Source of the DNA: Xanthomonas sacchari
GTDB lineage: Bacteria > Pseudomonadota > Gammaproteobacteria > Xanthomonadales > Xanthomonadaceae
Length of the DNA stretch: 64,000 nt
Direction: 5' to 3'
NCBI RefSeq assembly: GCF_040529065.1
Contig: NZ_CP132343.1
Coordinates: 1,612,001-1,676,000 of the forward strand
The notes beneath the pieces are model-generated. The model worked only from the letters and a program-made list of their open reading frames with translations, had not been told where the DNA came from and made no database searches. Positions 1-64,000 of this stretch are shown here, one piece after another. Made by a program: the position numbers and the translations under genes. Positions within the stretch are counted from its first letter, which is position 1; each line of letters starts with the position of its first letter.

Positions 1-1576
1 TGGCGGGTTCCTGGTCGACGCGCTGCCGCAGCGCCCCAACCAGGTGCTCTACGCCACCACGCTGAGCAACGGCGACAATGCGGTGCAGGTCCTGGACGTC
101 TCCAGCCAGGCGGCGATCGACCGCTGGCGGCCGCGCCTGCGCGACCGGGTCAACGTCGGCCTGGAGCGCGACGTCGGCTGGCTGACCGATGGGGAAGGGC
201 GGTTGCGCCTGGCCATCGTGCGCCGCGACGACGGCTACGTGCTGCGCTACCGCGACAGCGAAGGAGCGCCCTATCGCGACGTGATGACGCTCGACCACTT
301 GCGTGATTTTGAGCCGGTCGGCCTGTCCTACGCCGCGGACGAGATCTACGCGGTCACCGACGACGGACGCGCGCAGCGGGACCTGGTCGCCTACGACGTG
401 GCCACGCGCAAGATCGTGCGCACGCTGTTCAGCCGCAGCGGGGTCGACGTGGTCGACCTGATCCAGGGCCCGCAGCGCACGCCGATCGGTGTCACCTATT
501 ACGAGAGCGGACGCCTGGTCAGCCACTACTTCGAAAGCGCCGACGATCGTGTGGGCCGCGCGCTCAGCGCGGCCTTGCCTGGGCGCAACCTGCAGATCGC
601 CGCGCGCAATGCCGACGGCAAGCAGATCGTGCTGTGGGCCGACGCCAGCGACCAGCCGCCGCAGCTCTACCATCTCGACCTGGACAAGCGCGCGGCGCGC
701 GCGATCGGCGAGACCATGCCATGGCTGCACGGCATGACCTTCGCCCCCAGCGAGGTGTTGCGATTCAAGGGGCGCGACGGACTACCACTGGAAGCCTTCG
801 TGACCCTGCCGCCTGGTGCCGGACCCAAGCCGCTGGTGGTGTTTCCGCACGGCGGGCCGATCGGCGTCGCCGACGCGCTGGGCTTCGATCCGGAGACCCA
901 GTTCCTGGCCTCGATGGGCTACGCCGTGCTGCGGGTCAACTTCCGCGGCTCGGACGGCTACGGTCGCGCGTTTCGCGAGGCCGGGCGCGGCAGCTTCGGC
1001 ACGTTGATCGAGGACGATATCGATGCGGCGATCGTGCAGGCGCAGGCGCGCTATCCGCTGGATCCGCAACGCATGTGCGTGGTCGGCGCCAGCTACGGCG
1101 GCTATTCGGCGCTGGTGATGACGATCCGCTGGCCGCAACGCTTCCGCTGCGCCGTCTCCATCGCCGGCGTGGCCGATCGCATCCTGTTCTATACCGCCAG
1201 CGACGGCGCGCGCAGCGCCGAGGGACGCGCGAACCTGGAGAAGCGCCTGGGCGATCCCAAGGCGGAGCTGGCACAGATGATCGACACTTCACCGCTGTAC
1301 CACTACGACGCGATCAAGGTGCCGGTGATGCTGGCGCACGGCCTGGAGGACCGGCGGGTGGACTACGAACACACCCGGCGCATGCTGCGCATGCTGGACA
1401 TGGCCGGCAACGCGCCGGTGGGATTGAGTTTCAAGGACGAGGGCCACGGTTTCGGCGACGTCGAGCACCGCGTCGCATTGTGGAGCGGTGTGGCCGGCTT
1501 CCTGCAGACGCATCTGTCCGGGCCGCAAGCCGCGCCGGCGCCGACGGCGGCCGCCGCGCCCACGGCCGCGCCCTGA
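1..1576 (+). CDS. S9 family serine peptidase (prolyl oligopeptidase type), 5' end outside window
   Basis: C-terminal part of an alpha/beta-hydrolase peptidase of the S9 (acylaminoacyl/dipeptidyl peptidase) family. The frame is open to the first base, so the start lies upstream; about 525 residues are visible. The first half looks like the end of a beta-propeller lid. The second half is the catalytic domain: nucleophile serine in GASYGGYSA (around base 1090), Asp in HGLEDRRVD (around base 1350), His in DEGHGF (around base 1445), all in the expected order. Family members are usually exported and cut short peptides; signal peptide and exact substrate cannot be judged here. It ends in an Ala/Pro-rich tail, which is unusual but harmless. 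It converges on the flavin reductase gene downstream. Confidence 0.9.
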   Translation, partial: GGFLVDALPQRPNQVLYATTLSNGDNAVQVLDVSSQAAIDRWRPRLRDRVNVGLERDVGWLTDGEGRLRLAIVRRDDGYVLRYRDSEGAPYRDVMTLDHLRDFEPVGLSYAADEIYAVTDDGRAQRDLVAYDVATRKIVRTLFSRSGVDVVDLIQGPQRTPIGVTYYESGRLVSHYFESADDRVGRALSAALPGRNLQIAARNADGKQIVLWADASDQPPQLYHLDLDKRAARAIGETMPWLHGMTFAPSEVLRFKGRDGLPLEAFVTLPPGAGPKPLVVFPHGGPIGVADALGFDPETQFLASMGYAVLRVNFRGSDGYGRAFREAGRGSFGTLIEDDIDAAIVQAQARYPLDPQRMCVVGASYGGYSALVMTIRWPQRFRCAVSIAGVADRILFYTASDGARSAEGRANLEKRLGDPKAELAQMIDTSPLYHYDAIKVPVMLAHGLEDRRVDYEHTRRMLRMLDMAGNAPVGLSFKDEGHGFGDVEHRVALWSGVAGFLQTHLSGPQAAPAPTAAAAPTAAP

Positions 1577-1617
1577 CCGCTGCGGCGGCACCGTTGCGGT
1601 GCCGCCGCAGGACGTGA

Positions 1618-2706
1618 TCAGTCCAGCGTCGGGTAGTCGGTGTAGCCCTTGGCACCGCCGCCGTACAGCGTGTCGGCATCCACCTCGTTCAACGGGGCGT
1701 CGCGGCGCAGCCGTTCCACCAGGTCCGGGTTGGCGATGAACGGGCGACCGAAGGCCACCGCGTCGGCGCGGCCGGAGGCCACGGCGTCTTCGGCCAGCGC
1801 CTTGTCGTAGCCGTTGTTGACCAGCCACGGGCCATGGAACTTGGCGCGCAGCGCGGCGTAGTCGAAGGCGATGTTGTCGCGCGGGCCGCCGGTGGCACCT
1901 TCGATCACGTGCACGAAGGCCAGGCCCAGCGGATCCAGGCGTTCCACCGCGCGCTCGAACAGCGGCTGCGGGTCGCTGTCGCGCGCATCGTTGGCCGGGG
2001 TCACCGGCGACAGGCGCACGCCGGTACGGTCGGCGCCGATCTCCTGCGCCACCGCCTCCACCACTTCGAACAGCAGGCGGGTGCGGTTCTCGATGCTGCC
2101 GCCGTAGGCGTCGTCGCGATGGTTGCTGCCGTCGCGCAGGAACTGGTCGATCAGGTAGCCGTTGGCGGCATGCACTTCCACGCCGTCGAAGCCGGCGGCG
2201 ATGGCGTTGCGGGCGGCGCGGCGGAAGTCCTCGATCAGCCCGGGGATCTCGTCCAGGCGCAGCGCGCGCGGTGCGGAGACATCGGTGAAGCCCTCGGCGG
2301 TGAAGGTCTTGGCGTCGGCGCGCAGCGCGCTGGGCGCCACCGGCGCGGCGCCGTCCGGCAGCAGGCTGACGTGCGAGATGCGGCCGACGTGCCACAGCTG
2401 CAGCACGATCTTGCCGCCGCGGCGGTGCACCTCATCGGTGACTTTTTTCCAGGCCGCGACCTGCGCGTCGCTGTAGATGCCCGGGGTGTCCTTGTAGCCC
2501 TGGCCCATCGGGCTGATCTGGGTCGCCTCGGCGATGAGCAGGCCGGCGCTGGCGCGCTGGCCGTAGTACTCGGCGGCCAGCGGCGAGGGGATGCGGCCTT
2601 CGCCTTCGGCGCGGTTGCGGGTCAGTGGCGCCATCACGATGCGGTTGGCCAGTGCGATCGCGCCCAGGCGCAGCGGCGTGAACAGCGGGGAAGGAGTATC
2701 GGTCAT
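1618..2706 (-). CDS. Old Yellow Enzyme family alkene reductase (NADH:flavin oxidoreductase)
   Basis: 362 residues, the usual length for an FMN-dependent TIM-barrel ene-reductase of the NemA/XenB type. These enzymes use NAD(P)H to reduce activated C=C bonds, nitrate esters or N-ethylmaleimide. The substrate-binding His-Asn pair and following Tyr are in HAANGY (H179, N182, Y184). The N-terminal NRIVMAPLTR and the GGSIENRTR segment are family hallmarks. The gene is divergent from the MFS exporter gene across 262 bases, so the two may be co-regulated in a toxic-compound response, but no regulator gene lies beside them. The physiological substrate is unknown. Confidence 0.93.
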   Translation of the reverse strand: MTDTPSPLFTPLRLGAIALANRIVMAPLTRNRAEGEGRIPSPLAAEYYGQRASAGLLIAEATQISPMGQGYKDTPGIYSDAQVAAWKKVTDEVHRRGGKIVLQLWHVGRISHVSLLPDGAAPVAPSALRADAKTFTAEGFTDVSAPRALRLDEIPGLIEDFRRAARNAIAAGFDGVEVHAANGYLIDQFLRDGSNHRDDAYGGSIENRTRLLFEVVEAVAQEIGADRTGVRLSPVTPANDARDSDPQPLFERAVERLDPLGLAFVHVIEGATGGPRDNIAFDYAALRAKFHGPWLVNNGYDKALAEDAVASGRADAVAFGRPFIANPDLVERLRRDAPLNEVDADTLYGGGAKGYTDYPTLD

Positions 2707-2968
2707 CGGTGGGTCTCTCGTTGTGGAGTGGGGCGGGCGACCCTACAGCGGGGCGCTGCAAGGCGATGTGCGTGCAGGACATGGGGACGCGCGCGGCGGT
2801 TTCGCGGCGGCGCGATGGGACAGTGCGTTGCTGCGGCGGCACCGTCGCGCGCGCATCGCCGCCCGAAACGCCGCCAGCGGTGCGGCGAGACGCGGCGTTG
2901 CGCGGGTGGGGCTGCAGGGCTTGCTGCGATGCACAATAATGGGCGGCCCTTCTTCCTGGGACGTGCGC

Positions 2969-4171
2969 ATGACCTCATCCGCCACGGCGCCGCTGTCGCG
3001 GCGCGGCTACGTGCTGATCCTGTTCGCGCTGGCGATGGGCGGTTTCGCGATCGGCACCAGCGAGTTCTCCACCATGGGCCTGATGCCGTACATCGGCCGC
3101 GGCCTTGCGATCGATGCGCCGCAGGTCGGGCACCTGATCAGCGCCTATGCGCTGGGCGTGGTGGTCGGTGCGCCACTGCTGGCGATCCTCGGTGCGCGCT
3201 GGCCGCGGCGCGATCTGCTGCTGGCGCTGATGGGCTTCTATGCGTTCGGCAATCTGGCCAGCGCGGTGGCGCCGGACTATCACAGCATGCTGGTGGCGCG
3301 ATTCGTCGCCGGATTGCCGCACGGCGCCTATTTCGGCGTGGCGACCCTGGTGGCCGCCTCGATCGGCCCGCCCGACCAGCGCGGTGCCGCGGTCAGCCGG
3401 GTGCTGCTGGGCCTGAACCTAGCGGTGCTGGTCGGCAACCCGCTGGCGACTTGGCTCGGCCAGGTGGCGCAATGGCGCTACGCCTATGCCCTGGTCGCGG
3501 CGATCGCGATATTGACGGTGCTGCTGGTGTGGCGCCTGCTGCCGGCCGATCCGCAGGAGGCGCGGCCCTCGCCGTTGCGCGAGTTGCGCGCCTTCAACCG
3601 CACGCAGGTGTGGTTGGCGCTGGGCATCGGCTCGATCGGCTTCGCCGGCATGTTCTGCGTCTTCAGCTATCTGGCGCCGACCCTGATGGAGGTCACCGGC
3701 GTGTCCGAACACTGGATCCCGGTGGCGATGGGCGCGTTCGGGCTGGGCGGGCTGCTCGGCAATCTGGCCGGCGGCTGGCTGTTCGACCGCATGCAGTTCC
3801 GCGCGGTGCCGCTGGTGCTGCTGTGGTCGCTGGCAGTGTTGTTGGCGTTCCCGCTGGCGGCGACCTCGCCGTGGGCGGTGCTGCCGGCGGTGGTCGCGGT
3901 CGGCAGCATGGGCGCCTTGGCGCCGGTGCTGCAGACCCGCCTGATGGATGTGGCCAGCGACGCGCAGACCCTGGCCGCGGCCTCCAACCATGCCGCGTTC
4001 AACCTGGCCAACGCGCTGGGGCCGTGGCTGGGCGGCATCGCGATCGGCGCCGGCCTGGGCTGGACCTCCACCGGCTATGTGGGCGCGGCGATGGCCGTCG
4101 GCGGCCTGCTGATCTACCTGTGGGCGCGCCACGCGGCACGACGTGCGGCCTGCGCGCCCGCGGCTGGCTAG
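2969..4171 (+). CDS. MFS transporter, AraJ/drug-efflux type
   Basis: 400 residues with about twelve hydrophobic segments. The first helix carries the GGFAIGTSEF signature seen in AraJ/YdhP-type sugar and drug efflux permeases, and the loop between helices 2 and 3 carries GARWPRRDLL, a variant of the MFS motif A. It probably exports small molecules by proton antiport across the inner membrane. I chose the ATG at 2969 because the first helix follows about 13 residues later. An in-frame ATG at 2939 is also possible, and neither has a clear ribosome binding site. It is divergent from the ene-reductase gene. Confidence 0.88.
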   Translation: MTSSATAPLSRRGYVLILFALAMGGFAIGTSEFSTMGLMPYIGRGLAIDAPQVGHLISAYALGVVVGAPLLAILGARWPRRDLLLALMGFYAFGNLASAVAPDYHSMLVARFVAGLPHGAYFGVATLVAASIGPPDQRGAAVSRVLLGLNLAVLVGNPLATWLGQVAQWRYAYALVAAIAILTVLLVWRLLPADPQEARPSPLRELRAFNRTQVWLALGIGSIGFAGMFCVFSYLAPTLMEVTGVSEHWIPVAMGAFGLGGLLGNLAGGWLFDRMQFRAVPLVLLWSLAVLLAFPLAATSPWAVLPAVVAVGSMGALAPVLQTRLMDVASDAQTLAAASNHAAFNLANALGPWLGGIAIGAGLGWTSTGYVGAAMAVGGLLIYLWARHAARRAACAPAAG

Positions 4172-4177
4172 GGTGCG

Positions 4178-5323
4178 CTAGCGCAGCGGTCGCGCCGTGG
4201 AAGACAGCCTGCGCAGCGCGTCCAGCTTGCCCTGGTAGCGCGGTTGCGTGGCCGGATCGGCGTGCGCCATGGCCTCGCGCAGCGCCGCGGTGGCGCGGCG
4301 GGTGTCGCCGCTGTGCAGGTAGGCGCGGGCCAGGGCGAAGTACAGCAGGTGGGCGCCGTCGTACAGGTGCAGGGCATGCCGGTAGTAGGCGATCGCCGCG
4401 GCGTAGTCCTGGCGTCGCTCCGCCTCGTTGCCGAGTAGGTATTGCTGGAATGGGTCGCGTTGGCGCACCTGTTCCATCTGCCGCTGCAGCGCGGCCTCGC
4501 GGGGGCTGTCGCCCAGGCGTCGGGCCAGACCCACGGCGTTGGACAGCGCCGGCAGGTGTTCCGGATCGATCTCCAACGCCTTGGCGTAGTCGCGTGCGGC
4601 GGCGGCGCTGTCGCCATCGCGCATCGCCAGTACGCCCCGGTTGTTCCAGGCCCCGGCGAAGCGTGGGTCCATCTGCAGCGCCATCGCCAGATGCGCGCGG
4701 GCGCCGTCGAGATCGCCGTCGACCATCAGCTCGGCGCCGCGGTTGTTGTAGTAGTGGGCGAGGGCGCGGCGGTCGGAAATCGGCTGCGGCCCGCGCCGGT
4801 CCATCAGCACGCTGCGGTCCAGGTCGATGCTGCCGCGGCCGCTGTCCACGCGCACGCCTGCGTTGACGTGGCTGACGTTGTACAGCGCATTGCCGTCCTC
4901 GTACCAGCTCAGCACGCGACGCACTTCCTGGACCTGCGCCTGCAGCCCGATGTCGCGCGCCATCGCCACGAACAGCAGGGTGAAGGACAGGCAATTGACG
5001 CGACGGGTCGCGTAGCTCTCGGCGACGCTGTGGGTGGCCTTGGGGTCGTATTGCAGGTTCAGGCCGTTGGCGTCGAAGGCCAATGCCACCAATTGCTGCA
5101 GGCGGTGCTCGGCGTCGGCGTTGCGCTCGATGCGTTGCTGCAGCAGCGCGTGCAGTGCCGGCGGCAATTGCAGGATCTGCTCCGGCGTCGGCGTCGGTGC
5201 GGCGGTTGGCGCTGGGAGTAGCGCGGCAGCCTGTGCCGCTTCTGCCGCGTACGGCGGTGGCATCGGCGGCGATGGGGCGGCCGCAGCGGTAGCGAGCAGG
5301 GCGAACGCAGTCCAGGCGAACAT
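4178..5323 (-). CDS. Exported transglutaminase-like/TPR repeat protein
   Basis: 381 residues. A hydrophobic N-terminus ending in an Ala-rich stretch (about residues 1-17) looks like a signal peptide. Residues about 85-190 resemble a bacterial transglutaminase/cysteine-peptidase-like fold: Cys in RRVNCLSFT, His in VSHVNAGV and Asp in GSIDLDRS, in the order of the C-H-D triad. Tetratricopeptide repeats follow (ALAHYYNNRGAEL, AGAWNNRGVLAM, QQYLLGNEAERR, LLYFALARAYLH). It probably acts in the periplasm or is surface-attached and could bind or process a peptide partner. Substrate unknown. It converges with the MFS gene, leaving only 6 bases between stop codons. Confidence 0.8.
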   Translation of the reverse strand: MFAWTAFALLATAAAAPSPPMPPPYAAEAAQAAALLPAPTAAPTPTPEQILQLPPALHALLQQRIERNADAEHRLQQLVALAFDANGLNLQYDPKATHSVAESYATRRVNCLSFTLLFVAMARDIGLQAQVQEVRRVLSWYEDGNALYNVSHVNAGVRVDSGRGSIDLDRSVLMDRRGPQPISDRRALAHYYNNRGAELMVDGDLDGARAHLAMALQMDPRFAGAWNNRGVLAMRDGDSAAAARDYAKALEIDPEHLPALSNAVGLARRLGDSPREAALQRQMEQVRQRDPFQQYLLGNEAERRQDYAAAIAYYRHALHLYDGAHLLYFALARAYLHSGDTRRATAALREAMAHADPATQPRYQGKLDALRRLSSTARPLR

Positions 5324-5767
5324 GACGCACCTCGCGGCGCCCTGCAGTGGCGAGGGCTCGTCAGCACTATAGGCCTTTGACCGCGGTGCCGGGAGGCCGT
5401 CGTGGCCGCGCCGACGGGCGGTCTTGGACCGGCAGGCTCAGTGGCAGTCATCCACAGCCACTGTGGACGATCAGGGGGCAATCATGTGGATAAGTCGCGT
5501 TTGGCGAAGCGCCGCAACACGCCCAGACAGGATGGTGAAAATTTCACCACATGCCTGACTGCGCGCGGTTCCCAATGAACGCATGTTCACCCCCGGCAAT
5601 GGCGCGTGACGAACAACGGCGAACGGCTCACGTGCGCTTTATGCGGTTCTGCCCAGCATCGCCATCACCACGCAACGCGGCAATTCTCTCGACCGCGCCG
5701 TGCGATATCCAGGTCCACCCCGCGTGCCCGTTGCGCGATATCGCCGGCTTCGCCACAGGAGTTTTCC
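5324..5767. other. 444-bp intergenic region with several short inverted repeats
   Basis: No convincing gene. The region holds an inverted repeat TCCACAG-N3-CTGTGGA (5451-5467), a perfect DnaA-box-like nonamer (5485-5493), TGGTGAAA-A-TTTCACCA (5533-5549) and TGAAC-N4-GTTCA (5576-5589). The segment 5440-5600 is less GC-rich than its surroundings and probably holds the promoter and operators for the rightward gene at 5768. No single promoter can be assigned with confidence. Confidence 0.5.
5449..5493. promoter_or_regulatory. Cluster of DnaA-box-like sites
   Basis: TGTGGATAA at 5485-5493 is the exact reverse complement of the consensus DnaA box TTATCCACA. TCATCCACA at 5449-5457 differs at one position, and TGTGGACGA at 5462-5470 is a weaker copy in opposite orientation. 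A perfect 9-mer of this composition is expected by chance less than once in a GC-rich window of this size, so a cluster is notable. It could be a DnaA-titrating or DnaA-regulated site. There are no replication genes nearby, so a replication origin is unlikely. Confidence 0.35.
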
Positions 5768-6223
5768 ATGAGCATCCAGAGCAAGACCACGCACAGCCTC
5801 AACGACCTCATCGCCATTTCCCGCGACGGCAAGGACTTCTACGAAGAAGCGGCCAAGAAGGTGGGCGACGCCGAGTTGTCCGCGCTGTTCCTGCGCATCG
5901 CCGGCGTCAAGTCGGACATCGTGAGCAGCCTGAGCGCGGTGGTGCAGTCGGTTGGCGGCAAGCCGGAAGAGCACGGCACCATGGTCGGCAGCATGCAGCA
6001 GATGTACGGCAAGGTCCGCGCCGCGCTGGGCGACACCAAGTACGGCTATGTCGCCGAACTGGAAGAGTCCGAGGACCGCCTGCTGAAGGCCTTCAACGAG
6101 ACCATCGCCGACGCCGACACCCCGGTGGCCGCGCGCGATGCCGCCACCCGCCTGCTGCCGGAAGTGCGCGCCTGCCACGACGTGATGCGCACCCGCAAGC
6201 ACGCGATGAAGAACGCGGCCTGA
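5768..6223 (+). CDS. PA2169 family four-helix-bundle protein (DUF2383)
   Basis: 151 residues, mostly helical, with acidic and His/Glu positions typical of the ferritin-like DUF2383/PA2169 fold (DGKDFYEEAA; VRACHDVM near the end). Family members are small soluble stress-associated proteins of unknown biochemical role; metal binding is suspected but unproven. The start is fixed by AGGAG at 5757-5761, six bases before the ATG. A longer frame extends upstream, but it has no such site and its composition is unlike the protein. Monocistronic by spacing. Confidence 0.85.
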   Translation: MSIQSKTTHSLNDLIAISRDGKDFYEEAAKKVGDAELSALFLRIAGVKSDIVSSLSAVVQSVGGKPEEHGTMVGSMQQMYGKVRAALGDTKYGYVAELEESEDRLLKAFNETIADADTPVAARDAATRLLPEVRACHDVMRTRKHAMKNAA

Positions 6224-6364
6224 TCGCCGTCCGCCGCCTGCCCGGCACGCCGCCATCGCGGCGCTGCCCGGGCGGCGTGCCGGATCTGCAGCGACCAGGC
6301 GCGCTTGCTACCATGCGCGCTCGACCGCTGCCCGATCCGCTTGCGGCGTTTGCCGCTCTACTCC

Positions 6365-6999
6365 ATGTATCCCGATACTGCGCCCGACGGCGCCCAGTTC
6401 TCGCTCGGCTTCGACGCGCCCGCTGCGCGCGAAAGCCTGTTCTTTAAAGCCTGTTCTTTGCGTTGTTGCCGGACGCGCAGACCGCGCAGGCGGTGCATCG
6501 CCTCGGTCAGCAGCTGTGCCACGACCATGGATTGCGCGGCCGCGCACTGCCGCCCGAGCGGCTGCATGTGACCTTGCACTATCTGGGCGAATACGCCGGG
6601 ATTCCGCCACGCTTGCTGCAGCAGGCCTGCGCCGCCGGACAAGCGCTTGCGGCCTCGCCATTTGACCTTGCATTCGACCAGGCGGTGACCTTCGACAGCC
6701 GCGCGCGCAGCCGACCGCTGGTGTTGCGCGGCGATGCCGAGCCCCAGCCGCTGCAGGCCTTGCGCCAGGCGTTGCAGCAGCAATTGGCCCGGCACGGTGT
6801 CGCCGCACGTGCCGACGGCGCCTATCTGCCGCACATGACCCTGGCCTATGTCGAACAGCCGCTGGCCCCGCAGCGCGTACCGGCGCTTTCCTGGCAGGCG
6901 GCGTCGCTGAGCCTGATCCGCAGCGTGCAGGGCCAGGGCCGTTACCTGCACGAAGCGAGTTGGCCGTTGCTGGCCGATCCCAGGAAGAGCAGCGAATGA
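6365..6999 (+). pseudogene. thpR: RNA 2',3'-cyclic phosphodiesterase (ThpR/LigT), frameshifted by a 14-bp tandem duplication
   Basis: Family members (about 180 residues) open 2',3'-cyclic phosphates on RNA and carry two HxTL motifs. Both are present downstream: HVTLHYLG (around 6570) and HMTLAY (around 6835). The N-terminal half starts at ATG 6365 in a different frame and reads correctly up to RESLFF. There the 14 bases AAAGCCTGTTCTTT occur twice in a row (6432-6445 and 6446-6459). Removing one copy restores RESLFFALLPDAQTAQAV, the expected first beta strand and following helix. As given, the reading frame is broken and a TAA lies just before the second piece. It could be a true null allele, a reversible slippage switch, or an assembly error. 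The stop overlaps the next gene start (ATGA). Confidence 0.85.
6432..6459. repeat. Perfect 14-bp tandem duplication inside thpR
   Basis: AAAGCCTGTTCTTT is present twice with no spacer. Because 14 is not a multiple of 3 it shifts the frame of thpR by two bases. It has the form expected of a single slippage or unequal-exchange event. Confidence 0.95.
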
Positions 7000-7595
7000 G
7001 CGCGGCGCCGCTGACCCTGCCCGATGCGCAGTGGGCGCAGTTGCGGGCGGCCTACGCCGAACCGCCGCGCGCCTATCACCATTTCGGCCACGTCGAGGCG
7101 GTGCTGGCGCACTTTGCCGAGGTCGCCGCCGACACCGGCTGGCAGCAGCCGCGCGAGGTCTACTTGGCGGTGCTCTATCACGATGCGGTGTACCGCGCCG
7201 GCCGCGGCGACAACGAAGCGCAGTCGGCGCGCCTGGCCGAGGCGGCGATCGCGCAGTGGCTGCCGGATGCCGGCGTGGACGCGGCGCGGGTCGCCGCGCT
7301 GATCGAACTCACCGCGCGTCACGGGCAACTGACCTTCGCCTCGGTGGATGCGGACGCGGCACTGTTCCTGGACTGCGACATGGCCATCCTCGGCGCCACA
7401 CCGGAAGCCTTCGCCGCCTACGACCGCGCCATCGCCGAGGAGTACCGCGGGGTGGTGCCGGGCTGGCTGTACCGGCGCAAGCGCCGCGCCTTCCTGCGCA
7501 CCGTGCTGGCGCAGCCGCGCATTTTCCTCAGCGAGCGCTTCCACGCGCGTTACGACGCGGCCGCGCGCGCCAATCTGCGCCAGGCGATCGGCTGA
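6996..7595 (+). CDS. HD-domain predicted metal-dependent phosphohydrolase
   Basis: 199 residues of the small HD-superfamily group COG4339. A histidine-rich start (AYHHFGHVEAV, H28/H29/H32) and the HD pair H62-D63 in YHDAVY form the likely metal site. Further along, DCDMAILG, the Tyr in AEEYRGV and the R-rich YRRKRRAFL segment are conserved in this group. Substrate unknown; HD enzymes usually cut phosphate esters or nucleotides. ATG at 6996 overlaps the thpR stop by ATGA, so it is translationally coupled to that gene and may lose expression because of the upstream frameshift. Confidence 0.85.
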   Translation: MSAAPLTLPDAQWAQLRAAYAEPPRAYHHFGHVEAVLAHFAEVAADTGWQQPREVYLAVLYHDAVYRAGRGDNEAQSARLAEAAIAQWLPDAGVDAARVAALIELTARHGQLTFASVDADAALFLDCDMAILGATPEAFAAYDRAIAEEYRGVVPGWLYRRKRRAFLRTVLAQPRIFLSERFHARYDAAARANLRQAIG

Positions 7596-7670
7596 CCAGG
7601 CGCGGGCCACCCGGCGCCGCCTTCTTCTACACTGCCGCGCCGGTCCGTCCGGCCGCCACCACCAAGCCCC

Positions 7671-7856
7671 ATGTCCGACCCTGCCGCCAACGCCGATCCC
7701 CGCCCGCAGGCGCCGCTGCCGCCAGCCCCCAGCGACTGCTGCGACAGCGGCTGTCCGCTGTGCGTCTACGACCTCTACCACGAGGAACTGGAGCGCTACC
7801 GGCAGGCGCTGGCGGCCTGGCAACTGCGCCACCCTGGCGCCGACGCGGATGGCTGA
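7671..7856 (+). CDS. Small Cys-rich oxidoreductase-like domain protein
   Basis: 61 residues matching the short Oxidored-like N-terminal domain (PF09791 type): Pro-rich start, then CCDSGCPLCVYDLYHEELERYRQAL. The Cys-Cys-x3-Cys-x2-Cys cluster and the Tyr/Asp pair that follows are the family signature. In eukaryotes this segment precedes larger oxidoreductases; in bacteria it stands alone and its role is unknown. The cysteines suggest metal or cluster binding. Confidence 0.8.
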   Translation: MSDPAANADPRPQAPLPPAPSDCCDSGCPLCVYDLYHEELERYRQALAAWQLRHPGADADG

Positions 7857-7978
7857 CAGGGCCGCCGGTGCAGGCGATGGCCCGGGTCCGGCGTACCTGG
7901 CATGAACCGCAGCGCGCGCCGCGCTTCGCGCCGCCGCCGTTCGGGATTATCTTTAACGCGCCTTTTCAGGATGGCTGG

Positions 7979-9403
7979 ATGATGCAGAAGCGTGGCGGTT
8001 GGGTGTGGGGATGTGCACTGGGTGGACTGCTTGTGGCCGGCATCGCCGGTGCGGCGCCGGGCGCTGCGACCGCCGCCGCGCCGAGTGCCGGTGCGCCGGC
8101 GACATCGCCGGAAAAGCTCAGCCATGGACGCTTCGAGCAGGTGCCGGTGCTGTTGCCCAAGGGCAATGCGAAGCGCGTGGTGCTGTGGTTCGCCGGCGGC
8201 AAGCACGCCGATGCCGAGCGCATGCGCCAGATCGAGGCGCTGCGCGACGATGGCGCGATGGTGGCGGTGATCGACAGCGCGCACCTGCAGGCGGTGCTGG
8301 CCAAGATCGACGGCACCTGCGGTTTCTCTGCCGGCGACGTGGAGAACTTCTCGCGCTACGTGCAGGCCTATTTCCATGTGCCGACCTACCACCTGCCGTT
8401 GCTGGTCGGCGACGGCGACGGCGCCGCGCTGGCCTACGCGGTCGCCGCGCAGGCGCCCAAGCATCTGCTGGCGGGCCTGCTGACCGAGGATTTCTGCCCG
8501 GTGCAGGTGCTCGACGACCAGATCTGCGGCGCCGGCATCACCGCGCCGGCGCGTGCGCTGCAGCCGACCACACTGCCGGTGCCGTGGCTGGCGGCGCTGG
8601 ACGCCAAGAGCCGGCGCGACCGCTGCACCCAGCAGAGCGATGCGTTCCTGCAGAAGGTGGCGCAGGCGCGGCAGTTCCGCCGTAGCGCCAGCGGCGACGC
8701 GCTGCCTGGGCTGCGCGCGGCGGTGCGTTCGCTGGGCGACCGGCCTGGCGTCAGCCTGCCGCCGACCCCGGCCGACCTGGCCGGGCTGCCGGTGGTCGAA
8801 GTGCCGGCCGCCGCGGCGGCCTCCGACGCCGACAACGGCAACGTGTTCGCGATCTTCGTCTCCGGCGACGGCGGCTGGGCCGGGCTCGACCAGCAGGTCG
8901 CCGGCGCCCTGGCCAAGGCCGGCATCCCGGTGGTGGGCGTGGATTCGCTGCGCTACTTCTGGAGCGAGCGCACGCCGCAGGGCTTCGCCACCGACCTGGA
9001 CCGCATCTACCGCCACTACAGCCACCTGTGGCAGCGCGGACGGGTGGTGCTGATCGGCTTCTCGCAGGGCGCCGACGTGCTGCCGGCGGCCTACAACCAG
9101 TTGCCGGAGGCGATGCGCGACCAGGTGCAGCTCACCGCCTTGCTGTCGGTGGGCAAGACCGCCGACTACGAGTTCCACGTGTCCAACTGGATCAGTTCCG
9201 GCGACGACGGCCTGCCGATCGCCCCGGAAGTGGCGAAGATGCCGCCGGCGCAGACCCTGTGCATCTACGGGCAGGACGACGACGACGCGCTGTGCCCGGA
9301 CCTGCCCAAGGGCGGGGCGCAACTGGTCAAGCTGCCGGGCGACCATCATTTCCAGGGCGACTACGCCACGCTGGCCAAGCAGATCCTGCAGCGGATTCAG
9401 TAG
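7979..9403 (+). CDS. acvB: AcvB/VirJ-type virulence factor family protein (alpha/beta hydrolase)
   Basis: 474 residues with a signal peptide (about 1-25). Two alpha/beta-hydrolase-like halves follow. The first (about 60-180) has a degenerate nucleophile elbow, GDGDGAA. The second is the VirJ domain: SGDGGWAGLD near its start, nucleophile Ser in IGFSQGADVLP and His in GDHHFQGDY. In Agrobacterium, AcvB is a periplasmic hydrolase of lysyl-phosphatidylglycerol and is linked to the LPG synthase gene. Here the next gene, convergent, is mprF, which supports the same job of trimming aminoacylated lipid. Two adjacent ATG codons (7979 and 7982) are possible starts. Confidence 0.85.
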   Translation: MMQKRGGWVWGCALGGLLVAGIAGAAPGAATAAAPSAGAPATSPEKLSHGRFEQVPVLLPKGNAKRVVLWFAGGKHADAERMRQIEALRDDGAMVAVIDSAHLQAVLAKIDGTCGFSAGDVENFSRYVQAYFHVPTYHLPLLVGDGDGAALAYAVAAQAPKHLLAGLLTEDFCPVQVLDDQICGAGITAPARALQPTTLPVPWLAALDAKSRRDRCTQQSDAFLQKVAQARQFRRSASGDALPGLRAAVRSLGDRPGVSLPPTPADLAGLPVVEVPAAAAASDADNGNVFAIFVSGDGGWAGLDQQVAGALAKAGIPVVGVDSLRYFWSERTPQGFATDLDRIYRHYSHLWQRGRVVLIGFSQGADVLPAAYNQLPEAMRDQVQLTALLSVGKTADYEFHVSNWISSGDDGLPIAPEVAKMPPAQTLCIYGQDDDDALCPDLPKGGAQLVKLPGDHHFQGDYATLAKQILQRIQ

Positions 9404-9477
9404 GGGCGGGGATTGGGGCGGCGGGATTGGGGATTGGTGGGATGGTCGCGCGTGTTGGCTTATCTGCTCGCGCCCTC

Positions 9478-9500
9478 GTAGGAGCGGCTTCAGCCGCGAC
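9478..9500. repeat. REP-type hairpin, GTAGGAGCGGCTTCAGCCGC type
   Basis: GTAG followed by a self-complementary GCGGCT-TC-AGCCGC stem. The 5' GTAG tetranucleotide plus a short stem is the layout of REP sequences moved by RAYT (TnpA-REP) transposases in Stenotrophomonas and Pseudomonas. Further copies occur at 30679-30756 and 55482-55549. Confidence 0.8.
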
Positions 9501-9570
9501 GCTGATCGCTGAAACCCCAGTTCTGCGCGGGAAAAGCGCCCGTTCTGTGTCGCCGGACTCCATGGCGGCC

Positions 9571-9744
9571 GTACCCTCACCCCAACCCCCGCTTCGCGCC
9601 CGGCCCGCGCTCGCGGCGCGGGCGCTCCAGGGTGCGCGCGTCAGTGACGCGCAAGCCGCACCCTGTCGCCCCGGTGGGAGAGGGGCTAGCCGCTTTTCCT
9701 TCTCCCTGCGGGAGAAGGTGCCCCGAAGGGGCGGATGAGGGTAC
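9571..9744. repeat. Long intergenic palindromic repeat (GTACCCTC...GAGGGTAC)
   Basis: Bounded by the inverted 8-mer GTACCCTC (9571-9578)/GAGGGTAC (9737-9744). Inside are the hairpins TTCTCCCTGCGGGAGAA and GCCCCGAAGGGGC. The same block, inverted, occurs twice in tandem at 21204-21536, so it is a dispersed repeat family. Confidence 0.8.
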
Positions 9745-9816
9745 GGCGCGAAGCCTCGCAATGCCCCAGCAATGAGGCGGCCAGGCCAATCCCCAATCCC
9801 AACTCCCCAATCCCGG

Positions 9817-12381
9817 CTACTCAGGCTTGCGCGGATCCAGCGAGATCAGTCGGGTCACGTCCAGCAGCGCGGCCGGCAGGTGCATGCCGCCGGGGGCGGC
9901 GAGGTAGCGGGTGCGCCAGGCGGGGGCGAACTTGGACTTGAAGCGGCGCAGGCCGGTGAAGCCATAGAAGCGTTCGCCGTGGCGCACGATCAGGTTGCCG
10001 AAGCGGTTCCAGCGCCCGGCCAGGCGGTGCTGGGCCAGGCCCGACAGCGGCGCCATGCCCAGCGAGAAGCGCTTGTAGCCCTGGTCGCGGCCCCACAGGA
10101 ACAGCTCGATGAACAGGAAATCCATCGTGCCCTTCGGCGCGTCGGCGATGTGCCGCATCAGGTCCACCGACAGCTCGTGGCCGGCCGGCGCCTGCCACAG
10201 GTTGGCGAAGGCCACGACCTTGCCTTCGAACTCCACCACTGCGATCGGGAAGCGACGCAGGTAGGCGGGATCGAAGCTGCCCAGCGAGAAGCCCTTCTCG
10301 GCGCCGGCCTTGTCTTCCAGCCATTGCTGCGAGACCTCGGCCAGCACCGGCATCAGCGCGTCCACCGCGTCGGCTTCGACGATGCGGAAGCTCAGCCCGC
10401 TGCGCTTGCCGCGGTTCCAGGCCTGGCGCAGATCGGCGCGGTCGCGGCCCTCCAGGTGGAAGCCCTCAAGCGACACCATCGCTTCCTCGCCGAGCTTGAC
10501 CAAGGTCAGGCCCAGGTCCAGGTAGGTCTGCCAGTGCTGCTCGCCGACCTGATAGAACACCGGGCGCAGGCCCATGCGGTCGGCTTCCTCGCGGAAGCGC
10601 CAGATCAGCGCGCGGGCCACCTCCGGGGTGCCGACCGGGTCGCCCATCGCCACCAGCGAGCCGCCGTAGCGCTGCATCATCACGAAGCCCGGGCCGTCCT
10701 CGGCCTGCAAAAGCGCCTTGTCGCCGGTCAGCACCAGGCAGGCCTGGGTGTCGGTGGCCTCGGCCAGTACCGGCGCCAGCGAGTCCAGTTGCGCGCCATC
10801 GGCCGGCGGCAATGGCGAGCGGGTGCTGTGCAGCAGTCGCGCCAGTCCGAACACCACCACCGCCACGCTGACCAGCAGCACCGCACGCAGCGCACGCGGC
10901 GCGTTGGCCGAGGTGGCGAACTCCCACCACAGCTCGTTCTGGTATTCGACATGGCTGTAGACGAAGAACAGCAGCCAGATCGTGGCGATCAGCACCAGGC
11001 CGAGGTTGCGCAGCCACGGCCACGACCAGGCCTCGTCGAGCAGCGCGCCCTCGCGGTAGAACTCGCGGCGCGCGCCCCACAGGCCGACCGCCACCACCAG
11101 CGAGGACAGCGCCACCGAGACGTGGCCGCCGCGCAGCCAGGCCGGCAGCGGCAGCAGCACGCAGATGCCGATCGCCAGCACCCAGGCGGCATGGCTGCGC
11201 CGCTGCAGGCCCTGGCCGATCAGCAGCAGCACCACGCCGCCGAGGCTGGCCAGCAGGTGCGAGGTCTCCATGATCGACAGCGGCGCCATGTCCTGGCGGC
11301 GCTTGGGCGTGGGCAGGGTGCCGTCGATGACCAGCGCCGCGCCGACCGCGAACACCGCCAGGGCGATGATCTGCGGCAGCCACGGGCGCAGCGTGCGCCA
11401 GGCCACGCGCACCCCGCCGGCACTGGCGGCCAGCGGCCGGCGCAGGCCGGACAGCGACGCCATCAGCACCGACAGCAGCAGCGGCACCACGTAGTAGGTG
11501 ATACGGTAGATCAGCGCCGCCGCCAGCACCGCCGCCGGCGCCACGCCGGGCAGCAGCTTAAGCAGGCTCCACTCGAACACGCCCAGGCCGGCCGGCACGG
11601 TCGAGACCAGGCCCGCCACCACCGCGACCAGGTACAGGCCGACGAAGCCGATGTATTCGATGCCCGATTCGTTGGGCAGCAGCACGTAGAACGCGGCGCT
11701 GGCCAGGCCCAGCTCGACCACGCTCAGCGCGGTCACGCCCAGCGTGGTGCGCCGGTCCGGCAGCCACAGTTCGTGACTGCGCCAGCGCAGGGTGCGGCCA
11801 TCACGACCGGCCAGCAGCAGCATCGTGGCGAAGCCGACCAGCAACGCGATGCCGATCGCGCGCACCGCGGTCGCGCCGACCGGCAGCGCCAGCGCCGCGG
11901 CGGCCGGTTCCAGGGTCAGGGCCAGCGCCAGCAGCAGCCAGGCGCCGAACACGAAGCCGAGCGTGCTCATCAGCACCACCTGGCCGATCTCGGCCAGGCT
12001 CAGCCCGACCCGGCCGTAGCCGCGCAGGCGCACCGCGCCGCCGGTCAGCGCGGCGAAGCCCAGGGTCTGGCCGACCGCATGCGCCAGGAACGCGGTGATG
12101 CTGATCCGCATCGGGTGCAGCTTGCGCCCGCTGCGGCGCAGGCCGACGGCATCGAAGCCGATCAGGCAGGCGTAGCTGCTCAGGCCCAGCAGCAGGGTCA
12201 GGACGATCTGCGTCAGGCTCAGCTGGTTGAAGGCGTGACGGATCGCACTGTAGCCATGGGTGCTGAACTCCGTGGCCAGCGCATGCAGCGCCAGGGCCAG
12301 GATCGCCAGGCTGGCCAGCACCGGCAGCGCACGGCGCCAGCCGGGCGTGGACGCGGGAGCGGAGGGCGCGGTGTCGGTCAT
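9817..12381 (-). CDS. mprF: Bifunctional lysylphosphatidylglycerol flippase/synthetase MprF
   Basis: 854 residues. The N-terminal about 540 residues hold some 14 hydrophobic helices (flippase/UPF0104-like part). The C-terminal about 300 residues form the soluble aminoacyl-transferase domain (DUF2156, double GNAT fold), with FVMMQRYGGSLVAMGDPVG, WNRGKRSGLSFRI and FSLGMAPLSG typical of LPG synthases. It moves lysine from Lys-tRNA to phosphatidylglycerol and flips the product, lowering surface charge against cationic peptides. Start is ATG 12381; an in-frame start 70 residues earlier adds sequence with no family likeness. Convergent with acvB, the probable opposing LPG hydrolase. Confidence 0.93.
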   Translation of the reverse strand: MTDTAPSAPASTPGWRRALPVLASLAILALALHALATEFSTHGYSAIRHAFNQLSLTQIVLTLLLGLSSYACLIGFDAVGLRRSGRKLHPMRISITAFLAHAVGQTLGFAALTGGAVRLRGYGRVGLSLAEIGQVVLMSTLGFVFGAWLLLALALTLEPAAAALALPVGATAVRAIGIALLVGFATMLLLAGRDGRTLRWRSHELWLPDRRTTLGVTALSVVELGLASAAFYVLLPNESGIEYIGFVGLYLVAVVAGLVSTVPAGLGVFEWSLLKLLPGVAPAAVLAAALIYRITYYVVPLLLSVLMASLSGLRRPLAASAGGVRVAWRTLRPWLPQIIALAVFAVGAALVIDGTLPTPKRRQDMAPLSIMETSHLLASLGGVVLLLIGQGLQRRSHAAWVLAIGICVLLPLPAWLRGGHVSVALSSLVVAVGLWGARREFYREGALLDEAWSWPWLRNLGLVLIATIWLLFFVYSHVEYQNELWWEFATSANAPRALRAVLLVSVAVVVFGLARLLHSTRSPLPPADGAQLDSLAPVLAEATDTQACLVLTGDKALLQAEDGPGFVMMQRYGGSLVAMGDPVGTPEVARALIWRFREEADRMGLRPVFYQVGEQHWQTYLDLGLTLVKLGEEAMVSLEGFHLEGRDRADLRQAWNRGKRSGLSFRIVEADAVDALMPVLAEVSQQWLEDKAGAEKGFSLGSFDPAYLRRFPIAVVEFEGKVVAFANLWQAPAGHELSVDLMRHIADAPKGTMDFLFIELFLWGRDQGYKRFSLGMAPLSGLAQHRLAGRWNRFGNLIVRHGERFYGFTGLRRFKSKFAPAWRTRYLAAPGGMHLPAALLDVTRLISLDPRKPE

Positions 12382-12853
12382 TGCGGGCGGGCGGCGGTAA
12401 GACGCCACGGCGCGCGGTACGCGGTACGCGACGGAGCCGAAGCAAGACTGCGGGTGAAACGGAGACGGGCCATCGCGATACCGGTTGGAGGAAATCGTGT
12501 CACGAACATGGATGGGCTGCGAAACGGAGGTCAGAGCGCGGTAAGTGGGAGGCTGTGGCGAGGCCGGTTGCTCCGACATGCCGCGCGCCATCGCCAGGCA
12601 GGGCGGCGATCAGCGGCGCCACGCGATCCCGAACGGATGGCGTGGCGCCATCCGCGGTGGCACCGCGTCGCGTGCGCACTGCATCCTCCCTCATCACTGC
12701 CGTTCCTCCACCGCACATCGCACGCCCTAGGCTATACCGGCCGCGCCGGCGACGCGCATGATAGTGGAATCGTACGTCGCCACGGCGTCGGGGGCCGCGG
12801 AGGGGCGTGGCCGACGCGTGTGGCGACGGTCCTTGTCGGTCCGGAGCCTGTCG
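12382..12853. other. 472-bp divergent promoter region between mprF and DUF998 gene
   Basis: No supported gene. It must hold promoters for both mprF (leftward) and the DUF998-ridA pair (rightward). I could not pick a convincing -35/-10 pair. A frame open upstream of 12854 allows a 32-residue longer DUF998 protein starting at 12758, but that extension is Arg-rich and unlike a membrane protein N-terminus. Confidence 0.4.
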
Positions 12854-13546
12854 ATGCAGTTGTCCGCGTTTCCCCTTTCCGCACCGCCGCGCTGGACGCG
12901 CCTGGCCGGTGCCACGGCGCTGCTGCTGGCATTGCTGTTTCTCGGTGTGGCGGTGGCGCTGCAGGTTTTGCGCGCCGATCTGCAGTGGCAGCAGGCCACG
13001 CTCAGCCAATACCTGCATGGACCCGGCGGCCTGGTACTGCGCACTGTCTACGTCCTGCTGGCGGCGGCTGTGATGGCCTTGGCAGCCGGCCTGTATGCGC
13101 AGTCGCCGCCACGCGCGCGCAGCGGCGCGCCTGTGCTGCTGTTCGGTGGCGCGGCGCTGGGGTTGTGTGGGGTGGCGATCGGCGACAGCTATCTGCCGCA
13201 GCGCGCGCCGCTGCTGGCGCCGCTGGTGCATGGGCTGTCCGCGCAGACCGCGTTTCTGTGCGCGACCACCGCGATGCTGCTGCAAAGCGCATGGCTGCGC
13301 GGGCAGGGAGCGTGGAAGGGCCGCGCCGGGCCGTTGCTGCTGCTGGCGGTGCTGGCGTTCGCGGTCTTGTGGCTGCATGTGCTGTGGCGCGCGCCGCCGC
13401 GCGGCCTGACCCAGAAGCTGGCGATCGTGCTGATCCTGGCCTGGCTGTTGCCGGTGGCGTACCGCGTGTGGCGGCCGGCGCCTGCAGCCGCTGCGCAATC
13501 GCGCGACAATGGCGCGGTCTTCCCACTACAGGACAGCGCATCATGA
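12854..13546 (+). CDS. DUF998 family membrane protein
   Basis: 230 residues with about six hydrophobic helices, the first at residues 14-38. Family members are inner-membrane proteins of unknown function. LSQYLHGPGG after the first helix fits the DUF998 signature. ATG 12854 is chosen because it places the first helix close to the N-terminus. Its last bases overlap the ridA-like start (ATGA), so the two are one operon. A second protein of similar build is encoded at 36166. Confidence 0.7.
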   Translation: MQLSAFPLSAPPRWTRLAGATALLLALLFLGVAVALQVLRADLQWQQATLSQYLHGPGGLVLRTVYVLLAAAVMALAAGLYAQSPPRARSGAPVLLFGGAALGLCGVAIGDSYLPQRAPLLAPLVHGLSAQTAFLCATTAMLLQSAWLRGQGAWKGRAGPLLLLAVLAFAVLWLHVLWRAPPRGLTQKLAIVLILAWLLPVAYRVWRPAPAAAAQSRDNGAVFPLQDSAS

Positions 13547-13887
13547 TCCAGCGTTTCGATACCGGCCCGCGCATGTCGGAAATGACCGTGCACAACGGCG
13601 TGGCCTACTTGGCCGGCCAGATCGCCGAGGACACCAGCGCCGACATCGCCGGCCAGACCCGCGAAGTGCTCGCCGCGATCGACCGGCTGCTGGCGCTCGC
13701 CGCCACCGACAAGAGCCGGATCCTGCGCGCGGAGATCTACATGACCGACCTGGCCGAGTTCGCCGAGATGAACAAGGTCTGGGAAGAATGGGTCAGCCCC
13801 GGCAACACCCCGGCCCGCGCCACCGTGCAGGCCAAGCTGGCCGACCCGGCCTGGAAGATCGAGATCGTGATTACCGCGGCGGCGTGA
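13543..13887 (+). CDS. RidA/YjgF family enamine/imine deaminase
   Basis: 114 residues, the standard length of the trimeric RidA fold. Visible motifs: NGVAYLAGQI, AAIDRLLALA, RILRAEIYMTDLAEFAEMNKVWEEWV, and the end GNTPARATVQAKL, which supplies the Arg of the active-site pocket. RidA proteins hydrolyse reactive enamines or imines made by PLP enzymes. It lies 3' of, and translationally coupled to, the DUF998 gene. Which of the RidA subfamilies it belongs to cannot be fixed by eye. Confidence 0.9.
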   Translation: MIQRFDTGPRMSEMTVHNGVAYLAGQIAEDTSADIAGQTREVLAAIDRLLALAATDKSRILRAEIYMTDLAEFAEMNKVWEEWVSPGNTPARATVQAKLADPAWKIEIVITAAA

Positions 13888-13892
13888 AAGCC

Positions 13893-14089
13893 GGGAATGG
13901 GGAGTCGGGAATGGGGAATGGGAAAGGCGGCAGTGTCGTCGCCTGGGCGACCGCGTGGATCAGTTGCTTTAGCCACGAGAGGCGTCGCCGGTAAGGCCCG
14001 TTCCCGCTGACCGCGAGTTCCTCGGGTTTCCCAGGTAATGCCGGGACTCGCGGGACGCCCATTCCCGTTTCCCCATTCTCCATTCCCGG
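13893..14089. repeat. Paired heptamer element (G-rich 13893-13923, C-rich 14058-14089)
   Basis: GGGAATG/GGGAGTC-type heptamers on the left and CCCATTCCC-type heptamers on the right, about 134 bases apart, with AAAGGCGG just inside the left arm. The arms are inverted relative to each other and fill the junction between ridA and the convergent lipid operon. Confidence 0.75.
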
Positions 14090-14101
14090 CGCCCAAGCGC
14101 C

Positions 14102-15178
14102 TCAGCGCCGCACGAACCGGTAATGCGCCACACCCCACTGCTGGCCCTGTTCGTAGCCGAACAGTTCCGCGCAGGCCATCCAGAACATGCGCCAGCGTTG
14201 CCACCAGATCTTGGCGTCGGCGCCGTAGGTGGCCTGCAGCACCGGCATCAGCGCGTCGCGGTGGCGGTCCTGGTTGTGCAGCCAGGCATTGGCGGTCTTC
14301 TCGTAGTGCTGGCCGGACAGCAGCCAGCGGCGTTCGATCGCCAGGTCGTCCTGGAACTGCAGCAGGGTGTCGGCCGCCGGCATCAGGCCGCCGGTGAAGA
14401 AGTGCCGGCCCATCCAGTTGTCCTCGCCCTGCACCTCGAACGGGTAGGCCAGGTCGCGATGGCAGAAGATGTGCACGAACAGCCGCCCGCCCGGCACCAG
14501 CCAGTGGCTGACGCGCTTGAGCAGTTCGCGGTAGTTGCGCATGTGCTCGAACATCTCGATCGAGACCACGCGGTCGTAGCTCTCGGTCGGCAGGGTTAGG
14601 GTGTTGGCGTCGTGGGTGATCACCTTGACGTTGCTGAGCCCGCGCGCGCGGCACTGCGCTTCGATGTGCTCGCGCTGCGGCCGCGAGTTGGACACCGCGG
14701 TGATGCGCGCGCCGGGGAACTGCTCGGCCATCCACAAGGTCAGCGAGCCCCAGCCACAGCCCAGTTCGAGGATGCGCTGGCCATCGCGCAACTGCGCGCG
14801 TTCGCCGTACAGCTGCAGCATGCGTTCCTCGGCCGCATCGAGGTCGGGCGTGGTCGCGTCCCAGTAGCAGCTGCTGTACTTCAGGCGCTTGCCCAGGCAC
14901 AGCTCGAAGAAACGTGGTGGCACTTCGTAGTGCTGGCGGTTGGCCGCATCGGTCTCGATGGCGATGGCGCTCTCGCGCAGCGATTCGATCAGCAGGCGCT
15001 GGCGTTCCCAGGCCGCGTCGGCGCCGCCGGCGCGCTCCTCGCGCAGGCGCTGCGCGCACAGCCGGCGCATCGCCGCGCGCAGCATGGCGTCGGGCAGCAG
15101 GCCGGATTCGGCCAGCCGCGTGGCCAGTGGTTCGGCCGGCGCGGCGGGCGGGGAAGAGGTGGCGAAGGTGCTGGACAT
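14102..15178 (-). CDS. SAM-dependent methyltransferase, cyclopropane synthase/coclaurine methyltransferase-like
   Basis: 358 residues. SAM-binding motif LELGCGWGSLTLW (residues about 138-150), preceded by NRQHYEVPPRFFELCLG, which parallels the HYDLGN segment of cyclopropane synthases. Later segments SIEMFEHMRNY, FVHIFCHRDLAYPFE and HFFTGGLMPAADTL are typical of the second, coclaurine-N-methyltransferase-like group found in Cfa clusters. It probably methylates a membrane lipid chain or head group; the substrate is not known. Last gene of the leftward lipid operon, 21 bases after DUF1295. Confidence 0.85.
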   Translation of the reverse strand: MSSTFATSSPPAAPAEPLATRLAESGLLPDAMLRAAMRRLCAQRLREERAGGADAAWERQRLLIESLRESAIAIETDAANRQHYEVPPRFFELCLGKRLKYSSCYWDATTPDLDAAEERMLQLYGERAQLRDGQRILELGCGWGSLTLWMAEQFPGARITAVSNSRPQREHIEAQCRARGLSNVKVITHDANTLTLPTESYDRVVSIEMFEHMRNYRELLKRVSHWLVPGGRLFVHIFCHRDLAYPFEVQGEDNWMGRHFFTGGLMPAADTLLQFQDDLAIERRWLLSGQHYEKTANAWLHNQDRHRDALMPVLQATYGADAKIWWQRWRMFWMACAELFGYEQGQQWGVAHYRFVRR

Positions 15179-15199
15179 CGGCGGATCTCCTGGTGCGGC

Positions 15200-15982
15200 T
15201 CAGTGCCGCGGCGGCATGGGGAAGAAGGCGCTGGTGCTGCGCTGGTAGTCGGCGTAGTCGCGGCCGCGCGAGCGCAGGGCCTGCTGTTCGGTGTAGGGAA
15301 TGCCGGTGACGCGGTACAGGAAGGCGAACATCAGCAGCGGCCCCAGCGCGGCCACACCGACCCACAGCGCGCCGCTGCCCACCGCCAGGAACACGTAGGC
15401 GAACCAGTGCACGAATTCGAAGAAGTAGTTCGGATGCCGCGAGTAGCGCCACAGGCCTTGGCGGCAGGTCTTGCCCTTGTTCGCCGGGTCGGCGCGGAAC
15501 GCGGCCAGTTGCCGGTCGGCCAGGCTTTCCCCGCCCACCGCGACCAGCCAGGTCGCCACCGCCAGGGTGGTCCACACGCTCCACTGCGGCTGCGGATTGT
15601 GCGCGGCCACCGACAGCGGCACCGCGAACGCCAGCACCACCAGCGCCTGGCCGAGGAAGAACGCCAGGAACTTGCGCTGGTCGCCTTGCCAGTGCTCGCG
15701 CAGGGCGCGATAGCGGCCGTCCTCGTGGGCATCGCCGAACACGCGCACGCCCAGGTGCCAGGCCAGGCGCGCGCCCCACAGTCCGCCCAACACGGCGGTC
15801 AGCACCCGCGGCAGCAGTGCGCCGTCGGCGCGCCAGGCGCAGTACACCGCAGTCAGCGCCATGCACGCCGACCACAGCACGTCGACCACACCGGCGTTGC
15901 GGGTATGCCGCTGCCAGGCCCAGCCGGCGAGCATGACCAGCACGGTGAACACGCCCACATGCAGCAGCGGCCAGGCGTTCAT
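15200..15982 (-). CDS. DUF1295 family membrane protein (steroid 5-alpha reductase-like)
   Basis: 260 residues with about six or seven transmembrane helices. The C-terminal part has the reductase/ICMT-like signature: GLWRYSRHPNYFFEFVHWF, then TGIPYTEQQALRSRGRDYADYQRSTSAFFP. In this fold the segment binds NAD(P)H or SAM at the membrane face. DUF1295 proteins sit next to Cfa-type methyltransferases in many bacteria, suggesting reduction or modification of an unsaturated lipid chain; this is inference. Overlaps the DUF2878 stop by 4 bases. Confidence 0.85.
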   Translation of the reverse strand: MNAWPLLHVGVFTVLVMLAGWAWQRHTRNAGVVDVLWSACMALTAVYCAWRADGALLPRVLTAVLGGLWGARLAWHLGVRVFGDAHEDGRYRALREHWQGDQRKFLAFFLGQALVVLAFAVPLSVAAHNPQPQWSVWTTLAVATWLVAVGGESLADRQLAAFRADPANKGKTCRQGLWRYSRHPNYFFEFVHWFAYVFLAVGSGALWVGVAALGPLLMFAFLYRVTGIPYTEQQALRSRGRDYADYQRSTSAFFPMPPRH

Positions 15983-16524
15983 CGCGCCGCTCCGGTTGCC
16001 GGAAGGGCCGGCGTGGCGACCATCAGGCGGCGTGTCGCCAGGCTCAGCAAGGTCAGCGCCGCGGCCCAGCCGACGGCCAGTGCCAGCAGCGCCTGCGGCA
16101 ACGGCTCAACCAGCGTCACCGCCTGCCAGCCGCGCGCGGCCAGCACGTAGCCCAGCGGGCCGGCAGTGGCGCCGAACAGCGCCGCACGCCAGAGATGGCG
16201 CATCACCCATGCCAGCGAGTGCTGGAAGGTCAGCGCGAAGCCGGCCCACAGCGCCAGGATCCACAGCGGCGGCCACGGTGACGGCGGCGCGGCGGCGTAG
16301 CGCACCCAGTCGCCGGCGCGCATGGCGGCATCCACGCCGGCGCCCAGGGGCAGTACAAGCGCCACCAGCGCGGCGTCGCCGCGGGCGCGGCGCCGCGGCC
16401 ACAGTTGGTAAAGCGCGAACAGCGCCAGTGCTGCCGGACCGGCCCAGGCCAACCCGTGCGCGGCGCCGACCACCGCTGCCAGCCACAGCCCCTGCAGGGC
16501 GAGGTAGTTGACGAGGTTGTTCAT
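15979..16524 (-). CDS. DUF2878 family membrane protein
   Basis: 181 residues with about five hydrophobic helices. DUF2878 proteins of this size are found almost only beside cyclopropane synthase/DUF1365 genes and have no known activity. The start ATG 16524 overlaps the cfa stop by 4 bases (ATGA). It is followed by DUF1295 with the same overlap, so translation is coupled on both sides. A longer reading upstream would run into cfa and is rejected. Confidence 0.78.
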   Translation of the reverse strand: MNNLVNYLALQGLWLAAVVGAAHGLAWAGPAALALFALYQLWPRRRARGDAALVALVLPLGAGVDAAMRAGDWVRYAAAPPSPWPPLWILALWAGFALTFQHSLAWVMRHLWRAALFGATAGPLGYVLAARGWQAVTLVEPLPQALLALAVGWAAALTLLSLATRRLMVATPALPATGAAR

Positions 16525-17834
16525 GCGTCGCCCGCCAGCGCCGGGGCGAACTGCGCCGGCCGCGCGCGCGGCTTGCTTAGCCACAGGTGCACGTCGCCGA
16601 TCGAGCGCTCCAGGAAGCCGCCCTCGCAATAGGCCAGGTAGAACTCCCACATGCGCATGAAGCGTTCGTCGTAGCCGAGCGCGCGCACCTGCGGCAGCCT
16701 GGCCATGAAGCGCTCGCGCCAGGCGCGCAGGGTGAGCGCGTAGCTGGGGCCGATGTCTTCAAGATTGAACAGGCGCAGGTCGCTGGCGCGGCCGATCGCC
16801 CCGGTCATTGCTGCCACCGAGGGAATGAAGCTGCCGGGGAAGATGTGGCGCTTGATGAAGTCCACCGACTTGAGCGCCTGCGCGTAGCGGTGATCCTCGA
16901 TGGTGATGGCCTGGATCAGCGCCTGGCCGTCGTCCTTGAGCAGGCTGCCGACCTTGCCGAAGTAGGTGTCCAGGTACTGGTGGCCGATCGCCTCGATCAT
17001 TTCGATCGAGACCAGGCGGTCGTAGCGGCCATTCAGATCGCGGTAGTCGCGCAACAACACCTCGACTCGGTCCGACAGCCCGGCGGCGGCGACGCGCTGC
17101 CGGGCCAGTTCGTACTGCTCACGCGAGATGGTGGTGGTGGTGACGCGGCAGCCATGGTGCTTGGCCGCGTGCAGCGCGAAGCCGCCCCAGCCGGTGCCGA
17201 TCTCGACCAGATGATGATGCGGCTGCAGATCGAGCTTGGCGCAGATGCGCTGCAGCTTGCGCTCGGCCGCGCGCTCCAGCGCAGCCTCGCCCAGGGCGGC
17301 GTCGGCATCGCGGAAGATCGCTGAGGAGTACATCAGGTTGCGATCCAGGAACAGCTCGAACAGCTGGTTGCCCAGGTCGTAGTGCGCGGCGATGTTGCGG
17401 CGGCTGCCGGCACGGGTGTTGCGCGCGAACGCATGCAGGCCGCGCATCGCCAGGCCGCCAAGCCGGGCCAGGCCGGTCTCCATCGCGTCCAGGCGGTCGC
17501 GGTTGCGCACCAGCAGGCGCACCAGCGCAACCAGGTCGTCGCAGTCCCACAGCCCATCCATGTACGCCTCGCCGACGCCGACGCTGCCGTTGAGCGCGGC
17601 CTGGCGGTAGAAGCGCGGATCGTGGATGCGCAGATGCGCCTGCAGCACGTCGGCATCGGCGCCGGCATCGCCCAGCGTGGTCAGCGTGCCGGTCTCCTCG
17701 ATGCGCAACTGGCCCTCGCGCAGGCCATCGAGGGTGGCGAGCAGACGCTTCCGCAGCAGGCGGTCGAGCCCGCGCAACGGCGGTGCGGCCGGGGCCAGCG
17801 CGGCGGCGGAAGAGGGCGCGTGCGGAGCGTTCAT
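16521..17834 (-). CDS. cfa: Cyclopropane-fatty-acyl-phospholipid synthase family protein
   Basis: 437 residues, close to the family norm of about 400-420. The N-terminal lipid-binding part (about 20-140) is followed by AAHYDLGNQLFELFLD (149-164), the SAM motif VEIGTGWGGFALHAA (210-224), SIEMIEAIGHQYLDTYF and the catalytic-region HIFPGSFIPSV. The enzyme transfers a methylene or methyl group from SAM to a cis double bond in phospholipid acyl chains. In Rhodobacter a relative (UfaM) instead makes methyl-branched chains on the way to furan fatty acids, so ring formation is likely but not certain. Central gene of the operon, overlapped at both ends. Confidence 0.9.
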   Translation of the reverse strand: MNAPHAPSSAAALAPAAPPLRGLDRLLRKRLLATLDGLREGQLRIEETGTLTTLGDAGADADVLQAHLRIHDPRFYRQAALNGSVGVGEAYMDGLWDCDDLVALVRLLVRNRDRLDAMETGLARLGGLAMRGLHAFARNTRAGSRRNIAAHYDLGNQLFELFLDRNLMYSSAIFRDADAALGEAALERAAERKLQRICAKLDLQPHHHLVEIGTGWGGFALHAAKHHGCRVTTTTISREQYELARQRVAAAGLSDRVEVLLRDYRDLNGRYDRLVSIEMIEAIGHQYLDTYFGKVGSLLKDDGQALIQAITIEDHRYAQALKSVDFIKRHIFPGSFIPSVAAMTGAIGRASDLRLFNLEDIGPSYALTLRAWRERFMARLPQVRALGYDERFMRMWEFYLAYCEGGFLERSIGDVHLWLSKPRARPAQFAPALAGDA

Positions 17835-18700
17835 CGGCTTTCTCGCGGAAGGGAGTGGTCGGGGTGGTCGTGCACCGGGTTGCCGCGCAGCCACAGCCGC
17901 AGGGCCTGCCAGTGGATCTTGGCCATGACCTGCAGGGTCATCGCCGGATAGCGGAGCAATGCCTGCGCCAGGCTGGCGCCGTCGAGCGCGCGGCGCTGCA
18001 GGACGAGGGTGGCGTCGAAGCGCCGTCGCACGGTTGCGGGCGCAGGATCGAGCACGTCCATGTGCACGCGCAGTTGCGCACCGGGTTCGCTGAAGCGCCA
18101 GGCGTAGGTGTGCGCCATCGCCATGAACGGCGACACATGGAAGCGTTTGGCGAAGCGCCAGGCGTGGGTGGCGCCGTGGCTGCGCGCCTCGGCCATCGGT
18201 AGCACGTAGGCGTGGCGCTGCCGCCACGGCGTGTTGGTGATCTCGGCGACGATGCTGTGCAGGCGCTGCTGCGCGTCGTGGCAGTAGTAGAACGTGACCG
18301 GATTGAAGCAATGGCCGAAGTAGCGCAGGTGGGTGAGCATGCGCACCGGGCCGAGCGGGCGTTCGCCGGTGTGCTGCTGCACGCGGTCGCGTACCGCTTC
18401 GTCCAGCGGCTGCGCAGGGTCGCCGAGGTAATCGCTGCGGCGGAACTCGGCCAGGTTGCGCCGGTTCACCGACCACAGCCAGCGCCGCGCGAACACCTGC
18501 TCCAGTTCGTCCAGGTCCAGGTACAGCAGGAACAGCGGATAGCGGAACGCCAGCGCCTTGGGTGCGTAGCGGCGATGCCGCACCCAGCCGGTGTACACCG
18601 CGCTGTGCAGGCCGTGCAAGGTCGTGCCCGCCGCCGCCGACGTTGTCGAGACGGCGCCAGCCGGCGGGGCGGACACGGCAGCACGGCGCATCAGTGTCAT
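17831..18700 (-). CDS. DUF1365 family protein
   Basis: 289 residues. Hallmarks: LHSAVYTGWVRHRRYAPKALAFRYPLF near the start, LTHLRYFGHCFNPVTFYYC in the middle, and KRFHVSPFMAM. The last two hold the conserved His/Cys/Asn cluster. No enzyme activity is proven. DUF1365 genes are tied to cfa and to this FAD-oxidoreductase type across Proteobacteria and belong to the sigmaE/ChrR regulon of Rhodobacter, so a role in lipid remodelling under oxidative stress is a fair inference. Overlaps by 4 bases with the genes on both sides. Confidence 0.87.
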   Translation of the reverse strand: MTLMRRAAVSAPPAGAVSTTSAAAGTTLHGLHSAVYTGWVRHRRYAPKALAFRYPLFLLYLDLDELEQVFARRWLWSVNRRNLAEFRRSDYLGDPAQPLDEAVRDRVQQHTGERPLGPVRMLTHLRYFGHCFNPVTFYYCHDAQQRLHSIVAEITNTPWRQRHAYVLPMAEARSHGATHAWRFAKRFHVSPFMAMAHTYAWRFSEPGAQLRVHMDVLDPAPATVRRRFDATLVLQRRALDGASLAQALLRYPAMTLQVMAKIHWQALRLWLRGNPVHDHPDHSLPRESR

Positions 18701-19950
18701 GACCAGGGTACCCCCAGCGCGGCGGCGACGTCGACCGCGCTGCGCAGGCCGTCCTCGTGGAAGCCGAAGCCCCAGCCGGCGCCGGCGAACCAGGTGTTGC
18801 GCTGGCCTTGGATCTCGCCCTTGCGCGCCTGCGCCGCCACCGATGCCTGGGTCTGCAGCGGATGCCGGTAACGCATGCGCCGCAACACCTTGGCCGGATC
18901 GATCGCATCGCTGCGGTTGAGGCTGACGATGAACGGCTGCGGCGCCTGCAGCGACTGCAGTGCGTTCATCCAGTAGCTGACCGTACACGGCGCGTCCGGA
19001 TCGGCCGGCACGTGCGCGTTCCAGGCGGCCCAGGCGCGGCGGTCGCGCGGCAGTACGCGCGCGTCGGTGTGCAGCACGGTCTCGTTGTCCTGGTAGCCGA
19101 TCGCGCCGAGGATCGCGGTTTCGGCGTCGCTGGGATCGGTGAGCAGGCGCAGCGCGTCGTCGGCATGGCAGGCCAGCACCGCATGGTCGTATTGCTGCGT
19201 GTCGGCATCGCAGGCGATGGCGACGCTGCCGTGCGCGGTGCGCTGTATCGCGCGCACCGGCGTGCCGAGCCGCTCGCGCACCCGCCAGCGGCTGCGCAGC
19301 GCGCGCACGTAGCTGTTGGAGCCGCCGCGCACCACCCGCCACTGCGGGCGGCCGCTGACCTGCAGCATGTGGTGGTTGGCCATGAAGCCGATCAGCTGAC
19401 GCATCGGGAAATCGAGGATCTGCCGCGACGGCGAGGACCACAGCGCCGAGGCCATCGGTACCAGGTGCGCGTCGCGGAACACCTGGGAGTAGCCGTGGCG
19501 CTGCAGAAATTCGCCGAGGGTGAGTTGCGCCAGGGAAGCGTCATGCAGCACCTGCGGCGCCTCGCGGTAGAACCGCCGCAGGTCGCGCAGCATGCGCCAG
19601 AAACGCGGCGACAGCAGGTTGCGGCGCTGGCAGAACAGCCCATCGAGCGTGCCGGCGTTGTACTCCAGCCCGGTGCGTTCCTCGTGCACCGAAAAGCTCA
19701 TCGTGGTCGGCTGCGACTCCACTCCCAGCCGCGCGAACAACGCGCTCAGCAACGGGTAGTGCTCCGGATTGAACACGATGAAGCCGCTGTCCACCGCGTA
19801 TTCCGCGCCGTCCAGTTCGATCGCATGGGTATGGGTATGGCCGCCGAGATAGTCGGCCGCTTCGTACAGCGTCACCTCGTGGCGCTGCGACAGCAGCCAC
19901 GCCGCGCCGAGGCCGGCGATCCCCGAGCCCACCACCGCGATCCGGCTCAT
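18697..19950 (-). CDS. FAD-dependent oxidoreductase (amine oxidase/desaturase-like) of the cfa cluster
   Basis: 417 residues. Rossmann FAD motif IAVVGSGIAGLGAAWLL at residues 4-20, acidic ribose-binding end at E30, and GGHTHTH right after. SGFIVFNPEHYPL is the conserved signature of this COG2907 group. A C-terminal FAD-contact segment, GAGWGFGFHEDGL, is followed by a membrane-proximal end. The group is likely to oxidise or desaturate acyl chains, but its substrate is unknown. It resembles carotenoid desaturases in fold only; no crt gene is nearby. Second gene of the operon, overlapping both neighbours by ATGA. Confidence 0.87.
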   Translation of the reverse strand: MSRIAVVGSGIAGLGAAWLLSQRHEVTLYEAADYLGGHTHTHAIELDGAEYAVDSGFIVFNPEHYPLLSALFARLGVESQPTTMSFSVHEERTGLEYNAGTLDGLFCQRRNLLSPRFWRMLRDLRRFYREAPQVLHDASLAQLTLGEFLQRHGYSQVFRDAHLVPMASALWSSPSRQILDFPMRQLIGFMANHHMLQVSGRPQWRVVRGGSNSYVRALRSRWRVRERLGTPVRAIQRTAHGSVAIACDADTQQYDHAVLACHADDALRLLTDPSDAETAILGAIGYQDNETVLHTDARVLPRDRRAWAAWNAHVPADPDAPCTVSYWMNALQSLQAPQPFIVSLNRSDAIDPAKVLRRMRYRHPLQTQASVAAQARKGEIQGQRNTWFAGAGWGFGFHEDGLRSAVDVAAALGVPWS

Positions 19951-20924
19951 CGGGCACGCGCCTGCGCGCGCACCAGCCCGGCCGGCACCGGCTTGAGCTC
20001 GCGGATCACGCGCGTCCACGACAGCGCCTTCAGTCCGTACCAGGTCAGGTCCAGCTCCCACCAGCGGAAGCCCTGGCGCGCGGCGCCGGGGAAGAAATGG
20101 TGGTTGTTGTGCCAGCCTTCACCGAAGGTCAGCAGTGCCAGCCACAGGTTGTTGCGGCTGTCGTCGCGGGTGTCGAAGCGGCGGCTGCCGAAGCGGTGCG
20201 CCAGCGAGTTGATGGTGAAGGTGGCATGGAACAGCGCCACGGTGGAGACGAAGAAGCCCCACACCAGCAACTGCGGGCCATCGGTGCCGAGCTGCGGCAC
20301 GTGCCGCTGCAGCCACCCGCCGAGCAGGAACAGCGCCAGCGCCAGCAGCACCGGCAGCAGCAGGTCGAAGCGGTCGAGGAAGCGCAGTTCGGGGAAGCGG
20401 CGCAGGTCCGGGATCGCCTCCCAGTCGGTGCGGAAGCCGCGCGGGGTCAGGAACCAGCCGCTATGGCTCCACCAGAAGCCGTGCTGGCGCGGCGAATGCG
20501 GGTCAGCCGGGGTGTCGGTGTGGCGATGATGGTTGCGGTGGTGCGCGGCCCACCACAGCGGCCCGCGCTGCACGCAGGTGGCGCCGATCGCAGCGAACAG
20601 GAACTGCACCGGGCGCGAGGTCTTGAACGCGCGGTGGGCGAAATAGCGGTGGTAGAAGCCGGTGAGCGCGAACATGCGCACCGCGTACATCGCCACCGCC
20701 ATGCCCACGGCGAACCACGACACGCCGACCCAGAACACGCCCAGGCACGCCAGGTGCAGGGCGATGTAGGGCGCGGCGCGCAGCCAGTCGATGCGGTCGG
20801 CGCGCGCCGGATCCAGTTCGATCTCGGCACTGGTGTCGAACCAGCGGCGCAAGGTGCGCAGGATGCGGCCACGCGGCGCAGGCGGCGATGTGGAAGGGCG
20901 GGGTTCCGGAACGGGACTCGGCAC
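19947..20924 (-). CDS. Acyl-CoA/acyl-lipid desaturase (delta-9 type, membrane di-iron)
   Basis: 325 residues. Three histidine boxes are present in the right order: HRYFAH (92-97), HHRNHH (128-133) and WHNNHHF (271-277), which ligate the di-iron centre. Four transmembrane helices fit the desaturase topology. It inserts a cis double bond into saturated acyl chains using O2 and an electron carrier, supplying the substrate for the cyclopropane synthase downstream. First gene of the seven-gene operon. The only suitable start is GTG at 20924, with no clear ribosome binding site; no in-frame ATG lies upstream before a stop. Confidence 0.9.
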   Translation of the reverse strand: MPSPVPEPRPSTSPPAPRGRILRTLRRWFDTSAEIELDPARADRIDWLRAAPYIALHLACLGVFWVGVSWFAVGMAVAMYAVRMFALTGFYHRYFAHRAFKTSRPVQFLFAAIGATCVQRGPLWWAAHHRNHHRHTDTPADPHSPRQHGFWWSHSGWFLTPRGFRTDWEAIPDLRRFPELRFLDRFDLLLPVLLALALFLLGGWLQRHVPQLGTDGPQLLVWGFFVSTVALFHATFTINSLAHRFGSRRFDTRDDSRNNLWLALLTFGEGWHNNHHFFPGAARQGFRWWELDLTWYGLKALSWTRVIRELKPVPAGLVRAQARAR

Positions 20925-20955
20925 AAGCGCGTCTCATTGGGGGACTTGGGGAGCG

Positions 20956-20982
20956 ATACGGGCGAAACCGGAAGACGGATGC
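20956..20982 (-). promoter_or_regulatory. Putative ECF-sigma promoter of the lipid operon (GCATCC-N16-CGTAT)
   Basis: On the minus strand, GCATCC (20977-20982) is followed after exactly 16 bases by CGTAT (20956-20960), with 31 bases from there to the desaturase start. The same motif, spacing and leader length are found before the exported-protein gene at 24186. C-rich -35 ATCC and -10 CGTAT-like boxes are the style of ECF promoters, and an ECF sigma gene lies 2 kb away. Confidence 0.6.
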
Positions 20983-21203
20983 ACCCAAGTCGCATTTCCC
21001 CTGCACGGCTGCGGGCGTGGCATCGCGGGCCACGACGGCGCAGCGCAGGCGTCGCGCGATCGGAAGATCTGGCTGTCGCGCGGATGCGCGACGGCGGCGG
21101 CGATGTTGCCTGCGCGCGAGTGGTGGGCGGGTGAATGCGCGCCGGGTTCTTGCAGTTGAGCGCAGCACGGACTGCCTGCGGCGCGTGCAAGGCGCCTGGA
21201 ACT

Positions 21204-21536
21204 GCCCCTCTCCCATCGGGAGAGGGGTTGTGGGGTGAGGGTGCGGCGCGAAGCGTCTCGCGGAAACAGGTCCACGAGGCCTCGCCCGTACCCTCATCCG
21301 CCCCTTCGGGGCACCTTCTCCCGATGGGAGAAGGGAATCCATGGTCCCGGTGAGAGAAGGGTTGTCTACGGTGCGAGTTGCAGCGTGCTGAGGCGTATTG
21401 CCCCTCTCCCATCGGGAGAGGGGTTGGGGTGAGGGTGCGGCGCGAAGCGCCTCGCGGAAACAGCTCCACGAGGCTGCGCCCGTACCCTCATCCGCCCCTT
21501 CGGGGCACCTTCTCCCGATATGGGAGAAGGGGTTGT
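21204..21536. repeat. Two tandem 196-bp units: palindromic repeat plus duplicated anti-sigma 3' end
   Basis: Both units begin CCCCTCTCCCATCGGGAGAG and contain GTACCCTCATCCGCCCC. At 21361-21390 the first unit carries a degenerate copy of the anti-sigma 3' end, which on the minus strand still reads STLQLAP-stop. The intact gene end with the same residues follows the second unit at 21537. The block therefore spans a gene end and its adjoining repeat, copied together. Confidence 0.8.
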
Positions 21537-22325
21537 CTACGGCGCCAGCTGCAGCGTGCTGATGCCGCCCTTGGCCACGACCGGGCCGGTGGCCACGCCG
21601 CCGGGCGCGCCGCCGGGCGGTTCCATGGTCACCGCCAGCACCGCGCCGTCGCTGAGCATGGGCATCAGCGCATCGGGGATGCGCGCCACGCGCGCCTTGG
21701 CCTCATCGAACACGCCCATCGAGCGCGCCTTGCCGTCGGCCGGGATCAGCCACAGCTCGGGCACGCGCGCACTGTCGTGGGTGCCGCCCAGCGGGGTGAG
21801 GGTAATGCTGCGCTTGTCGGCGTCCATCAGCGCCACGTAGCCGGGCTTGCCGTCGTCCTGCATCAGCGTGGAGGTCATCGCGATGCCGCTGGGCTTGGGG
21901 GTGGTGGTGGCGACCGGTGGCGGCTGCGCGGCCGGCGGCGGCACCGGCGCACGCGCCAGCAGTAGCGCCAGCAGGCAGGCGGTGGCGGTGGCGAAGCCGC
22001 CGGCGCTGAGCCAGCGCCAGGTCCGCACGCTGTCCCAGAACCCGGGCGCGGCGGGCCGCGCGCGCGGCGTCGGCGCATCCAGGCCCAGCGAGGCACGGAT
22101 GCGCACCCACACGCGTTCGGGCACCTCCACAGGCGCGATCTCGTCGGCCAGCGGCATCAGGTGCTGCTGCCACTGCAGCACCGCCTCGGCGAAGGCGCGG
22201 TCGCTGTCGATGCGCGCTTCGGCGGCGCGGCGCTCCTGCGCGTCGAGCACGCCGAGCACGTATTCGCCGGCCAGCACGTCGCGCGGCGGCGGGGTTTCCT
22301 GCGGATCGGGCACGGAGGCGTTCAT
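21537..22325 (-). CDS. Anti-sigma factor, RskA (anti-sigma-K) type
   Basis: 262 residues. The N-terminal sigma-binding part (about 15-85) has EYVLGVLDAQERRAAEARI and a DEIAPVEVPERVW segment. One transmembrane helix follows at about 106-126, then a Pro-rich linker and a periplasmic RskA-type domain (ALMDADKRSITLTPLGG, PELWLIPADGKARSMGVFD, LAVTMEPPGGAPGG). It should hold the ECF sigma factor inactive at the membrane until a stress signal leads to its release or proteolysis. The start overlaps the sigma stop by 4 bases. Its last codons are duplicated downstream in a repeat. Confidence 0.9.
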   Translation of the reverse strand: MNASVPDPQETPPPRDVLAGEYVLGVLDAQERRAAEARIDSDRAFAEAVLQWQQHLMPLADEIAPVEVPERVWVRIRASLGLDAPTPRARPAAPGFWDSVRTWRWLSAGGFATATACLLALLLARAPVPPPAAQPPPVATTTPKPSGIAMTSTLMQDDGKPGYVALMDADKRSITLTPLGGTHDSARVPELWLIPADGKARSMGVFDEAKARVARIPDALMPMLSDGAVLAVTMEPPGGAPGGVATGPVVAKGGISTLQLAP

Positions 22326-22879
22326 CGTTCCAGGCACGCTTTCAGTTTGGCCAGGCCGCGGCGGATCCAGCTCTTGACCGTGCCCAGCGGCGTGCCGCTG
22401 CGGTGGGCCAGTTCCTCGTAGGTGATGCCGTCGAAGAACGCGGTGCGGATCAGCTCGCCGCGCGGCGGCTCCAGTTCGCCCATGCACACGTCCAGGCGCC
22501 GTCCCGCCACCCGCCACTCGGTATCGGCGAGCGGGTCGCGGCCTTCGTCCTGCAGTTCACCGGCGTCGTCCAGCGCCACCGACTGCCGCGCCGGGGCGCG
22601 TGCGCGCAGATGGTCGATGGCCTTGTTGCGGGCGATCATGGTCAGCCAGGTCAGGCCGCGCGCGCGTTGCGGGTCGAACTGCGCGGCCTTGCGCCAGACC
22701 GAGGAGAACACTTCCTGCAGCACGTCCTCGGCTTCGCCGCGCTGCGGCACGATGCGCAGGCACACGCCGAACAGGCGCGAGGCGGTGGTGCGGTACAGGC
22801 GTTCGAACGCAGCGCTGTCGCCGGCGGCGGTGGCGACCAGCAATTGTCCTGCTTCGTCGTGATCGGGCGACTCGGTCAT
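22322..22879 (-). CDS. ECF-family RNA polymerase sigma factor (SigK-like, RskA-paired)
   Basis: 185 residues. Region 2 (about 22-95) has AAFERLYRTTASRLFGVCLRI, EDVLQEVFSSVW and LTWLTMIARNKAIDHLR. Region 4 (about 128-182) has the helix-turn-helix ITYEELAHRSGTPLGTVKSWIRRGLAKL for -35 recognition. It directs transcription of a small regulon; the adjacent lipid operon is the likely target, from the shared GCATCC-N16-CGTAT promoters. In Rhodobacter and relatives similar sigma factors answer singlet oxygen and control cfa/DUF1365 genes. It is followed by its anti-sigma gene with a 4-base overlap. A one-off match in each promoter box sits just before its own start. Confidence 0.92.
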   Translation of the reverse strand: MTESPDHDEAGQLLVATAAGDSAAFERLYRTTASRLFGVCLRIVPQRGEAEDVLQEVFSSVWRKAAQFDPQRARGLTWLTMIARNKAIDHLRARAPARQSVALDDAGELQDEGRDPLADTEWRVAGRRLDVCMGELEPPRGELIRTAFFDGITYEELAHRSGTPLGTVKSWIRRGLAKLKACLER

Positions 22880-22937
22880 GCCGGGAGACGGTGGCGAAGG
22901 TCGGCGCGATGCTACAGGCTTTCGCCGCGGCCGTCGC

Positions 22938-23309
22938 TCAGGCGCGCTGGCGCCGCCACAGGATGAGCGCGGCGAGCAGCAGGACGATCTCGAACGCGGC
23001 CAGGCCGGTCGTGGTCGGGCCCACCGGCCACAGCCGCAGCAGGCTGGCGCTGCGGTAGAGCACGATGGGCACGTAGAACGCCAGCGCCAGGAGCAGGCCG
23101 GTGCGCAGTTGTCCGGTGCGGGCGAAGTAGCCGAACAGGAAGGCCATGCCCAATTGCAGGCCGCCGTAGATGACCAGGTATTCGGACTGGCCGGAGCGGT
23201 CCAGGCCGACATAGCCCACCGCGGCGGCGGTCTGCGCCGGCAGCAGCGTGCACCAGATGGCCAGGAGCGCGTAGAGCGCGGCGTTGAACCACAGGTAGGC
23301 CTTGGCCAT
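22938..23309 (-). CDS. DUF4345-type small membrane protein
   Basis: 123 residues with four predicted transmembrane helices and the family stretch SGQSEYLVIYGGLQLGMAF. Function unknown. It ends 58 bases before the sigma factor start on the same strand and may be the first gene of the sigma/anti-sigma transcript. ATG 23309 is chosen since the helix begins a few residues later; upstream codons in the same frame are Arg/Ala-rich and unlike the family. Confidence 0.72.
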   Translation of the reverse strand: MAKAYLWFNAALYALLAIWCTLLPAQTAAAVGYVGLDRSGQSEYLVIYGGLQLGMAFLFGYFARTGQLRTGLLLALAFYVPIVLYRSASLLRLWPVGPTTTGLAAFEIVLLLAALILWRRQRA

Positions 23310-23397
23310 GAGGTGTCCTCGTCGATGCGCGGGCGATGCGCAGGCATGGTTGTAGCGGCTGCGGCGATGGCCGGCGTGAATGCGCTGGCGGCGCGGC

Positions 23398-24186
23398 TCA
23401 GCGCGCGCTGCATTGCGCGACCAACGGTTGCTGCAGCGCCTGCTCCCAGGCGCCGGCATCGGCCTGGCCGCGCAGGCGTTCGGGGAATTCGATGCGCACG
23501 GTCGGGTAGCGGCCGCGCGCGTCGCGGATGTTGCCGACGCCGCGGAACTCGAGCAGGCGCCGGTCCTGGCGTGCATAGGCGACGCTGAGGTCGGGCAGCA
23601 GCGTGCCGTACCAGGCGGCCAGGCTCAGGGTGTAGCGCTGCACCTCGGCATCGGCCGGGCCGGGCGTGATGCGGAAGTCGAGCGTGCGCAGTTCGCTGGG
23701 CAGCGCGAAGGCGATGCGCTGCGGCGCGCCGCTGCCCAGGCTGTCCCAACGCTGGCGCAGATAGGCGTCGAAACCGGCGTCGATCACCTGCGCCTGCTCG
23801 CTCTTGGGCAGTGGCGCACGCCGTTCGGCCTGGCCCTTGGCCTGGCTGAACATCTCGCGCCCGCCGCCGCTGCGGCGCACGCCCTCGCGGTAGCCGCTGC
23901 GCGCATCGATCAGTTCGAAGTCCGGCGCGGCGCTGCCGTCGTCCACGCGCTTGCGTGCGAATGCGCTGCCATCGGCGCACTGGTACAGCACCACGCGCGC
24001 GCCATCGTCGCGGACCCAATGGCTTTCGCGGTACAGCACCTGCTTGCTGTCGGCGGCATAGGCGATGCCCTCGTAGTGCAGCATCGCCCTGGCCGGTGCC
24101 GCGGCGACGAGCGCGGCGGTACTCAGCACCAGCGCCAGCGGCAGGTGCGGTCGGGTGAACGGGAAGGCGGCGGTCGACGTCGGCAT
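23398..24186 (-). CDS. Exported protein of unknown function in the ECF-sigma cluster
   Basis: 262 residues with a clear signal peptide (hydrophobic about 15-32, cleavage near APARA-M). The mature part starts MLHYEGIAYAADSKQVLYRESHW and is rich in beta-prone segments. A single Cys lies in LYQCADGSAFARK and one near the C-terminus. I do not recognise the family. GGAG is placed 9-10 bases before the ATG. It is preceded by the same GCATCC-N16-CGTAT motif as the lipid operon, so it is probably a regulon member acting in the periplasm or outer envelope on altered lipids; this role is inference. Confidence 0.75.
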   Translation of the reverse strand: MPTSTAAFPFTRPHLPLALVLSTAALVAAAPARAMLHYEGIAYAADSKQVLYRESHWVRDDGARVVLYQCADGSAFARKRVDDGSAAPDFELIDARSGYREGVRRSGGGREMFSQAKGQAERRAPLPKSEQAQVIDAGFDAYLRQRWDSLGSGAPQRIAFALPSELRTLDFRITPGPADAEVQRYTLSLAAWYGTLLPDLSVAYARQDRRLLEFRGVGNIRDARGRYPTVRIEFPERLRGQADAGAWEQALQQPLVAQCSAR

Positions 24187-24217
24187 GCACGGCGCTCCGG
24201 TGGGATGACACCAGGAC

Positions 24218-24244
24218 ATACGCGGCCGGCGCCGATCCGGATGC
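24218..24244 (-). promoter_or_regulatory. Putative ECF-sigma promoter of the exported-protein gene (GCATCC-N16-CGTAT)
   Basis: Minus strand: GCATCC at 24239-24244, 16 bases, then CGTAT at 24218-24222, with 31 bases to the ATG at 24186. Boxes, spacing and leader length are identical to those before the desaturase operon, while the 16-base spacers differ, as expected for a functional promoter rather than a copied repeat. Confidence 0.6.
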
Positions 24245-24276
24245 GCCCGCGGTGGCGGCCGCGTGGCGCGGGCGTC

Positions 24277-24687
24277 TCAGCGCAGGACGATGCAGTCCAC
24301 CGGGCAGGCCGGCAGGCACAGTGCGCAGCCGGTGCACAAGGGTGCCAGCACCGTGTGCATGTGCTTGGCGCCGCCGACGATGGCGTCCACCGGGCAGGCC
24401 TGGATGCACTTGGTGCAGCCGATGCAGTCGGCCTCGACCACCCACGCCACCTGCGGCGGCGTGTGCGTGCCGCGGCTGCGGTCGTAGGGCAGGACGGGGA
24501 CCCCGAGCACCCGCGCCAGGGCGCGCGCGCCGGCGTCGCCGCCGGGCGGGCAGCGGTCCACCTGCGCCGTGCCGGCGGCCATCGCCTCGGCATAGGGGCG
24601 ACAGCCATCGAACCCACACTGGCCGCATTGGGTCTGCGGCAGCAGGCGATCGAGACGTTCGAGCAGGGCGTCGTGGGTGGGCGTCAT
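24277..24687 (-). CDS. rnfB: RnfB/RsxB-type iron-sulfur protein (stand-alone)
   Basis: 136 residues. Four-cysteine Fe-S domain (C21, C24, C29, C46 in CGQCGFDGCRPYAEAM...RCPPGG), then two ferredoxin 4Fe-4S motifs, CIGCTKCIQACPVD and CTGCALCLPACPVD. RnfB normally feeds electrons through the Rnf/Rsx membrane complex, but this version lacks the N-terminal membrane anchor and no rnfA, C, D, G or E is in the window. Stand-alone RnfB near metG is usual in Xanthomonadaceae; the electron acceptor is unknown. Confidence 0.88.
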   Translation of the reverse strand: MTPTHDALLERLDRLLPQTQCGQCGFDGCRPYAEAMAAGTAQVDRCPPGGDAGARALARVLGVPVLPYDRSRGTHTPPQVAWVVEADCIGCTKCIQACPVDAIVGGAKHMHTVLAPLCTGCALCLPACPVDCIVLR

Positions 24688-24785
24688 GGCGGAGGCGGCG
24701 CGCGGCATGGAGCAGAGGCGAAAGAGCGGAAACGCCGGCGTGGCAAGCCGGCACAGTGTAGCGCGGCGTCCGCTGCGGCCCGAGC

Positions 24786-25376
24786 CTAGCGCGCGCTGTA
24801 GGTGTTGATCACGACCTGGACCGCGGTGCCCGGCGCCGGCGTGGGGGGCGCGTCCTGGGCACGGTCCAGCACGATCCGCACCGGCTGCCGCTGCACGCGC
24901 TGGACATGGTTGCCGGCCTGCGCGGCGCTGTCGAGCGCCGCGTCCGTGTCGGCGCCGATCGCCTGGACGTGGCCGACCCAGGCGCTCTCCGCATCGCCGG
25001 CCAGGCGCACCTGCGCGGTCTGGCCGACCCGGATCGTCGGCAGCACGTCCTCGCGGAACCGGGCGATCACCACGGTCGCGTCGTCCGTGGGCGCATGCGT
25101 GGAGACGGCGGCCGGCGCGCCGGGCCTGGCGCCCCCGGCGCGCGACGCCGGCGTCGCCACCCAGGCGTCGTCGCTGCGCGCCGCGGGGTACATGCGCCAC
25201 CCCCACGCGCTGACGGCGAATCCGATGCCGAGCAGGAGCGCCAGCGCCACGATCGACAAGGCGACGACCGCGCTGCGGTCGCGCGGTGGCGTCGCTCCAG
25301 CGTCGCTGCGTGGTGCGGATGCGACCGCGCGCTGCGCAGCGGACGGCAGGGGCGGCGGTGTCTGGCGCGGCGTCAT
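24786..25376 (-). CDS. Short HlyD/EmrA-like membrane protein lacking the lipoyl and hairpin core
   Basis: 196 residues. Pro-rich cytosolic start, one transmembrane helix (36-57), then SDDAWV (68-73), matching the DDAYV segment just after the helix of EmrA-type adaptors. It jumps after a 25-residue Ala/Pro linker straight to IARFREDVLPTIRVGQ (104-119) and GNHVQRVQRQPVRIVL (155-170), which are the C-terminal beta-barrel of EmrA. The whole lipoyl and alpha-hairpin core of about 180 residues is absent. It could be a decayed adaptor or a reduced protein with a new role; no MFS or ABC partner lies next to it. It starts 4 bases after the HAD gene, so the two are co-transcribed. Confidence 0.7.
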   Translation of the reverse strand: MTPRQTPPPLPSAAQRAVASAPRSDAGATPPRDRSAVVALSIVALALLLGIGFAVSAWGWRMYPAARSDDAWVATPASRAGGARPGAPAAVSTHAPTDDATVVIARFREDVLPTIRVGQTAQVRLAGDAESAWVGHVQAIGADTDAALDSAAQAGNHVQRVQRQPVRIVLDRAQDAPPTPAPGTAVQVVINTYSAR

Positions 25377-25380
25377 CGGC

Positions 25381-25971
25381 TCAGGCGATCCGGCGCCCGC
25401 GGTACCAGCGCTCGTGCGCCAGCGCCAGCATCGGCCGGTCCTCGCGGCTGTCGCCGTACGCGTAGATGCGCGGATAGGCGTTCAGGTCGTACTGCATGCG
25501 GATCAGGGCGGCCTTGCGCGGCCCGCAGTCGCCGTGGCGATAGCGTCCGGTCAGGCGCCCGTCCTGCACTTCCAGGCGATTGCAGATCAGGTGCAGCCCA
25601 TGCTGCTTGCACCAGGGTTGCAGATACAGGTCCAGCGAACCGGACACCACCGCCACGCTGTGTCCCTGCGCCTGATGCCAGGCGATCCGCTGCAGCATGT
25701 CCGGCCGCAGCAGCGGCGGCAGCGCCTCGTGCGCATAGCGCTCGGCTTCGCGGGCGATCTCGTCTGCATCGCGTCCGGCGAACACCAGGCGGGTGACCCG
25801 CGTGCGCAACGCCGCCGCCGACACCAGCCCCAGCCGATAGCCGGCCAGCCAGGGCCCGACCGTCCAGCGCGCCTGCGCCTGTTGCGCCGGCGTGGCCACC
25901 CGCCGCAGGAACCCCGAATAGGTATCGGCGGTGGTGACCGTGTGGTCGAAGTCGAAAAGGGCCAAGTCCAT
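25381..25971 (-). CDS. HAD-IB family phosphatase (SerB-like)
   Basis: 196 residues. HAD motif I DFDHTVT (7-13), motif II Ser in VVSGSLDLYL, motif III Lys in GPRKAALIR, motif IV GDSREDRPML. The helical cap lies between motifs I and II. Members dephosphorylate phosphoserine-like or lipid-phosphate substrates; which one here cannot be told. ATG 25971 is the first plausible start: codons upstream fall in the heptamer repeat. It lies between metG and the short HlyD-like gene. Confidence 0.88.
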   Translation of the reverse strand: MDLALFDFDHTVTTADTYSGFLRRVATPAQQAQARWTVGPWLAGYRLGLVSAAALRTRVTRLVFAGRDADEIAREAERYAHEALPPLLRPDMLQRIAWHQAQGHSVAVVSGSLDLYLQPWCKQHGLHLICNRLEVQDGRLTGRYRHGDCGPRKAALIRMQYDLNAYPRIYAYGDSREDRPMLALAHERWYRGRRIA

Positions 25972-26063
25972 GGGAATGGGGAATGGGGAAACGGGAATCG
26001 TAAAAGCGGGTCTGGCAGCCACCTGCAGCTCTGCGATTCCCGATTCCCGATCCCCTTTCCCGG
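25972..26063. repeat. Paired heptamer element (G-rich 25972-26000, C-rich 26035-26063)
   Basis: Left arm is GGGAATG/GGGAAAC/GGGAATC units ending GT-AAAAGCGG; right arm is GATTCCC units. Only about 34 bases separate the arms, making this the shortest of the pairs and a likely RNA hairpin between metG and the HAD gene. Confidence 0.75.
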
Positions 26064-26065
26064 CC

Positions 26066-28126
26066 TTACCGCACCGGCATGCCCGGCTGCGCGCCGCTGT
26101 CGGCGTCGAGCAGGGCCAGGGCGCCGCCGTCGAAGCCGGCCGACAGGATCATGCCCTCGCTGAGGCCGAAGCGCATCTTGCGCGGTGCCAGGTTGGCGAT
26201 GAACACCACGTTGCGGCCGACCAGCGTTTCCGGCTCGCCGTAACTGCCGCGGATGCCGGAGAAGATCTGCCGCTTGCCCAGCTCGCCGGCGTCCAGTTCG
26301 AAGCGCAGCAGCTTGTCCGACCCTTCGACGAACTCGCAGGCCAGCACCTTGCCGATGCGCAGGTCGAGCTTGGCGAAGTCGTCGATGCCGATGTGGCCGG
26401 GATTGGGGGTTGGGGATTGGGGATTGGTGGCGGCCTTCGCTTCCTGCTTGGCGGGGGGCGCGGCAGCTGGAGTGGGGGCGAGGGTGTCCTTGGAGGCGTC
26501 GGTCATGGCGTCGAGCAGCTTTGGGTCGAGACGGGTGAACAGGGGGGCGTAGGGCTGGATGGCGTGCGCCAGCAGCGGGGCGTCGAGGTCATGCCAGGCG
26601 GTGAGCGGGGCCGACAGGAAGGCCTCGGCCTCGGCACAGGTGCGCGGCAGCACCGGCTTGAGCGCGGCGGCCAGTACCCGGAACAGGTTCAGGCCCTGCG
26701 TGCACACGGCCTGCAGTTGCGCTTCGGCGCCATCCTGCTTGGCCAGCACCCACGGCTTGTGTTCGTCGATGTACTTGTTGGCCTCGTCGGCCAGGGCCAT
26801 GGTCTGGCGGATCGCGCTGGCCGGGTCGTTGCGCTCGTAGGCCTCGCGGATCGGCGCCAGCGCGGCGACGAAGCGCGTGTACTGCGCCGCATCCGGCAGC
26901 GCGTCGGCGAGCATGCCGCCGAAGCGCTTGTCGATGAAGCCGGCGCAGCGGCTGGCCAGGTTGACGAACTTGCCGACCAGGTCCGCGTTGACCCGCGCCA
27001 CGAAGTCGCCCAGGTTCAGGTCGAGATCGTCGACGCCGCCGGAGGACTTGGCCGCGAAGTAGTAGCGCAGCGCTTCCGGCTCCAGGCCCACGTCCAGGTA
27101 GGTGCGGGCCATGACGAAGGTGCCGCGCGACTTGGACATCTTGGCGCCGTCGACGGTCAGGTAGCCGTTGACGTGCAGCCGGGTCGGCGCACGGTGGCCG
27201 GTGCCGTGCAGCACCGCCGGCCAGAACAGGCCGTGGAAGTTGACGATGTCCTTGCCGATGAAGTGGTGCAGTTCGGTGGCGGTGCCGGCGGCCAGGTGCG
27301 GCTCGAAGGCTTCGCCCAGGCTCGCGCACAGGGTCTGGAAGCTGCTCAGGTAGCCGATCGGCGCGTCCAGCCACACGTAGAAATACTTGCCCGGCTGGCC
27401 GGGGATCTGGAAGCCGAAGTAGGGCGCGTCGCGGGAGATGTCCCAGGCGCGCAGGCCGCCTTCGCTGTCCAGCCACTCCATCAGCTTGGCCTTGACCCCG
27501 GGCAGGGCCACGTCGCCGGCCAGCCAATCGCGCAGGAAGCCGTCGAAACGGCCGACCTCGAAGAAGAAGTGCTCCGAATCACGCAGTTCCGGCGTGGCGC
27601 CGGAGATCACCGACTTGGGCTTCTTCAGCTCGGTCGGGGAATAGGTGGCGCCGCAGACCTCGCAGTTGTCGCCGTACTGGTCGGCGCTGCCGCAGTTCGG
27701 GCAGATGCCCTTGATGTAGCGGTCGGGCAGGAACATGCCCTTGGCCGGGTCGTAGAACTGCGCCACCGAGCGCCGCGCGATGTGGCCGCCGGCGTCGAGC
27801 CTGGCGTAGAACGCCTCGGTCAGGGCGCGATTGGCGTCCGAGTTGGTCGAGTCGTAATGGTCGAAGGCCACGCCGAACGCGGCAAAATCGCGCTCGTGGC
27901 TGGCCTGGATCGCGGCGATGAAGTCTTCCGGGGTGACCCCGGCCTTCTCCGCGGCCAGCATGATCGGCGTGCCATGGGTGTCGTCGGCGCACACGAACCA
28001 GGTGCGGTCGCCGCGCAACCGCCGCGCGCGCACCCAGATGTCGGCCTGGATGTAGCCGACCAGATGCCCCAGATGCAGCGGTCCGTTGGCATAGGGCAGG
28101 GCGGTGGTGACGAGGGCGGTGGTCAT
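26066..28126 (-). CDS. metG: Methionine--tRNA ligase
   Basis: 686 residues. Class I signature PLHLGHLVGY near the N-terminus, zinc cysteines in CPNCGSADQYGDNCEVCG, and KMSKS in GAKMSKSRGTF. A C-terminal EMAP-like tRNA-binding domain (DFAKLDLRIGKVLACEF) supports dimerisation. The linker before this domain (around 26396-26430) is encoded by a heptamer repeat and reads NPQSPTPNPG. This would be a repeat insertion tolerated inside an essential gene. ATG 28126 puts the family start MTTALVTTALPYANGPLH in place. Confidence 0.97.
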   Translation of the reverse strand: MTTALVTTALPYANGPLHLGHLVGYIQADIWVRARRLRGDRTWFVCADDTHGTPIMLAAEKAGVTPEDFIAAIQASHERDFAAFGVAFDHYDSTNSDANRALTEAFYARLDAGGHIARRSVAQFYDPAKGMFLPDRYIKGICPNCGSADQYGDNCEVCGATYSPTELKKPKSVISGATPELRDSEHFFFEVGRFDGFLRDWLAGDVALPGVKAKLMEWLDSEGGLRAWDISRDAPYFGFQIPGQPGKYFYVWLDAPIGYLSSFQTLCASLGEAFEPHLAAGTATELHHFIGKDIVNFHGLFWPAVLHGTGHRAPTRLHVNGYLTVDGAKMSKSRGTFVMARTYLDVGLEPEALRYYFAAKSSGGVDDLDLNLGDFVARVNADLVGKFVNLASRCAGFIDKRFGGMLADALPDAAQYTRFVAALAPIREAYERNDPASAIRQTMALADEANKYIDEHKPWVLAKQDGAEAQLQAVCTQGLNLFRVLAAALKPVLPRTCAEAEAFLSAPLTAWHDLDAPLLAHAIQPYAPLFTRLDPKLLDAMTDASKDTLAPTPAAAPPAKQEAKAATNPQSPTPNPGHIGIDDFAKLDLRIGKVLACEFVEGSDKLLRFELDAGELGKRQIFSGIRGSYGEPETLVGRNVVFIANLAPRKMRFGLSEGMILSAGFDGGALALLDADSGAQPGMPVR
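26399..26430. repeat. Heptamer tract inside metG
   Basis: GGGATTG-type units on the plus strand within the coding region, unpaired. On the coding strand it is C-rich and encodes Asn/Pro/Ser/Thr-rich linker residues between the catalytic core and the tRNA-binding domain. Confidence 0.8.
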
Positions 28127-28169
28127 GGCGGCCGGCGTTTCTGGGGGCCGGGGATTATTGCATGGAGCT

Positions 28170-28329
28170 GGGAATGGGGAATCGGGAATGGGGAATCGCA
28201 AGAGCGGCCGCCCGCGAGCCGATGGGCCACGAAGAAGGCGCCTTTGCAGGCGCCTTGTCGGAGTGGAGGGGCATCAGGCCAGCAGATGCCGCTTTTAACG
28301 ATTCCCGATTCTCCACTCCCGATTCCCGG
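28170..28329. repeat. Paired heptamer element (G-rich 28170-28197, C-rich 28300-28329)
   Basis: Left arm GGGAATG-GGGAATC-GGGAATG-GGGAATC followed by GCAAGAGCGG; right arm preceded by CCGCTTTTAAC and made of GATTCCC units. The inverted likeness extends past the heptamers into the AAAGCGG-like box on both sides. It fills the gap between metG and the DUF2147 gene. Confidence 0.8.
28235..28256 (-). terminator. Possible terminator hairpin after DUF2147 gene
   Basis: AAGGCGCC-N6-GGCGCCTT, an 8-bp GC stem, followed on the minus strand by CTTC rather than a clean T-run. It would end the DUF2147 transcript before metG. Moderate support only. Confidence 0.45.
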
Positions 28330-28332
28330 CTT

Positions 28333-28785
28333 CTACTCTCTGATCCAGGTCTGCGTCCGCCCCAACGCCTCGATGCCGATGTAGCCGCGCATCTGCAGCT
28401 TCTTGCCGCCGTCGGTGAGGGTGATCTTGGCCTTGTAGGTCTTGCCCTTGGCCGGGTCCAGCACCGAGCCGCCGTCCCACACCGCGGTGCCGTCGGGCTT
28501 GAGGCCCCACAGGATGGTCATGCCCTTGATCGGCTTGCCCTTGCGCTCGCCGTCGCACTTGTCGCACATCGGGTTGGGGCCGTGGTTGGATTGCAGGATC
28601 TCCACCACCTTGCCGCTCAGCGTGCCATTGCCGGCCTGTTCGATCTGCACGATCGACTTGGGCTTGCCGGTTTCGTCGTCGATGGTCTGCCAGCGGCCGA
28701 CCGGCGAGGTGTCGGCGGCGTGCGCCATGAATGCCGCCGCGCTCAGCGGCAGGGCCAGCATCAGGGTCTTGAAGCTCGTGCGCAT
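28333..28785 (-). CDS. DUF2147 family secreted protein
   Basis: 150 residues with a signal peptide (cleaved near AHA-AD at about 24). DUF2147 hallmarks: SPVGRWQTIDDETGKPKSIVQIE at the mature start and LSGKVVEIL. The lipocalin-like beta-sheet domain usually ends in a conserved WxR-type motif, here TQTWIRE. CDKCDG may bind metal or form a disulfide. Periplasmic; function unknown. GGGAGGGG just before ATG 28785 fixes the start. Confidence 0.88.
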   Translation of the reverse strand: MRTSFKTLMLALPLSAAAFMAHAADTSPVGRWQTIDDETGKPKSIVQIEQAGNGTLSGKVVEILQSNHGPNPMCDKCDGERKGKPIKGMTILWGLKPDGTAVWDGGSVLDPAKGKTYKAKITLTDGGKKLQMRGYIGIEALGRTQTWIRE

Positions 28786-28911
28786 GTTCCCCTCCCGAGG
28801 GATGTCCGGTGCGGCCGGCGCGATGCCGGCCTGATCCGACTGTATACCCAAGCGTATGGTGCTGGGAATCCGCACTGCGTCATGCGGTTCAGCGTGGCCG
28901 GCGGTGGGCGT

Positions 28912-29313
28912 TCAGCCGTTTTCGTACAGTTCCAGCGGCAGGTCGTCGGGATCGGCGAAGAAGGTGAAACGGCGGCCGGTGTATTCGTCGACGCGGATCG
29001 GTTCGACCGCCACGCCGTGCGCCTGCAGGTGCGCGACGGCGGCGTCCAGGTCGCGCACGCGCAGCGCCAGGTGGCGCAGGCCGCAGGCTTCCGGGCGGCT
29101 CGGTCGCGGCGGTGGCGCGGGGAACGAGAACAGTTCGAGCTGGCTGCCGTCGGGTAGGGCCAGGTCCAGCTTCCAGGAGTCGCGCGCGTCGCGGTAGACC
29201 TCGGCGATCACCGGCAGGCCCAGGAGGCGGCAATAGAAGTCCTTGGAGCGCGCGTAGTCGGAGGCGATGATCGCCACGTGGTGCAGGCCGTCGAGGGTCA
29301 GCGGCGACGTCAT
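28912..29313 (-). CDS. VOC superfamily metalloprotein (YaeR/SMU1112c glyoxalase I-like)
   Basis: 133 residues. The vicinal-oxygen-chelate fold is shown by LHHVAIIASDYARSKDFYCRLLG at the start, the paired second half GLRHLALRVRDLDAAVAHL, and the Glu ligand in PLELYENG at the end. His12, His-80 region and terminal Glu match the metal-binding set of YaeR-like proteins. Catalytic role uncertain; glyoxalase activity is not established for this group. ATG 29313; divergent from the homocysteine methyltransferase gene. Confidence 0.85.
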   Translation of the reverse strand: MTSPLTLDGLHHVAIIASDYARSKDFYCRLLGLPVIAEVYRDARDSWKLDLALPDGSQLELFSFPAPPPRPSRPEACGLRHLALRVRDLDAAVAHLQAHGVAVEPIRVDEYTGRRFTFFADPDDLPLELYENG

Positions 29314-29486
29314 CGCGGCGCGCTCGCGCAGCGAGCGTGGGCGGCGGCAGTGCTCGCAGGTGGCGCGGCGGTGGTGTCGTGCGCAGTCGGCAATAGGGTC
29401 GATGGCATGGCGGCAGCATAGCGCAGCGTCGCACCGTGCCGCCGCCGTCTGCGACACTGCGCGTTCCTTCGCTGCGAGGCCGCAGC

Positions 29487-30425
29487 ATGCCGCACAACCC
29501 GCTTGCCGCGTTGCTGGCCGATGACCGTTGCCTGGTGCTCGATGGCGCGCTGGCCACTGAACTGGAACGGCGCGGCTGCGATCTGCGCGATCCGCTGTGG
29601 TCGGCGAAGATCCTGCTGGAACAGCCGGACCTGATCCGCCAATTGCACCGCGACTATTTCGCCGCTGGTGCGCAGTGTGCGATCACCGCCAGCTACCAGG
29701 CCACGCCGCAGGGGGTTGCCGCACGCGGGATCGATCTCGTGCAAGCGCAGCGCTTGATCGCGCGCAGCGTCGAACTGGCGCAGCAGGCGCGGCAGGCGCA
29801 TCTCGCGCGGCATCCGCAGGCGGGGCCGTTGCTGGTTGCCGGCTCGGTCGGTCCGTATGGTGCCTACTTGGCCGACGGGTCCGAGTACCGTGGCGACTAC
29901 GCGTTGCCGCAGGCGGCATTGCGGGACTTCCATCGCCCGCGCATCGCCGTGCTGGTGGAGGCGGGCGTGGACCTGCTGACCTGCGAAACACAGCCGTCAC
30001 TGGTGGAAATGGTGGCCTTGCTGGAGGTGCTGGAGGCATTCCCGCAGACCGTCGCCTGGTTCACCTGCACGCTGCGCGATGCGACGCATCTCAGCGACGG
30101 CACGCCGTTGCGCGAGGTGGTGGCGTTGCTCGACGGCCATCCGCAGGTGGTCGCGCTCGGCGTCAACTGTGTCGCCCCGTCGCTGGCCACCGTGGCGTTG
30201 CGCCATTTGGCGACGCTGACCCGCGTGCCGCTTGTGGTGTATCCGAATGCTGGCGAGCGCTACGACGCCGACCGCAAATGCTGGCAGGCCGGCAGCGCCG
30301 ACGCTGGGGCTCTGGCCGACCACCTCACCGCCTGGCGTGCCGCCGGTGCGCGCCTGATCGGCGGTTGCTGCCGCACCACGCCGCAGGACATCGCGCAGCT
30401 GGCGCAGCGTCTGGCATCGTCGTAG
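29487..30425 (+). CDS. mmuM: Homocysteine S-methyltransferase
   Basis: 312 residues. Substrate-binding start LVLDGALATELERRG, ITASYQATPQG, zinc Cys in GVNCVAPS and the final pair in IGGCCRTTPQDI. The enzyme transfers a methyl group from S-methylmethionine or SAM to homocysteine, giving methionine. The usual partner permease mmuP is absent from the window. ATG 29487 follows GAGG by a few bases. Its product, methionine, is the substrate of MetG nearby, but the genes are not co-transcribed. Confidence 0.92.
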   Translation: MPHNPLAALLADDRCLVLDGALATELERRGCDLRDPLWSAKILLEQPDLIRQLHRDYFAAGAQCAITASYQATPQGVAARGIDLVQAQRLIARSVELAQQARQAHLARHPQAGPLLVAGSVGPYGAYLADGSEYRGDYALPQAALRDFHRPRIAVLVEAGVDLLTCETQPSLVEMVALLEVLEAFPQTVAWFTCTLRDATHLSDGTPLREVVALLDGHPQVVALGVNCVAPSLATVALRHLATLTRVPLVVYPNAGERYDADRKCWQAGSADAGALADHLTAWRAAGARLIGGCCRTTPQDIAQLAQRLASS

Positions 30426-30505
30426 CGAGGAGGTGGGTCGCCTTGCACGCGACCGTACGCCGTCTTGGCCGGTGGGGTCGCAGCTGATGTCGGCGGCTCC
30501 TGCTG

Positions 30506-30572
30506 TTGTGGGAGGGACTTCAGTCCCGATGCGTTGCAGTGAACCGCGTCGGGACTGAAGTCCCTCCCACAA
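30506..30572. repeat. Inverted pair of GTGGGAGGGACTTCAGTCCC units
   Basis: A perfect 24-bp inverted repeat (30506-30529 and 30549-30572) with a 19-base loop. Each arm is itself a small hairpin (GGGACTTCAGTCCC). The layout, GTGG head plus short stem in facing copies, is that of a BIME-like REP doublet. Confidence 0.85.
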
Positions 30573-30678
30573 TGGGTTCGTGTGCGTCTGATGCCTTGAT
30601 GGAAACCGGCGCGCTATCCGCACCGAGTGGGATGGACGCAGCGGGAGGGCGATGGCGCCGCCGCCGATGCGACCTTTC

Positions 30679-30756
30679 GTAGGAGCGGTTTCAACCGCGA
30701 CGCGCAGGCGAGGCAGTGTCGGCGGCGGAGACTGTCGCGGCTGAAGCCGTTCCTAC
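30679..30756. repeat. Inverted pair of GTAGGAGCGG REP units
   Basis: GTAGGAGCGGTTTCAACCGC (30679-30698) faces its complement-like partner ending GCCGTTCCTAC (30734-30756), with a 33-base spacer. Same family as the unit at 9478 and the pair at 55482. Confidence 0.8.
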
Positions 30757-30809
30757 AAAATCCCGCGACGCCTCAGCCCGCGTTCCCCGCGAGCGAAGCG
30801 GCGCCCCGC

Positions 30810-32684
30810 TCAGCCCTTCTTGCTCGCCACCCAGCGTTCGATCTTCTCCTGCAGCACGTTCAGTGGCACCGAGCCGTCCTTCAGCACTTCGGCATGGAAT
30901 TCGCGGATGTCGAACTTGTCGCCCAGTTGCGTGCGGGCGTAGTCGCGCAACTGCAGAATCTTCATCTCGCCGATCTTGTAGGACAGCGCCTGGCCGGGGA
31001 TGGCCATGTAGCGTTCGGCCTCGGCTTCGGCGTCGGTGCGGCTGGTGGCCGAGTTCTGCAGCATGTAGTCGATCACCTGCTCGCGGGTCCAGCCCTTGCT
31101 GTGCAGGCCGGTATCCACCACCAGGCGGATCGCGCGCCACAACTCGTTCTGCAGGTAGCCGAAGTAGTTGTACGGGTCCTGGTACAGGCCCAGATCCTTG
31201 CCCAGCGACTCGGCATACAGGCCCCAGCCTTCGATGAAGGCGGTCTCGCCGCCGAAGCGGCGGAACTTGGGCAGGTTGGTCAGCTCCTGCTGCAGGCCGA
31301 GCTGGAAGTGGTGGCCGGGAATGGCCTCGTGCAGGTACAGGTCTTCCGCATCCCAGGTCTTGCGGCTGGGCAGGTCGTAGGTATTGACGTAGAAGATGCC
31401 GGGGCGGCCGTCCTCGCTGGGGCGCATGTACGAGCCGCTGGCCGCCGACTGCGCGCGGTACGGTTCCACCGGGCGGATCTCGAACGCGGCCTTAGGCTTG
31501 AGCGAGAACATGCGCGGCACCGCCGCGTCGACCCGGCCCTCCAGGCCGCGGTAGTAGCTCAGCAGTTCGTCCTCGCTCCTGAAGCTGAAGCGCTTGTCGG
31601 TCTGCATGAACTTGAAGAACTTCTGCATCGAGCCGCGGAAGCGCACCTGCTTCATCACCGCCTGGATCTGGCCCTGGATGCGCGCCACCTCGTCCAGGCC
31701 GATCTGGTGGATCTGGGCGGGGGTCAGGTCGGTGGTGGTGCTCTGGCGCACGTTCCAGGCGTACCAGGCATCGCCGCCAGGCAGGGCGCCGACGCCGGCG
31801 GTGCTGCGCGTGGCCGGCAGGTACTCGGTGGCGATGAAGCCGCGCAGCGAGCGGTAGGCGGGCATGATGCGGTACTCGATCATGCGCTTGTATTCGGCGG
31901 TGATGCGTTGCTTCTCGGCCTCGGGGATGTCGGCGGGCAGATTGCGCACCGGGCCCCAGAACAGGCTCTCCTCGGCGGTGGGCTTGATGATCGCATCGAG
32001 TTGCGGCAGCACCTTCTCCATCAGCGCGCGCGGCTGCACCACGCCGGCCTTCATGCCCTCGCGCATGTTGGCGATGGCCTGGTCGAACAGCGCCGGGATG
32101 CCGAGCGCGCGCCGCGACCAGTTGTCATAGTCCTTGACCGTGTGGAACGGCTGCGCGCCGGTGCCGGAGCCGAGCATCACCATGATGCTGCCGACGTTGT
32201 AGAACTGATTCACCGGCTGCATCCAGCTCGGGTACTTCTCCGCCTCCAGTGCGTTGCGCGCATCGCCGACGAAGATTTCGTAGCTGAGCAGGTCCTGCCC
32301 GGTCAGGCCATCCTTGCCGATCGCCTCGGCCTTGCTCAGCCACTCCACGGTGAAGTCGTGCGACTGCTGGCGGAACGCGGCCGAGAGGAAGTTCGGCAAC
32401 TGGTCGTTGTAGCGGCTGTCGCCCTGGAAGGTGGCCTGCAGCGGGTTGAGCTTGAGCGAGGCTTCCCAGTAGTCGTCGTACAGCTTGTTCAACTGCTGCG
32501 CCTTGGTCAGCACCACCGGGGCCGGCGCCGGCCGCGCCTTGCGCGCCTTGCTGGCCTTGGCGCGGGTCTGCGCGGTGGTCTGCTTGGTGGTCTTCTTCTT
32601 GGCCGCATCCGCCGGGGCCGCCAGCGACAGGCTCAGGGCGGTGGCGATGGCGAGGGACAGCAGGCGGGAAAAGCGGGGCGGCAT
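30810..32684 (-). CDS. DUF885 family secreted metallo-hydrolase (peptidase-like)
   Basis: 624 residues with a signal peptide (1 to about 27, cleaved near ADA-AKKK) and a Lys/Ala-rich linker. A gluzincin-like zinc motif, HEAIPGHHFQ, is followed about 30 residues on by GGETAFIEGWGLYAE with the second Glu. DUF885 proteins are thought to be periplasmic or secreted M-type peptidases; the substrate is unknown. An in-frame TTG six codons earlier is less likely than ATG 32684, which directly precedes the signal peptide. Confidence 0.88.
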   Translation of the reverse strand: MPPRFSRLLSLAIATALSLSLAAPADAAKKKTTKQTTAQTRAKASKARKARPAPAPVVLTKAQQLNKLYDDYWEASLKLNPLQATFQGDSRYNDQLPNFLSAAFRQQSHDFTVEWLSKAEAIGKDGLTGQDLLSYEIFVGDARNALEAEKYPSWMQPVNQFYNVGSIMVMLGSGTGAQPFHTVKDYDNWSRRALGIPALFDQAIANMREGMKAGVVQPRALMEKVLPQLDAIIKPTAEESLFWGPVRNLPADIPEAEKQRITAEYKRMIEYRIMPAYRSLRGFIATEYLPATRSTAGVGALPGGDAWYAWNVRQSTTTDLTPAQIHQIGLDEVARIQGQIQAVMKQVRFRGSMQKFFKFMQTDKRFSFRSEDELLSYYRGLEGRVDAAVPRMFSLKPKAAFEIRPVEPYRAQSAASGSYMRPSEDGRPGIFYVNTYDLPSRKTWDAEDLYLHEAIPGHHFQLGLQQELTNLPKFRRFGGETAFIEGWGLYAESLGKDLGLYQDPYNYFGYLQNELWRAIRLVVDTGLHSKGWTREQVIDYMLQNSATSRTDAEAEAERYMAIPGQALSYKIGEMKILQLRDYARTQLGDKFDIREFHAEVLKDGSVPLNVLQEKIERWVASKKG

Positions 32685-32883
32685 TGCGGGCTCCAACGAC
32701 AAGCGAGCGGGGAGCTTGCCCGATCCGCACCGCCGAGGCCACCCATGGCCGCTGCCCGCGGGCGCCCGCCGCCCTGTCGCGGGCGGGCGCCGTGGCGCGA
32801 CGGGCCAGGCGGCAGCGGCCTCTGCGGCGCTGCACGATGGCCGCGCGCGAGGGCGTGCGGGGCGCTCGCGCGTGTGCCGGCGT

Positions 32884-33657
32884 TCAGTCGGCGGCCGCTT
32901 CCTCGCGCAGTTGCTCGGCGCGCTCGGGGGTCAGATAGTCGGTGATCAGCCGCCGCATCAGGTACAGCAGCGGGATCAGCAGCACCGCCAGCAGCATCTT
33001 GCAGATGTAGTTCAGCGTGCTCACCGCCAGGAACAGCTGCATCGACCAGTGCTGCGGGCCGAGCACGAAGGCGATGTAGATCACCACGAAGCTGTCGATC
33101 AGCTGCGAGACTGCGGTGGAGCCGGTGGCGCGCAGCCATACGTGCTTTTCGCCGGTCACGCTGCGGATGCGGTGGAACACCGCCACGTCGATCAGCTGGC
33201 CGGCCATGAACGCGACCAGCGAGCCGGCGATGGTCCACATGCCCTGGCCGAACACCGCGGCGAACGCGGCCTGATAGTCGGGCACGCCCTGGTTCTGCGC
33301 GGCGGTGACCCAGAATCCGGCCGGGGCCAGCGCGATCGCGGCGAAGGCGAACAGGAAGCCGTAGCCGATCAGCCCCACCGCCAACCAGGAGATGAAGCGC
33401 ACGCCGCGGCGGCCGAAGAACTCATTGATGGTGTCGGTGAGGATGAACACCAGCGGCCACAGCAGGGTGCCGGCAGTGAAGTTCATCGAGCCGGTCTGCC
33501 CGAACAGGTTCCAGTTCAGCGGTGCGATGCCCAGAGTGTCTTCGAAGGCGAAGATCTTGACCCCGATGAATTCGGCCAGCGCGGCGTTGACGCAGAAGAA
33601 CGCCGCCAGGGCGATGAACAGCCGGACCGCGCGATCGTCGAGCGTGCCGCGGCGCAT
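32884..33657 (-). CDS. yhhQ: Queuosine precursor transporter (YhhQ/VUT family)
   Basis: 257 residues with six or more transmembrane helices. VUT-family segments: NAALAEFIGVKIF, LLWPLVFILTDTINEFFGRRGVRFISW, SLVAFMAGQLIDVAVFHRIR and GSTAVSQLIDSFVVIYIAF. The protein imports 7-cyano-7-deazaguanine (preQ0) or related bases for tRNA queuosine. It begins 5 bases after the DUF502 gene ends, so the two form an operon. Confidence 0.9.
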   Translation of the reverse strand: MRRGTLDDRAVRLFIALAAFFCVNAALAEFIGVKIFAFEDTLGIAPLNWNLFGQTGSMNFTAGTLLWPLVFILTDTINEFFGRRGVRFISWLAVGLIGYGFLFAFAAIALAPAGFWVTAAQNQGVPDYQAAFAAVFGQGMWTIAGSLVAFMAGQLIDVAVFHRIRSVTGEKHVWLRATGSTAVSQLIDSFVVIYIAFVLGPQHWSMQLFLAVSTLNYICKMLLAVLLIPLLYLMRRLITDYLTPERAEQLREEAAAD

Positions 33658-33662
33658 CGGCG

Positions 33663-34340
33663 TCAGCGGTCCATGGTCCGGGTGAAGGGCACGCTCTCCG
33701 GCGCCACCGCGCCACCGGAGATGATGAAGCTCATGGCCTGGTCCACGCTCCAGTCGGTGGGCGTGAGCAGTTCCACCGGCACGATCTCCAGGTAGCCGGA
33801 GGTCGGGTTGGGCGTGGTCGGCACATACACCGCGGCCAGCTCGCGGCCGGTGCCGTGTTCCTTGATGACCCGCGTGACCAGGCCCACCGACTTCATGTCC
33901 CGGTGCGGGAAGTCGATCAGCACCACGCGCTGGGTGCTGCCGGGCTGGGTCTGCAGGATGTCCACCAGCTTGCGCACGCTGTCGTAGACCACGCTGGCCA
34001 GCGGGATGCGGCGCATCACCGCCTCGAACCAGCGCAGCAGGCGCTGGCCGATCATGCGCCGGCTCAGGAAGCCGACCAGCAGGATCACCGCCAGGGTGGC
34101 GATCAGGGCAATGGTGTTCTGCACCCACTGCGCGGTCGCCCAGCCCAGTTCGCGCGGGAACGAGGCGGCGATGCGCACCGACAGCGGCACCACCCAGGGG
34201 CTGCTGATGCCCGACAGCAGCACGAACACGAACTTGACCACGACCCAGGTCAGCCAGATCGGCAACAGGGTCAGCAGGCCGGTGAAGAACAGCCGTTGCA
34301 GGGACGGGCGGGGAGCGGGGGCGGCGAGATCGGGCGACAT
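33663..34340 (-). CDS. DUF502 family membrane protein
   Basis: 225 residues. Two transmembrane helices (about 15-42 and 70-95) are followed by a cytosolic beta-rich part with IPLASVVYDSVRKLVDIL, VVLIDFPHRDMKSVGLVT and VYVPTTPNPTSGYLEIVP. These are the constant blocks of DUF502. Function unknown. In many bacteria it lies near aspartyl-tRNA synthetase; here it is upstream of yhhQ. Confidence 0.88.
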   Translation of the reverse strand: MSPDLAAPAPRPSLQRLFFTGLLTLLPIWLTWVVVKFVFVLLSGISSPWVVPLSVRIAASFPRELGWATAQWVQNTIALIATLAVILLVGFLSRRMIGQRLLRWFEAVMRRIPLASVVYDSVRKLVDILQTQPGSTQRVVLIDFPHRDMKSVGLVTRVIKEHGTGRELAAVYVPTTPNPTSGYLEIVPVELLTPTDWSVDQAMSFIISGGAVAPESVPFTRTMDR

Positions 34341-34546
34341 CCGCGTAGTGTAGCGGCGCCTGATGGCCGTTGGTGCGGCGCGGCATGGTCGCGCGGCGCG
34401 GTTGTGCAGCTGCGATTGGGCCGGGGCGTGCGCACGCCAGCCGAATCGTCGCGCCGCGCGCGCAAGTTGAGGTCGCGTCAGCTCGCAGTGTGTGCCCGTT
34501 TGCGCAGAGACAGGACAGGCCTTGGCGAAACCGCGGGTCGGCCGCG

Positions 34547-34996
34547 CTATCGCGCCGGCTTGCGCTTGACGTACAGCTGCTTGCGCGTCCTCGCCACCAC
34601 CTCGCCCTGGGCGTCGACCACGTCGGTCTCGAACCAGTGCAGATACTTGTCGCCGCTTGCGGTGGCGGCGCGCAGTTCGTCCAACAGGGCCTGGTCCAGG
34701 TCGAATTGCGCGCTGACCGTGCCGCGGCCCGGGCGCACGAACTCGATGCTGCCGGCCTTGTCCCAGACGTAGTAGTCGCGTCCCAGGTTCTGCATGGTCA
34801 GCAGCATCCAGAACGGGTCGGTCATGGCGAACAGGCTGCCGCCGAAATGGGTGCCGACGTAGTTGCGGTTCCACGGGCGCATGCGCAGTTCGACCCGCGC
34901 GTGGCGGTAGTCGGCGCTCAGCGCGGTCACGTGGATGCCGGCGCATAGGAACGGCGGCCACAGGTTCAGGCCCAGGCGGAACAGCGATGGCTTCAT
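34547..34996 (-). CDS. DUF4442 hotdog-fold protein, thioesterase-like
   Basis: 149 residues. The hotdog-fold segment GTHFGGSLFAMTDPFWM carries the central-helix pattern, followed by the strand KAGSIEFVRPGRGTVSAQF. The family is close to acyl-CoA thioesterases but its activity is untested. Soluble, probably dimeric. ATG 34996; the neighbour genes on the same strand are over 150 bases away on each side. Confidence 0.83.
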   Translation of the reverse strand: MKPSLFRLGLNLWPPFLCAGIHVTALSADYRHARVELRMRPWNRNYVGTHFGGSLFAMTDPFWMLLTMQNLGRDYYVWDKAGSIEFVRPGRGTVSAQFDLDQALLDELRAATASGDKYLHWFETDVVDAQGEVVARTRKQLYVKRKPAR

Positions 34997-35150
34997 CGTG
35001 CGAGAGGGGCTGGAACAGAGAACGCGAGCCTACCAGACGCATGCGTATGGTGCATCGGCGGGGCGCCTGTGTCGCGCTGGCGCGCCTGACCGGCCGCCGC
35101 GACGGCGTCGGCGGCGCACGCGGCCCGCCGACGCCAGTGCCGCGGCCGCC

Positions 35151-36011
35151 TCAGAACAGCAGGGCGGACATCTTGCGGCGGTACTGCCCCACCAGGTCCT
35201 CGTCCTCGATCACCCGGAACGCGTCGATCAGCGCCTTCTTCGGCAGGCCGTCCTCGAACGTGCGGTCCTGGCGCAGCATCTCCAGGAACTGCTCCAGCGC
35301 GGCCGCGTCGTCGCCGCCGACCAGGTGGCGCACGCCCAGCAGGTAGCGCGCCTTGAGGTCGGCCGGATCCTGCGCCAGTGTCGCCTGCAGGGTCTCCAGC
35401 GGCGGCGCGGCCTGCAGCGCGCCGACGAAGCCCAGCCGCGCCCGCGCCCGCACCGCGCGCTCGTCGGTGGCCAGGTTGGCCGGCAGCGCGTCGATCAGGG
35501 TCTCGGCCTCGGTGGCGGCGCCGACCTTGACCAGGGCCAGGGCCAGATCCAGCTTCAGCTCGTCCTTGTCCGGCTCGGCCGCCACCGCCTCGCGCAGGCG
35601 CTGCACCTCGGCCTGCGGATCCAGCGGCGCGGCCGGCACGTCCTCGGCCGGCTCCTGCGCCGCCAGCGGCACGATCCCGTGCTGGGTCAGGAACTCGCGC
35701 AACTGGCCTTCGGGCAGGGCGCCGGGGAAGCCGTCGACCAGCTGTCCGCCCTTGACCAGGAACACCGTCGGCACCGAGCGGATCTGGAACGCCGCCGCGA
35801 TCTGCTGTTCCTGGTCCACGTCGACCTTGGCCAGGACGAAGCCGCCGTTGTACTCGGCCGCCAGTTTTTCCAGGATCGGGCTCAGGGTCTTGCACGGGCC
35901 GCACCAGGGCGCCCAGAAGTCCACCAGCACCGGCGTCTGCAGCGAGCGCTGCAGCACATCGGCTTCGAAGGTCTCGGTCTTGGCGTCGAAAACGTGGGGC
36001 GTGTCGGACAT
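35151..36011 (-). CDS. cnoX: Chaperedoxin CnoX (thioredoxin-TPR protein, YbbN type)
   Basis: 286 residues. Thioredoxin domain (1-110) with WCGPC at 36-40 and cis-Pro in RSVPTVFLV. The C-terminal half is TPR-like helices (AEVQRLREAVAAEPDKDELKLDLALAL; DPADLKARYLLGVRHL), as in E. coli CnoX. Here the active site keeps both cysteines, whereas E. coli has SxxC, so redox activity is likely. It protects unfolded proteins under oxidative stress and passes them to chaperones. An earlier start (MTPP, 36023) is equally possible. Confidence 0.92.
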   Translation of the reverse strand: MSDTPHVFDAKTETFEADVLQRSLQTPVLVDFWAPWCGPCKTLSPILEKLAAEYNGGFVLAKVDVDQEQQIAAAFQIRSVPTVFLVKGGQLVDGFPGALPEGQLREFLTQHGIVPLAAQEPAEDVPAAPLDPQAEVQRLREAVAAEPDKDELKLDLALALVKVGAATEAETLIDALPANLATDERAVRARARLGFVGALQAAPPLETLQATLAQDPADLKARYLLGVRHLVGGDDAAALEQFLEMLRQDRTFEDGLPKKALIDAFRVIEDEDLVGQYRRKMSALLF

Positions 36012-36165
36012 GGGCGGCGTCATCGCAGTCGAGAAGACGCTCTGTATGGAGGCGCGGCGGCGCCGATGCAAGGGCGGCGGCGTCGTGACACGGATGCCGG
36101 CCGCGGCCGCAGCGGCGACAATGCCGGGTTTCGGGCGCCATGCCGGCGCGAAAGGACGGGAACGG

Positions 36166-36789
36166 ATGGGCGAGGTGAGCGAACGGGTGCTGCGCTGGAT
36201 CGGGCCGCTGCTGGCGGTGGCCGCGGTGGTGGCGATGCTGGGCTTCGGCGCGGTGCTGCCCGGCTATCTGCCGTGGTCGCATCCGCTGGCCCTGCTCGGT
36301 GCGCGCGGCATCCCGCATGCCTGGGCGTTCAACCTGCTGGCATTCGTGTTGCCTGGGGGCCTGGCGATGGGACTGGCGCTGCGGCTGCTGCGCCGCGCGG
36401 GCCGCCAGACGCCCTGGTCGCTGCGGGTCGGCGGGCAATTGCTGCTGTTGGCCGGCCTGGCCTTCGCCGGCATGGGCCTGCTGCCGCTGGACCCGACCGA
36501 CCTGGAAGCGCGCGCGACCCAGTTGCATGCCAGCGCCTGGCTGCTGTGGGTGGTGGCGCTGGTGGCAGCCGCGGCCCTGCTGGGGCTGGGCGCGCGCCGC
36601 GATCCCGCCGCGCGCGTCTGGGCCGCGCTGGCGCTGGCGATGGCGCTGCTGGTAGCGCTGGGCGCGTTCGCGCTGGACCGGCTGCTGTCGCCGGCGCTGG
36701 CGCAGCGGCTGGTGTTCCTGCTGTGGTGGGGCTGGCTGGCACTGCTGGCGTGCTGGCCCGGACCCCGGGCGGTCGCGCGCCGCGGCTGA
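36166..36789 (+). CDS. DUF998-like membrane protein (second copy)
   Basis: 207 residues with about six transmembrane helices. Its layout and length match the DUF998-like protein encoded at 12854, including a polar segment after the first helix. Function unknown. ATG 36166 gives an N-terminus of about 8 residues before the first helix. It lies upstream of leuS but 222 bases away, so a shared transcript is uncertain. Confidence 0.6.
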   Translation: MGEVSERVLRWIGPLLAVAAVVAMLGFGAVLPGYLPWSHPLALLGARGIPHAWAFNLLAFVLPGGLAMGLALRLLRRAGRQTPWSLRVGGQLLLLAGLAFAGMGLLPLDPTDLEARATQLHASAWLLWVVALVAAAALLGLGARRDPAARVWAALALAMALLVALGAFALDRLLSPALAQRLVFLLWWGWLALLACWPGPRAVARRG

Positions 36790-39654
<2,865 letters not shown>

Positions 39655-39781
39655 GCCGGCGCGCCGCGGCGGCCGCAGCGCGGCCGCGCGGTGCGGCATC
39701 AGGTCTCAACCCGCGTTCACGCGACGTGCGGCAGGCTAGCGGCCTGTTGCCGCGCCCAGCCGGCTCCTCCAGACTGTGTCC

Positions 39782-40396
39782 ATGACCCGACTCCTGCTCG
39801 CTCTCGTCTTCGCGGCGTCCCTGACCGCCTGCGGTTTCCACCTGCGCAACAAGCTGACCCTGCCGGCCGATACGCCGTCGGTGAAGGTGGTGTCCTCGGC
39901 GCCGTACAGCGAGCTGGCCAAGCTGCTCGAACGCGGCCTGCGCGCAGCCGGCGCGCAGATCGCGCCCAAGGACGTCAACACCGGCGTGGCCCGCCTGGAA
40001 GTGCTGTCCGAGCGCTGGGGCGACTTGCCGATCGCGCTCGACGCCGAAGGCCGCGCCCAGGAATACAGCCTGCGCTACGCCGCGATCTTCGTGTTCCGGC
40101 GCGCCGACGGCAGCGTGCTGGTGCCGCAGCAGGTGATCGAGCTGTCGCGCGACTACGTGTCGCCGCCGACCGACGCCACCGGTACCTCCACCGAGCGCGA
40201 GATCCTGGCCGACGAATTGCGCCGCGAGATGTCGGCGTCGATGCTGCGCCGGATCGACAGCGTGGTGCGCGCGCAGGTGCGCGACGGCAAGGACGTCAAC
40301 GCCGCGCCGCCGTCGACCGACGGCACGCCGGTGGAAGGCAAGCCGGCCGACGCCACGCCGGCCGCAGACAAGCCGGCGACCACGCCGCAGCCTTGA
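39782..40396 (+). CDS. lptE: LPS-assembly lipoprotein LptE
   Basis: 204 residues. Lipobox LTAC with the lipid-bearing C17, followed by GFHLRNKLTLPA as in RlpB/LptE. The protein plugs LptD in the outer membrane and guides LPS insertion. Its position between leuS and holA is strictly conserved in Gammaproteobacteria. The C-terminal about 35 residues are a Pro/Ala/Lys tail not found in E. coli. Confidence 0.95.
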   Translation: MTRLLLALVFAASLTACGFHLRNKLTLPADTPSVKVVSSAPYSELAKLLERGLRAAGAQIAPKDVNTGVARLEVLSERWGDLPIALDAEGRAQEYSLRYAAIFVFRRADGSVLVPQQVIELSRDYVSPPTDATGTSTEREILADELRREMSASMLRRIDSVVRAQVRDGKDVNAAPPSTDGTPVEGKPADATPAADKPATTPQP

Positions 40397-40497
40397 GCCT
40401 CGCCCTGCTGCCTTCGCCGCCGCATGCGGCGGCCGCGCCGTTCGCCGCAGGCGCGCGGCGTTGGCCGCATCCGCCTGCAGCAGCGTAGGCTGTCGCC

Positions 40498-41532
40498 ATG
40501 GAACTGCGTCCCGAACAACTCGCCACCCAGCCGGCGTCGCAGCCGCTGCAGCCGGTCTACTTGATCGCCGGTCCGGAAACCCTGCGCGTGCTCGAAGCCG
40601 CCGACGCGGTCCGCGCTCGCGCACGCGCCGCCGGCATCGGCGAGCGCGAGGTGTTCGACGCCGATGGCCGCGACTTCGACTGGGGCCAGCTGTATTCCAG
40701 CTTCAACGCACCCAGCCTGTTCAGCGCGCAGCGGCTGATCGAACTGCGCCTGCCCAGCGGCAAGCCCGGCAAGGAGGGCGGCGAGGTCATCAGCGCGTTC
40801 TGCGCCGATCCGCCGCCGGACGTGGTGCTGCTGATCACCTGCAACGAATGGAGCAAGGCCCACCAGGGCAAGTGGGCCGACGCAGTCGGCCGTATCGGCA
40901 CCATCGCCGTGGCCTGGGCGATCAAGCCGCACGAACTGGGCGACTGGATCGAGCGGCGCCTGCGCAGCAAGGGCCTGCGCGCCGATGCCGGCGCGGTGCA
41001 GCGCCTGGCCGAGCGGGTGGAGGGCAACCTGCTGGCGGCGGCGCAGGAGATCGACAAGCTGGCCCTGCTGGCCGACGGCCAGGGCCTGGACGTGGCGGCG
41101 ATGGAGTCGCTGGTCGCCGACGCCGCCCGCTACGACGTGTTCCGCCTGGCCGAGGCGACCCTCGCCGGACAGGCGCCGGCGGTGCGGCGCATGCTCGCCG
41201 GCCTGCGCGCCGAGGGCGAAGCGGTGGCCGCGCTGCTGCCGATCCTGATCAAGGAACTGCTGCGCACCGCGGCGCTGGCCAAGGTGCAGGCCGCCGGCGG
41301 CAACCTGGCCGCGGAGATGAAGGGGCAGGGCATCTGGGAATCGCGGCAGGCGCCGTTCAAGCGCGCCCTGCAGCGCCACGCCGAACCGCGCCGCTGGGAA
41401 CGCTTCGCCGCCGAGGCCGGCCGTATCGACCGCATCGCCAAGGGCCGCGCCGACGGCGACGCCTGGATCGCCCTGGAGCGCCTGCTGCTGGCGATCGCCG
41501 AGGCGCGGGCGGTGCGGTTGTTGGTGGTATGA
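40498..41532 (+). CDS. holA: DNA polymerase III subunit delta
   Basis: 344 residues. AAA+-like clamp-loader wrench subunit: [42 protein letters not shown] and [18 protein letters not shown]. It opens the beta clamp for loading. The final codons overlap an in-frame ATG for nadD (ATGA). Confidence 0.95.
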
Positions 41533-42323
41533 CGGCCGGGATTGGGGATTCGGGATTGGGGATTGGCAACAGCGGCGATCCGGCGATGCCGGATGTGCGA
41601 GAAGAAAGCCCCGCCGTTGGCGAATCCCCAATCCCCAATCCCGAATCTCGGCCTCTCACCCTCATCTACGGCGGCACCTTCGATCCCATCCACAACGGCC
41701 ACCTGGCGATCGCGCGGGCGGCGCGGGATGCGGTCGGGGTGCCGGTGCGGATGATGCCGGCGGCCGATCCGCCGCATCGGCCGGCGCCCGGCGCCGATGC
41801 GCAGCAGCGCTGCGCGATGCTGGCGCTGGCCATCGCCGACACGCCGGGGCTGGTGCTGGACCTGCACGAAGTGCGGCGCGCGCAGGCCCGGCCGGGCGTG
41901 GCGTCCTACAGTATCGACACGGTGCGCGAGCTGCGCGCCGAGCTCGGCGCCGACGCGCCGCTGGCGCTGCTGATCGGCAGCGACAGCTTCGTCGGCTTCA
42001 ACGGCTGGCGCGAGTGGCGGGCGTTGCTCGAGGCGGCGCACCTGATCGTCGCCGACCGCGCCGGCAGCGGTTGGGAGCGGGCGGTGCCGGCGGAACTGGC
42101 GCAGGCGGTGGCCGGGCGCTGGGCCGACACGCCGCAGGCGCTGACCCGCGCGCCGGGCGGCCGGCTGTGGTGCTTGCGGCAGCCGCTGCGCAGCGAATCG
42201 GCCAGTCTGGTGCGGGCGCGGATCGCCGCCGGCGAGGACTGGGCGGCCTTGCTGCCGGCACCGGTGGCGGCCTATATCCGCGACCACGGCCTGTATGCGT
42301 CGGGCACCGGTCCCGCTGGCTGA
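41529..42323 (+). CDS. nadD: Nicotinate-nucleotide adenylyltransferase
   Basis: Core domain starts [16 protein letters not shown] (nucleotidylyltransferase HxGH-type motif) and has the late [14 protein letters not shown] segment for ATP phosphates. It adenylates nicotinate mononucleotide in NAD synthesis. The start is open: ATG 41529 overlaps the holA stop (264 residues) and ATG 41586 gives 245 residues. Between 41586 and the core there is no ATG, GTG or TTG, so the C-rich heptamer tract at 41622-41648 must be translated ([10 protein letters not shown]). Thus this enzyme carries a repeat-encoded N-terminal extension. Confidence 0.93.
41538..41648. repeat. Paired heptamer element at the holA/nadD junction (G-rich 41538-41566, C-rich 41622-41648)
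   Basis: Left GGGATTG-GGGATTC-GGGATTG-GGGATTG, then GCAACAGCGGCG; right CCGCCGTTGGC followed by GAATCCCC units. The likeness of the inner boxes, besides the heptamers, is inverted too. It lies at the 5' end of nadD. Confidence 0.8.
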
Positions 42324-42346
42324 ATACGCGTCCTGCCGGGGTCGCC

Positions 42347-42352
42347 TATAAT
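42347..42352 (+). promoter_or_regulatory. rsfS: TATAAT -10 box before rsfS
   Basis: Perfect TATAAT, 27 bases before the TTG start at 42380. No clear TTGACA-like -35 is seen upstream. It would allow rsfS and downstream genes to be transcribed apart from nadD. Confidence 0.5.
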
Positions 42353-42379
42353 TCGCCCCATTCCATCGAGTTCGCCGCT

Positions 42380-42799
42380 TTGTCCAGTCAAGCCCACGTC
42401 ATCAAGACCCAAGTCCCCAATCCGCCGCCGCCGCTGCCGGTCCTGCTCGCCCACGTCCGCGAGGCAGTCGAGGAACTCAAGGCCAAGGACGTGGCGGAAA
42501 TCGACGTGCGCGGCAAGTCCAGCGTCACCGACTACCTGGTGATCGTCTCCGGCACCTCCACCCGTCACGTCAAGTCGATCGCCGACGAAGTCATCAAGTA
42601 CGCCAAGCGCCTGGACGTCATGCCGCTGGGCGTGGAAGGCGAGCGCGAGGCCGAGTGGGTGCTGGTCGATCTCGGCGACGTGGTGGTGCACGTGATGCTG
42701 CCGCGGGTGCGCGAGTTCTATGCGCTGGAGCGGCTGTGGACGGTCGGCGACCAGCCGCCGGGCGACGACGACGGCGACGACTCGGCACGCGATGCCTAA
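42380..42799 (+). CDS. rsfS: Ribosomal silencing factor RsfS
   Basis: 139 residues. The RsfS/DUF143 fold is shown by [38 protein letters not shown] and [28 protein letters not shown]. It binds L14 on the 50S subunit and blocks subunit joining in starvation. It starts with TTG at 42380, since no ATG precedes the conserved part in frame. Ends with an acidic [11 protein letters not shown] tail and overlaps the next gene by 8 bases. Confidence 0.93.
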
Positions 42800-43946
42800 G
42801 CGCCAGGCCGGCGTGCCTGCGGCCGCGTCCGATCTGGCGCCGTCCGCACGGCTCCGCGCCGGTTCCGACACCGCTGCACAGCCGCTGGCCACCCCGGCGC
42901 GCAAACGCTTCGATGCGCTGATCGAACGCCTGGAGCGGACCCGCGAGGAACTGCGCGACTGGCGCGAGGCGCTGCCGCGCTGGGAACAGCGCTTCCATGC
43001 GCAGGTCGAGCCGCTGCTGCAGGCGCGCGATGCGGCGCAGGCGCAATTGGTCCACGACCTGGACGCCGCGCATGCCATGCACAAGCTGGGCAAGCGCGAG
43101 CGTGCGGACTTGTCCGAGACGCTATGCGCGCTGGCCGCGCCGCTGCTGGAACAGCCGGAGTTCGAGGCGCTGAAGCCGATCCATGCACGCCACCGCGGCG
43201 CGCAAGGCGAGGGCGGCGACATCATGCAAGACGCCGCGATGCAGGCGGCGCTCGCCGCCGAGTTCGGCCTGACCATCGAAGAATTGCAGCACCTGCCGTC
43301 CCCGGAAACGCTGTACGCGCAACTGCAGCAGCGCCAGCACCAGCAGCGGGCGCATACGGACGGACGCGCGCAACGGCATGCCAAGCGCCGCCGTGCCGGC
43401 GCGGGCCCTGCCGCCGCGAGCGAGTTCGATCCGCAACAGGCGCGGCGCGCGCTGTACCGCAGCTTGGTCGCGGCGCTGCACCCGGACCGCGAGCCCGATG
43501 CGCGGCAACGCGAACGCAAGACCGCGCTGATGCAGGAACTCAACCGTGTCTATCGCCAGGACGATCTGCTGGGCCTGCTTGAACTGCAGTTGGAGATCGG
43601 CCAGCTGGATCACGCCGGGATCGCGGCGATGGCCGAGGAGCGGATCGGCGACTACGCCGCGATGTTCGCCACGCAACTGCAGCAGGTCGAGCGGGAGCTG
43701 GCGCAGGTGGTCGATGCGTTCGTGGCCGACTACGGGCTGGCCCTGGAGCGCCGCCCGCAGCCGCGGCGCCTGGATGCGCTGATGGCGCAGATCAAGCGCC
43801 AGTTGCAGGACGAGATCGCGTATTTCGACGAGGACCGGCGCGCGCTGCAGCAGCCGTCCACTCTCAAGCAGTGGTTGCGCGAGCAGCGTGCGGCGCTCGA
43901 GGCGCAGGACGCCGCCGAGACTGCTTTCATGGCGGAGCGCGGATGA
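42792..43946 (+). CDS. J-domain-like protein (DnaJ family) inserted between rsfS and rlmH
   Basis: 384 residues. Charged and largely helical, with predicted coiled coil at about 35-90. A J-domain-like segment at about 215-260 has [24 protein letters not shown] with the HPD tripeptide that stimulates Hsp70, followed by [21 protein letters not shown]. Such proteins are found in Xanthomonadaceae without known clients. It overlaps rsfS by 8 bases, so is translated from the same transcript. rlmH follows 22 bases later. Confidence 0.75.
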
Positions 43947-43968
43947 TGCGCGCGCGGCGGCCGACGCG

Positions 43969-44439
43969 ATGAAGGCGCGCCTCATCGCCACCGGCGAGCG
44001 CGCCCCGGCCTGGGTGGCGCAGGGCTTCGCCGAGTACCGCAAGCGGCTCTCGCACTGGCTGCCGCTGGACCTGGTCGAGATCGAACCCGGCCTGCGCGGC
44101 AAGGGCCGCGATGCGCAGCGCGCGATCGAGGACGAAGGCCGCCGGGTCCTGGCGGCGCTGCCGAAGAATGCCCTGGTGGTGGCGCTGGACGTGCCCGGCA
44201 AGCAGCACAGCTCCGAGCAACTGGCGCAGCGCATGGAACACTGGCGCGGACAGGGACGCGATCTGGCGTTCCTGATCGGCGGTCCCGAGGGCCACTCGCC
44301 AGAGGTGCTGGCGGTGGCCAGCGAATCCTGGTCGCTGGGGCCGCTGACGCTGCCGCACATGCTGGTGCGGCTGGTGGTGGCCGAGCAGTTGTACCGTGCG
44401 GCGGCGATGCTGGCCAATCATCCCTACCATCGCGCCTGA
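43969..44439 (+). CDS. rlmH: 23S rRNA (pseudouridine1915-N3)-methyltransferase RlmH
   Basis: 156 residues, standard length. SPOUT knot motif LIGGPEGHSPEVLA and C-terminal SLGPLTLPHMLVRLVVAEQLYRA...HPYHR. It methylates pseudouridine 1915 in the ribosome helix 69. Its stop overlaps a tandem GATCGCG tract. Next to rsfS in most Gammaproteobacteria, as here apart from the J-domain gene. Confidence 0.97.
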   Translation: MKARLIATGERAPAWVAQGFAEYRKRLSHWLPLDLVEIEPGLRGKGRDAQRAIEDEGRRVLAALPKNALVVALDVPGKQHSSEQLAQRMEHWRGQGRDLAFLIGGPEGHSPEVLAVASESWSLGPLTLPHMLVRLVVAEQLYRAAAMLANHPYHRA

Positions 44440-44479
44440 TCGCGGATCGCGGATCGCGGATCGCGGATCGCTGATCGCG
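44438..44479. repeat. Six tandem GATCGCG heptamers at the rlmH 3' end
   Basis: GATCGCG four times, GATCGCT once, and GATCGCG once, without gaps, starting within the stop codon. Read with a shift this is GCGGATC, close to the GGGNATC heptamer of the other tracts in the window. Confidence 0.9.
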
Positions 44480-44535
44480 TGTGCGCGGCGGCAAGGCGTG
44501 CGTGATGCCGAAACTTGCGCGCCGCTCAGGCAACA

Positions 44536-44565
44536 AAAAAGCCCGGGCTTGCGCCCGGGCTTTTT
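44536..44565. terminator. Bidirectional intrinsic terminator between rlmH and the TonB receptor gene
   Basis: AAAAAGCCCGGGC-TTGC-GCCCGGGCTTTTT: a 13-bp stem with a T-run on both strands, placed between two convergent genes. Textbook form. Confidence 0.93.
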
Positions 44566-44589
44566 CTTATCGCTGTGCGACGCTCGCGA

Positions 44590-47352
44590 TCAGTTGAACG
44601 TGTACTTCGCGCCCACCGTGAAGTAGCGGCCGATCGCGCCGCTGAAGTGCAGCGGGTTGTAGTTGACCGCACCGTAGGTGGTCGGATCCAGCGGGGCGAT
44701 CCGGTCGAACACGTTCTGCACCGACGCGTTCAGTTCGAACGCCTCGGTGATGTTCCAGCGGCCCGACAGATCGAAGGTGGTGAACGAGGCGATCTTCTTG
44801 ACCGGCGTACCGTCGGCGTAGAAGGCCTGGTAGTCGCCACCGCGGCGATCCTTGTTCTCGATGCTGTCGATGTAGTTGACCACGCCGCTCACGCTCCAGC
44901 TGCCCTGCTTCCAGGTGGTGCCGAAGTTGATGCGGTCCTGCGGGGTGCCGATGCAGTTGGTCACGTCGCAGTTGCCGTGCGTGCCCACGTAGTCGACGGT
45001 GGTGTCGCCTTCGGTGCGCTCGAACTTGAGCAGGTGGCTCCACTGCGCATCCAGCTCCAACTGACCCGGACCGATCTCGAAGGTCTGGCGGATGTCGGTG
45101 TCGATGCCGCGCACGCGCGAGGAGTTCGCGTTCACGTAGCCGGTATTGACCGCCAGGATGGTACCGCTGTTGGCGACGCCGCCGATGTTGTTGCTGTCGC
45201 GCAGGACATTGCCGGCAGCGATCGCGTCGGCGGTGCTGCCCTGGGCGATCTCGTTGGTGCGCTTGATCTCCCAGCCGTCCACGGTCAACGAGGTCGTCGA
45301 GGTCGGCTGCAGCACGAAGCCCACCGAGTAGCTCTTGGATTCCTCGGGCTTCAGCGCCGGGTTCGGACGGGTGATGATCGCCACCGAGCGCGCGGTGCAC
45401 TCGTTGGCCGGATCGATCGCGCAGCGCACCGGATCGCGGGCGTTGGAGAACGCGGCCAGGCCGCCGTCGCCGTTCTCGGCCGGATTCGGCGCACGGAAGC
45501 CTTCGGCATAGCTGGCGCGCAGCGCGATCCAGTTGGCCGGCGTCCACTTCACGCCCAGCTTCGGGGTGGCCTTGCCGTCGCCGCCGTCGTACTTGTCGTA
45601 GCGCAGTGCCGCCGACAGTTCCAGTTGCTCCAGCACCGGCGCGGACAGCTCTACGTGGGCAGCATAGACGTTCTGAGTGCCGTCGTAGGCCGAGTAGCCC
45701 AGGCCGATGATGTCGCCGATGTCGGTGTAGGTCTGCGGGGTCAGGCTGTTGCTGGTCTTGCGCCATTCCGCGCCCATCGCCAGGCCCAGCGGGCCGCCCT
45801 TGAGGTCGACCAGGCTGCGCGAGACGTTGAAGTCGAACATGTCCAGTTCCGACTTGGCGCGCGCGCTGATGGTCGGCGAGATGTAGTCGTACAGCGCCTG
45901 CGAGTTCAGGTTGGCGTTGTCGCCGATGCGCCAGGTGCCGGCAGGGCAGGCCGGGTTGCCGAGCACGCAGCGCACGGCGCTGTAGCGCAGGTAGCCGGTA
46001 CGCTTGTTGATCAGATTGGTACCGGAGTGCAGGTAGCCGGTGTCGTAGCTCCACTCGCCCCAGTTGCCCTTCACGCCGACCAGGAAGCGATTGAACTCGT
46101 TGGTGTTGTCGGTGACGCGCGGGCCCACGTCCCAGGCGCTGTAGCGCAGGCGCGCGGCGTATGGCAGCGGATTGTCCGGATGGCCGGCGTAGAGCACGGT
46201 GGCGCCGGCGCCGCTGTTGGCGTTGACCGGGCCGCCCGGGTAGCCCCAGCCGCCGGATACGCCGGACGGGGTATTGGAGAACACGGTGTTCTTCTTCGAG
46301 TAGCCGATCTCGGTGTAGATCTCGCCGCCCTCGCCGAAGGCGAAGCTGGCGCGGCCGAACACGTTGACGTACTTCTCCTCGGGGGTCAGATCGCGGAACT
46401 GCTGCGCCGGATCCCACAGGCAGCCCTGCGCCTGCGCGGTGGCGTCGCTCTGGCCCGGGATGGTGGTCAGGCCGGCGCAGCCGGGGAGGGCGACCAGCTG
46501 TCCGGCGGTGTTGAACACCGAGCCATTGGGGCCGCTGCCGCCGGCGGTGCCGCCGCTGAGGTAGGCGCCGCCGAGGAACTGCGCGTCCTGTGCCGCATAG
46601 CCCCAGCGGCGGATGTCGCCGGTGCCGATCCACTTGCGGTCCTTGCGGTCGCTGATCTTGATCGCGTCGGTCTTGCCCACGTCCAGGCTGAAGAACGCGT
46701 TCCAGCCGTCGCTGGAAAGGTCGCCGGTACCGGCGGTCAGGGTGGCCTTGCGCGCATCGCCGTCGCCATCGCCGGAGAGGCCGTAGGAGCCGCGCAGGAT
46801 CGCGCCCTGGAAGTCGCTGCGCAGGATGATGTTGACTACGCCGGCGATGGCGTCGGAGCCGTAGATCGCCGAGGCGCCGTCCTTCAGCACTTCGACCCGC
46901 TCGACCGCGTCCAGCGGGATGGTGCTCAGGTCGGTGAAGACCTTCTGGCCATCGTCGGCCAGGCCGTAGGTGGCCATGCGCCGCCCGTTCAACAGCACCA
47001 GGGTGGAGCCGGCGCCCAGGCCGCGCAGCGAGATGCCGGCGCCGCCGCCGGCGAAACCGTTGCCGAAGGTCTTCGGAATCGAGCCGGCGCCGTCGGCGGT
47101 CAGGGTCTGCAGGTACTCGGCCAGCGAGGTCTTGCCGGTGCGGTCGATTTCCTGGCGGGTGACTACCTGCACCGGCGACGGGGTCTCGGTGTCGGTGCGC
47201 GGGATGTTGGAGCCCGTGACCGTGATCCGGTCGAGATTGGTGGCCGCTTCCTGGGCGAAGGCGGCGGGGCCTGCGAGGGCGGCGAGCACGCCAGCGACGG
47301 AGGCACACAGCAGCGTACGGCGGGTTGCACGCCGTTGGGTCGAAATGTTCAC
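44590..47352 (-). CDS. TonB-dependent outer-membrane receptor
   Basis: 920 residues. Signal peptide ends near AFAQEA (about 33), then the TonB-box-like LDRITVTGS. The plug domain holds PSPVQVVTRQEIDRTGKTSLAEYLQTL and VERVEVLKDGASAIYGSDAIAGVVNIIL. A 22-strand barrel ends in the aromatic FTVGAKYTFN with a C-terminal residue usual for outer-membrane insertion. The ligand is not evident; possibly a peptide, sugar or metal chelate. The GTG start (47352) is fixed by AGGA 8 bases upstream. It precedes a divergent AT-rich control region and is next to a tonB gene. Confidence 0.95.
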   Translation of the reverse strand: MNISTQRRATRRTLLCASVAGVLAALAGPAAFAQEAATNLDRITVTGSNIPRTDTETPSPVQVVTRQEIDRTGKTSLAEYLQTLTADGAGSIPKTFGNGFAGGGAGISLRGLGAGSTLVLLNGRRMATYGLADDGQKVFTDLSTIPLDAVERVEVLKDGASAIYGSDAIAGVVNIILRSDFQGAILRGSYGLSGDGDGDARKATLTAGTGDLSSDGWNAFFSLDVGKTDAIKISDRKDRKWIGTGDIRRWGYAAQDAQFLGGAYLSGGTAGGSGPNGSVFNTAGQLVALPGCAGLTTIPGQSDATAQAQGCLWDPAQQFRDLTPEEKYVNVFGRASFAFGEGGEIYTEIGYSKKNTVFSNTPSGVSGGWGYPGGPVNANSGAGATVLYAGHPDNPLPYAARLRYSAWDVGPRVTDNTNEFNRFLVGVKGNWGEWSYDTGYLHSGTNLINKRTGYLRYSAVRCVLGNPACPAGTWRIGDNANLNSQALYDYISPTISARAKSELDMFDFNVSRSLVDLKGGPLGLAMGAEWRKTSNSLTPQTYTDIGDIIGLGYSAYDGTQNVYAAHVELSAPVLEQLELSAALRYDKYDGGDGKATPKLGVKWTPANWIALRASYAEGFRAPNPAENGDGGLAAFSNARDPVRCAIDPANECTARSVAIITRPNPALKPEESKSYSVGFVLQPTSTTSLTVDGWEIKRTNEIAQGSTADAIAAGNVLRDSNNIGGVANSGTILAVNTGYVNANSSRVRGIDTDIRQTFEIGPGQLELDAQWSHLLKFERTEGDTTVDYVGTHGNCDVTNCIGTPQDRINFGTTWKQGSWSVSGVVNYIDSIENKDRRGGDYQAFYADGTPVKKIASFTTFDLSGRWNITEAFELNASVQNVFDRIAPLDPTTYGAVNYNPLHFSGAIGRYFTVGAKYTFN

Positions 47353-47430
47353 AGTTTCTCTCCTAACTGGAAACGCAGATTGTGTCTTTCTGACGAAAGT
47401 GCCGACCTTTTGACGGCCGGCTGGTTCCCA

Positions 47431-47474
47431 TCTAGGTGTATCTATCGTGAACAAATAGTGAATTTTTGCGAAAT
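47431..47474 (-). promoter_or_regulatory. AT-rich control region of the TonB receptor gene
   Basis: This 44-bp stretch is far more AT-rich than any other in the neighbourhood and holds TTGTTCAC and GATAGATAC on the minus strand. It leaves an 80-base leader before the GTG start. A promoter is likely, but the exact -35/-10 pair is not clear, and no Fur box could be made out. Confidence 0.35.
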
Positions 47475-47514
47475 GCGCGCGGCCGAGTAGACCCGGCCGC
47501 GCACATCGCCATCC

Positions 47515-48186
47515 TCAGCGGTCCATCGAAAAATCGACCGGCACCAGCCCGTACGCCTGCACCGGCGTGCCGTTCTGCAGCGCCGGCTTGAACGCCCAGC
47601 GCTTGAGCACCTGGTCGCGGGCGGCCTGGTCCAGCACCCGGTGGCCGCTGCTCTTCTCGATGCTGACCTGCAGCGGCTGCCCGTCGGTGCCGACCAGCAC
47701 CCGCAGCAGCACGCTGCCCTGCAGGCGATCGCGCAGCGCGTCGCGCGGATACGGCGGGGCCGGCGCGCGCAGGTACTGCAACTGCATGCCGTCCACCGGC
47801 GCACTCGCGCTCGCCGGCGGCAGGCTGGGCGCGGCGATGCTGGGCGTGGGGTCGACATTGGGCGCGCTGTCCAGCACCACCGGGCTGCTGTCGGCCGCTG
47901 GCGCCGGCGTCGAGGTCGGCACCGGCACTGCAGTGGGCGTGCGCGGCTGCGTCGGCACCTGTTTCTCGGCATTGGGAATGGTCGGCGGCGGCGGCGTGAC
48001 CTTGACCACCACCGGTTGCTGCCAGGGCGGCTGCACCTGCGCCGGTTCCGGTGGCGCGGTCACGTGCGAGAGCGGAAGCAGCAGCAACAGGGCGGCCAGC
48101 ACGTGCAGGGCGATCGCGGTGCTGTAGGCCAGGACCCGGGACAGGTCGATGCGGAAGGACGGGGCGGGGAGTTGCGTGCGAACCAT
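47515..48186 (-). CDS. Energy transducer TonB
   Basis: 223 residues. One N-terminal helix (about 20-40) anchors it in the inner membrane. A Pro-rich spacer (about 44-135) spans the periplasm. The TonB_C domain has YPRDALRDRLQGSVLLRVLVGTDGQPLQVSIEKSSGHRVLDQAA and RWAFKPALQNG. Passes the energy of ExbBD to outer-membrane receptors, surely including the neighbour at 44590. Several TonB paralogues are usual in Xanthomonas; this is one linked to a receptor. exbB and exbD are not in the window. Confidence 0.93.
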   Translation of the reverse strand: MVRTQLPAPSFRIDLSRVLAYSTAIALHVLAALLLLLPLSHVTAPPEPAQVQPPWQQPVVVKVTPPPPTIPNAEKQVPTQPRTPTAVPVPTSTPAPAADSSPVVLDSAPNVDPTPSIAAPSLPPASASAPVDGMQLQYLRAPAPPYPRDALRDRLQGSVLLRVLVGTDGQPLQVSIEKSSGHRVLDQAARDQVLKRWAFKPALQNGTPVQAYGLVPVDFSMDR

Positions 48187-48489
48187 GGATCCACCTCTGC
48201 GATAGGAGTGTCGTGGACTGCGGTACGGCTAAGAGCGGCTAACAAACCTACTGCGCAGCCGCCAGGCGGCTGCTCGCGACGTTTTGTCAGCCACTCTGAA
48301 CGCACGGGCGCGGCGGATGGGGTCAGCGCGCCCGTCCGCGTTTCGACAGTGCGCCGGTCGCGGTGGCTTTGGCAAGAGGGGCAAGGGCCAGCGCTGGGCG
48401 CGATCGCGACGAGAGCAGGGGGCCGCCGCAGCCGGACACGACGACGGCGCCCGCAGGCGCCGTCGCGAGGTGTTGCCTGGTAAGCCCGC
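48187..48489. other. 303-bp intergenic region with one GC hairpin
   Basis: No gene seen. It contains a perfect 10-bp stem with a CGCA loop (CGACGGCGCC/GGCGCCGTCG, 48442-48465), lying just past the SIMPL gene stop and so in position to end that transcript, though without a T-run. The rest near 48190-48250 should hold the tonB promoter. Confidence 0.5.
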
Positions 48490-49227
48490 TTACTTGCCCA
48501 GTTCGAACACCACGTCCAGGTTGACCGAGACGCTGCTCTCGCCCGCGGCGACCGGGGTGTCGGCCTCGGCCTTCATCGCCATTGCGCGCATCATCGGCAT
48601 CGGCGGGCGCACGCCGCCGCTGCTGCCCTCGGAAATGCTGACGATGCGCCGCACGCGCAGGCCAAGCGCCTTGGCGTAGCTCTGCGCGCGCGCCTGCGCC
48701 TTCTTCAGCGCATCGACCCGGGCCTGGTCGTACAGCGGTTCGGGGTCGTCGATCTCGAAGGTGGGGCCGTTGATCTGGTTGGCGCCCTGCGCGGCCAGCG
48801 CGTCGAGCACCTTGCCGAGCTTGGCGATGTCGCGCACCTTCAGGTTGACCGAGTTGCTGGCCTGGTAGCCGATGATCTGTGGGGCCTGGTTCTCGGCGTA
48901 CTTGTACTGCGGGTTGAGGCTGACCCCGCTGGTCTGCACGTCCTTGTCGGCGATGCCGGCGGCGCGGATCGCGGCGAGCACCTTGGTCATCTGCTCGGCG
49001 TTCTGTCGCATCGCCGCGGCGCTGTCGGTGGCCTGGGTGACCACGCCGGCCGAGATCGCGGCCACATCGGGCGCGCGCTTGGCCTCGGCCTGCGCGGCGA
49101 TGTTGAGCAGGGTGCCGTCGGCGGGCACGGCATAGCCGGGCGCGGCGGATTGGGCGTGGGCGGTCATCGTGCCTCCTAAGGCGAGGGACAGGGCCAGCAG
49201 CAGCGGGCGGACGGACAATGCGCGCAT
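48490..49227 (-). CDS. SIMPL/DUF541 family periplasmic protein
   Basis: 245 residues with a signal peptide (cleaved near AHAQSA, about 25). DUF541 signature: AEAKRAPDVAAISAGVVTQATDSAAAMRQNAEQMTKVLAAIRAAGIADKDV, with the NPQYKY...QIIGYQASNSVNLKVRD block. These proteins form ring-like oligomers in the periplasm or outer membrane and have been linked to oxidative-stress defence. Molecular function unknown. It is divergent from maf. Confidence 0.9.
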   Translation of the reverse strand: MRALSVRPLLLALSLALGGTMTAHAQSAAPGYAVPADGTLLNIAAQAEAKRAPDVAAISAGVVTQATDSAAAMRQNAEQMTKVLAAIRAAGIADKDVQTSGVSLNPQYKYAENQAPQIIGYQASNSVNLKVRDIAKLGKVLDALAAQGANQINGPTFEIDDPEPLYDQARVDALKKAQARAQSYAKALGLRVRRIVSISEGSSGGVRPPMPMMRAMAMKAEADTPVAAGESSVSVNLDVVFELGK

Positions 49228-49359
49228 CGGGGTTCTCCTTGAAGAATGGGGCGAGGGTGTTGCCGCGACGATGAACGCGTCGTGATCTTCACCGGGGTTG
49301 AAGCGATCGTCACGCCATCGGCGTTCGTTCAGCCAGTCCGCTCGGGTTATCCTTCGGCC

Positions 49360-49926
49360 ATGCTGTATCTCGCGTCCCGTTCCCCTCGCAGAAACGAACT
49401 GCTGACCCGCCTCGGCGTGCCGTTCCGGATCCTCGATCTCGAGGTGCCGGAACTGCGCGCGGCCGACGAGTCGGCGCAGGCCTACGTGCGCCGCGTGGCG
49501 CTGGACAAGGCCCGCGCCGGGTGGGCGCAACTGGCCGATGCCGCCGATGCGGTGGTGCTCGGCGCCGACACCGAAGTGGTGCTGGACGAGCGCGTGTTCG
49601 GCAAGCCGGCCGATGCCGGGGACGCCGCGGCGATGCTGGCGGCCCTGTCCGGGCGCACCCACCAGGCGATGACCGCGGTGGCGCTGGTCGCCGCCGGCCG
49701 CGAGGAGGTGCTGCTGGTGCCGACGGCGGTGACCTTCGCCGAGTTGTCCGCGCGCGACATCGCCGACTACGTGGCCAGCGGCGAGCCGATGGGGCGGGCC
49801 GGTGCGTACGCGATCCAGGGCGGCGCCGAACGCTTCGTCAGCCGTCTCGACGGCAGCTATTCCGGGGTGATGGGCCTGCCCCTGCACCAGACCCACCACC
49901 TGCTGCGCACCTTCGGAGTGCTGTGA
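49360..49926 (+). CDS. maf: Maf family nucleotide pyrophosphatase
   Basis: 188 residues. [14 protein letters not shown] at the start, [15 protein letters not shown] in the middle and [11 protein letters not shown] near the end are the Maf blocks. It hydrolyses non-canonical or UTP/dTTP nucleotides, a house-cleaning step. TGA and the rng ATG overlap by one base (TGATG), so the two are coupled. Confidence 0.95.
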
Positions 49927-51416
49927 TGTCGCAAGAGATCCTGGTCAACGTCACACCACGCGAGACCCGGGTGGCCGTCATCGAGAACGGCATGCTGCAG
50001 GAGCTGCACATCGAGCGCGGCTGGCGCCGCGGGGTGGTCGGCAACATCTACAAGGGCCGGGTGCAGCGGGTGATGCCGGGCATGCAGGCGGCCTTCGTCG
50101 AGGTCGGGCTGGAGCGCGCGGCGTTCCTGCACGCGAACGACGTGGTGCGGCCGGCGCCGGTCGGCAACGGCGACACCGAGGAGGCGACGCCGCTGCCGGT
50201 GTCGGCGGCGGTGCCGATCGTGGAACTGCTGCGCGACGGCCAGGACATCGTGGTGCAGGTGGTCAAGGACCCGATCGGCAGCAAGGGCGCGCGGCTGACC
50301 ACGCAGATCAGCATTCCCTCGCGCTACCTGGTGCTGCTGCCGCAGTCGCGGGTGATCGGGGTGTCGGCGCGGATCGAGGACGAGGCCGAGCGGCAGCGCC
50401 TGAAGACCCTGGTCGCCGACCTGGCCGCCAGCCACGGCGGCTTCGGCTACATCATCCGCACCAATGCCGAGGGCCAGCCGGCCGAGGCGCTGGCCGAGGA
50501 CATCGCCTACCTGTCGCGGGTCTGGAACGTGGTCGAGCGGCGCGGCCGCGACGGCGCCCCGGCCAGCATCATCTACGAGGACCTGAGCCTGCCGCTGCGC
50601 GCGGTGCGCGACCTGATCCGCAAGGACGTGGAGAAGGTCAAGGTCGATTCGCACGAGACCTTCGAGCGGCTGCAGGCCTTCGTCGCCAAGTACATGCCGG
50701 TGCTGGCCGAGCGCCTGGAGCTGTACACCGGCGACCGCCCGATCTTCGACCTGTACGGGGTTGAGGACGAGATCGCCCGCGCGCTGGACAAGCAGGTGCC
50801 GCTGAAGTCCGGTGGCTATCTGGTCATCGACCAGACCGAGGCGATGACCACCATCGACGTCAACACCGGCTCGTTCCTGGGCCAGCGCAACCTTGAGGAG
50901 ACGGTGTTCCGCACCAACCTGGAGGCGGCGCAGGCGGTGGCGCGGCAACTGCGGCTGCGCAATCTAGGCGGCATCATCATCATCGACTTCATCGACATGG
51001 ACGACGCCGAGCATCGCCGCCAGGTGCTGCGCACGCTGGAGAAGGCGCTCTCGCGCGACCATGCCAAGACCACGGTGTACGAGTTCTCGCCGCTGGGCCT
51101 GGTGGAGATGACCCGCAAGCGCACCGTGGAGAGCCTGGAGCGGCAGCTGTCCGAACCGTGCCCGGAATGCAGCGGGCGCGGCTCGATCAAGACCGCCGAG
51201 ACCGTGACCTACGAGATCTTCCGCGAGATCACCCGCGCGGTGCGCCAGTTCGACGCGGCGCGGCTGCTGGTGATCGCCTCGACCAAGGTGGTGGCGCGCA
51301 TCACCGACGAGGAATCGGCGGCCGTGGCCGAGCTGGAGGAATTCCTCGGCAAGACCATCCGCTTCCAGGCCGACGAACAGTACCTGCAGGAGCAGTTCGA
51401 CGTGGTGTTGTTGTGA
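49926..51416 (+). CDS. rng: Ribonuclease G
   Basis: 496 residues. S1 domain at about 38-130 (YKGRVQRVMPGMQAAFVEVG), RNase H-like part, then catalytic Asp residues in TTIDVNTGSF and IIIDFIDMDD, and the Zn-link motif CPECSGRG. It processes 16S rRNA 5' ends and mRNA. The length, lacking an RNase E C-terminal scaffold, favours RNase G over RNase E, as does its position after maf. Confidence 0.97.
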   Translation: MSQEILVNVTPRETRVAVIENGMLQELHIERGWRRGVVGNIYKGRVQRVMPGMQAAFVEVGLERAAFLHANDVVRPAPVGNGDTEEATPLPVSAAVPIVELLRDGQDIVVQVVKDPIGSKGARLTTQISIPSRYLVLLPQSRVIGVSARIEDEAERQRLKTLVADLAASHGGFGYIIRTNAEGQPAEALAEDIAYLSRVWNVVERRGRDGAPASIIYEDLSLPLRAVRDLIRKDVEKVKVDSHETFERLQAFVAKYMPVLAERLELYTGDRPIFDLYGVEDEIARALDKQVPLKSGGYLVIDQTEAMTTIDVNTGSFLGQRNLEETVFRTNLEAAQAVARQLRLRNLGGIIIIDFIDMDDAEHRRQVLRTLEKALSRDHAKTTVYEFSPLGLVEMTRKRTVESLERQLSEPCPECSGRGSIKTAETVTYEIFREITRAVRQFDAARLLVIASTKVVARITDEESAAVAELEEFLGKTIRFQADEQYLQEQFDVVLL

Positions 51417-51420
51417 GGCT

Positions 51421-51566
51421 GGGAGTGGGGAATCGGGAATGGGGAATGGGGGAAGAGCGCGCCGTTGGCGCTGACGCGTCCCTGGATTCCTTGGCCGAAT
51501 TTCACACGGCAATGAGCGGTTCGCGTGCTGCTTTTGCGATTCCCCATTCCCGATTCCCCATTCCCC
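51421..51566. repeat. Paired heptamer element between rng and yhdP (G-rich 51421-51452, C-rich 51538-51566)
   Basis: Left GGGAGTG/GGGAATC/GGGAATG units followed by GGAAGAGCGC; right GATTCCCC units preceded by GCTGCTTTTGC. Inverted likeness again extends beyond the heptamers. The right arm ends 7 bases before the yhdP start and could occlude it in RNA. Confidence 0.8.
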
Positions 51567-51573
51567 GCATCTG

Positions 51574-54500
51574 ATGCATCCCCCCCTGCGCCGCCGCCTG
51601 CGCCTGGCTCGCCGTTTCGCGTTCTATGCGGTGGCGATCGGGCTGGTGTGCGTGGCCCTGGCGGTGGGAGCACTGAGCCAGGCGCTGCCGTTCGTAGAGC
51701 AGCATCCGCAACAGGTGGCGGCGTGGCTGAGCGAACGCGCCGGACGGCCGATCCGCTTCGACCGGCTGGAGACCGCCTGGACCCGGCGCGGTCCGTTGCT
51801 GCGCCTGGACGGCCTGCGCATCGGCGCCGGCGAGGGCGTGCGCATCGGCCAGGCCGAGGTGCTGGTGTCGATGTACGCGGGGTTGCTGCCCGGGCGCTCG
51901 TTCACCGAGCTGCGCCTGCGCGGGCTGGCGCTGACCCTGCTGCGCGCCGACGACGGCAACTGGAGCGTGCAGGGCCTGCCGACCTCGGGGCAGGGCGGCG
52001 ATCCGCTGGATGCGCTGCAGGGGCTGGGCGAACTGCAGGTCATCGATGGCCGCCTGCGCGTGCACGCCCCGTCGCTGGGCCTGGAAGCGCAGGTGCCGAA
52101 GATCGACCTGCGGATGCGCGTGAACGGCGAGCGCCTGCAGGTCGGCGTGCAGGGCTGGAGCGATCTGCAACAGGCGCCGCTGACCGCGGTGCTGGAGTTG
52201 GACCGACACAGCGGCGACGGCCAGGCCTATCTGGCGGTGCGCCCGGCGGAGCTGGCCGGCTGGGCCGGCCTGCTGCATGCCGCCGGGATCGAACTGCAGG
52301 GCGGCGTCGGCGAGGTCCAGGGCTGGCTGGACCTGCAGCAGCACCGTGTCGCCGGGGTGACCGTGCAGGCCACGCTGCGCGATCTGCGGCTGCGCGGCGC
52401 GCCGCTGGCCGACGGCCGCACCCGGCCGTCGCTGGCCTTCACCACCTTCCGTGCGACGGCGCGCTGGCGCCAGATCGACGGCGGCTGGCGGCTGGATGCG
52501 CCGCAGCTGCAGTTCGGCCAGGCCGGGCAGCCGCTGCAGCGCCTGGATGGGCTGACCGTGGCCGGCGGGCGCCGTTTCGCCCTGTTCGGCGACCATCTCG
52601 ACGTGGCGCCGCTGATCGCGGTGGCCGGGCTCAGCGACCGCCTTTCGCCCAGCCTGCGCAGCTGGCTGGCGGTGGCGAAGCCGCGCCTGCAACTGACCCA
52701 GGTGGCGGTGAGCGGGGTGCCGGGCGGTCCGCTGTACGGCCAGGGCCGGCTGGCCGAGCTGGCATTCGCGCCGGCCGGCGGCGCGCCCGGTGTGAGCGGG
52801 CTGCGCGGCCGCTTCGACGGCGATGCGCAGGCCGGCGAACTGGCGCTGGAGGCCGGCAGCCCGGTCCGCGTCGACTGGCCCAGCGGCTTCGGCGTGGTCC
52901 ACCAGGTCCAACTGGCCGGGCGCATCGTCGCCTTCCGCGACGGCGACGGCCTGCGCGTGGCGACCCCGGGGTTGCGCGTGCAGGGCAGCGACTACGGCGC
53001 CGATGTGCGCGGCGGGCTGCGCTTCCAGGACGACGGCTCGCGGCCATGGATCGATCTGGCCGCCGACCTGCAGGACGCGCCGGTGGTGGCGGCCAAGAAG
53101 TTCTGGGTCCATTCCAAGATGAGCAAGGCCGCCACCGACTGGCTGGACGCCGCGTTGCAGGGCGGGCGCCTGCGCGACGGCCATGCGCTGGTCTCCGGCG
53201 ATCTGGACGACTGGCCGTTCGCCGACCACAACGGCCGCTTCGAGGCGACCGCGCGGCTGGAGGACGCCAAGGTGCGCTTCCAGCACGACTGGCCGGCGGT
53301 GGAGAACGTGGACGCCAGCGTCGCCTTCATCGGCAACGGCTTCGAGGTGCACGGCCGCGGCAGCATGGGCGGGGTGCCAGTGGAGCAGCTGTCGGCGGCG
53401 CTGCCCGACTACAAGGAAGGCCAGCTCAGCGTGCTGGCCAGCACCCGCGCCGAGACCAGCAAGCTGCTGGCGATGCTGCGGCAGAGTCCGCTGCACGCCC
53501 ATTACGGCGACACCCTGGATGCGCTCAGCGCCTCGGGCCCGGCGGATGTCACCTTCGACCTGCTGCAGCCGCTGCGTGCCGGTGTCGGCACCCACCACCT
53601 GCGCGGCACGGTCGACCTGCTCGGCGCGCACATCGCCGACAAGCGCTGGGACCTGGCTTTCGACGACATGCGCGGCAGCGCCGATTACAGCGATACCGGA
53701 TTCGCCGCGCAGAAGCTGAGCGTGGCCTACCAGGGCCATCAGGGCGAACTGGCGCTGCGTGCCGGCGACGGCGTGCAGGATCCGCAGCAAGCCTTCGAGG
53801 CGGCGCTGAGCGCGGCGCTGGACGCCAACGAGCTGCTCGACCGGGTGCCGGAAATGGCCTGGCTCAAGCCCTACGTGCAGGGCCGCTCGCGCTGGAACAT
53901 CGGCGTCGGCCTGCCCAAGACGCCCGACGGCGGCGCGCAGCCGCCGACGCGGCTGCAACTGCGCTCGGACCTGGTCGGCACCGAGCTGTTGATGCCGGCG
54001 CCGATGGACAAGGCGCCGGCGACGCCGCTGGCGACCTCGGTCAACGTGCCGCTGCCGGTCGGCAGCGGCCGCATCGAGGTGGCCTTCGGCAAGCTGATGG
54101 CGCTGGCCGCGCGCAGCCAGGGCGGCAAGACTGGCGTGCGCGTGGTGATGGGCAACGATCACGTTGCCGACGAACCGCCGGCCAGCGGCCTGGTGGTGAG
54201 CGGGCGCACCGCGGCGCTGAACGCCATCGACTGGATCGGCGTGGTCAGCCGCCCCGATCCGAACGCCGCCGCGGCCAACGGCGGCGAAGACCCGATGCCG
54301 CTGCGCCGCATCGACATCCTCGCCGACCATCTGCTGTTGCTGGGCGGGGTGTTCGACAGCACCCGCCTGCGCCTGCTGCCGCAGGCCGACAGCATCGACG
54401 TGCACCTGGATGGCCCGGCCCTGGCCGGCGACCTCAGCGTGCCGACCAAGGACGGCGGCGTGCTCGGCGGGCGCCTGGCGCGGGTGCACTGGCGCTCGGC

Positions 54501-55467
54501 CACGGCCGCGTTGCCGGCGGCGGACGGCACGCCGACCGCGGTGGTCGCCACGCCCGCCGACAGCGGCGTGGCCGGCAGCGCCGGCCCGGTCCCGGCCGGC
54601 CCGTTCGCCGACAGCCTGGACCCGGGCTCCATCCCGGCGCTGGCGCTGGACGTGGACGACCTGCGCTTCGGCGCGATGACGCTCGGCGCGGCCTCGCTGC
54701 GTACGCGCAAGCTCGCCGACGGCATGCAGGTGGACCAGCTGCACCTGCGCTCGGACAAGCAGAAGATCGACATCAGCGGCGACTGGCGCGGCAAGGGCGC
54801 CACCGCCCGCACACGGCTCAACGCCAACGTCGACAGCCGCGACCTGGGCGAGTTGATGCAGAACCTGGATTTCGGCGGGCAGGTGCGCGGCGGCGAAGGC
54901 CAACTGACGCTCAGCGCCGCCTGGCCGGGCACGCCGTCCGGCCTGCAACTGGCCACGGTGCAGGGCCAGCTCGACGTGGCCGCGCGCAATGGGCAGTTGC
55001 TGGAACTGAACCCGGGCGCCGGGCGCGTGCTCGGCCTGCTCAGCGTGGCGCAGTTGCCGCGGCGGCTGATGTTCGATTTCCGCGACTTCTTCTCCAAGGG
55101 TTTCGCCTTCAACCGCATCGACGGCCAGATCCGCTTCGGCGACGGCATGGCGCGCAGCGACAACCTGGTCATCGATGGCCCGGCCGCGGAGATCAAGGTC
55201 CGCGGCGCGGCCGACCTGCGCACGCAGCAGTTCGACCAGACCATCGACGTCAATCCCAAGTCCGGCAACCTGCTGACCGTGGTCGGTGCGGTGGCCGGCG
55301 GACCGGTCGGCGCGGCGGTCGGCGCCGCCGCCAACGCGGTGTTGGGCAAGCCGCTGGGCAACATCGGCGCGCGCACCTACCGGGTCACCGGGCCGTGGAA
55401 GGATCCCAAGGTGGACGTGATCGAGCGCGAATCGGCGCGGCCGCCGGCGCCGTCGGGTACGCCCTAG
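51574..55467 (+). CDS. yhdP: YhdP family AsmA-like intermembrane phospholipid transport protein
   Basis: 1297 residues, matching TIGR02099/YhdP (about 1270). One N-terminal membrane helix at about 17-40. A very long periplasmic beta-groove follows, then an AsmA_2-like end with GAGRVLGLLSVAQLPRRLMFDFRDFFSKGFAFNRIDG and the tail GARTYRVTGPWKDPKVDVIE. In E. coli, YhdP with TamB and YdbH moves phospholipids from the inner to the outer membrane. Its place between rng and tldD is conserved. ATG 51574 directly follows a heptamer repeat. Confidence 0.95.
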   Translation: MHPPLRRRLRLARRFAFYAVAIGLVCVALAVGALSQALPFVEQHPQQVAAWLSERAGRPIRFDRLETAWTRRGPLLRLDGLRIGAGEGVRIGQAEVLVSMYAGLLPGRSFTELRLRGLALTLLRADDGNWSVQGLPTSGQGGDPLDALQGLGELQVIDGRLRVHAPSLGLEAQVPKIDLRMRVNGERLQVGVQGWSDLQQAPLTAVLELDRHSGDGQAYLAVRPAELAGWAGLLHAAGIELQGGVGEVQGWLDLQQHRVAGVTVQATLRDLRLRGAPLADGRTRPSLAFTTFRATARWRQIDGGWRLDAPQLQFGQAGQPLQRLDGLTVAGGRRFALFGDHLDVAPLIAVAGLSDRLSPSLRSWLAVAKPRLQLTQVAVSGVPGGPLYGQGRLAELAFAPAGGAPGVSGLRGRFDGDAQAGELALEAGSPVRVDWPSGFGVVHQVQLAGRIVAFRDGDGLRVATPGLRVQGSDYGADVRGGLRFQDDGSRPWIDLAADLQDAPVVAAKKFWVHSKMSKAATDWLDAALQGGRLRDGHALVSGDLDDWPFADHNGRFEATARLEDAKVRFQHDWPAVENVDASVAFIGNGFEVHGRGSMGGVPVEQLSAALPDYKEGQLSVLASTRAETSKLLAMLRQSPLHAHYGDTLDALSASGPADVTFDLLQPLRAGVGTHHLRGTVDLLGAHIADKRWDLAFDDMRGSADYSDTGFAAQKLSVAYQGHQGELALRAGDGVQDPQQAFEAALSAALDANELLDRVPEMAWLKPYVQGRSRWNIGVGLPKTPDGGAQPPTRLQLRSDLVGTELLMPAPMDKAPATPLATSVNVPLPVGSGRIEVAFGKLMALAARSQGGKTGVRVVMGNDHVADEPPASGLVVSGRTAALNAIDWIGVVSRPDPNAAAANGGEDPMPLRRIDILADHLLLLGGVFDSTRLRLLPQADSIDVHLDGPALAGDLSVPTKDGGVLGGRLARVHWRSATAALPAADGTPTAVVATPADSGVAGSAGPVPAGPFADSLDPGSIPALALDVDDLRFGAMTLGAASLRTRKLADGMQVDQLHLRSDKQKIDISGDWRGKGATARTRLNANVDSRDLGELMQNLDFGGQVRGGEGQLTLSAAWPGTPSGLQLATVQGQLDVAARNGQLLELNPGAGRVLGLLSVAQLPRRLMFDFRDFFSKGFAFNRIDGQIRFGDGMARSDNLVIDGPAAEIKVRGAADLRTQQFDQTIDVNPKSGNLLTVVGAVAGGPVGAAVGAAANAVLGKPLGNIGARTYRVTGPWKDPKVDVIERESARPPAPSGTP

Positions 55468-55481
55468 ATCACGCGCCGTCC

Positions 55482-55549
55482 GTAGGAGCGGCTTCAGCCG
55501 CGATGGGGCGTTACCGTTAAGGCCCGTCGCAGATGAAGCCGCTCCTACG
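55482..55549. repeat. Inverted pair of GTAGGAGCGG REP units between yhdP and tldD
   Basis: GTAGGAGCGGCTTCAGCCGC at 55482-55501 faces GAAGCCGCTCCTAC at 55535-55548, with a loop in between. This is the third place in the window with this REP type. Confidence 0.85.
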
Positions 55550-55651
55550 AGGCGATAGGGGTGACCGCACATAGACCCACAGCGCGCTGTCCATCCCGTG
55601 CGGTGCCGCCCGCCGCTTGCGCTGCGCGCCTTCCTCCCCCATGTTGAGCCC

Positions 55652-57094
55652 ATGAACGATCACGCCCTGAGCCTCGCCGAAACCCGCCTGTTGCTTCCCG
55701 CCGGCCTGGATGCCACCAGCCTGGAGCGCGCCTTCGGCACGCTGCTCGGCCCCGGCATCGACTTCGGCGACCTGTATTTCCAGCATTCGCGGCGCGAGAG
55801 CTGGAGCGTGGAGGACGGCATCGTCAAGGACGGCGCCCACTCCATCGAGCAGGGCGTCGGGGTGCGTGCGATTTCCGGCGAGAAGACCGGCTTCGCCTAT
55901 TCCGACGACATCCACCGCGACGCGCTGCTGGCCGCGGCGCAGTCGGCGCGGGCCATCTCCCGCGACGGCGGCGCGCAGCCGGCGCACGCGCTGCAGCGCG
56001 GCGGCGGCCGCGCGCTGTACCCGGCGCTGGACCCGGTGGACGCGATGGACAACGCGCACAAGGTGGAACTGCTGCGGCGGCTCGACCAGTACCTGCGCGC
56101 CGCCGACCCGCGCGTGCAGCAGGTGATGGTCAGCCTGTCCGGCGGCGTGGACACGGTGCTGGTGGCGCGCAGCGACGGCGTGCTCGCCGCCGACGTGCGC
56201 CCGTTGGTGCGGCTCAACGTACAGGTGATCGTCGAACAGCAGGGCCGCCGCGAATCCGGCTATGCCGGCGGCGGCGGCCGCTACGACTACACCACGCTGT
56301 TCGCCGACGGGCGTCCGGAAGCCTTCGCCCGCGAGGCCTTGCGCCAGGCGCTGGTGAACCTGGAGGCAGTGCCGGCGCCGGCCGGGGTGATGCAGGTGGT
56401 GCTGGGTCCGGGCTGGCCCGGCGTGCTGCTGCACGAGGCGGTCGGCCATGGCCTGGAAGGCGACTTCAACCGCAAGGGCACCAGCGTCTACGCCGGCCGC
56501 ATCGGCCAGCGCGTGGCCTCGCCCGGCGTCACCATCGTCGACGACGGCACCCTGGACGGCCGTCGCGGCTCGCTCAACGTCGACGACGAGGGCACCGCGA
56601 CCAACTGCACCACCCTGATCGAGGACGGCGTGCTGGTCGGCTACATGCAGGACACCCTCAACGCGCGATTGATGGGCGTGGCGCCGACCGGCAACGGCCG
56701 CCGCGAATCGTTCGCGCACCTGCCGATGCCGCGCATGACCAATACCTACATGCGCGCCGGTCAGCACGATCCCGAGGAGATGATCCGTTCGGTGAAGAAG
56801 GGCCTGTACGCGGTCAACTTCGGCGGCGGCCAGGTCGACATCACCAGCGGCAAGTACGTGTTCTCGGCCACCGAGGCCTACCTGATCGAGGACGGCAAGG
56901 TCACCGCGCCGGTGAAGGGCGCCACCCTGATCGGCAACGGCCCGGAGACCATGCAGAAGGTGCGCATGATCGGCCACGACCTGGCGCTGGACGAAGGCGT
57001 CGGCGTCTGCGGCAAGGACGGGCAGAGCGTGCCGGTGGGCGTGGGCCAGCCGTCGCTGCTGATCGACGGGCTGACCGTGGGCGGGACGGCTTAG
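55652..57094 (+). CDS. tldD: Metalloprotease TldD
   Basis: 480 residues. Zn motif [12 protein letters not shown] (HExxxH) and later [27 protein letters not shown]. It pairs with PmbA (TldE), encoded at 57946, to form a protease whose fold encloses the peptide chain. It cuts unfolded peptides such as microcin B17 or CcdA. ATG 55652 starts at the family position [14 protein letters not shown]. Confidence 0.97.
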
Positions 57095-57099
57095 GGGCC

Positions 57100-57327
57100 G
57101 GGAGTGGGGATTCGGGAATCGGGAATCGGTAAAGCGGGCGCCGCGGTGCGCTGCGGAAGTGCCGGCCTGACGGGTAGGTCCATCGCGCGCCGCGCTCGTT
57201 GCTGGGCTGGGAGTGCGTCGGCCGTTGTGCGCGGCAGCCGACGCTGCCGTCCTTCAGTCGCGCGTGTCGTCGAACGCCGCGTCGTCGTCGGCTTCTTCGG
57301 ATTCCGATTCTCCATTCCCCATTCCCG
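57100..57327. repeat. Paired heptamer element tldD/darP (G-rich 57100-57129, C-rich 57300-57327)
   Basis: Left arm GGGAGTG/GGGATTC/GGGAATC with GT-AAAGCGGG just inside. The right arm lies within the 3' part of darP, where it encodes GMGNGESES on the minus strand. Confidence 0.75.
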
Positions 57328-57850
57328 ACGCACCACCCAGGATCAGCTCGCGCAACTCTCGGAACAACTCGCGATAGGCATGCGGCGGCTTGTTCTTCAA
57401 CCGTTCGTCCTTGGCGTTGCGGACCAGCTGGCGCAGTCGCTGGCGGTCGGCGTCTGGGTGTTCGGCCAGCAGTTCGGCCAGCGCGGTGTCGCCTTCGGCG
57501 AGCAGCCGCTCGCGCCAGTCCTCGACGCGGTGCATGGCCGCCACTTCGCGGCGCGCGCTGTCGCTGTTGACGTCCATCGCCTCGCGGATCGCCTCCAGCA
57601 CCGCCTCGTCCTCGCGCCGCATCTGCTTGGCCAGGAACGCCAACTGCCGCTTGTGCGCGATGTGCGAGGTGATGCGCTTGGTCTCGGCGATGTGCGGCAG
57701 CAGCGATTCGGGCACCGGCAGCTTGGCCAGCTGCGCCGGGGTCAGCGCCACCAGCTTCTCGCCCAGGCTCAGCACTTCCAGCGCCTCGCGGCGTTGCTGG
57801 CTGCGGCTTTCGCCGCGGAATTCACCGGTGTCTTCGTCGCGTCCGCGCAT
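57254..57850 (-). CDS. darP: Ribosome biogenesis factor DarP (YjgA)
   Basis: 198 residues. YjgA/DUF615 blocks [49 protein letters not shown] and [34 protein letters not shown]. It helps late 50S assembly. The final about 25 residues, [26 protein letters not shown], are encoded partly by a heptamer arm and are acidic, and unlike the E. coli protein. Divergent from pmbA and placed between tldD and pmbA, as in other Gammaproteobacteria. Confidence 0.95.
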
Positions 57851-57945
57851 GCTCGTACTACTCGATCGGGCTGGAAATCAAATCAACACATCCGGCCAGG
57901 ACGGCCGGACAGGGGCGAAGGGATTCGCACAACAAGGATAAAGCA

Positions 57946-59310
57946 TTGAACGCGATCACCCCCGATTTGCACCGCGACGACAGCCAGCAGCGCCTGGAGC
58001 GCCTGTCCGACATCGCCGAGCGACTGCTGGCGCGCGCCCGCGCGCTCGGCGCCAGCCAGGCCGAGGTCAGCTGCAGCGAAGACCGCGGGCTGGACGTCAA
58101 CGTGCGCCTGGGCGCGGTGGAGACCGTGGAATCCACCCGCGACCGCGGCATCGGCGTCACCGTCTACTTCGGCCAGCGCAAGGGCAGCGCCAGCACCGCC
58201 GACCTGCACGAGTCCAGCCTGGAGGCCACCGTGGCCCAGGCCTGCGCCATCGCCCGCTACACCGAGGACGATGTGGCGGCCGGCCTGGCCGAGGCGGCAC
58301 TGATGGCGCGCGAGCAGCCGGATTTCGACCGCTGGCATCCGTGGCCGCTGCAGGCCGAAGAGGCGATCGATCTGGCGTTGGCCTGCGAGGCCGCCGGCCG
58401 CGATGCCGATGCGCGCATCAGCAACTCCGACGGCGCCTCGGCCGGCACCAGCGAGAGCCTGTCGGTGTACGCCAATTCGCATGGCTTCATCGGCTGCGAG
58501 CGCAGCACCCACCATTCGCTCGCCTGCACGCTGATCGCCGGGCAGGGCGACGGCATGCAGCGCGACGGCTGGTACAGCAGCGCGCTGGCGCGCGAGGACC
58601 TGGAGCGCGCGTCGGCGATCGGCCGCCGCGCCGCCGAGCGCACCGTGGCGCGGCTGCAGCCACGCTCGCTGCCGACCGGCGAGGTGCCGGTGCTGTTCGC
58701 GCCGGAAATGGCGCGCTCGTTGATCGGGCATCTGCTCGGCGCCGTGTCCGGCGGCGCGCTGTATCGCCGCGCCAGCTTCCTGCTCGACAGCGCCGGCACC
58801 CGCCTGTTCCCCGAGTGGTTCGCGATCGACGAGCGGCCGCACCTGCGCCGCGGCCTGCGCTCGGCCGCCTTCGACGGCGAGGGCGTGGCCACCCGCGAGG
58901 CGCCGCTGGTGCGCGACGGCGTGCTGCAGCGCTACGTGCTGGGCAGCTATTCGGCGCGCAAGCTGGGCCTGCAGACCACCGCCAATGCCGGCGGCGTGCA
59001 CAACCTGCAGGTGGCGGCCAACGCGGCGGACCTGCAGGCCATCCTCAAGGGCCTGCCGCGCGGCCTGCTGGTCACCGACCTGATGGGCAACGGCGTCAAC
59101 CCGGTCACCGGCGATTACTCGCGCGGCGCTGGCGGGTTCTGGATCGAGAACGGCGAAATCGCCTATCCGGTGGACGAGATCACCATCGCCGGCAACCTGC
59201 GGCAGATGTTCCAGGACATCGAGGCGGTGGGTGCCGACATCGACGTGCGCTCGCACGTGCACATCGGTGCAGTGCTGGTCGGCCGGATGACGGTGGCCGG
59301 CAACGACTGA
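57946..59310 (+). CDS. pmbA: Metalloprotease PmbA (TldE)
   Basis: 454 residues, inactive-metal partner of TldD: VNVRLGAVETVESTRDRGIGVTVYFGQRKGSAST, LYRRASFLLDSAGTRLFPEW and GAGGFWIENGEIAYPVDEITIAGNLRQMF. TTG start at 57946, with AAGGA 7 bases upstream; there is no ATG at the conserved position. The TldD/E complex is soluble and cytosolic. Confidence 0.96.
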   Translation: MNAITPDLHRDDSQQRLERLSDIAERLLARARALGASQAEVSCSEDRGLDVNVRLGAVETVESTRDRGIGVTVYFGQRKGSASTADLHESSLEATVAQACAIARYTEDDVAAGLAEAALMAREQPDFDRWHPWPLQAEEAIDLALACEAAGRDADARISNSDGASAGTSESLSVYANSHGFIGCERSTHHSLACTLIAGQGDGMQRDGWYSSALAREDLERASAIGRRAAERTVARLQPRSLPTGEVPVLFAPEMARSLIGHLLGAVSGGALYRRASFLLDSAGTRLFPEWFAIDERPHLRRGLRSAAFDGEGVATREAPLVRDGVLQRYVLGSYSARKLGLQTTANAGGVHNLQVAANAADLQAILKGLPRGLLVTDLMGNGVNPVTGDYSRGAGGFWIENGEIAYPVDEITIAGNLRQMFQDIEAVGADIDVRSHVHIGAVLVGRMTVAGND

Positions 59311-59622
59311 GGGCCGCGACACGCGCCGTGGAAGGTGACGGCAGCAACGTCGCACGCGCGGGGCCTGGGCATCGCCCCTACGCGCTGGCGCCGCAGGCGC
59401 TGGCCGCACTGCACCTGTGGCTCATGGCGATGCGCTGGCCCGATCGCCCCGACGCTGTGATGGGGCGAGCGCGATCCGCTGCCGTATGGGCCGATGGACC
59501 GGCGCGGCGCCCGGCGTGGCGCGCGTCCCGCTGTGCCGGCCTCGCTTGACAGCGCTGCGCGGGCCGCCGAGAGTGACGCGCCAAACGTCTTGTCCCCTCA
59601 CCACCAAAGGAACGGAATACCG
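59311..59622. other. 312-bp intergenic region between pmbA and the DUF4870 gene
   Basis: No coding sequence supported and no repeat found. It probably carries the pmbA terminator and the DUF4870 promoter. AAAGGAAC before the ATG at 59623 is an acceptable ribosome binding site. Confidence 0.5.
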
Positions 59623-60000
59623 ATGAGCGAATTCGACAACGTCACCGCCCCGCCGCCGCCGCCGGCCTCGGCAGGCCCCCAGGAAGACCGCACGGTCGCG
59701 CTGATCACCCATCTGTCGGGGATCCTCCTCGGGTTCATCGTGCCGCTGATCATCTGGCTGGTGAACAAGGACAACCCGGCCAAGTCCTTCCTCAACGATC
59801 AGGCCAAGGAAGCGCTGAATTTCCAGATCACCATCGCCATCGCCTACGTGATCTGCATGGTGCTCAGCGTGATCATCATCGGCGGCTTGCTCGCGCCGGT
59901 GGTGTGGGTGGTGAACCTGGTGCTCTGCATCCTGGCCGGCATCAAGGCCAACGAAGGTGTCGCCTACCGCTACCCGTTCGCGCTGCGCCTGATCAAGTAA
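59623..60000 (+). CDS. DUF4870 domain small membrane protein (Tic20-like fold)
   Basis: 125 residues. A Pro-rich cytosolic start is followed by DRTVALITHLSGILLGFIVPLIIW, PAKSFLNDQAKEALNFQITI and two more helices, the constant pattern of DUF4870. Three or four transmembrane helices in all. Function unknown. The gene stands alone between a 312-bp gap and a strong terminator. Confidence 0.88.
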   Translation: MSEFDNVTAPPPPPASAGPQEDRTVALITHLSGILLGFIVPLIIWLVNKDNPAKSFLNDQAKEALNFQITIAIAYVICMVLSVIIIGGLLAPVVWVVNLVLCILAGIKANEGVAYRYPFALRLIK

Positions 60001-60022
60001 GCGCACCTGCGAGGCATCTCCG

Positions 60023-60052
60023 AAGGCCCGGCCGTTGCGCCGGGCCTTTTTT
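60023..60052 (+). terminator. Intrinsic terminator after the DUF4870 gene
   Basis: AAGGCCCGGC-N6-GCCGGGCCTT followed by four further T. A 10-bp stem with T-run 22 bases after the stop codon. Confidence 0.9.
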
Positions 60053-60172
60053 GTGCCCGCACTGCGCTCCGGCGGGAGAGCGCAGGGCGGCCAAGCGTCA
60101 CGCCGCCGCCGGCCGGTCAACCGCGGCCAGAGCGGTGCGTTTGCAAGGCTGTCGCCATCACCGGAGCGCCGC

Positions 60173-61600
60173 ATGATCCGCCGCGAGAGCTTGAGCGCCG
60201 CCAACCGCTTCGGTCTGGGTGCCCGTCCCGGGGAACTGGTCGCCATGGGCGAGCCGCGCGACTGGCTCGCCGCGCAGTTGCAGTCGCCCCCGCTGGCGGC
60301 GGAGTTGCAGCGCCTGCCCGACAGCCTGGCCTACCTGCGCCGCGAGGCCGACTACCAGCGCGAGCGCCGCCAGGCGCGGCAGCAGGCGGCCGGCGATCCG
60401 CAGCAGGCCGCCCTGCAGGCGCAGCAGGCCGCGCGCGGGCTGTACCGGCAGGCACAGGCGCAGGAACTGGCGGCGCGCTACCGGGTCGCAGTGGTCACCC
60501 CGGCCGGATTCGCCGAGCGCCTGGTGCAGTTCTGGTCCAATCATTTCGCGGTCTCGGTCGACAAGCGTGCAGCCGCGCTGTACGCGGCGCCGATGGAACG
60601 CGAGGTGATCCGCCCGCACTGCATGGGCCGCTTCGCCGACCTGCTGCTGGCGGTGGAGCGGCACCCGGCGATGCTGCGCTACCTGGACAACGCCAATTCG
60701 GTCGGCCCCGACTCGCTGCTGGCGCAACGCGCGCAGCGCCGGGCCATGCGCATGGATCCCGAACGCCCGGCGCGCCGCCTGGGGCTCAACGAGAACCTGG
60801 CGCGCGAGATCCTGGAACTGCACACCCTCGGCGTGGACGGCGGCTATACCCAGGCCGACGTCACCGAACTGGCGCGTGCGATCACCGGCTGGGGTGTGCC
60901 GGCCCCGCGCGATGTCGAGCAGGGCATGCCCGAGACCGCCTTCGTGTTCCGCGCGCCGGCGCATGCCGCCGGCAGCCGCCTGGTGCTGGGCCGGCGCTAT
61001 GCCGAGGACGGCGTGGCGCAGGGCGAAGCGATCCTGACCGCGCTGGCGCGGCATCCCGCCACCGCGCAGCACGTCTCGTTCAAGCTGGCCCGGCACTTCG
61101 TCCGCGACGATCCGCCGCCAGCGTTGGTGCAGCGCATGGCCGACGCGTGGCGGCGCAGCGATGGCGACCTGCGCCACGTCTACCGCGCCCTGATCGACAG
61201 CCCCGAGGCCTGGGACGCGCAGGCGCGCAAGTTCAAACCGCCGCAGGATTTCGTGGTGTCGGCACTGCGCGCCGGAGGTATCTGGCCCGAGGCGCCGCCG
61301 CAGCAGAAGACCGTGCTGACTCTGCTGGCGCGGATGGGGCAGCCGCCGTTCACCCCGCGCTCGCCGGCCGGCTATGCCGATGTAGCAGCGGAATGGAGCG
61401 GCGCCGACGCGCTGTGGAAGCGCGTGCAGGCCGCCGAGGCGCTCGCCGGGATGGCTCCGGGCGATCCGCTGACGCTGGCCGCGACCGCGTTCGGCGACGG
61501 TCCGGATACGGACACGCTGACCGCGGTGCGGCGTGCCGAATCGCCGCGCGAAGGCGTGGCGGTGCTGCTGGCCAGCCCGGCCTTTCAATGGCGCGCCTGA
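60173..61600 (+). CDS. DUF1800 family protein
   Basis: 475 residues. DUF1800 blocks: SAANRFGLGARPGEL at the start, VQFWSNHFAVSVDK, NENLAREILELHTLGVDGGYTQADVTELARAITGW, and KLARHFVRDDPPPALVQRMA. No signal peptide is visible at ATG 60173. DUF1800 is nearly always followed by DUF1501 as here; the pair is common in soil bacteria and Planctomycetes. Neither activity nor substrate is known. The DUF1501 gene is 37 bases downstream. Confidence 0.9.
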   Translation: MIRRESLSAANRFGLGARPGELVAMGEPRDWLAAQLQSPPLAAELQRLPDSLAYLRREADYQRERRQARQQAAGDPQQAALQAQQAARGLYRQAQAQELAARYRVAVVTPAGFAERLVQFWSNHFAVSVDKRAAALYAAPMEREVIRPHCMGRFADLLLAVERHPAMLRYLDNANSVGPDSLLAQRAQRRAMRMDPERPARRLGLNENLAREILELHTLGVDGGYTQADVTELARAITGWGVPAPRDVEQGMPETAFVFRAPAHAAGSRLVLGRRYAEDGVAQGEAILTALARHPATAQHVSFKLARHFVRDDPPPALVQRMADAWRRSDGDLRHVYRALIDSPEAWDAQARKFKPPQDFVVSALRAGGIWPEAPPQQKTVLTLLARMGQPPFTPRSPAGYADVAAEWSGADALWKRVQAAEALAGMAPGDPLTLAATAFGDGPDTDTLTAVRRAESPREGVAVLLASPAFQWRA

Positions 61601-61637
61601 GAGACGCGCGGTCCGATCCGCGATGGGAGAAGCTCCG

Positions 61638-62771
61638 ATGCTACTGACACGCCGTCGTTTCCTTGCCGCCAGCGGTGCGGCCACCGTGTTGAGCCTGTGG
61701 TCGGGCAGCGGCCTGGCCGCGCCGGGCGCCGATACGCGCCTGCTGGTGGTGCTGCTGCGCGGCGCGCTGGACGGGCTGCACGCGCTGGTGCCGACCGCCG
61801 ATCCCGACTACGCACGCCTGCGCGGCGCACTGGCGCCGCAGCAGACCCTGGCCCTGGACGGCAGCTTCGCGCTGCACCCGGCGCTGGCGTTCGCGCACGC
61901 GCTGTACGCGCGCAAGCAATGGCTGCCGGTGGTGGCGGTGGCACCGCCGTACCGCGAGCGCTCTCACTTCGAGGCGCAGGATTGCCTGGAGAACGGCACC
62001 GCGCGGCCCAGCGGTGCCTCCAGCGGCTGGCTCAACCGCTGCGCGCTGGCCCTGCACGGCGCCGAGGCGGTGTCGGTGAGCGCGGTGACGCCGCTGATCA
62101 TGCGCGGCCCGGGCGCGGTCACCAGCTGGTCGCCGCCGCTGCCGAGCGTGGTCAATCCGATCCTGCTGCAGCGCCTGCAGCCGCTGTATGCCGCCGATCC
62201 GCAGCTGGCCGGCGATTTCGCGCGCGCGCTGCGCGAGCAGGGCATGCAGGTGGACAGCGTCAAGGGCGGGCAACTGCCGCAGGCGATGAGCGCGGCGGCC
62301 AGCTTCATGGCCAAGCCCGACGGGCCGCGGATCGGCTTCGTCGAGGATACCGGCTGGGACACCCACGGCAACCAGGCCGCGGTGCTGCAGCGCAAGCTGG
62401 GCGAACTGGATGCGGGGCTGCGCGCGTTCCACGATGGCGCGCAGGCCTGCTGGTCGCGCAGCGTGGTCGCGGTGGTGACCGAGTTCGGCCGCACCGCGGC
62501 GGTGAACGGCACCGGCGGGACCGACCATGGCACTGGCGGCGTGGCCTTCCTAGCCGGCGGCGCGGTGCGTGGCGGGCGCATCGCGGGAGACTGGCCCGGC
62601 CTGTCGCCGCGGGCCTTGAACCAGGGCCGCGATCTGCGTGCCACCAGCGACCTGCGCAGCCTGTTCCGGCACGTGCTCGCTGCGCATCTGGGCGTGTCCG
62701 AGCGCGCGCTGGACACCCAGGTGTTTCCCGGCAGTGCGGGATTGTCGAGATTGGAAGGATTGGTGGCCTAG
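61638..62771 (+). CDS. DUF1501 family secreted protein (Tat substrate, sulfatase/phosphatase-like fold)
   Basis: 377 residues. Twin-arginine start MLLTRRRFLAASGAA, so it is exported folded and probably metal-bearing. DUF1501 blocks: VLLRGALDGLHALVPTADP, GFVEDTGWDTHGNQ, and VVAVVTEFGRTAAVNGTGGTDHGTGGVAFLAGG, whose Asp/His residues form a metal site like that of alkaline phosphatases. It is probably a periplasmic hydrolase working with DUF1800. AGAAGCTCC before ATG 61638 is only a weak ribosome binding site. Confidence 0.9.
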   Translation: MLLTRRRFLAASGAATVLSLWSGSGLAAPGADTRLLVVLLRGALDGLHALVPTADPDYARLRGALAPQQTLALDGSFALHPALAFAHALYARKQWLPVVAVAPPYRERSHFEAQDCLENGTARPSGASSGWLNRCALALHGAEAVSVSAVTPLIMRGPGAVTSWSPPLPSVVNPILLQRLQPLYAADPQLAGDFARALREQGMQVDSVKGGQLPQAMSAAASFMAKPDGPRIGFVEDTGWDTHGNQAAVLQRKLGELDAGLRAFHDGAQACWSRSVVAVVTEFGRTAAVNGTGGTDHGTGGVAFLAGGAVRGGRIAGDWPGLSPRALNQGRDLRATSDLRSLFRHVLAAHLGVSERALDTQVFPGSAGLSRLEGLVA

Positions 62772-62864
62772 GCCACCCCGGCCACCAAGGCGTGCGGCAC
62801 GGGCCGCACGCGAACCGGGCGCCGACGACGGGTCGGCGCCCGGGCACTCACCGGCGCAGCGGAC

Positions 62865-63959
62865 TCAGTTCTGCGACGGATTGTTCTCGGCGAAGTACTC
62901 GTGGCTGTCGGCGTTCTTCACCGCGCGCGCCGGATTGCTGGTGGCCAGGCTCTTGGCCGCGCTCTGACCGTAGGCGTAGTCCTGGGTGCCGGCGACCACG
63001 CTGAAGTGGCTCATTTCGTGGATCAGGGTGCCGGCCTTGGAGTCGGTGCCGGTCACCGGCGCGCTCCAGAACGCATTGCACACGTAGATCTGATACGGCT
63101 GATCCGGGTACACGTAGGCGTAGGAGCTGTCGCTGCAGCCGCAGTTGATGGTGATCTGCCCGTTGTTCTGGTCGATCGCCGAATCGATGTTGACGAAGTT
63201 GGAGGTGGCGGTGCTGTAGCGGCTGGCGTTGTAGGCGCCGAACCAGGTGGTGTAGCGCGCGCCGGTGCTGCCGCCGTTGAGGTAGGTCTTGGCGTTCTGC
63301 GAGTAGGTACGCGCCGCGCTCACCGCGCTGCCGATGGTGCTGATCTGGCTGGTGCTGCACGAGGCGTAGTTGATGCCGTTGACCACCGCTTGCGGGCCGG
63401 CCATCAGGTCGTTGCGCACGGCGCGGCCGCGGCCGCCGTCCAGCCACACCGTCAGCGGCGCGCTGGACAGGGTCTGCGGCTCGCCGTCGGCGCGCAGCAT
63501 GCGCGCGCCATCGGCGAACGCGGCGCCTTGCAGCGGCGCGTTGAGGCGGATGCTGTAGGTGCCGCTGCGGGTCAGGTCGTAGGCCTGGCCGAGATCGATC
63601 TGCGCCTGGCGCGTTTCGCCCGGCTGCAGCACCACCATGTCTTCGGCGCGCGGCGCGGCGCGCTTGACCAGACGCCCGACGTAATCCACCGGCTTGCCGT
63701 CGCGCTGGACCTGGAACAGCGCGTTGTCGAGATCGCCCAGCGGCAGTTCCCACTTGGGCACGCGCGCGACCTGCGCGCCGGTGTTGCGGACGGTCACCGC
63801 CATCTGGCCGCGCTGCTGGCCGTCGGCGTCGGCGACCGGGGTCAGTTCGACCTGCAGCGGTGCGGGCGTGCGCGTGAGTTGCGATTGCGCGGTGGCTGCC
63901 GAGATGATGCCGACCAGGCTGAAGCCGATCGCTGCCGAGATCCGGGATGCGTGTTTCAT
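62865..63959 (-). CDS. M35 family (deuterolysin) metalloendopeptidase
   Basis: 364 residues. Signal peptide (cleaved near ATA-QSQ, 24), propeptide-like beta domain to about 170, then the M35 catalytic domain: zinc HEMSH (314-318) and the aspzincin GTQDYAYG (324-331, third ligand D327). Cys pairs NCGC and YVC suggest disulfides. These secreted proteases often cut at Xaa-Lys or basic sites and act in nutrition or virulence. GGAGAGAG precedes the ATG. It is convergent with the DUF1501 gene. Confidence 0.93.
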   Translation of the reverse strand: MKHASRISAAIGFSLVGIISAATAQSQLTRTPAPLQVELTPVADADGQQRGQMAVTVRNTGAQVARVPKWELPLGDLDNALFQVQRDGKPVDYVGRLVKRAAPRAEDMVVLQPGETRQAQIDLGQAYDLTRSGTYSIRLNAPLQGAAFADGARMLRADGEPQTLSSAPLTVWLDGGRGRAVRNDLMAGPQAVVNGINYASCSTSQISTIGSAVSAARTYSQNAKTYLNGGSTGARYTTWFGAYNASRYSTATSNFVNIDSAIDQNNGQITINCGCSDSSYAYVYPDQPYQIYVCNAFWSAPVTGTDSKAGTLIHEMSHFSVVAGTQDYAYGQSAAKSLATSNPARAVKNADSHEYFAENNPSQN

Positions 63960-64000
63960 GCAGTCTCTCTCCGTCGAAAGTGGGCGCCCCATGACAGGGG

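Follow-up and report, generated by a model that had tools for sequence, protein, structure and literature searches.

Identical putative ECF promoters around a SigK/RskA-kind sigma factor gene of Xanthomonas sacchari and the regulon they probably belong to

The stretch of DNA that was analysed, 64,000 nucleotides of the Xanthomonas sacchari contig NZ_CP132343.1 (hereafter the window), carries on its minus strand an ECF sigma factor gene followed by its anti-sigma gene, preceded by genes for an exported and a small membrane-like protein and followed by a set of membrane-lipid genes (Table 1). Copies of the motif GCATCC-N16-CGTAT stand before the exported gene (P1) and before the lipid genes (P2). 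The presence between them of an ECF sigma factor with an RskA-type anti-sigma, as read in the initial annotation, was borne out by Pfam: Sigma70_r2 and r4_2 both exceed their cut-offs in the sigma factor, and PF10099 (RskA_C) reaches 72.1 bits in the anti-sigma for a cut-off of 29.4. The hydropathy profile of the latter, taken alone, peaks at 1.89 over its hydrophobic segment and fits one membrane segment. The zinc motif H-x3-C-x2-C of ChrR, the anti-sigma of sigma-E/ChrR (ECF11) systems, is absent from this anti-sigma (P0002), which has no cysteine in its first 90 residues, and the Pfam search gave no Cupin_7 match in it. The two cysteines of the sigma factor align with Cys133 and Cys183 of M. 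tuberculosis SigK, and such a pair, separated by 50 residues and close to the C-terminus, was found in 20 of 20 RskA-type and in none of 10 ChrR-type sigma factors. According to passages of PMC7509140, the pair corresponding to SigK Cys133/Cys183 occurs in 94% of ECF18 and 56% of ECF19 members, the two groups of SigK/RskA systems. The segment P-L/I-G-S/T-x-K-S-x-I/L/V-R-R is common to all 21 aligned sigma factors. A LolA/RseB-like beta fold is weakly predicted for the exported protein. Behind P2, the CMAS, FAD oxidase and DUF1365 genes are of the CFA/furan lipid type, and the product of the operon is plausibly methylated or furan fatty acids.

Table 1. Features of the sigma factor locus, in window coordinates
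Feature	Position	Strand	Remark
P1 promoter, GCATCC-N16-CGTAT, upstream of exported gene (putative)	24218..24244	-	0/11 motif columns variable, 18 genomes
Exported protein, function unassigned, 262 aa	23398..24186	-	signal-peptide-like N-terminus by eye
Small membrane-like protein, DUF4345 below Pfam cut-off (21.6 vs 26.5 bits)	22938..23309	-	
ECF sigma factor, SigK/RskA kind, 185 aa, Cys132 and Cys182	22322..22879	-	
Anti-sigma, RskA_C domain, hydrophobic segment at residues 106-124	21537..22325	-	4-base overlap with sigma gene
P2 promoter, GCATCC-N16-CGTAT, upstream of lipid operon (putative)	20956..20982	-	exact match and conservation
Fatty acid desaturase, GTG start	19947..20924	-	
FAD amine-oxidase family protein, UfaD-like in kind (family membership only)	18697..19950	-	
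DUF1365 protein, UfaO-like in kind (family membership only), start codon approximate	17831..18694	-	
Cyclopropane-synthase-like methyltransferase (CMAS)	16521..17834	-	
DUF2878 protein	15979..16524	-	
DUF1295 protein	15200..15982	-	
Second CMAS-like methyltransferase	14102..15178	-	

A pattern search found GCATCC-N16-CGTAT exactly twice in the window, both times on the minus strand; the two sites first picked out by eye, with their coordinates, strand and 16-base spacers, thus proved exact, and the claim that the window held no further match stood. The last base of CGTAT lies at 20956 in P2 and at 24218 in P1, and the start codons begin at 20924 (GTG) and 24186 (ATG), giving at both sites the reported distance of 31 bases, while the spacer sequences are unlike each other as had been claimed. 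The GTG start of the desaturase, on which this leader length hangs, is strengthened by GTG-CCG-AG following GGAGAA in five named Xanthomonas loci read by eye. In 100 dinucleotide shuffles of the window the mean number of matches was 0.02 and none had two or more; this figure alone overstates the significance, because the pattern was picked after the sites were seen, and the real test of the sites is the conservation of the motif. Extended to the 4.96-Mb genome, as the initial annotation had suggested, the scan gave four exact matches (none for the reversed control), two of them P1 and P2 and the others named L003 and L004.

The genus sample comprised 20 genomes, the window's own included, 18 with the sigma gene and two, G009 and G014, lacking it. 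P1 and P2 were both kept in all 18, and the exact pattern used for extraction skipped no locus at either site. None of the 11 motif columns varies at P1 or at P2 in these genomes, against 8 of 16 spacer columns at P1 and 11 of 16 at P2, and against 59 and 54 of the 60 columns of the two 60-base flanks at P1 and 60 and 57 at P2. It is therefore scarcely credible that two identical sites arose by coincidence in a GC-rich genome, even with a pattern picked afterwards, an L004 match that looks unrelated and 49 one-mismatch places in the genome (14 for the reversed control, a scan too noisy by itself): the motif is invariant amid variable flanks, and other genera keep it at the corresponding genes. 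In the sigma-less genomes, which number just two, the sigma gene, the desaturase, P1 and P2 are all absent, with no exact match.

Taken together, these data make it highly probable that P1 and P2 are promoters of one ECF sigma factor, that of the SigK/RskA kind encoded between them. The initial reading of the sites as ECF promoters is in agreement with the invariant motif amid variable flanks, with its loss together with the sigma gene, with its recurrence at the corresponding genes of other genera and with the RNA-seq of S. maltophilia in passages of PMC11832516. Real ECF promoters could still be read by another ECF sigma factor, the neighbouring one having other targets, and we hold this to be unlikely. 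The genome does encode several ECF sigma factors (seven matches to P0001 in G000), and the ChrR-type sigma factors of relatives that sit with the same motif imply that it does not single out one sigma kind; however, no ChrR-linked sigma was found in the window genome, G013, G002, G009, G014, G035 or G062 (E <= 1e-30), the sites and the sigma gene were lost jointly, and two genomes that lack the lipid operon have the motif upstream of the sigma gene. Among four genomes with a SigK/RskA-kind sigma and no close desaturase (L054, L056, L057 and L059), the motif precedes the sigma gene in two, by about 110 and about 200 bases. Conservation alone does not distinguish a promoter from an operator, but that the motif is a repressor or activator binding site is very improbable considering its two short boxes, its near-constant 16-base spacing with a variable spacer, the 31 bases to both starts, and the same shape in the ChIP-derived promoter of P. 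syringae described below.

P1 probably drives four genes, those of the exported protein, the DUF4345-like protein, the sigma factor and the anti-sigma, and it is likely autoregulatory because the sigma and anti-sigma genes fall within this probable unit. In the named records, the motif was present within 330 bases upstream of the sigma gene for 1 of 20 RskA-type loci versus 9 of 10 ChrR-type loci; since so few RskA-type sigma genes carry their own motif, autoregulation hinges on read-through from the promoter of the exported gene that would have to bridge two gaps, of 88 and 58 bases. For the exported gene itself, the N16 motif is missing from 2 of 11 RskA-type, 2 of 6 ChrR-type and 1 of 4 other loci. 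No sigma-70 promoter and no intrinsic terminator were found in 20880-24300, a result as compatible with a long P1 transcript as with a short one.

A regulon of at least eight genes had been proposed from the window; the shared promoters on which it was based are supported by conservation, and the regulon appears to extend past the window to msrPQ (P3) and, less surely, perhaps to a DUF1674-sdh unit (P4). Upstream of msrP, the 16-base spacing was found in all 18 sigma-bearing genus genomes and a 15-base spacing solely in the sigma-less G009 and G014, which are sisters in none of 200 bootstrap trees of msrP. Outside the genus, the msrP motif was absent from all 10 loci of one sample, and a second sample of 13 loci (L237 repeating L191) gave eight with N16, one with N17 and four without it; msrP itself was not found in 3 of 16 genomes searched for it, both Stenotrophomonas among them. 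The P4 site is the exact match L003, which runs antisense to the opening codons of a YgfZ-family gene (TIGR03317) and lies 95 bases upstream of the DUF1674 gene, which is followed by sdh genes. A chance match was considered for L003 and dropped, because the site recurs across the genus: the exact motif is present in 14 of 20 genomes and GCATC[CT]-N16-CGTA in all 18 with the sigma gene, CGTA being lost in G009 and G014 alone, where a tyrosine codon TAC is replaced by TGC. P4 nevertheless remains a candidate because it is located in coding sequence, and its conservation may be explained by protein constraint. All 20 genomes use GAT for the aspartate within its -35 box, and the ygfZ copies overall have 82 GAT versus 320 GAC.

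These observations would fit a mechanism in which an RskA-type anti-sigma, probably membrane-anchored, holds the sigma factor until a stress signal, most likely oxidative stress, sets it free. Free sigma would then read GCATCC as -35 and CGTA as -10 box across the 16-base spacer. Transcription from P1 would yield the exported protein, the DUF4345-like protein, the sigma factor and the anti-sigma, that is, positive feedback; from P2, under the sigma control that we infer for the lipid genes, the desaturase, the FAD oxidase, the DUF1365 protein, the two CMAS-like enzymes and the DUF2878 and DUF1295 proteins would modify membrane lipids; P3 would provide msrPQ for the repair of oxidised periplasmic methionine, and P4, inside ygfZ, could possibly serve DUF1674 and the sdh genes. 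The observation of two sites would thereby grow into a regulon defined by three promoters, perhaps four, tying a xanthomonad RskA-type sigma factor to the remodelling of membrane lipids and the repair of periplasmic methionine. No published regulon was found for such a sigma factor in the literature listings consulted, though there is a systematic study of Xcc sigma factors (PMC6085468).

Four known systems come closest to that of the window. In S. maltophilia, the smlt2375-smlt2367 operon rises 165- to 697-fold without the anti-sigma of the sigma-Ec/ChrR pair, in a sigma-dependent manner and from RNA-seq done once, and like the window it has a periplasmic protein first, then a desaturase, an FAD oxidoreductase, a hypothetical protein, two CFA synthases and membrane proteins; unlike the window, there is a third gene, chrA, beside the pair, its sigma gene is transcribed away from the operon and its cluster ends in a lipocalin gene, which was not found at the window locus (passages of PMC11832516). 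S. sepilia L110 is laid out in the same way as S. maltophilia, and the exported protein of the window, 41% identical to the one at L110, is by its position there the probable counterpart of smlt2375. Its anti-sigma, in contrast to that of the window, is ChrR-type (TIGR02451 at 160 bits, cut-off 124.5), with both H-x3-C-x2-C and a cupin, and its sigma factor is 32% identical to the window sigma. For the RpoE/ChrR-kind pair PSPTO_1043/1042 of P. syringae, passages of PMC5507510 give the ChIP-derived promoter TGATCC-N16-CGTA, a binding peak upstream of its own gene and a target locus that includes a gene for cyclopropane synthase; the -35 box starts with TG and that of the window with GC, four of six bases being common and the spacing and -10 box equal, but the partner is ChrR-type and the lipid locus begins with phrB. 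The R. sphaeroides sigma-E controls a fatty-acid methylase, an FAD-type desaturase (UfaD) and a DUF1365 protein (UfaO), kinds of genes that the window sigma would control too, whereas its ChrR is a Zn/cupin protein and answers singlet oxygen; an acyl desaturase of the window's family is not mentioned in the passages of PMC6852236 and PMC7380195. The best solved relative of the window sigma is M. tuberculosis SigK with RskA (4nqw), the anti-sigma having RskA_C in both. The recognition helices differ, NLSTIKSRMR in SigK and PLGTVKSWIRR in the window sigma. M. tuberculosis SigK has target genes other than those of the window.

The 79 desaturase loci of named records were sorted by eye into 20 RskA-type, 10 ChrR-type and 49 other loci. 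Within 330 bases upstream of the desaturase, GCATCC-N16-CGTA is present in 15 of 20 RskA-type and 9 of 10 ChrR-type loci, and is missing in 38 of the 49 others, with 0.02 matches expected over all 79 and none for the reversed motif. These strict counts are given first because GCATC[CT], which is found in 30 of 30 typed loci, was adopted after six misses had been seen; the GCATCT variant occurs in six named loci. L096 was too short and was left out of the upstream counts. When the spacer was scanned from 5 to 30, 16 bases were found in 35 loci, and 9, 17 and 27 in one each. The other loci include six untyped ones with an ECF match (L105, L131, L133, L134, L136 and L140), of which L131 and L140, RskA-like in look, and L134, ChrR-like in look, have no motif.

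In L110, the operon lies next to a sigma-E/ChrR pair, and the motif stands upstream of the sigma, the exported and the desaturase genes. Since relatives have ChrR-type sigma factors beside this motif, GCATCC-N16-CGTA is not peculiar to the SigK/RskA kind, and since the same operon and motif adjoin sigma-E/ChrR in other Lysobacterales, the best reading of the mixed neighbours is that the regulator was exchanged while the promoter stayed fixed. A tree of the desaturase requires no fewer than two changes of regulator kind, and five in the simplest account; well-supported branches impose two of them, a single change is seen in 0% of the bootstrap trees, and 4 of 15 genomes contain both kinds. Stenotrophomonas rhizophila (L078), in which no msrP was found, and Luteimonas sp. 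9C (L071), which has msrP, each carry both. We therefore somewhat favour a fixed GCATCC-N16-CGTA regulon in the Lysobacterales (the lipid operon, the exported protein and partly msrPQ) whose controlling pair, Zn-cupin ChrR/sigma-E or RskA/SigK-kind, would have been replaced several times via genomes holding both. As regards the swap only, whole blocks of operon and regulator may have been transferred instead of the regulator alone, a less likely alternative: operon transfer would mix the labels too, the tree comes from the desaturase alone with 13 of 28 inner branches open, and the sigma gene lies 2 to 3 kb away from the desaturase in several loci; against it, the labels change on the operon's own gene tree and both kinds coexist in the genomes just cited. 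If regulator exchange is true, two anti-sigma kinds would allow one output to respond to different signals. The natural series of genomes with either pair, both or none would help to understand how a sensor can be exchanged in bacteria whose promoters stay as they are, and bears on whether sigma factors about 32% identical truly share one promoter.

Besides the two window sites, 28 of the 49 one-mismatch places (L003, L004 and L145-L170) were read. L004 lies about 250 bases upstream of an ORF that by eye looks like a chemotaxis receptor, which had no NCBIfam match at 1e-10, and no look-alike was found in other genus genomes. A PA0069-family radical-SAM gene was set aside because the motif stands at its start in only 7 of 18 genus loci read, and also in L218 outside the genus. 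Recurrent 27-mer families were sorted by eye from a listing without G007, G004 and G001. Those rejected as targets are L146, a secreted protein judged TPR-like by eye, with GCATCC-N16-CGTAC in at least four genus genomes among the matches listed; a look-alike upstream of a gene judged by eye to encode a lysyl-tRNA synthetase, in at least seven genus genomes, the window's own not among them, where CGTA is just about 8 bases upstream of the start codon; and three more families, with one or two members of each read, in open frames or without a clear downstream gene, one of which also recurs in the sigma-less G014.

The initial annotation had reported two identical ECF-like promoters flanking an ECF sigma gene, and this observation is confirmed: GCATCC-N16-CGTAT has exactly two matches in the window (0.02 expected), P1 and P2, both with 31 bases between CGTAT and the start codon. 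A scan of the whole genome, as the initial annotation had proposed (a single contig, C1, of 4,957,212 bases, with the window at C1:1612001-1676000), gave two additional exact matches and none for the reversed pattern used as a control. Since the motif was defined post hoc, from sites already seen, conservation was used as the test.

Probable promoter sites and candidates in the X. sacchari genome (G000)
Site	Position	Strand	Sequence	Context
P1	24218-24244 (window)	minus	exact GCATCC-N16-CGTAT	before exported-protein gene
P2	20956-20982 (window)	minus	exact GCATCC-N16-CGTAT	before desaturase of lipid operon
P3	C1:2898847		GCATCC-N16-CGTAG	before msrP; probable target from genome scan
P4	G000:C1:2116689-2116715 (L003/L244)	plus	third exact genome match	within ygfZ; candidate

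The genus sample comprised 20 genomes, that of the window included. The sigma gene and the desaturase are present in 18, and all 18 carry both P1 and P2. In these genomes all 11 motif columns are invariant at both sites; the spacer varies in 11 of 16 columns at P2 and 8 of 16 at P1, and the flanks in 60/60 and 57/60 (P2) and 59/60 and 54/60 (P1), the loci having been pulled by the exact pattern with no locus missed thereby. Genomes G009 and G014 have neither the sigma gene nor the desaturase, nor any exact motif match.

Downstream of P1, on the same strand, lie genes for the exported protein, a DUF4345-like protein (a match below its cut-off), the ECF sigma and an RskA_C anti-sigma; gaps of 88 and 58 bases separate the first three genes, and the last two overlap by 4 bases. 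A search of the P1-P2 stretch for intrinsic terminators and sigma-70-like promoters found none. P1 probably heads a single four-gene transcript, in which case the promoter that the initial annotation had placed before the exported gene would be the sigma's own as well. Behind P2 lie genes for the desaturase, an FAD amine oxidase, a DUF1365 protein, a CMAS methyltransferase, DUF2878 and DUF1295 proteins and a second CMAS-like protein. In R. sphaeroides, UfaD, which has an FAD domain, and UfaO, which contains DUF1365, are described as making furan fatty acids (PMC7380195), so a methylated or furan fatty acid is a plausible product. Between the anti-sigma and the desaturase (window 21205-21560), there are two direct copies of 104 bases, 92% alike, with inverted repeats of the CCTCTCCCGATGGGAGAGGGG type, which has three matches here and no other in the window; this may be a small mobile element or a REP-like one.

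P3 precedes msrP (NF003767, 475.9 bits, cut-off 207), which is followed in the window's genome by msrQ (NF003831, 207.2 bits, cut-off 130). The motif stands before msrP in 20/20 genus genomes, with N16 in all 18 that have the sigma; the spacer is N15 at L181 (G014) and L190 (G009), the sole sigma-less genomes of the genus sample, a pattern that would fit promoter decay setting in once the sigma was lost. As these two are sisters in 0 of 200 bootstrap trees of msrP, a single gene with weak forks, the slip from N16 to N15 probably arose twice. Beyond the genus, the motif was found before msrP at none of 10 loci in a first set; in a second set of 13, eight have N16, one N17 and four no motif.

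P4 is in antisense orientation within the opening codons of a YgfZ-family gene. It is 95 bases upstream of a DUF1674 gene, which is followed by two sdh membrane subunits. GCATC[CT]-N16-CGTA occurs there in all 18 sigma-bearing genus genomes, 14 times exactly and otherwise with GCATCT (G003, G010), CGTAC (G017) or CGTAG (G001), and is absent from G009 and G014, whose -10 box at this site is disrupted. The aspartate codon at the site is GAT in 20/20 genomes, against GAT 82 and GAC 320 in ygfZ copies overall. Because the site is coding sequence, P4 is rated as a candidate target only.

A desaturase-alignment search confirmed at least 585 loci, of which the best 80 were used. Among these 80, the sigma genes in the flanks accompany RskA-like anti-sigmas at 20 loci and ChrR-like ones (H-x3-C-x2-C type) at 10, as typed by eye with anti-sigma models run only for the window (RskA_C) and the S. 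sepilia locus L110 (Cupin_7, TIGR02451 ChrR), six more loci with an ECF match being left untyped. Within 330 bases before the aligned desaturase start, GCATCC-N16-CGTA is found at 15/20 RskA-type, 9/10 ChrR-type and 11/49 other loci, with a shuffle expectation of 0.02 over all 79. The six typed misses (L066, L067, L068, L069, L070 and L074; five Xanthomonas, one Rhodanobacter) all have GCATCT-N16-CGTA, a variant noticed post hoc and also present at L023. The motif precedes the exported gene at 9/11 RskA-type, 4/6 ChrR-type and 3/4 other loci, and stands directly upstream of the sigma gene at 9/10 ChrR-type versus 1/20 RskA-type loci. At two loci of the betaproteobacterial Achromobacter (L123, L142) the desaturase operon and its motif recur together with a sigma that shares 40-41% identity with the window's, which suggests transfer between classes.

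As to the two sigma kinds, the closest solved structures are M. tuberculosis SigK for the window's sigma and R. sphaeroides RpoE for that of S. sepilia, the two sharing 32% identity, and the SigK cysteine pair is found in 20/20 RskA-type versus 0/10 ChrR-type sigmas (best 80 of at least 585 loci). The helix P-L/I-G-S/T-x-K-S-x-I/L/V-R-R is common to all 21 aligned sigmas (11 RskA-type, including the window's, and 10 ChrR-type), unlike NLSTIKSRMR of M. tuberculosis SigK; this shared helix may explain how a single -35 box could be recognised by both kinds. On a desaturase tree of 31 rows, where the window's desaturase stands beside Xanthomonas, the smallest number of changes in regulator kind is five (bootstrap range 5 to 7, against 8.6 with shuffled labels), two of them being forced by well-supported branches. 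When 15 genomes were searched at E <= 1e-30, with kinds assigned from the sigma sequence, both kinds were found in G061 (S. rhizophila), G070 (Luteimonas 9C) and G076 and G077 (Rhodanobacter), only the ChrR-linked kind in G060, G068, G069, G074, G078 and G079, and only the RskA-linked kind in G066, G067, G071, G073 and G075. The same threshold yielded no ChrR-linked sigma for the window's genome, G013, G002, G009, G014, G035 (same family) or G062 (X. prunicola).

The ECF promoter reading is supported. Sequence conservation, gene families, co-loss with the sigma and the changes on the tree are shown by the data; the pairing of sigma and promoter, the operon extent, the signal and the product are inferred. 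On the best reading, the RskA-type anti-sigma would hold the sigma, probably at the membrane, until a signal, probably oxidative or lipid damage, frees it to activate its own operon along with lipid remodelling and repair by MsrPQ. In S. maltophilia KJ, chrR deletion is reported to raise the nine-gene cluster smlt2375-2367 165- to 697-fold in a sigma-dependent manner, with RNA-seq done once (PMC11832516); the gene order as described there matches that of L110. P. syringae PSPTO_1043 is described as reading TGATCC-N16-CGTA (PMC5507510). ECF sigma regulons whose promoter and output are of the sigma-E/ChrR-like type are already known; what is new is a variant in which this promoter code appears to have been taken over, or to be shared, by a SigK/RskA-kind pair. 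In the literature covered, mostly open-access main texts, no paper was found joining a xanthomonad RskA-type sigma to this lipid operon, nor one on RskA/ChrR regulator exchange.

Two further look-alikes, with genes named by eye, were observed. GCATCC-N16-CGTA lies directly before a lysyl-tRNA synthetase gene (L264-L270) in at least seven genus genomes among the matches listed, that of the window not being one of them. At L146 (G000:C1:148389-148415, minus strand), GCATCC-N16-CGTAC lies 86 bases before a gene for a secreted TPR-like protein, and the 27-mer has an identical copy in at least four genus genomes among the matches listed.
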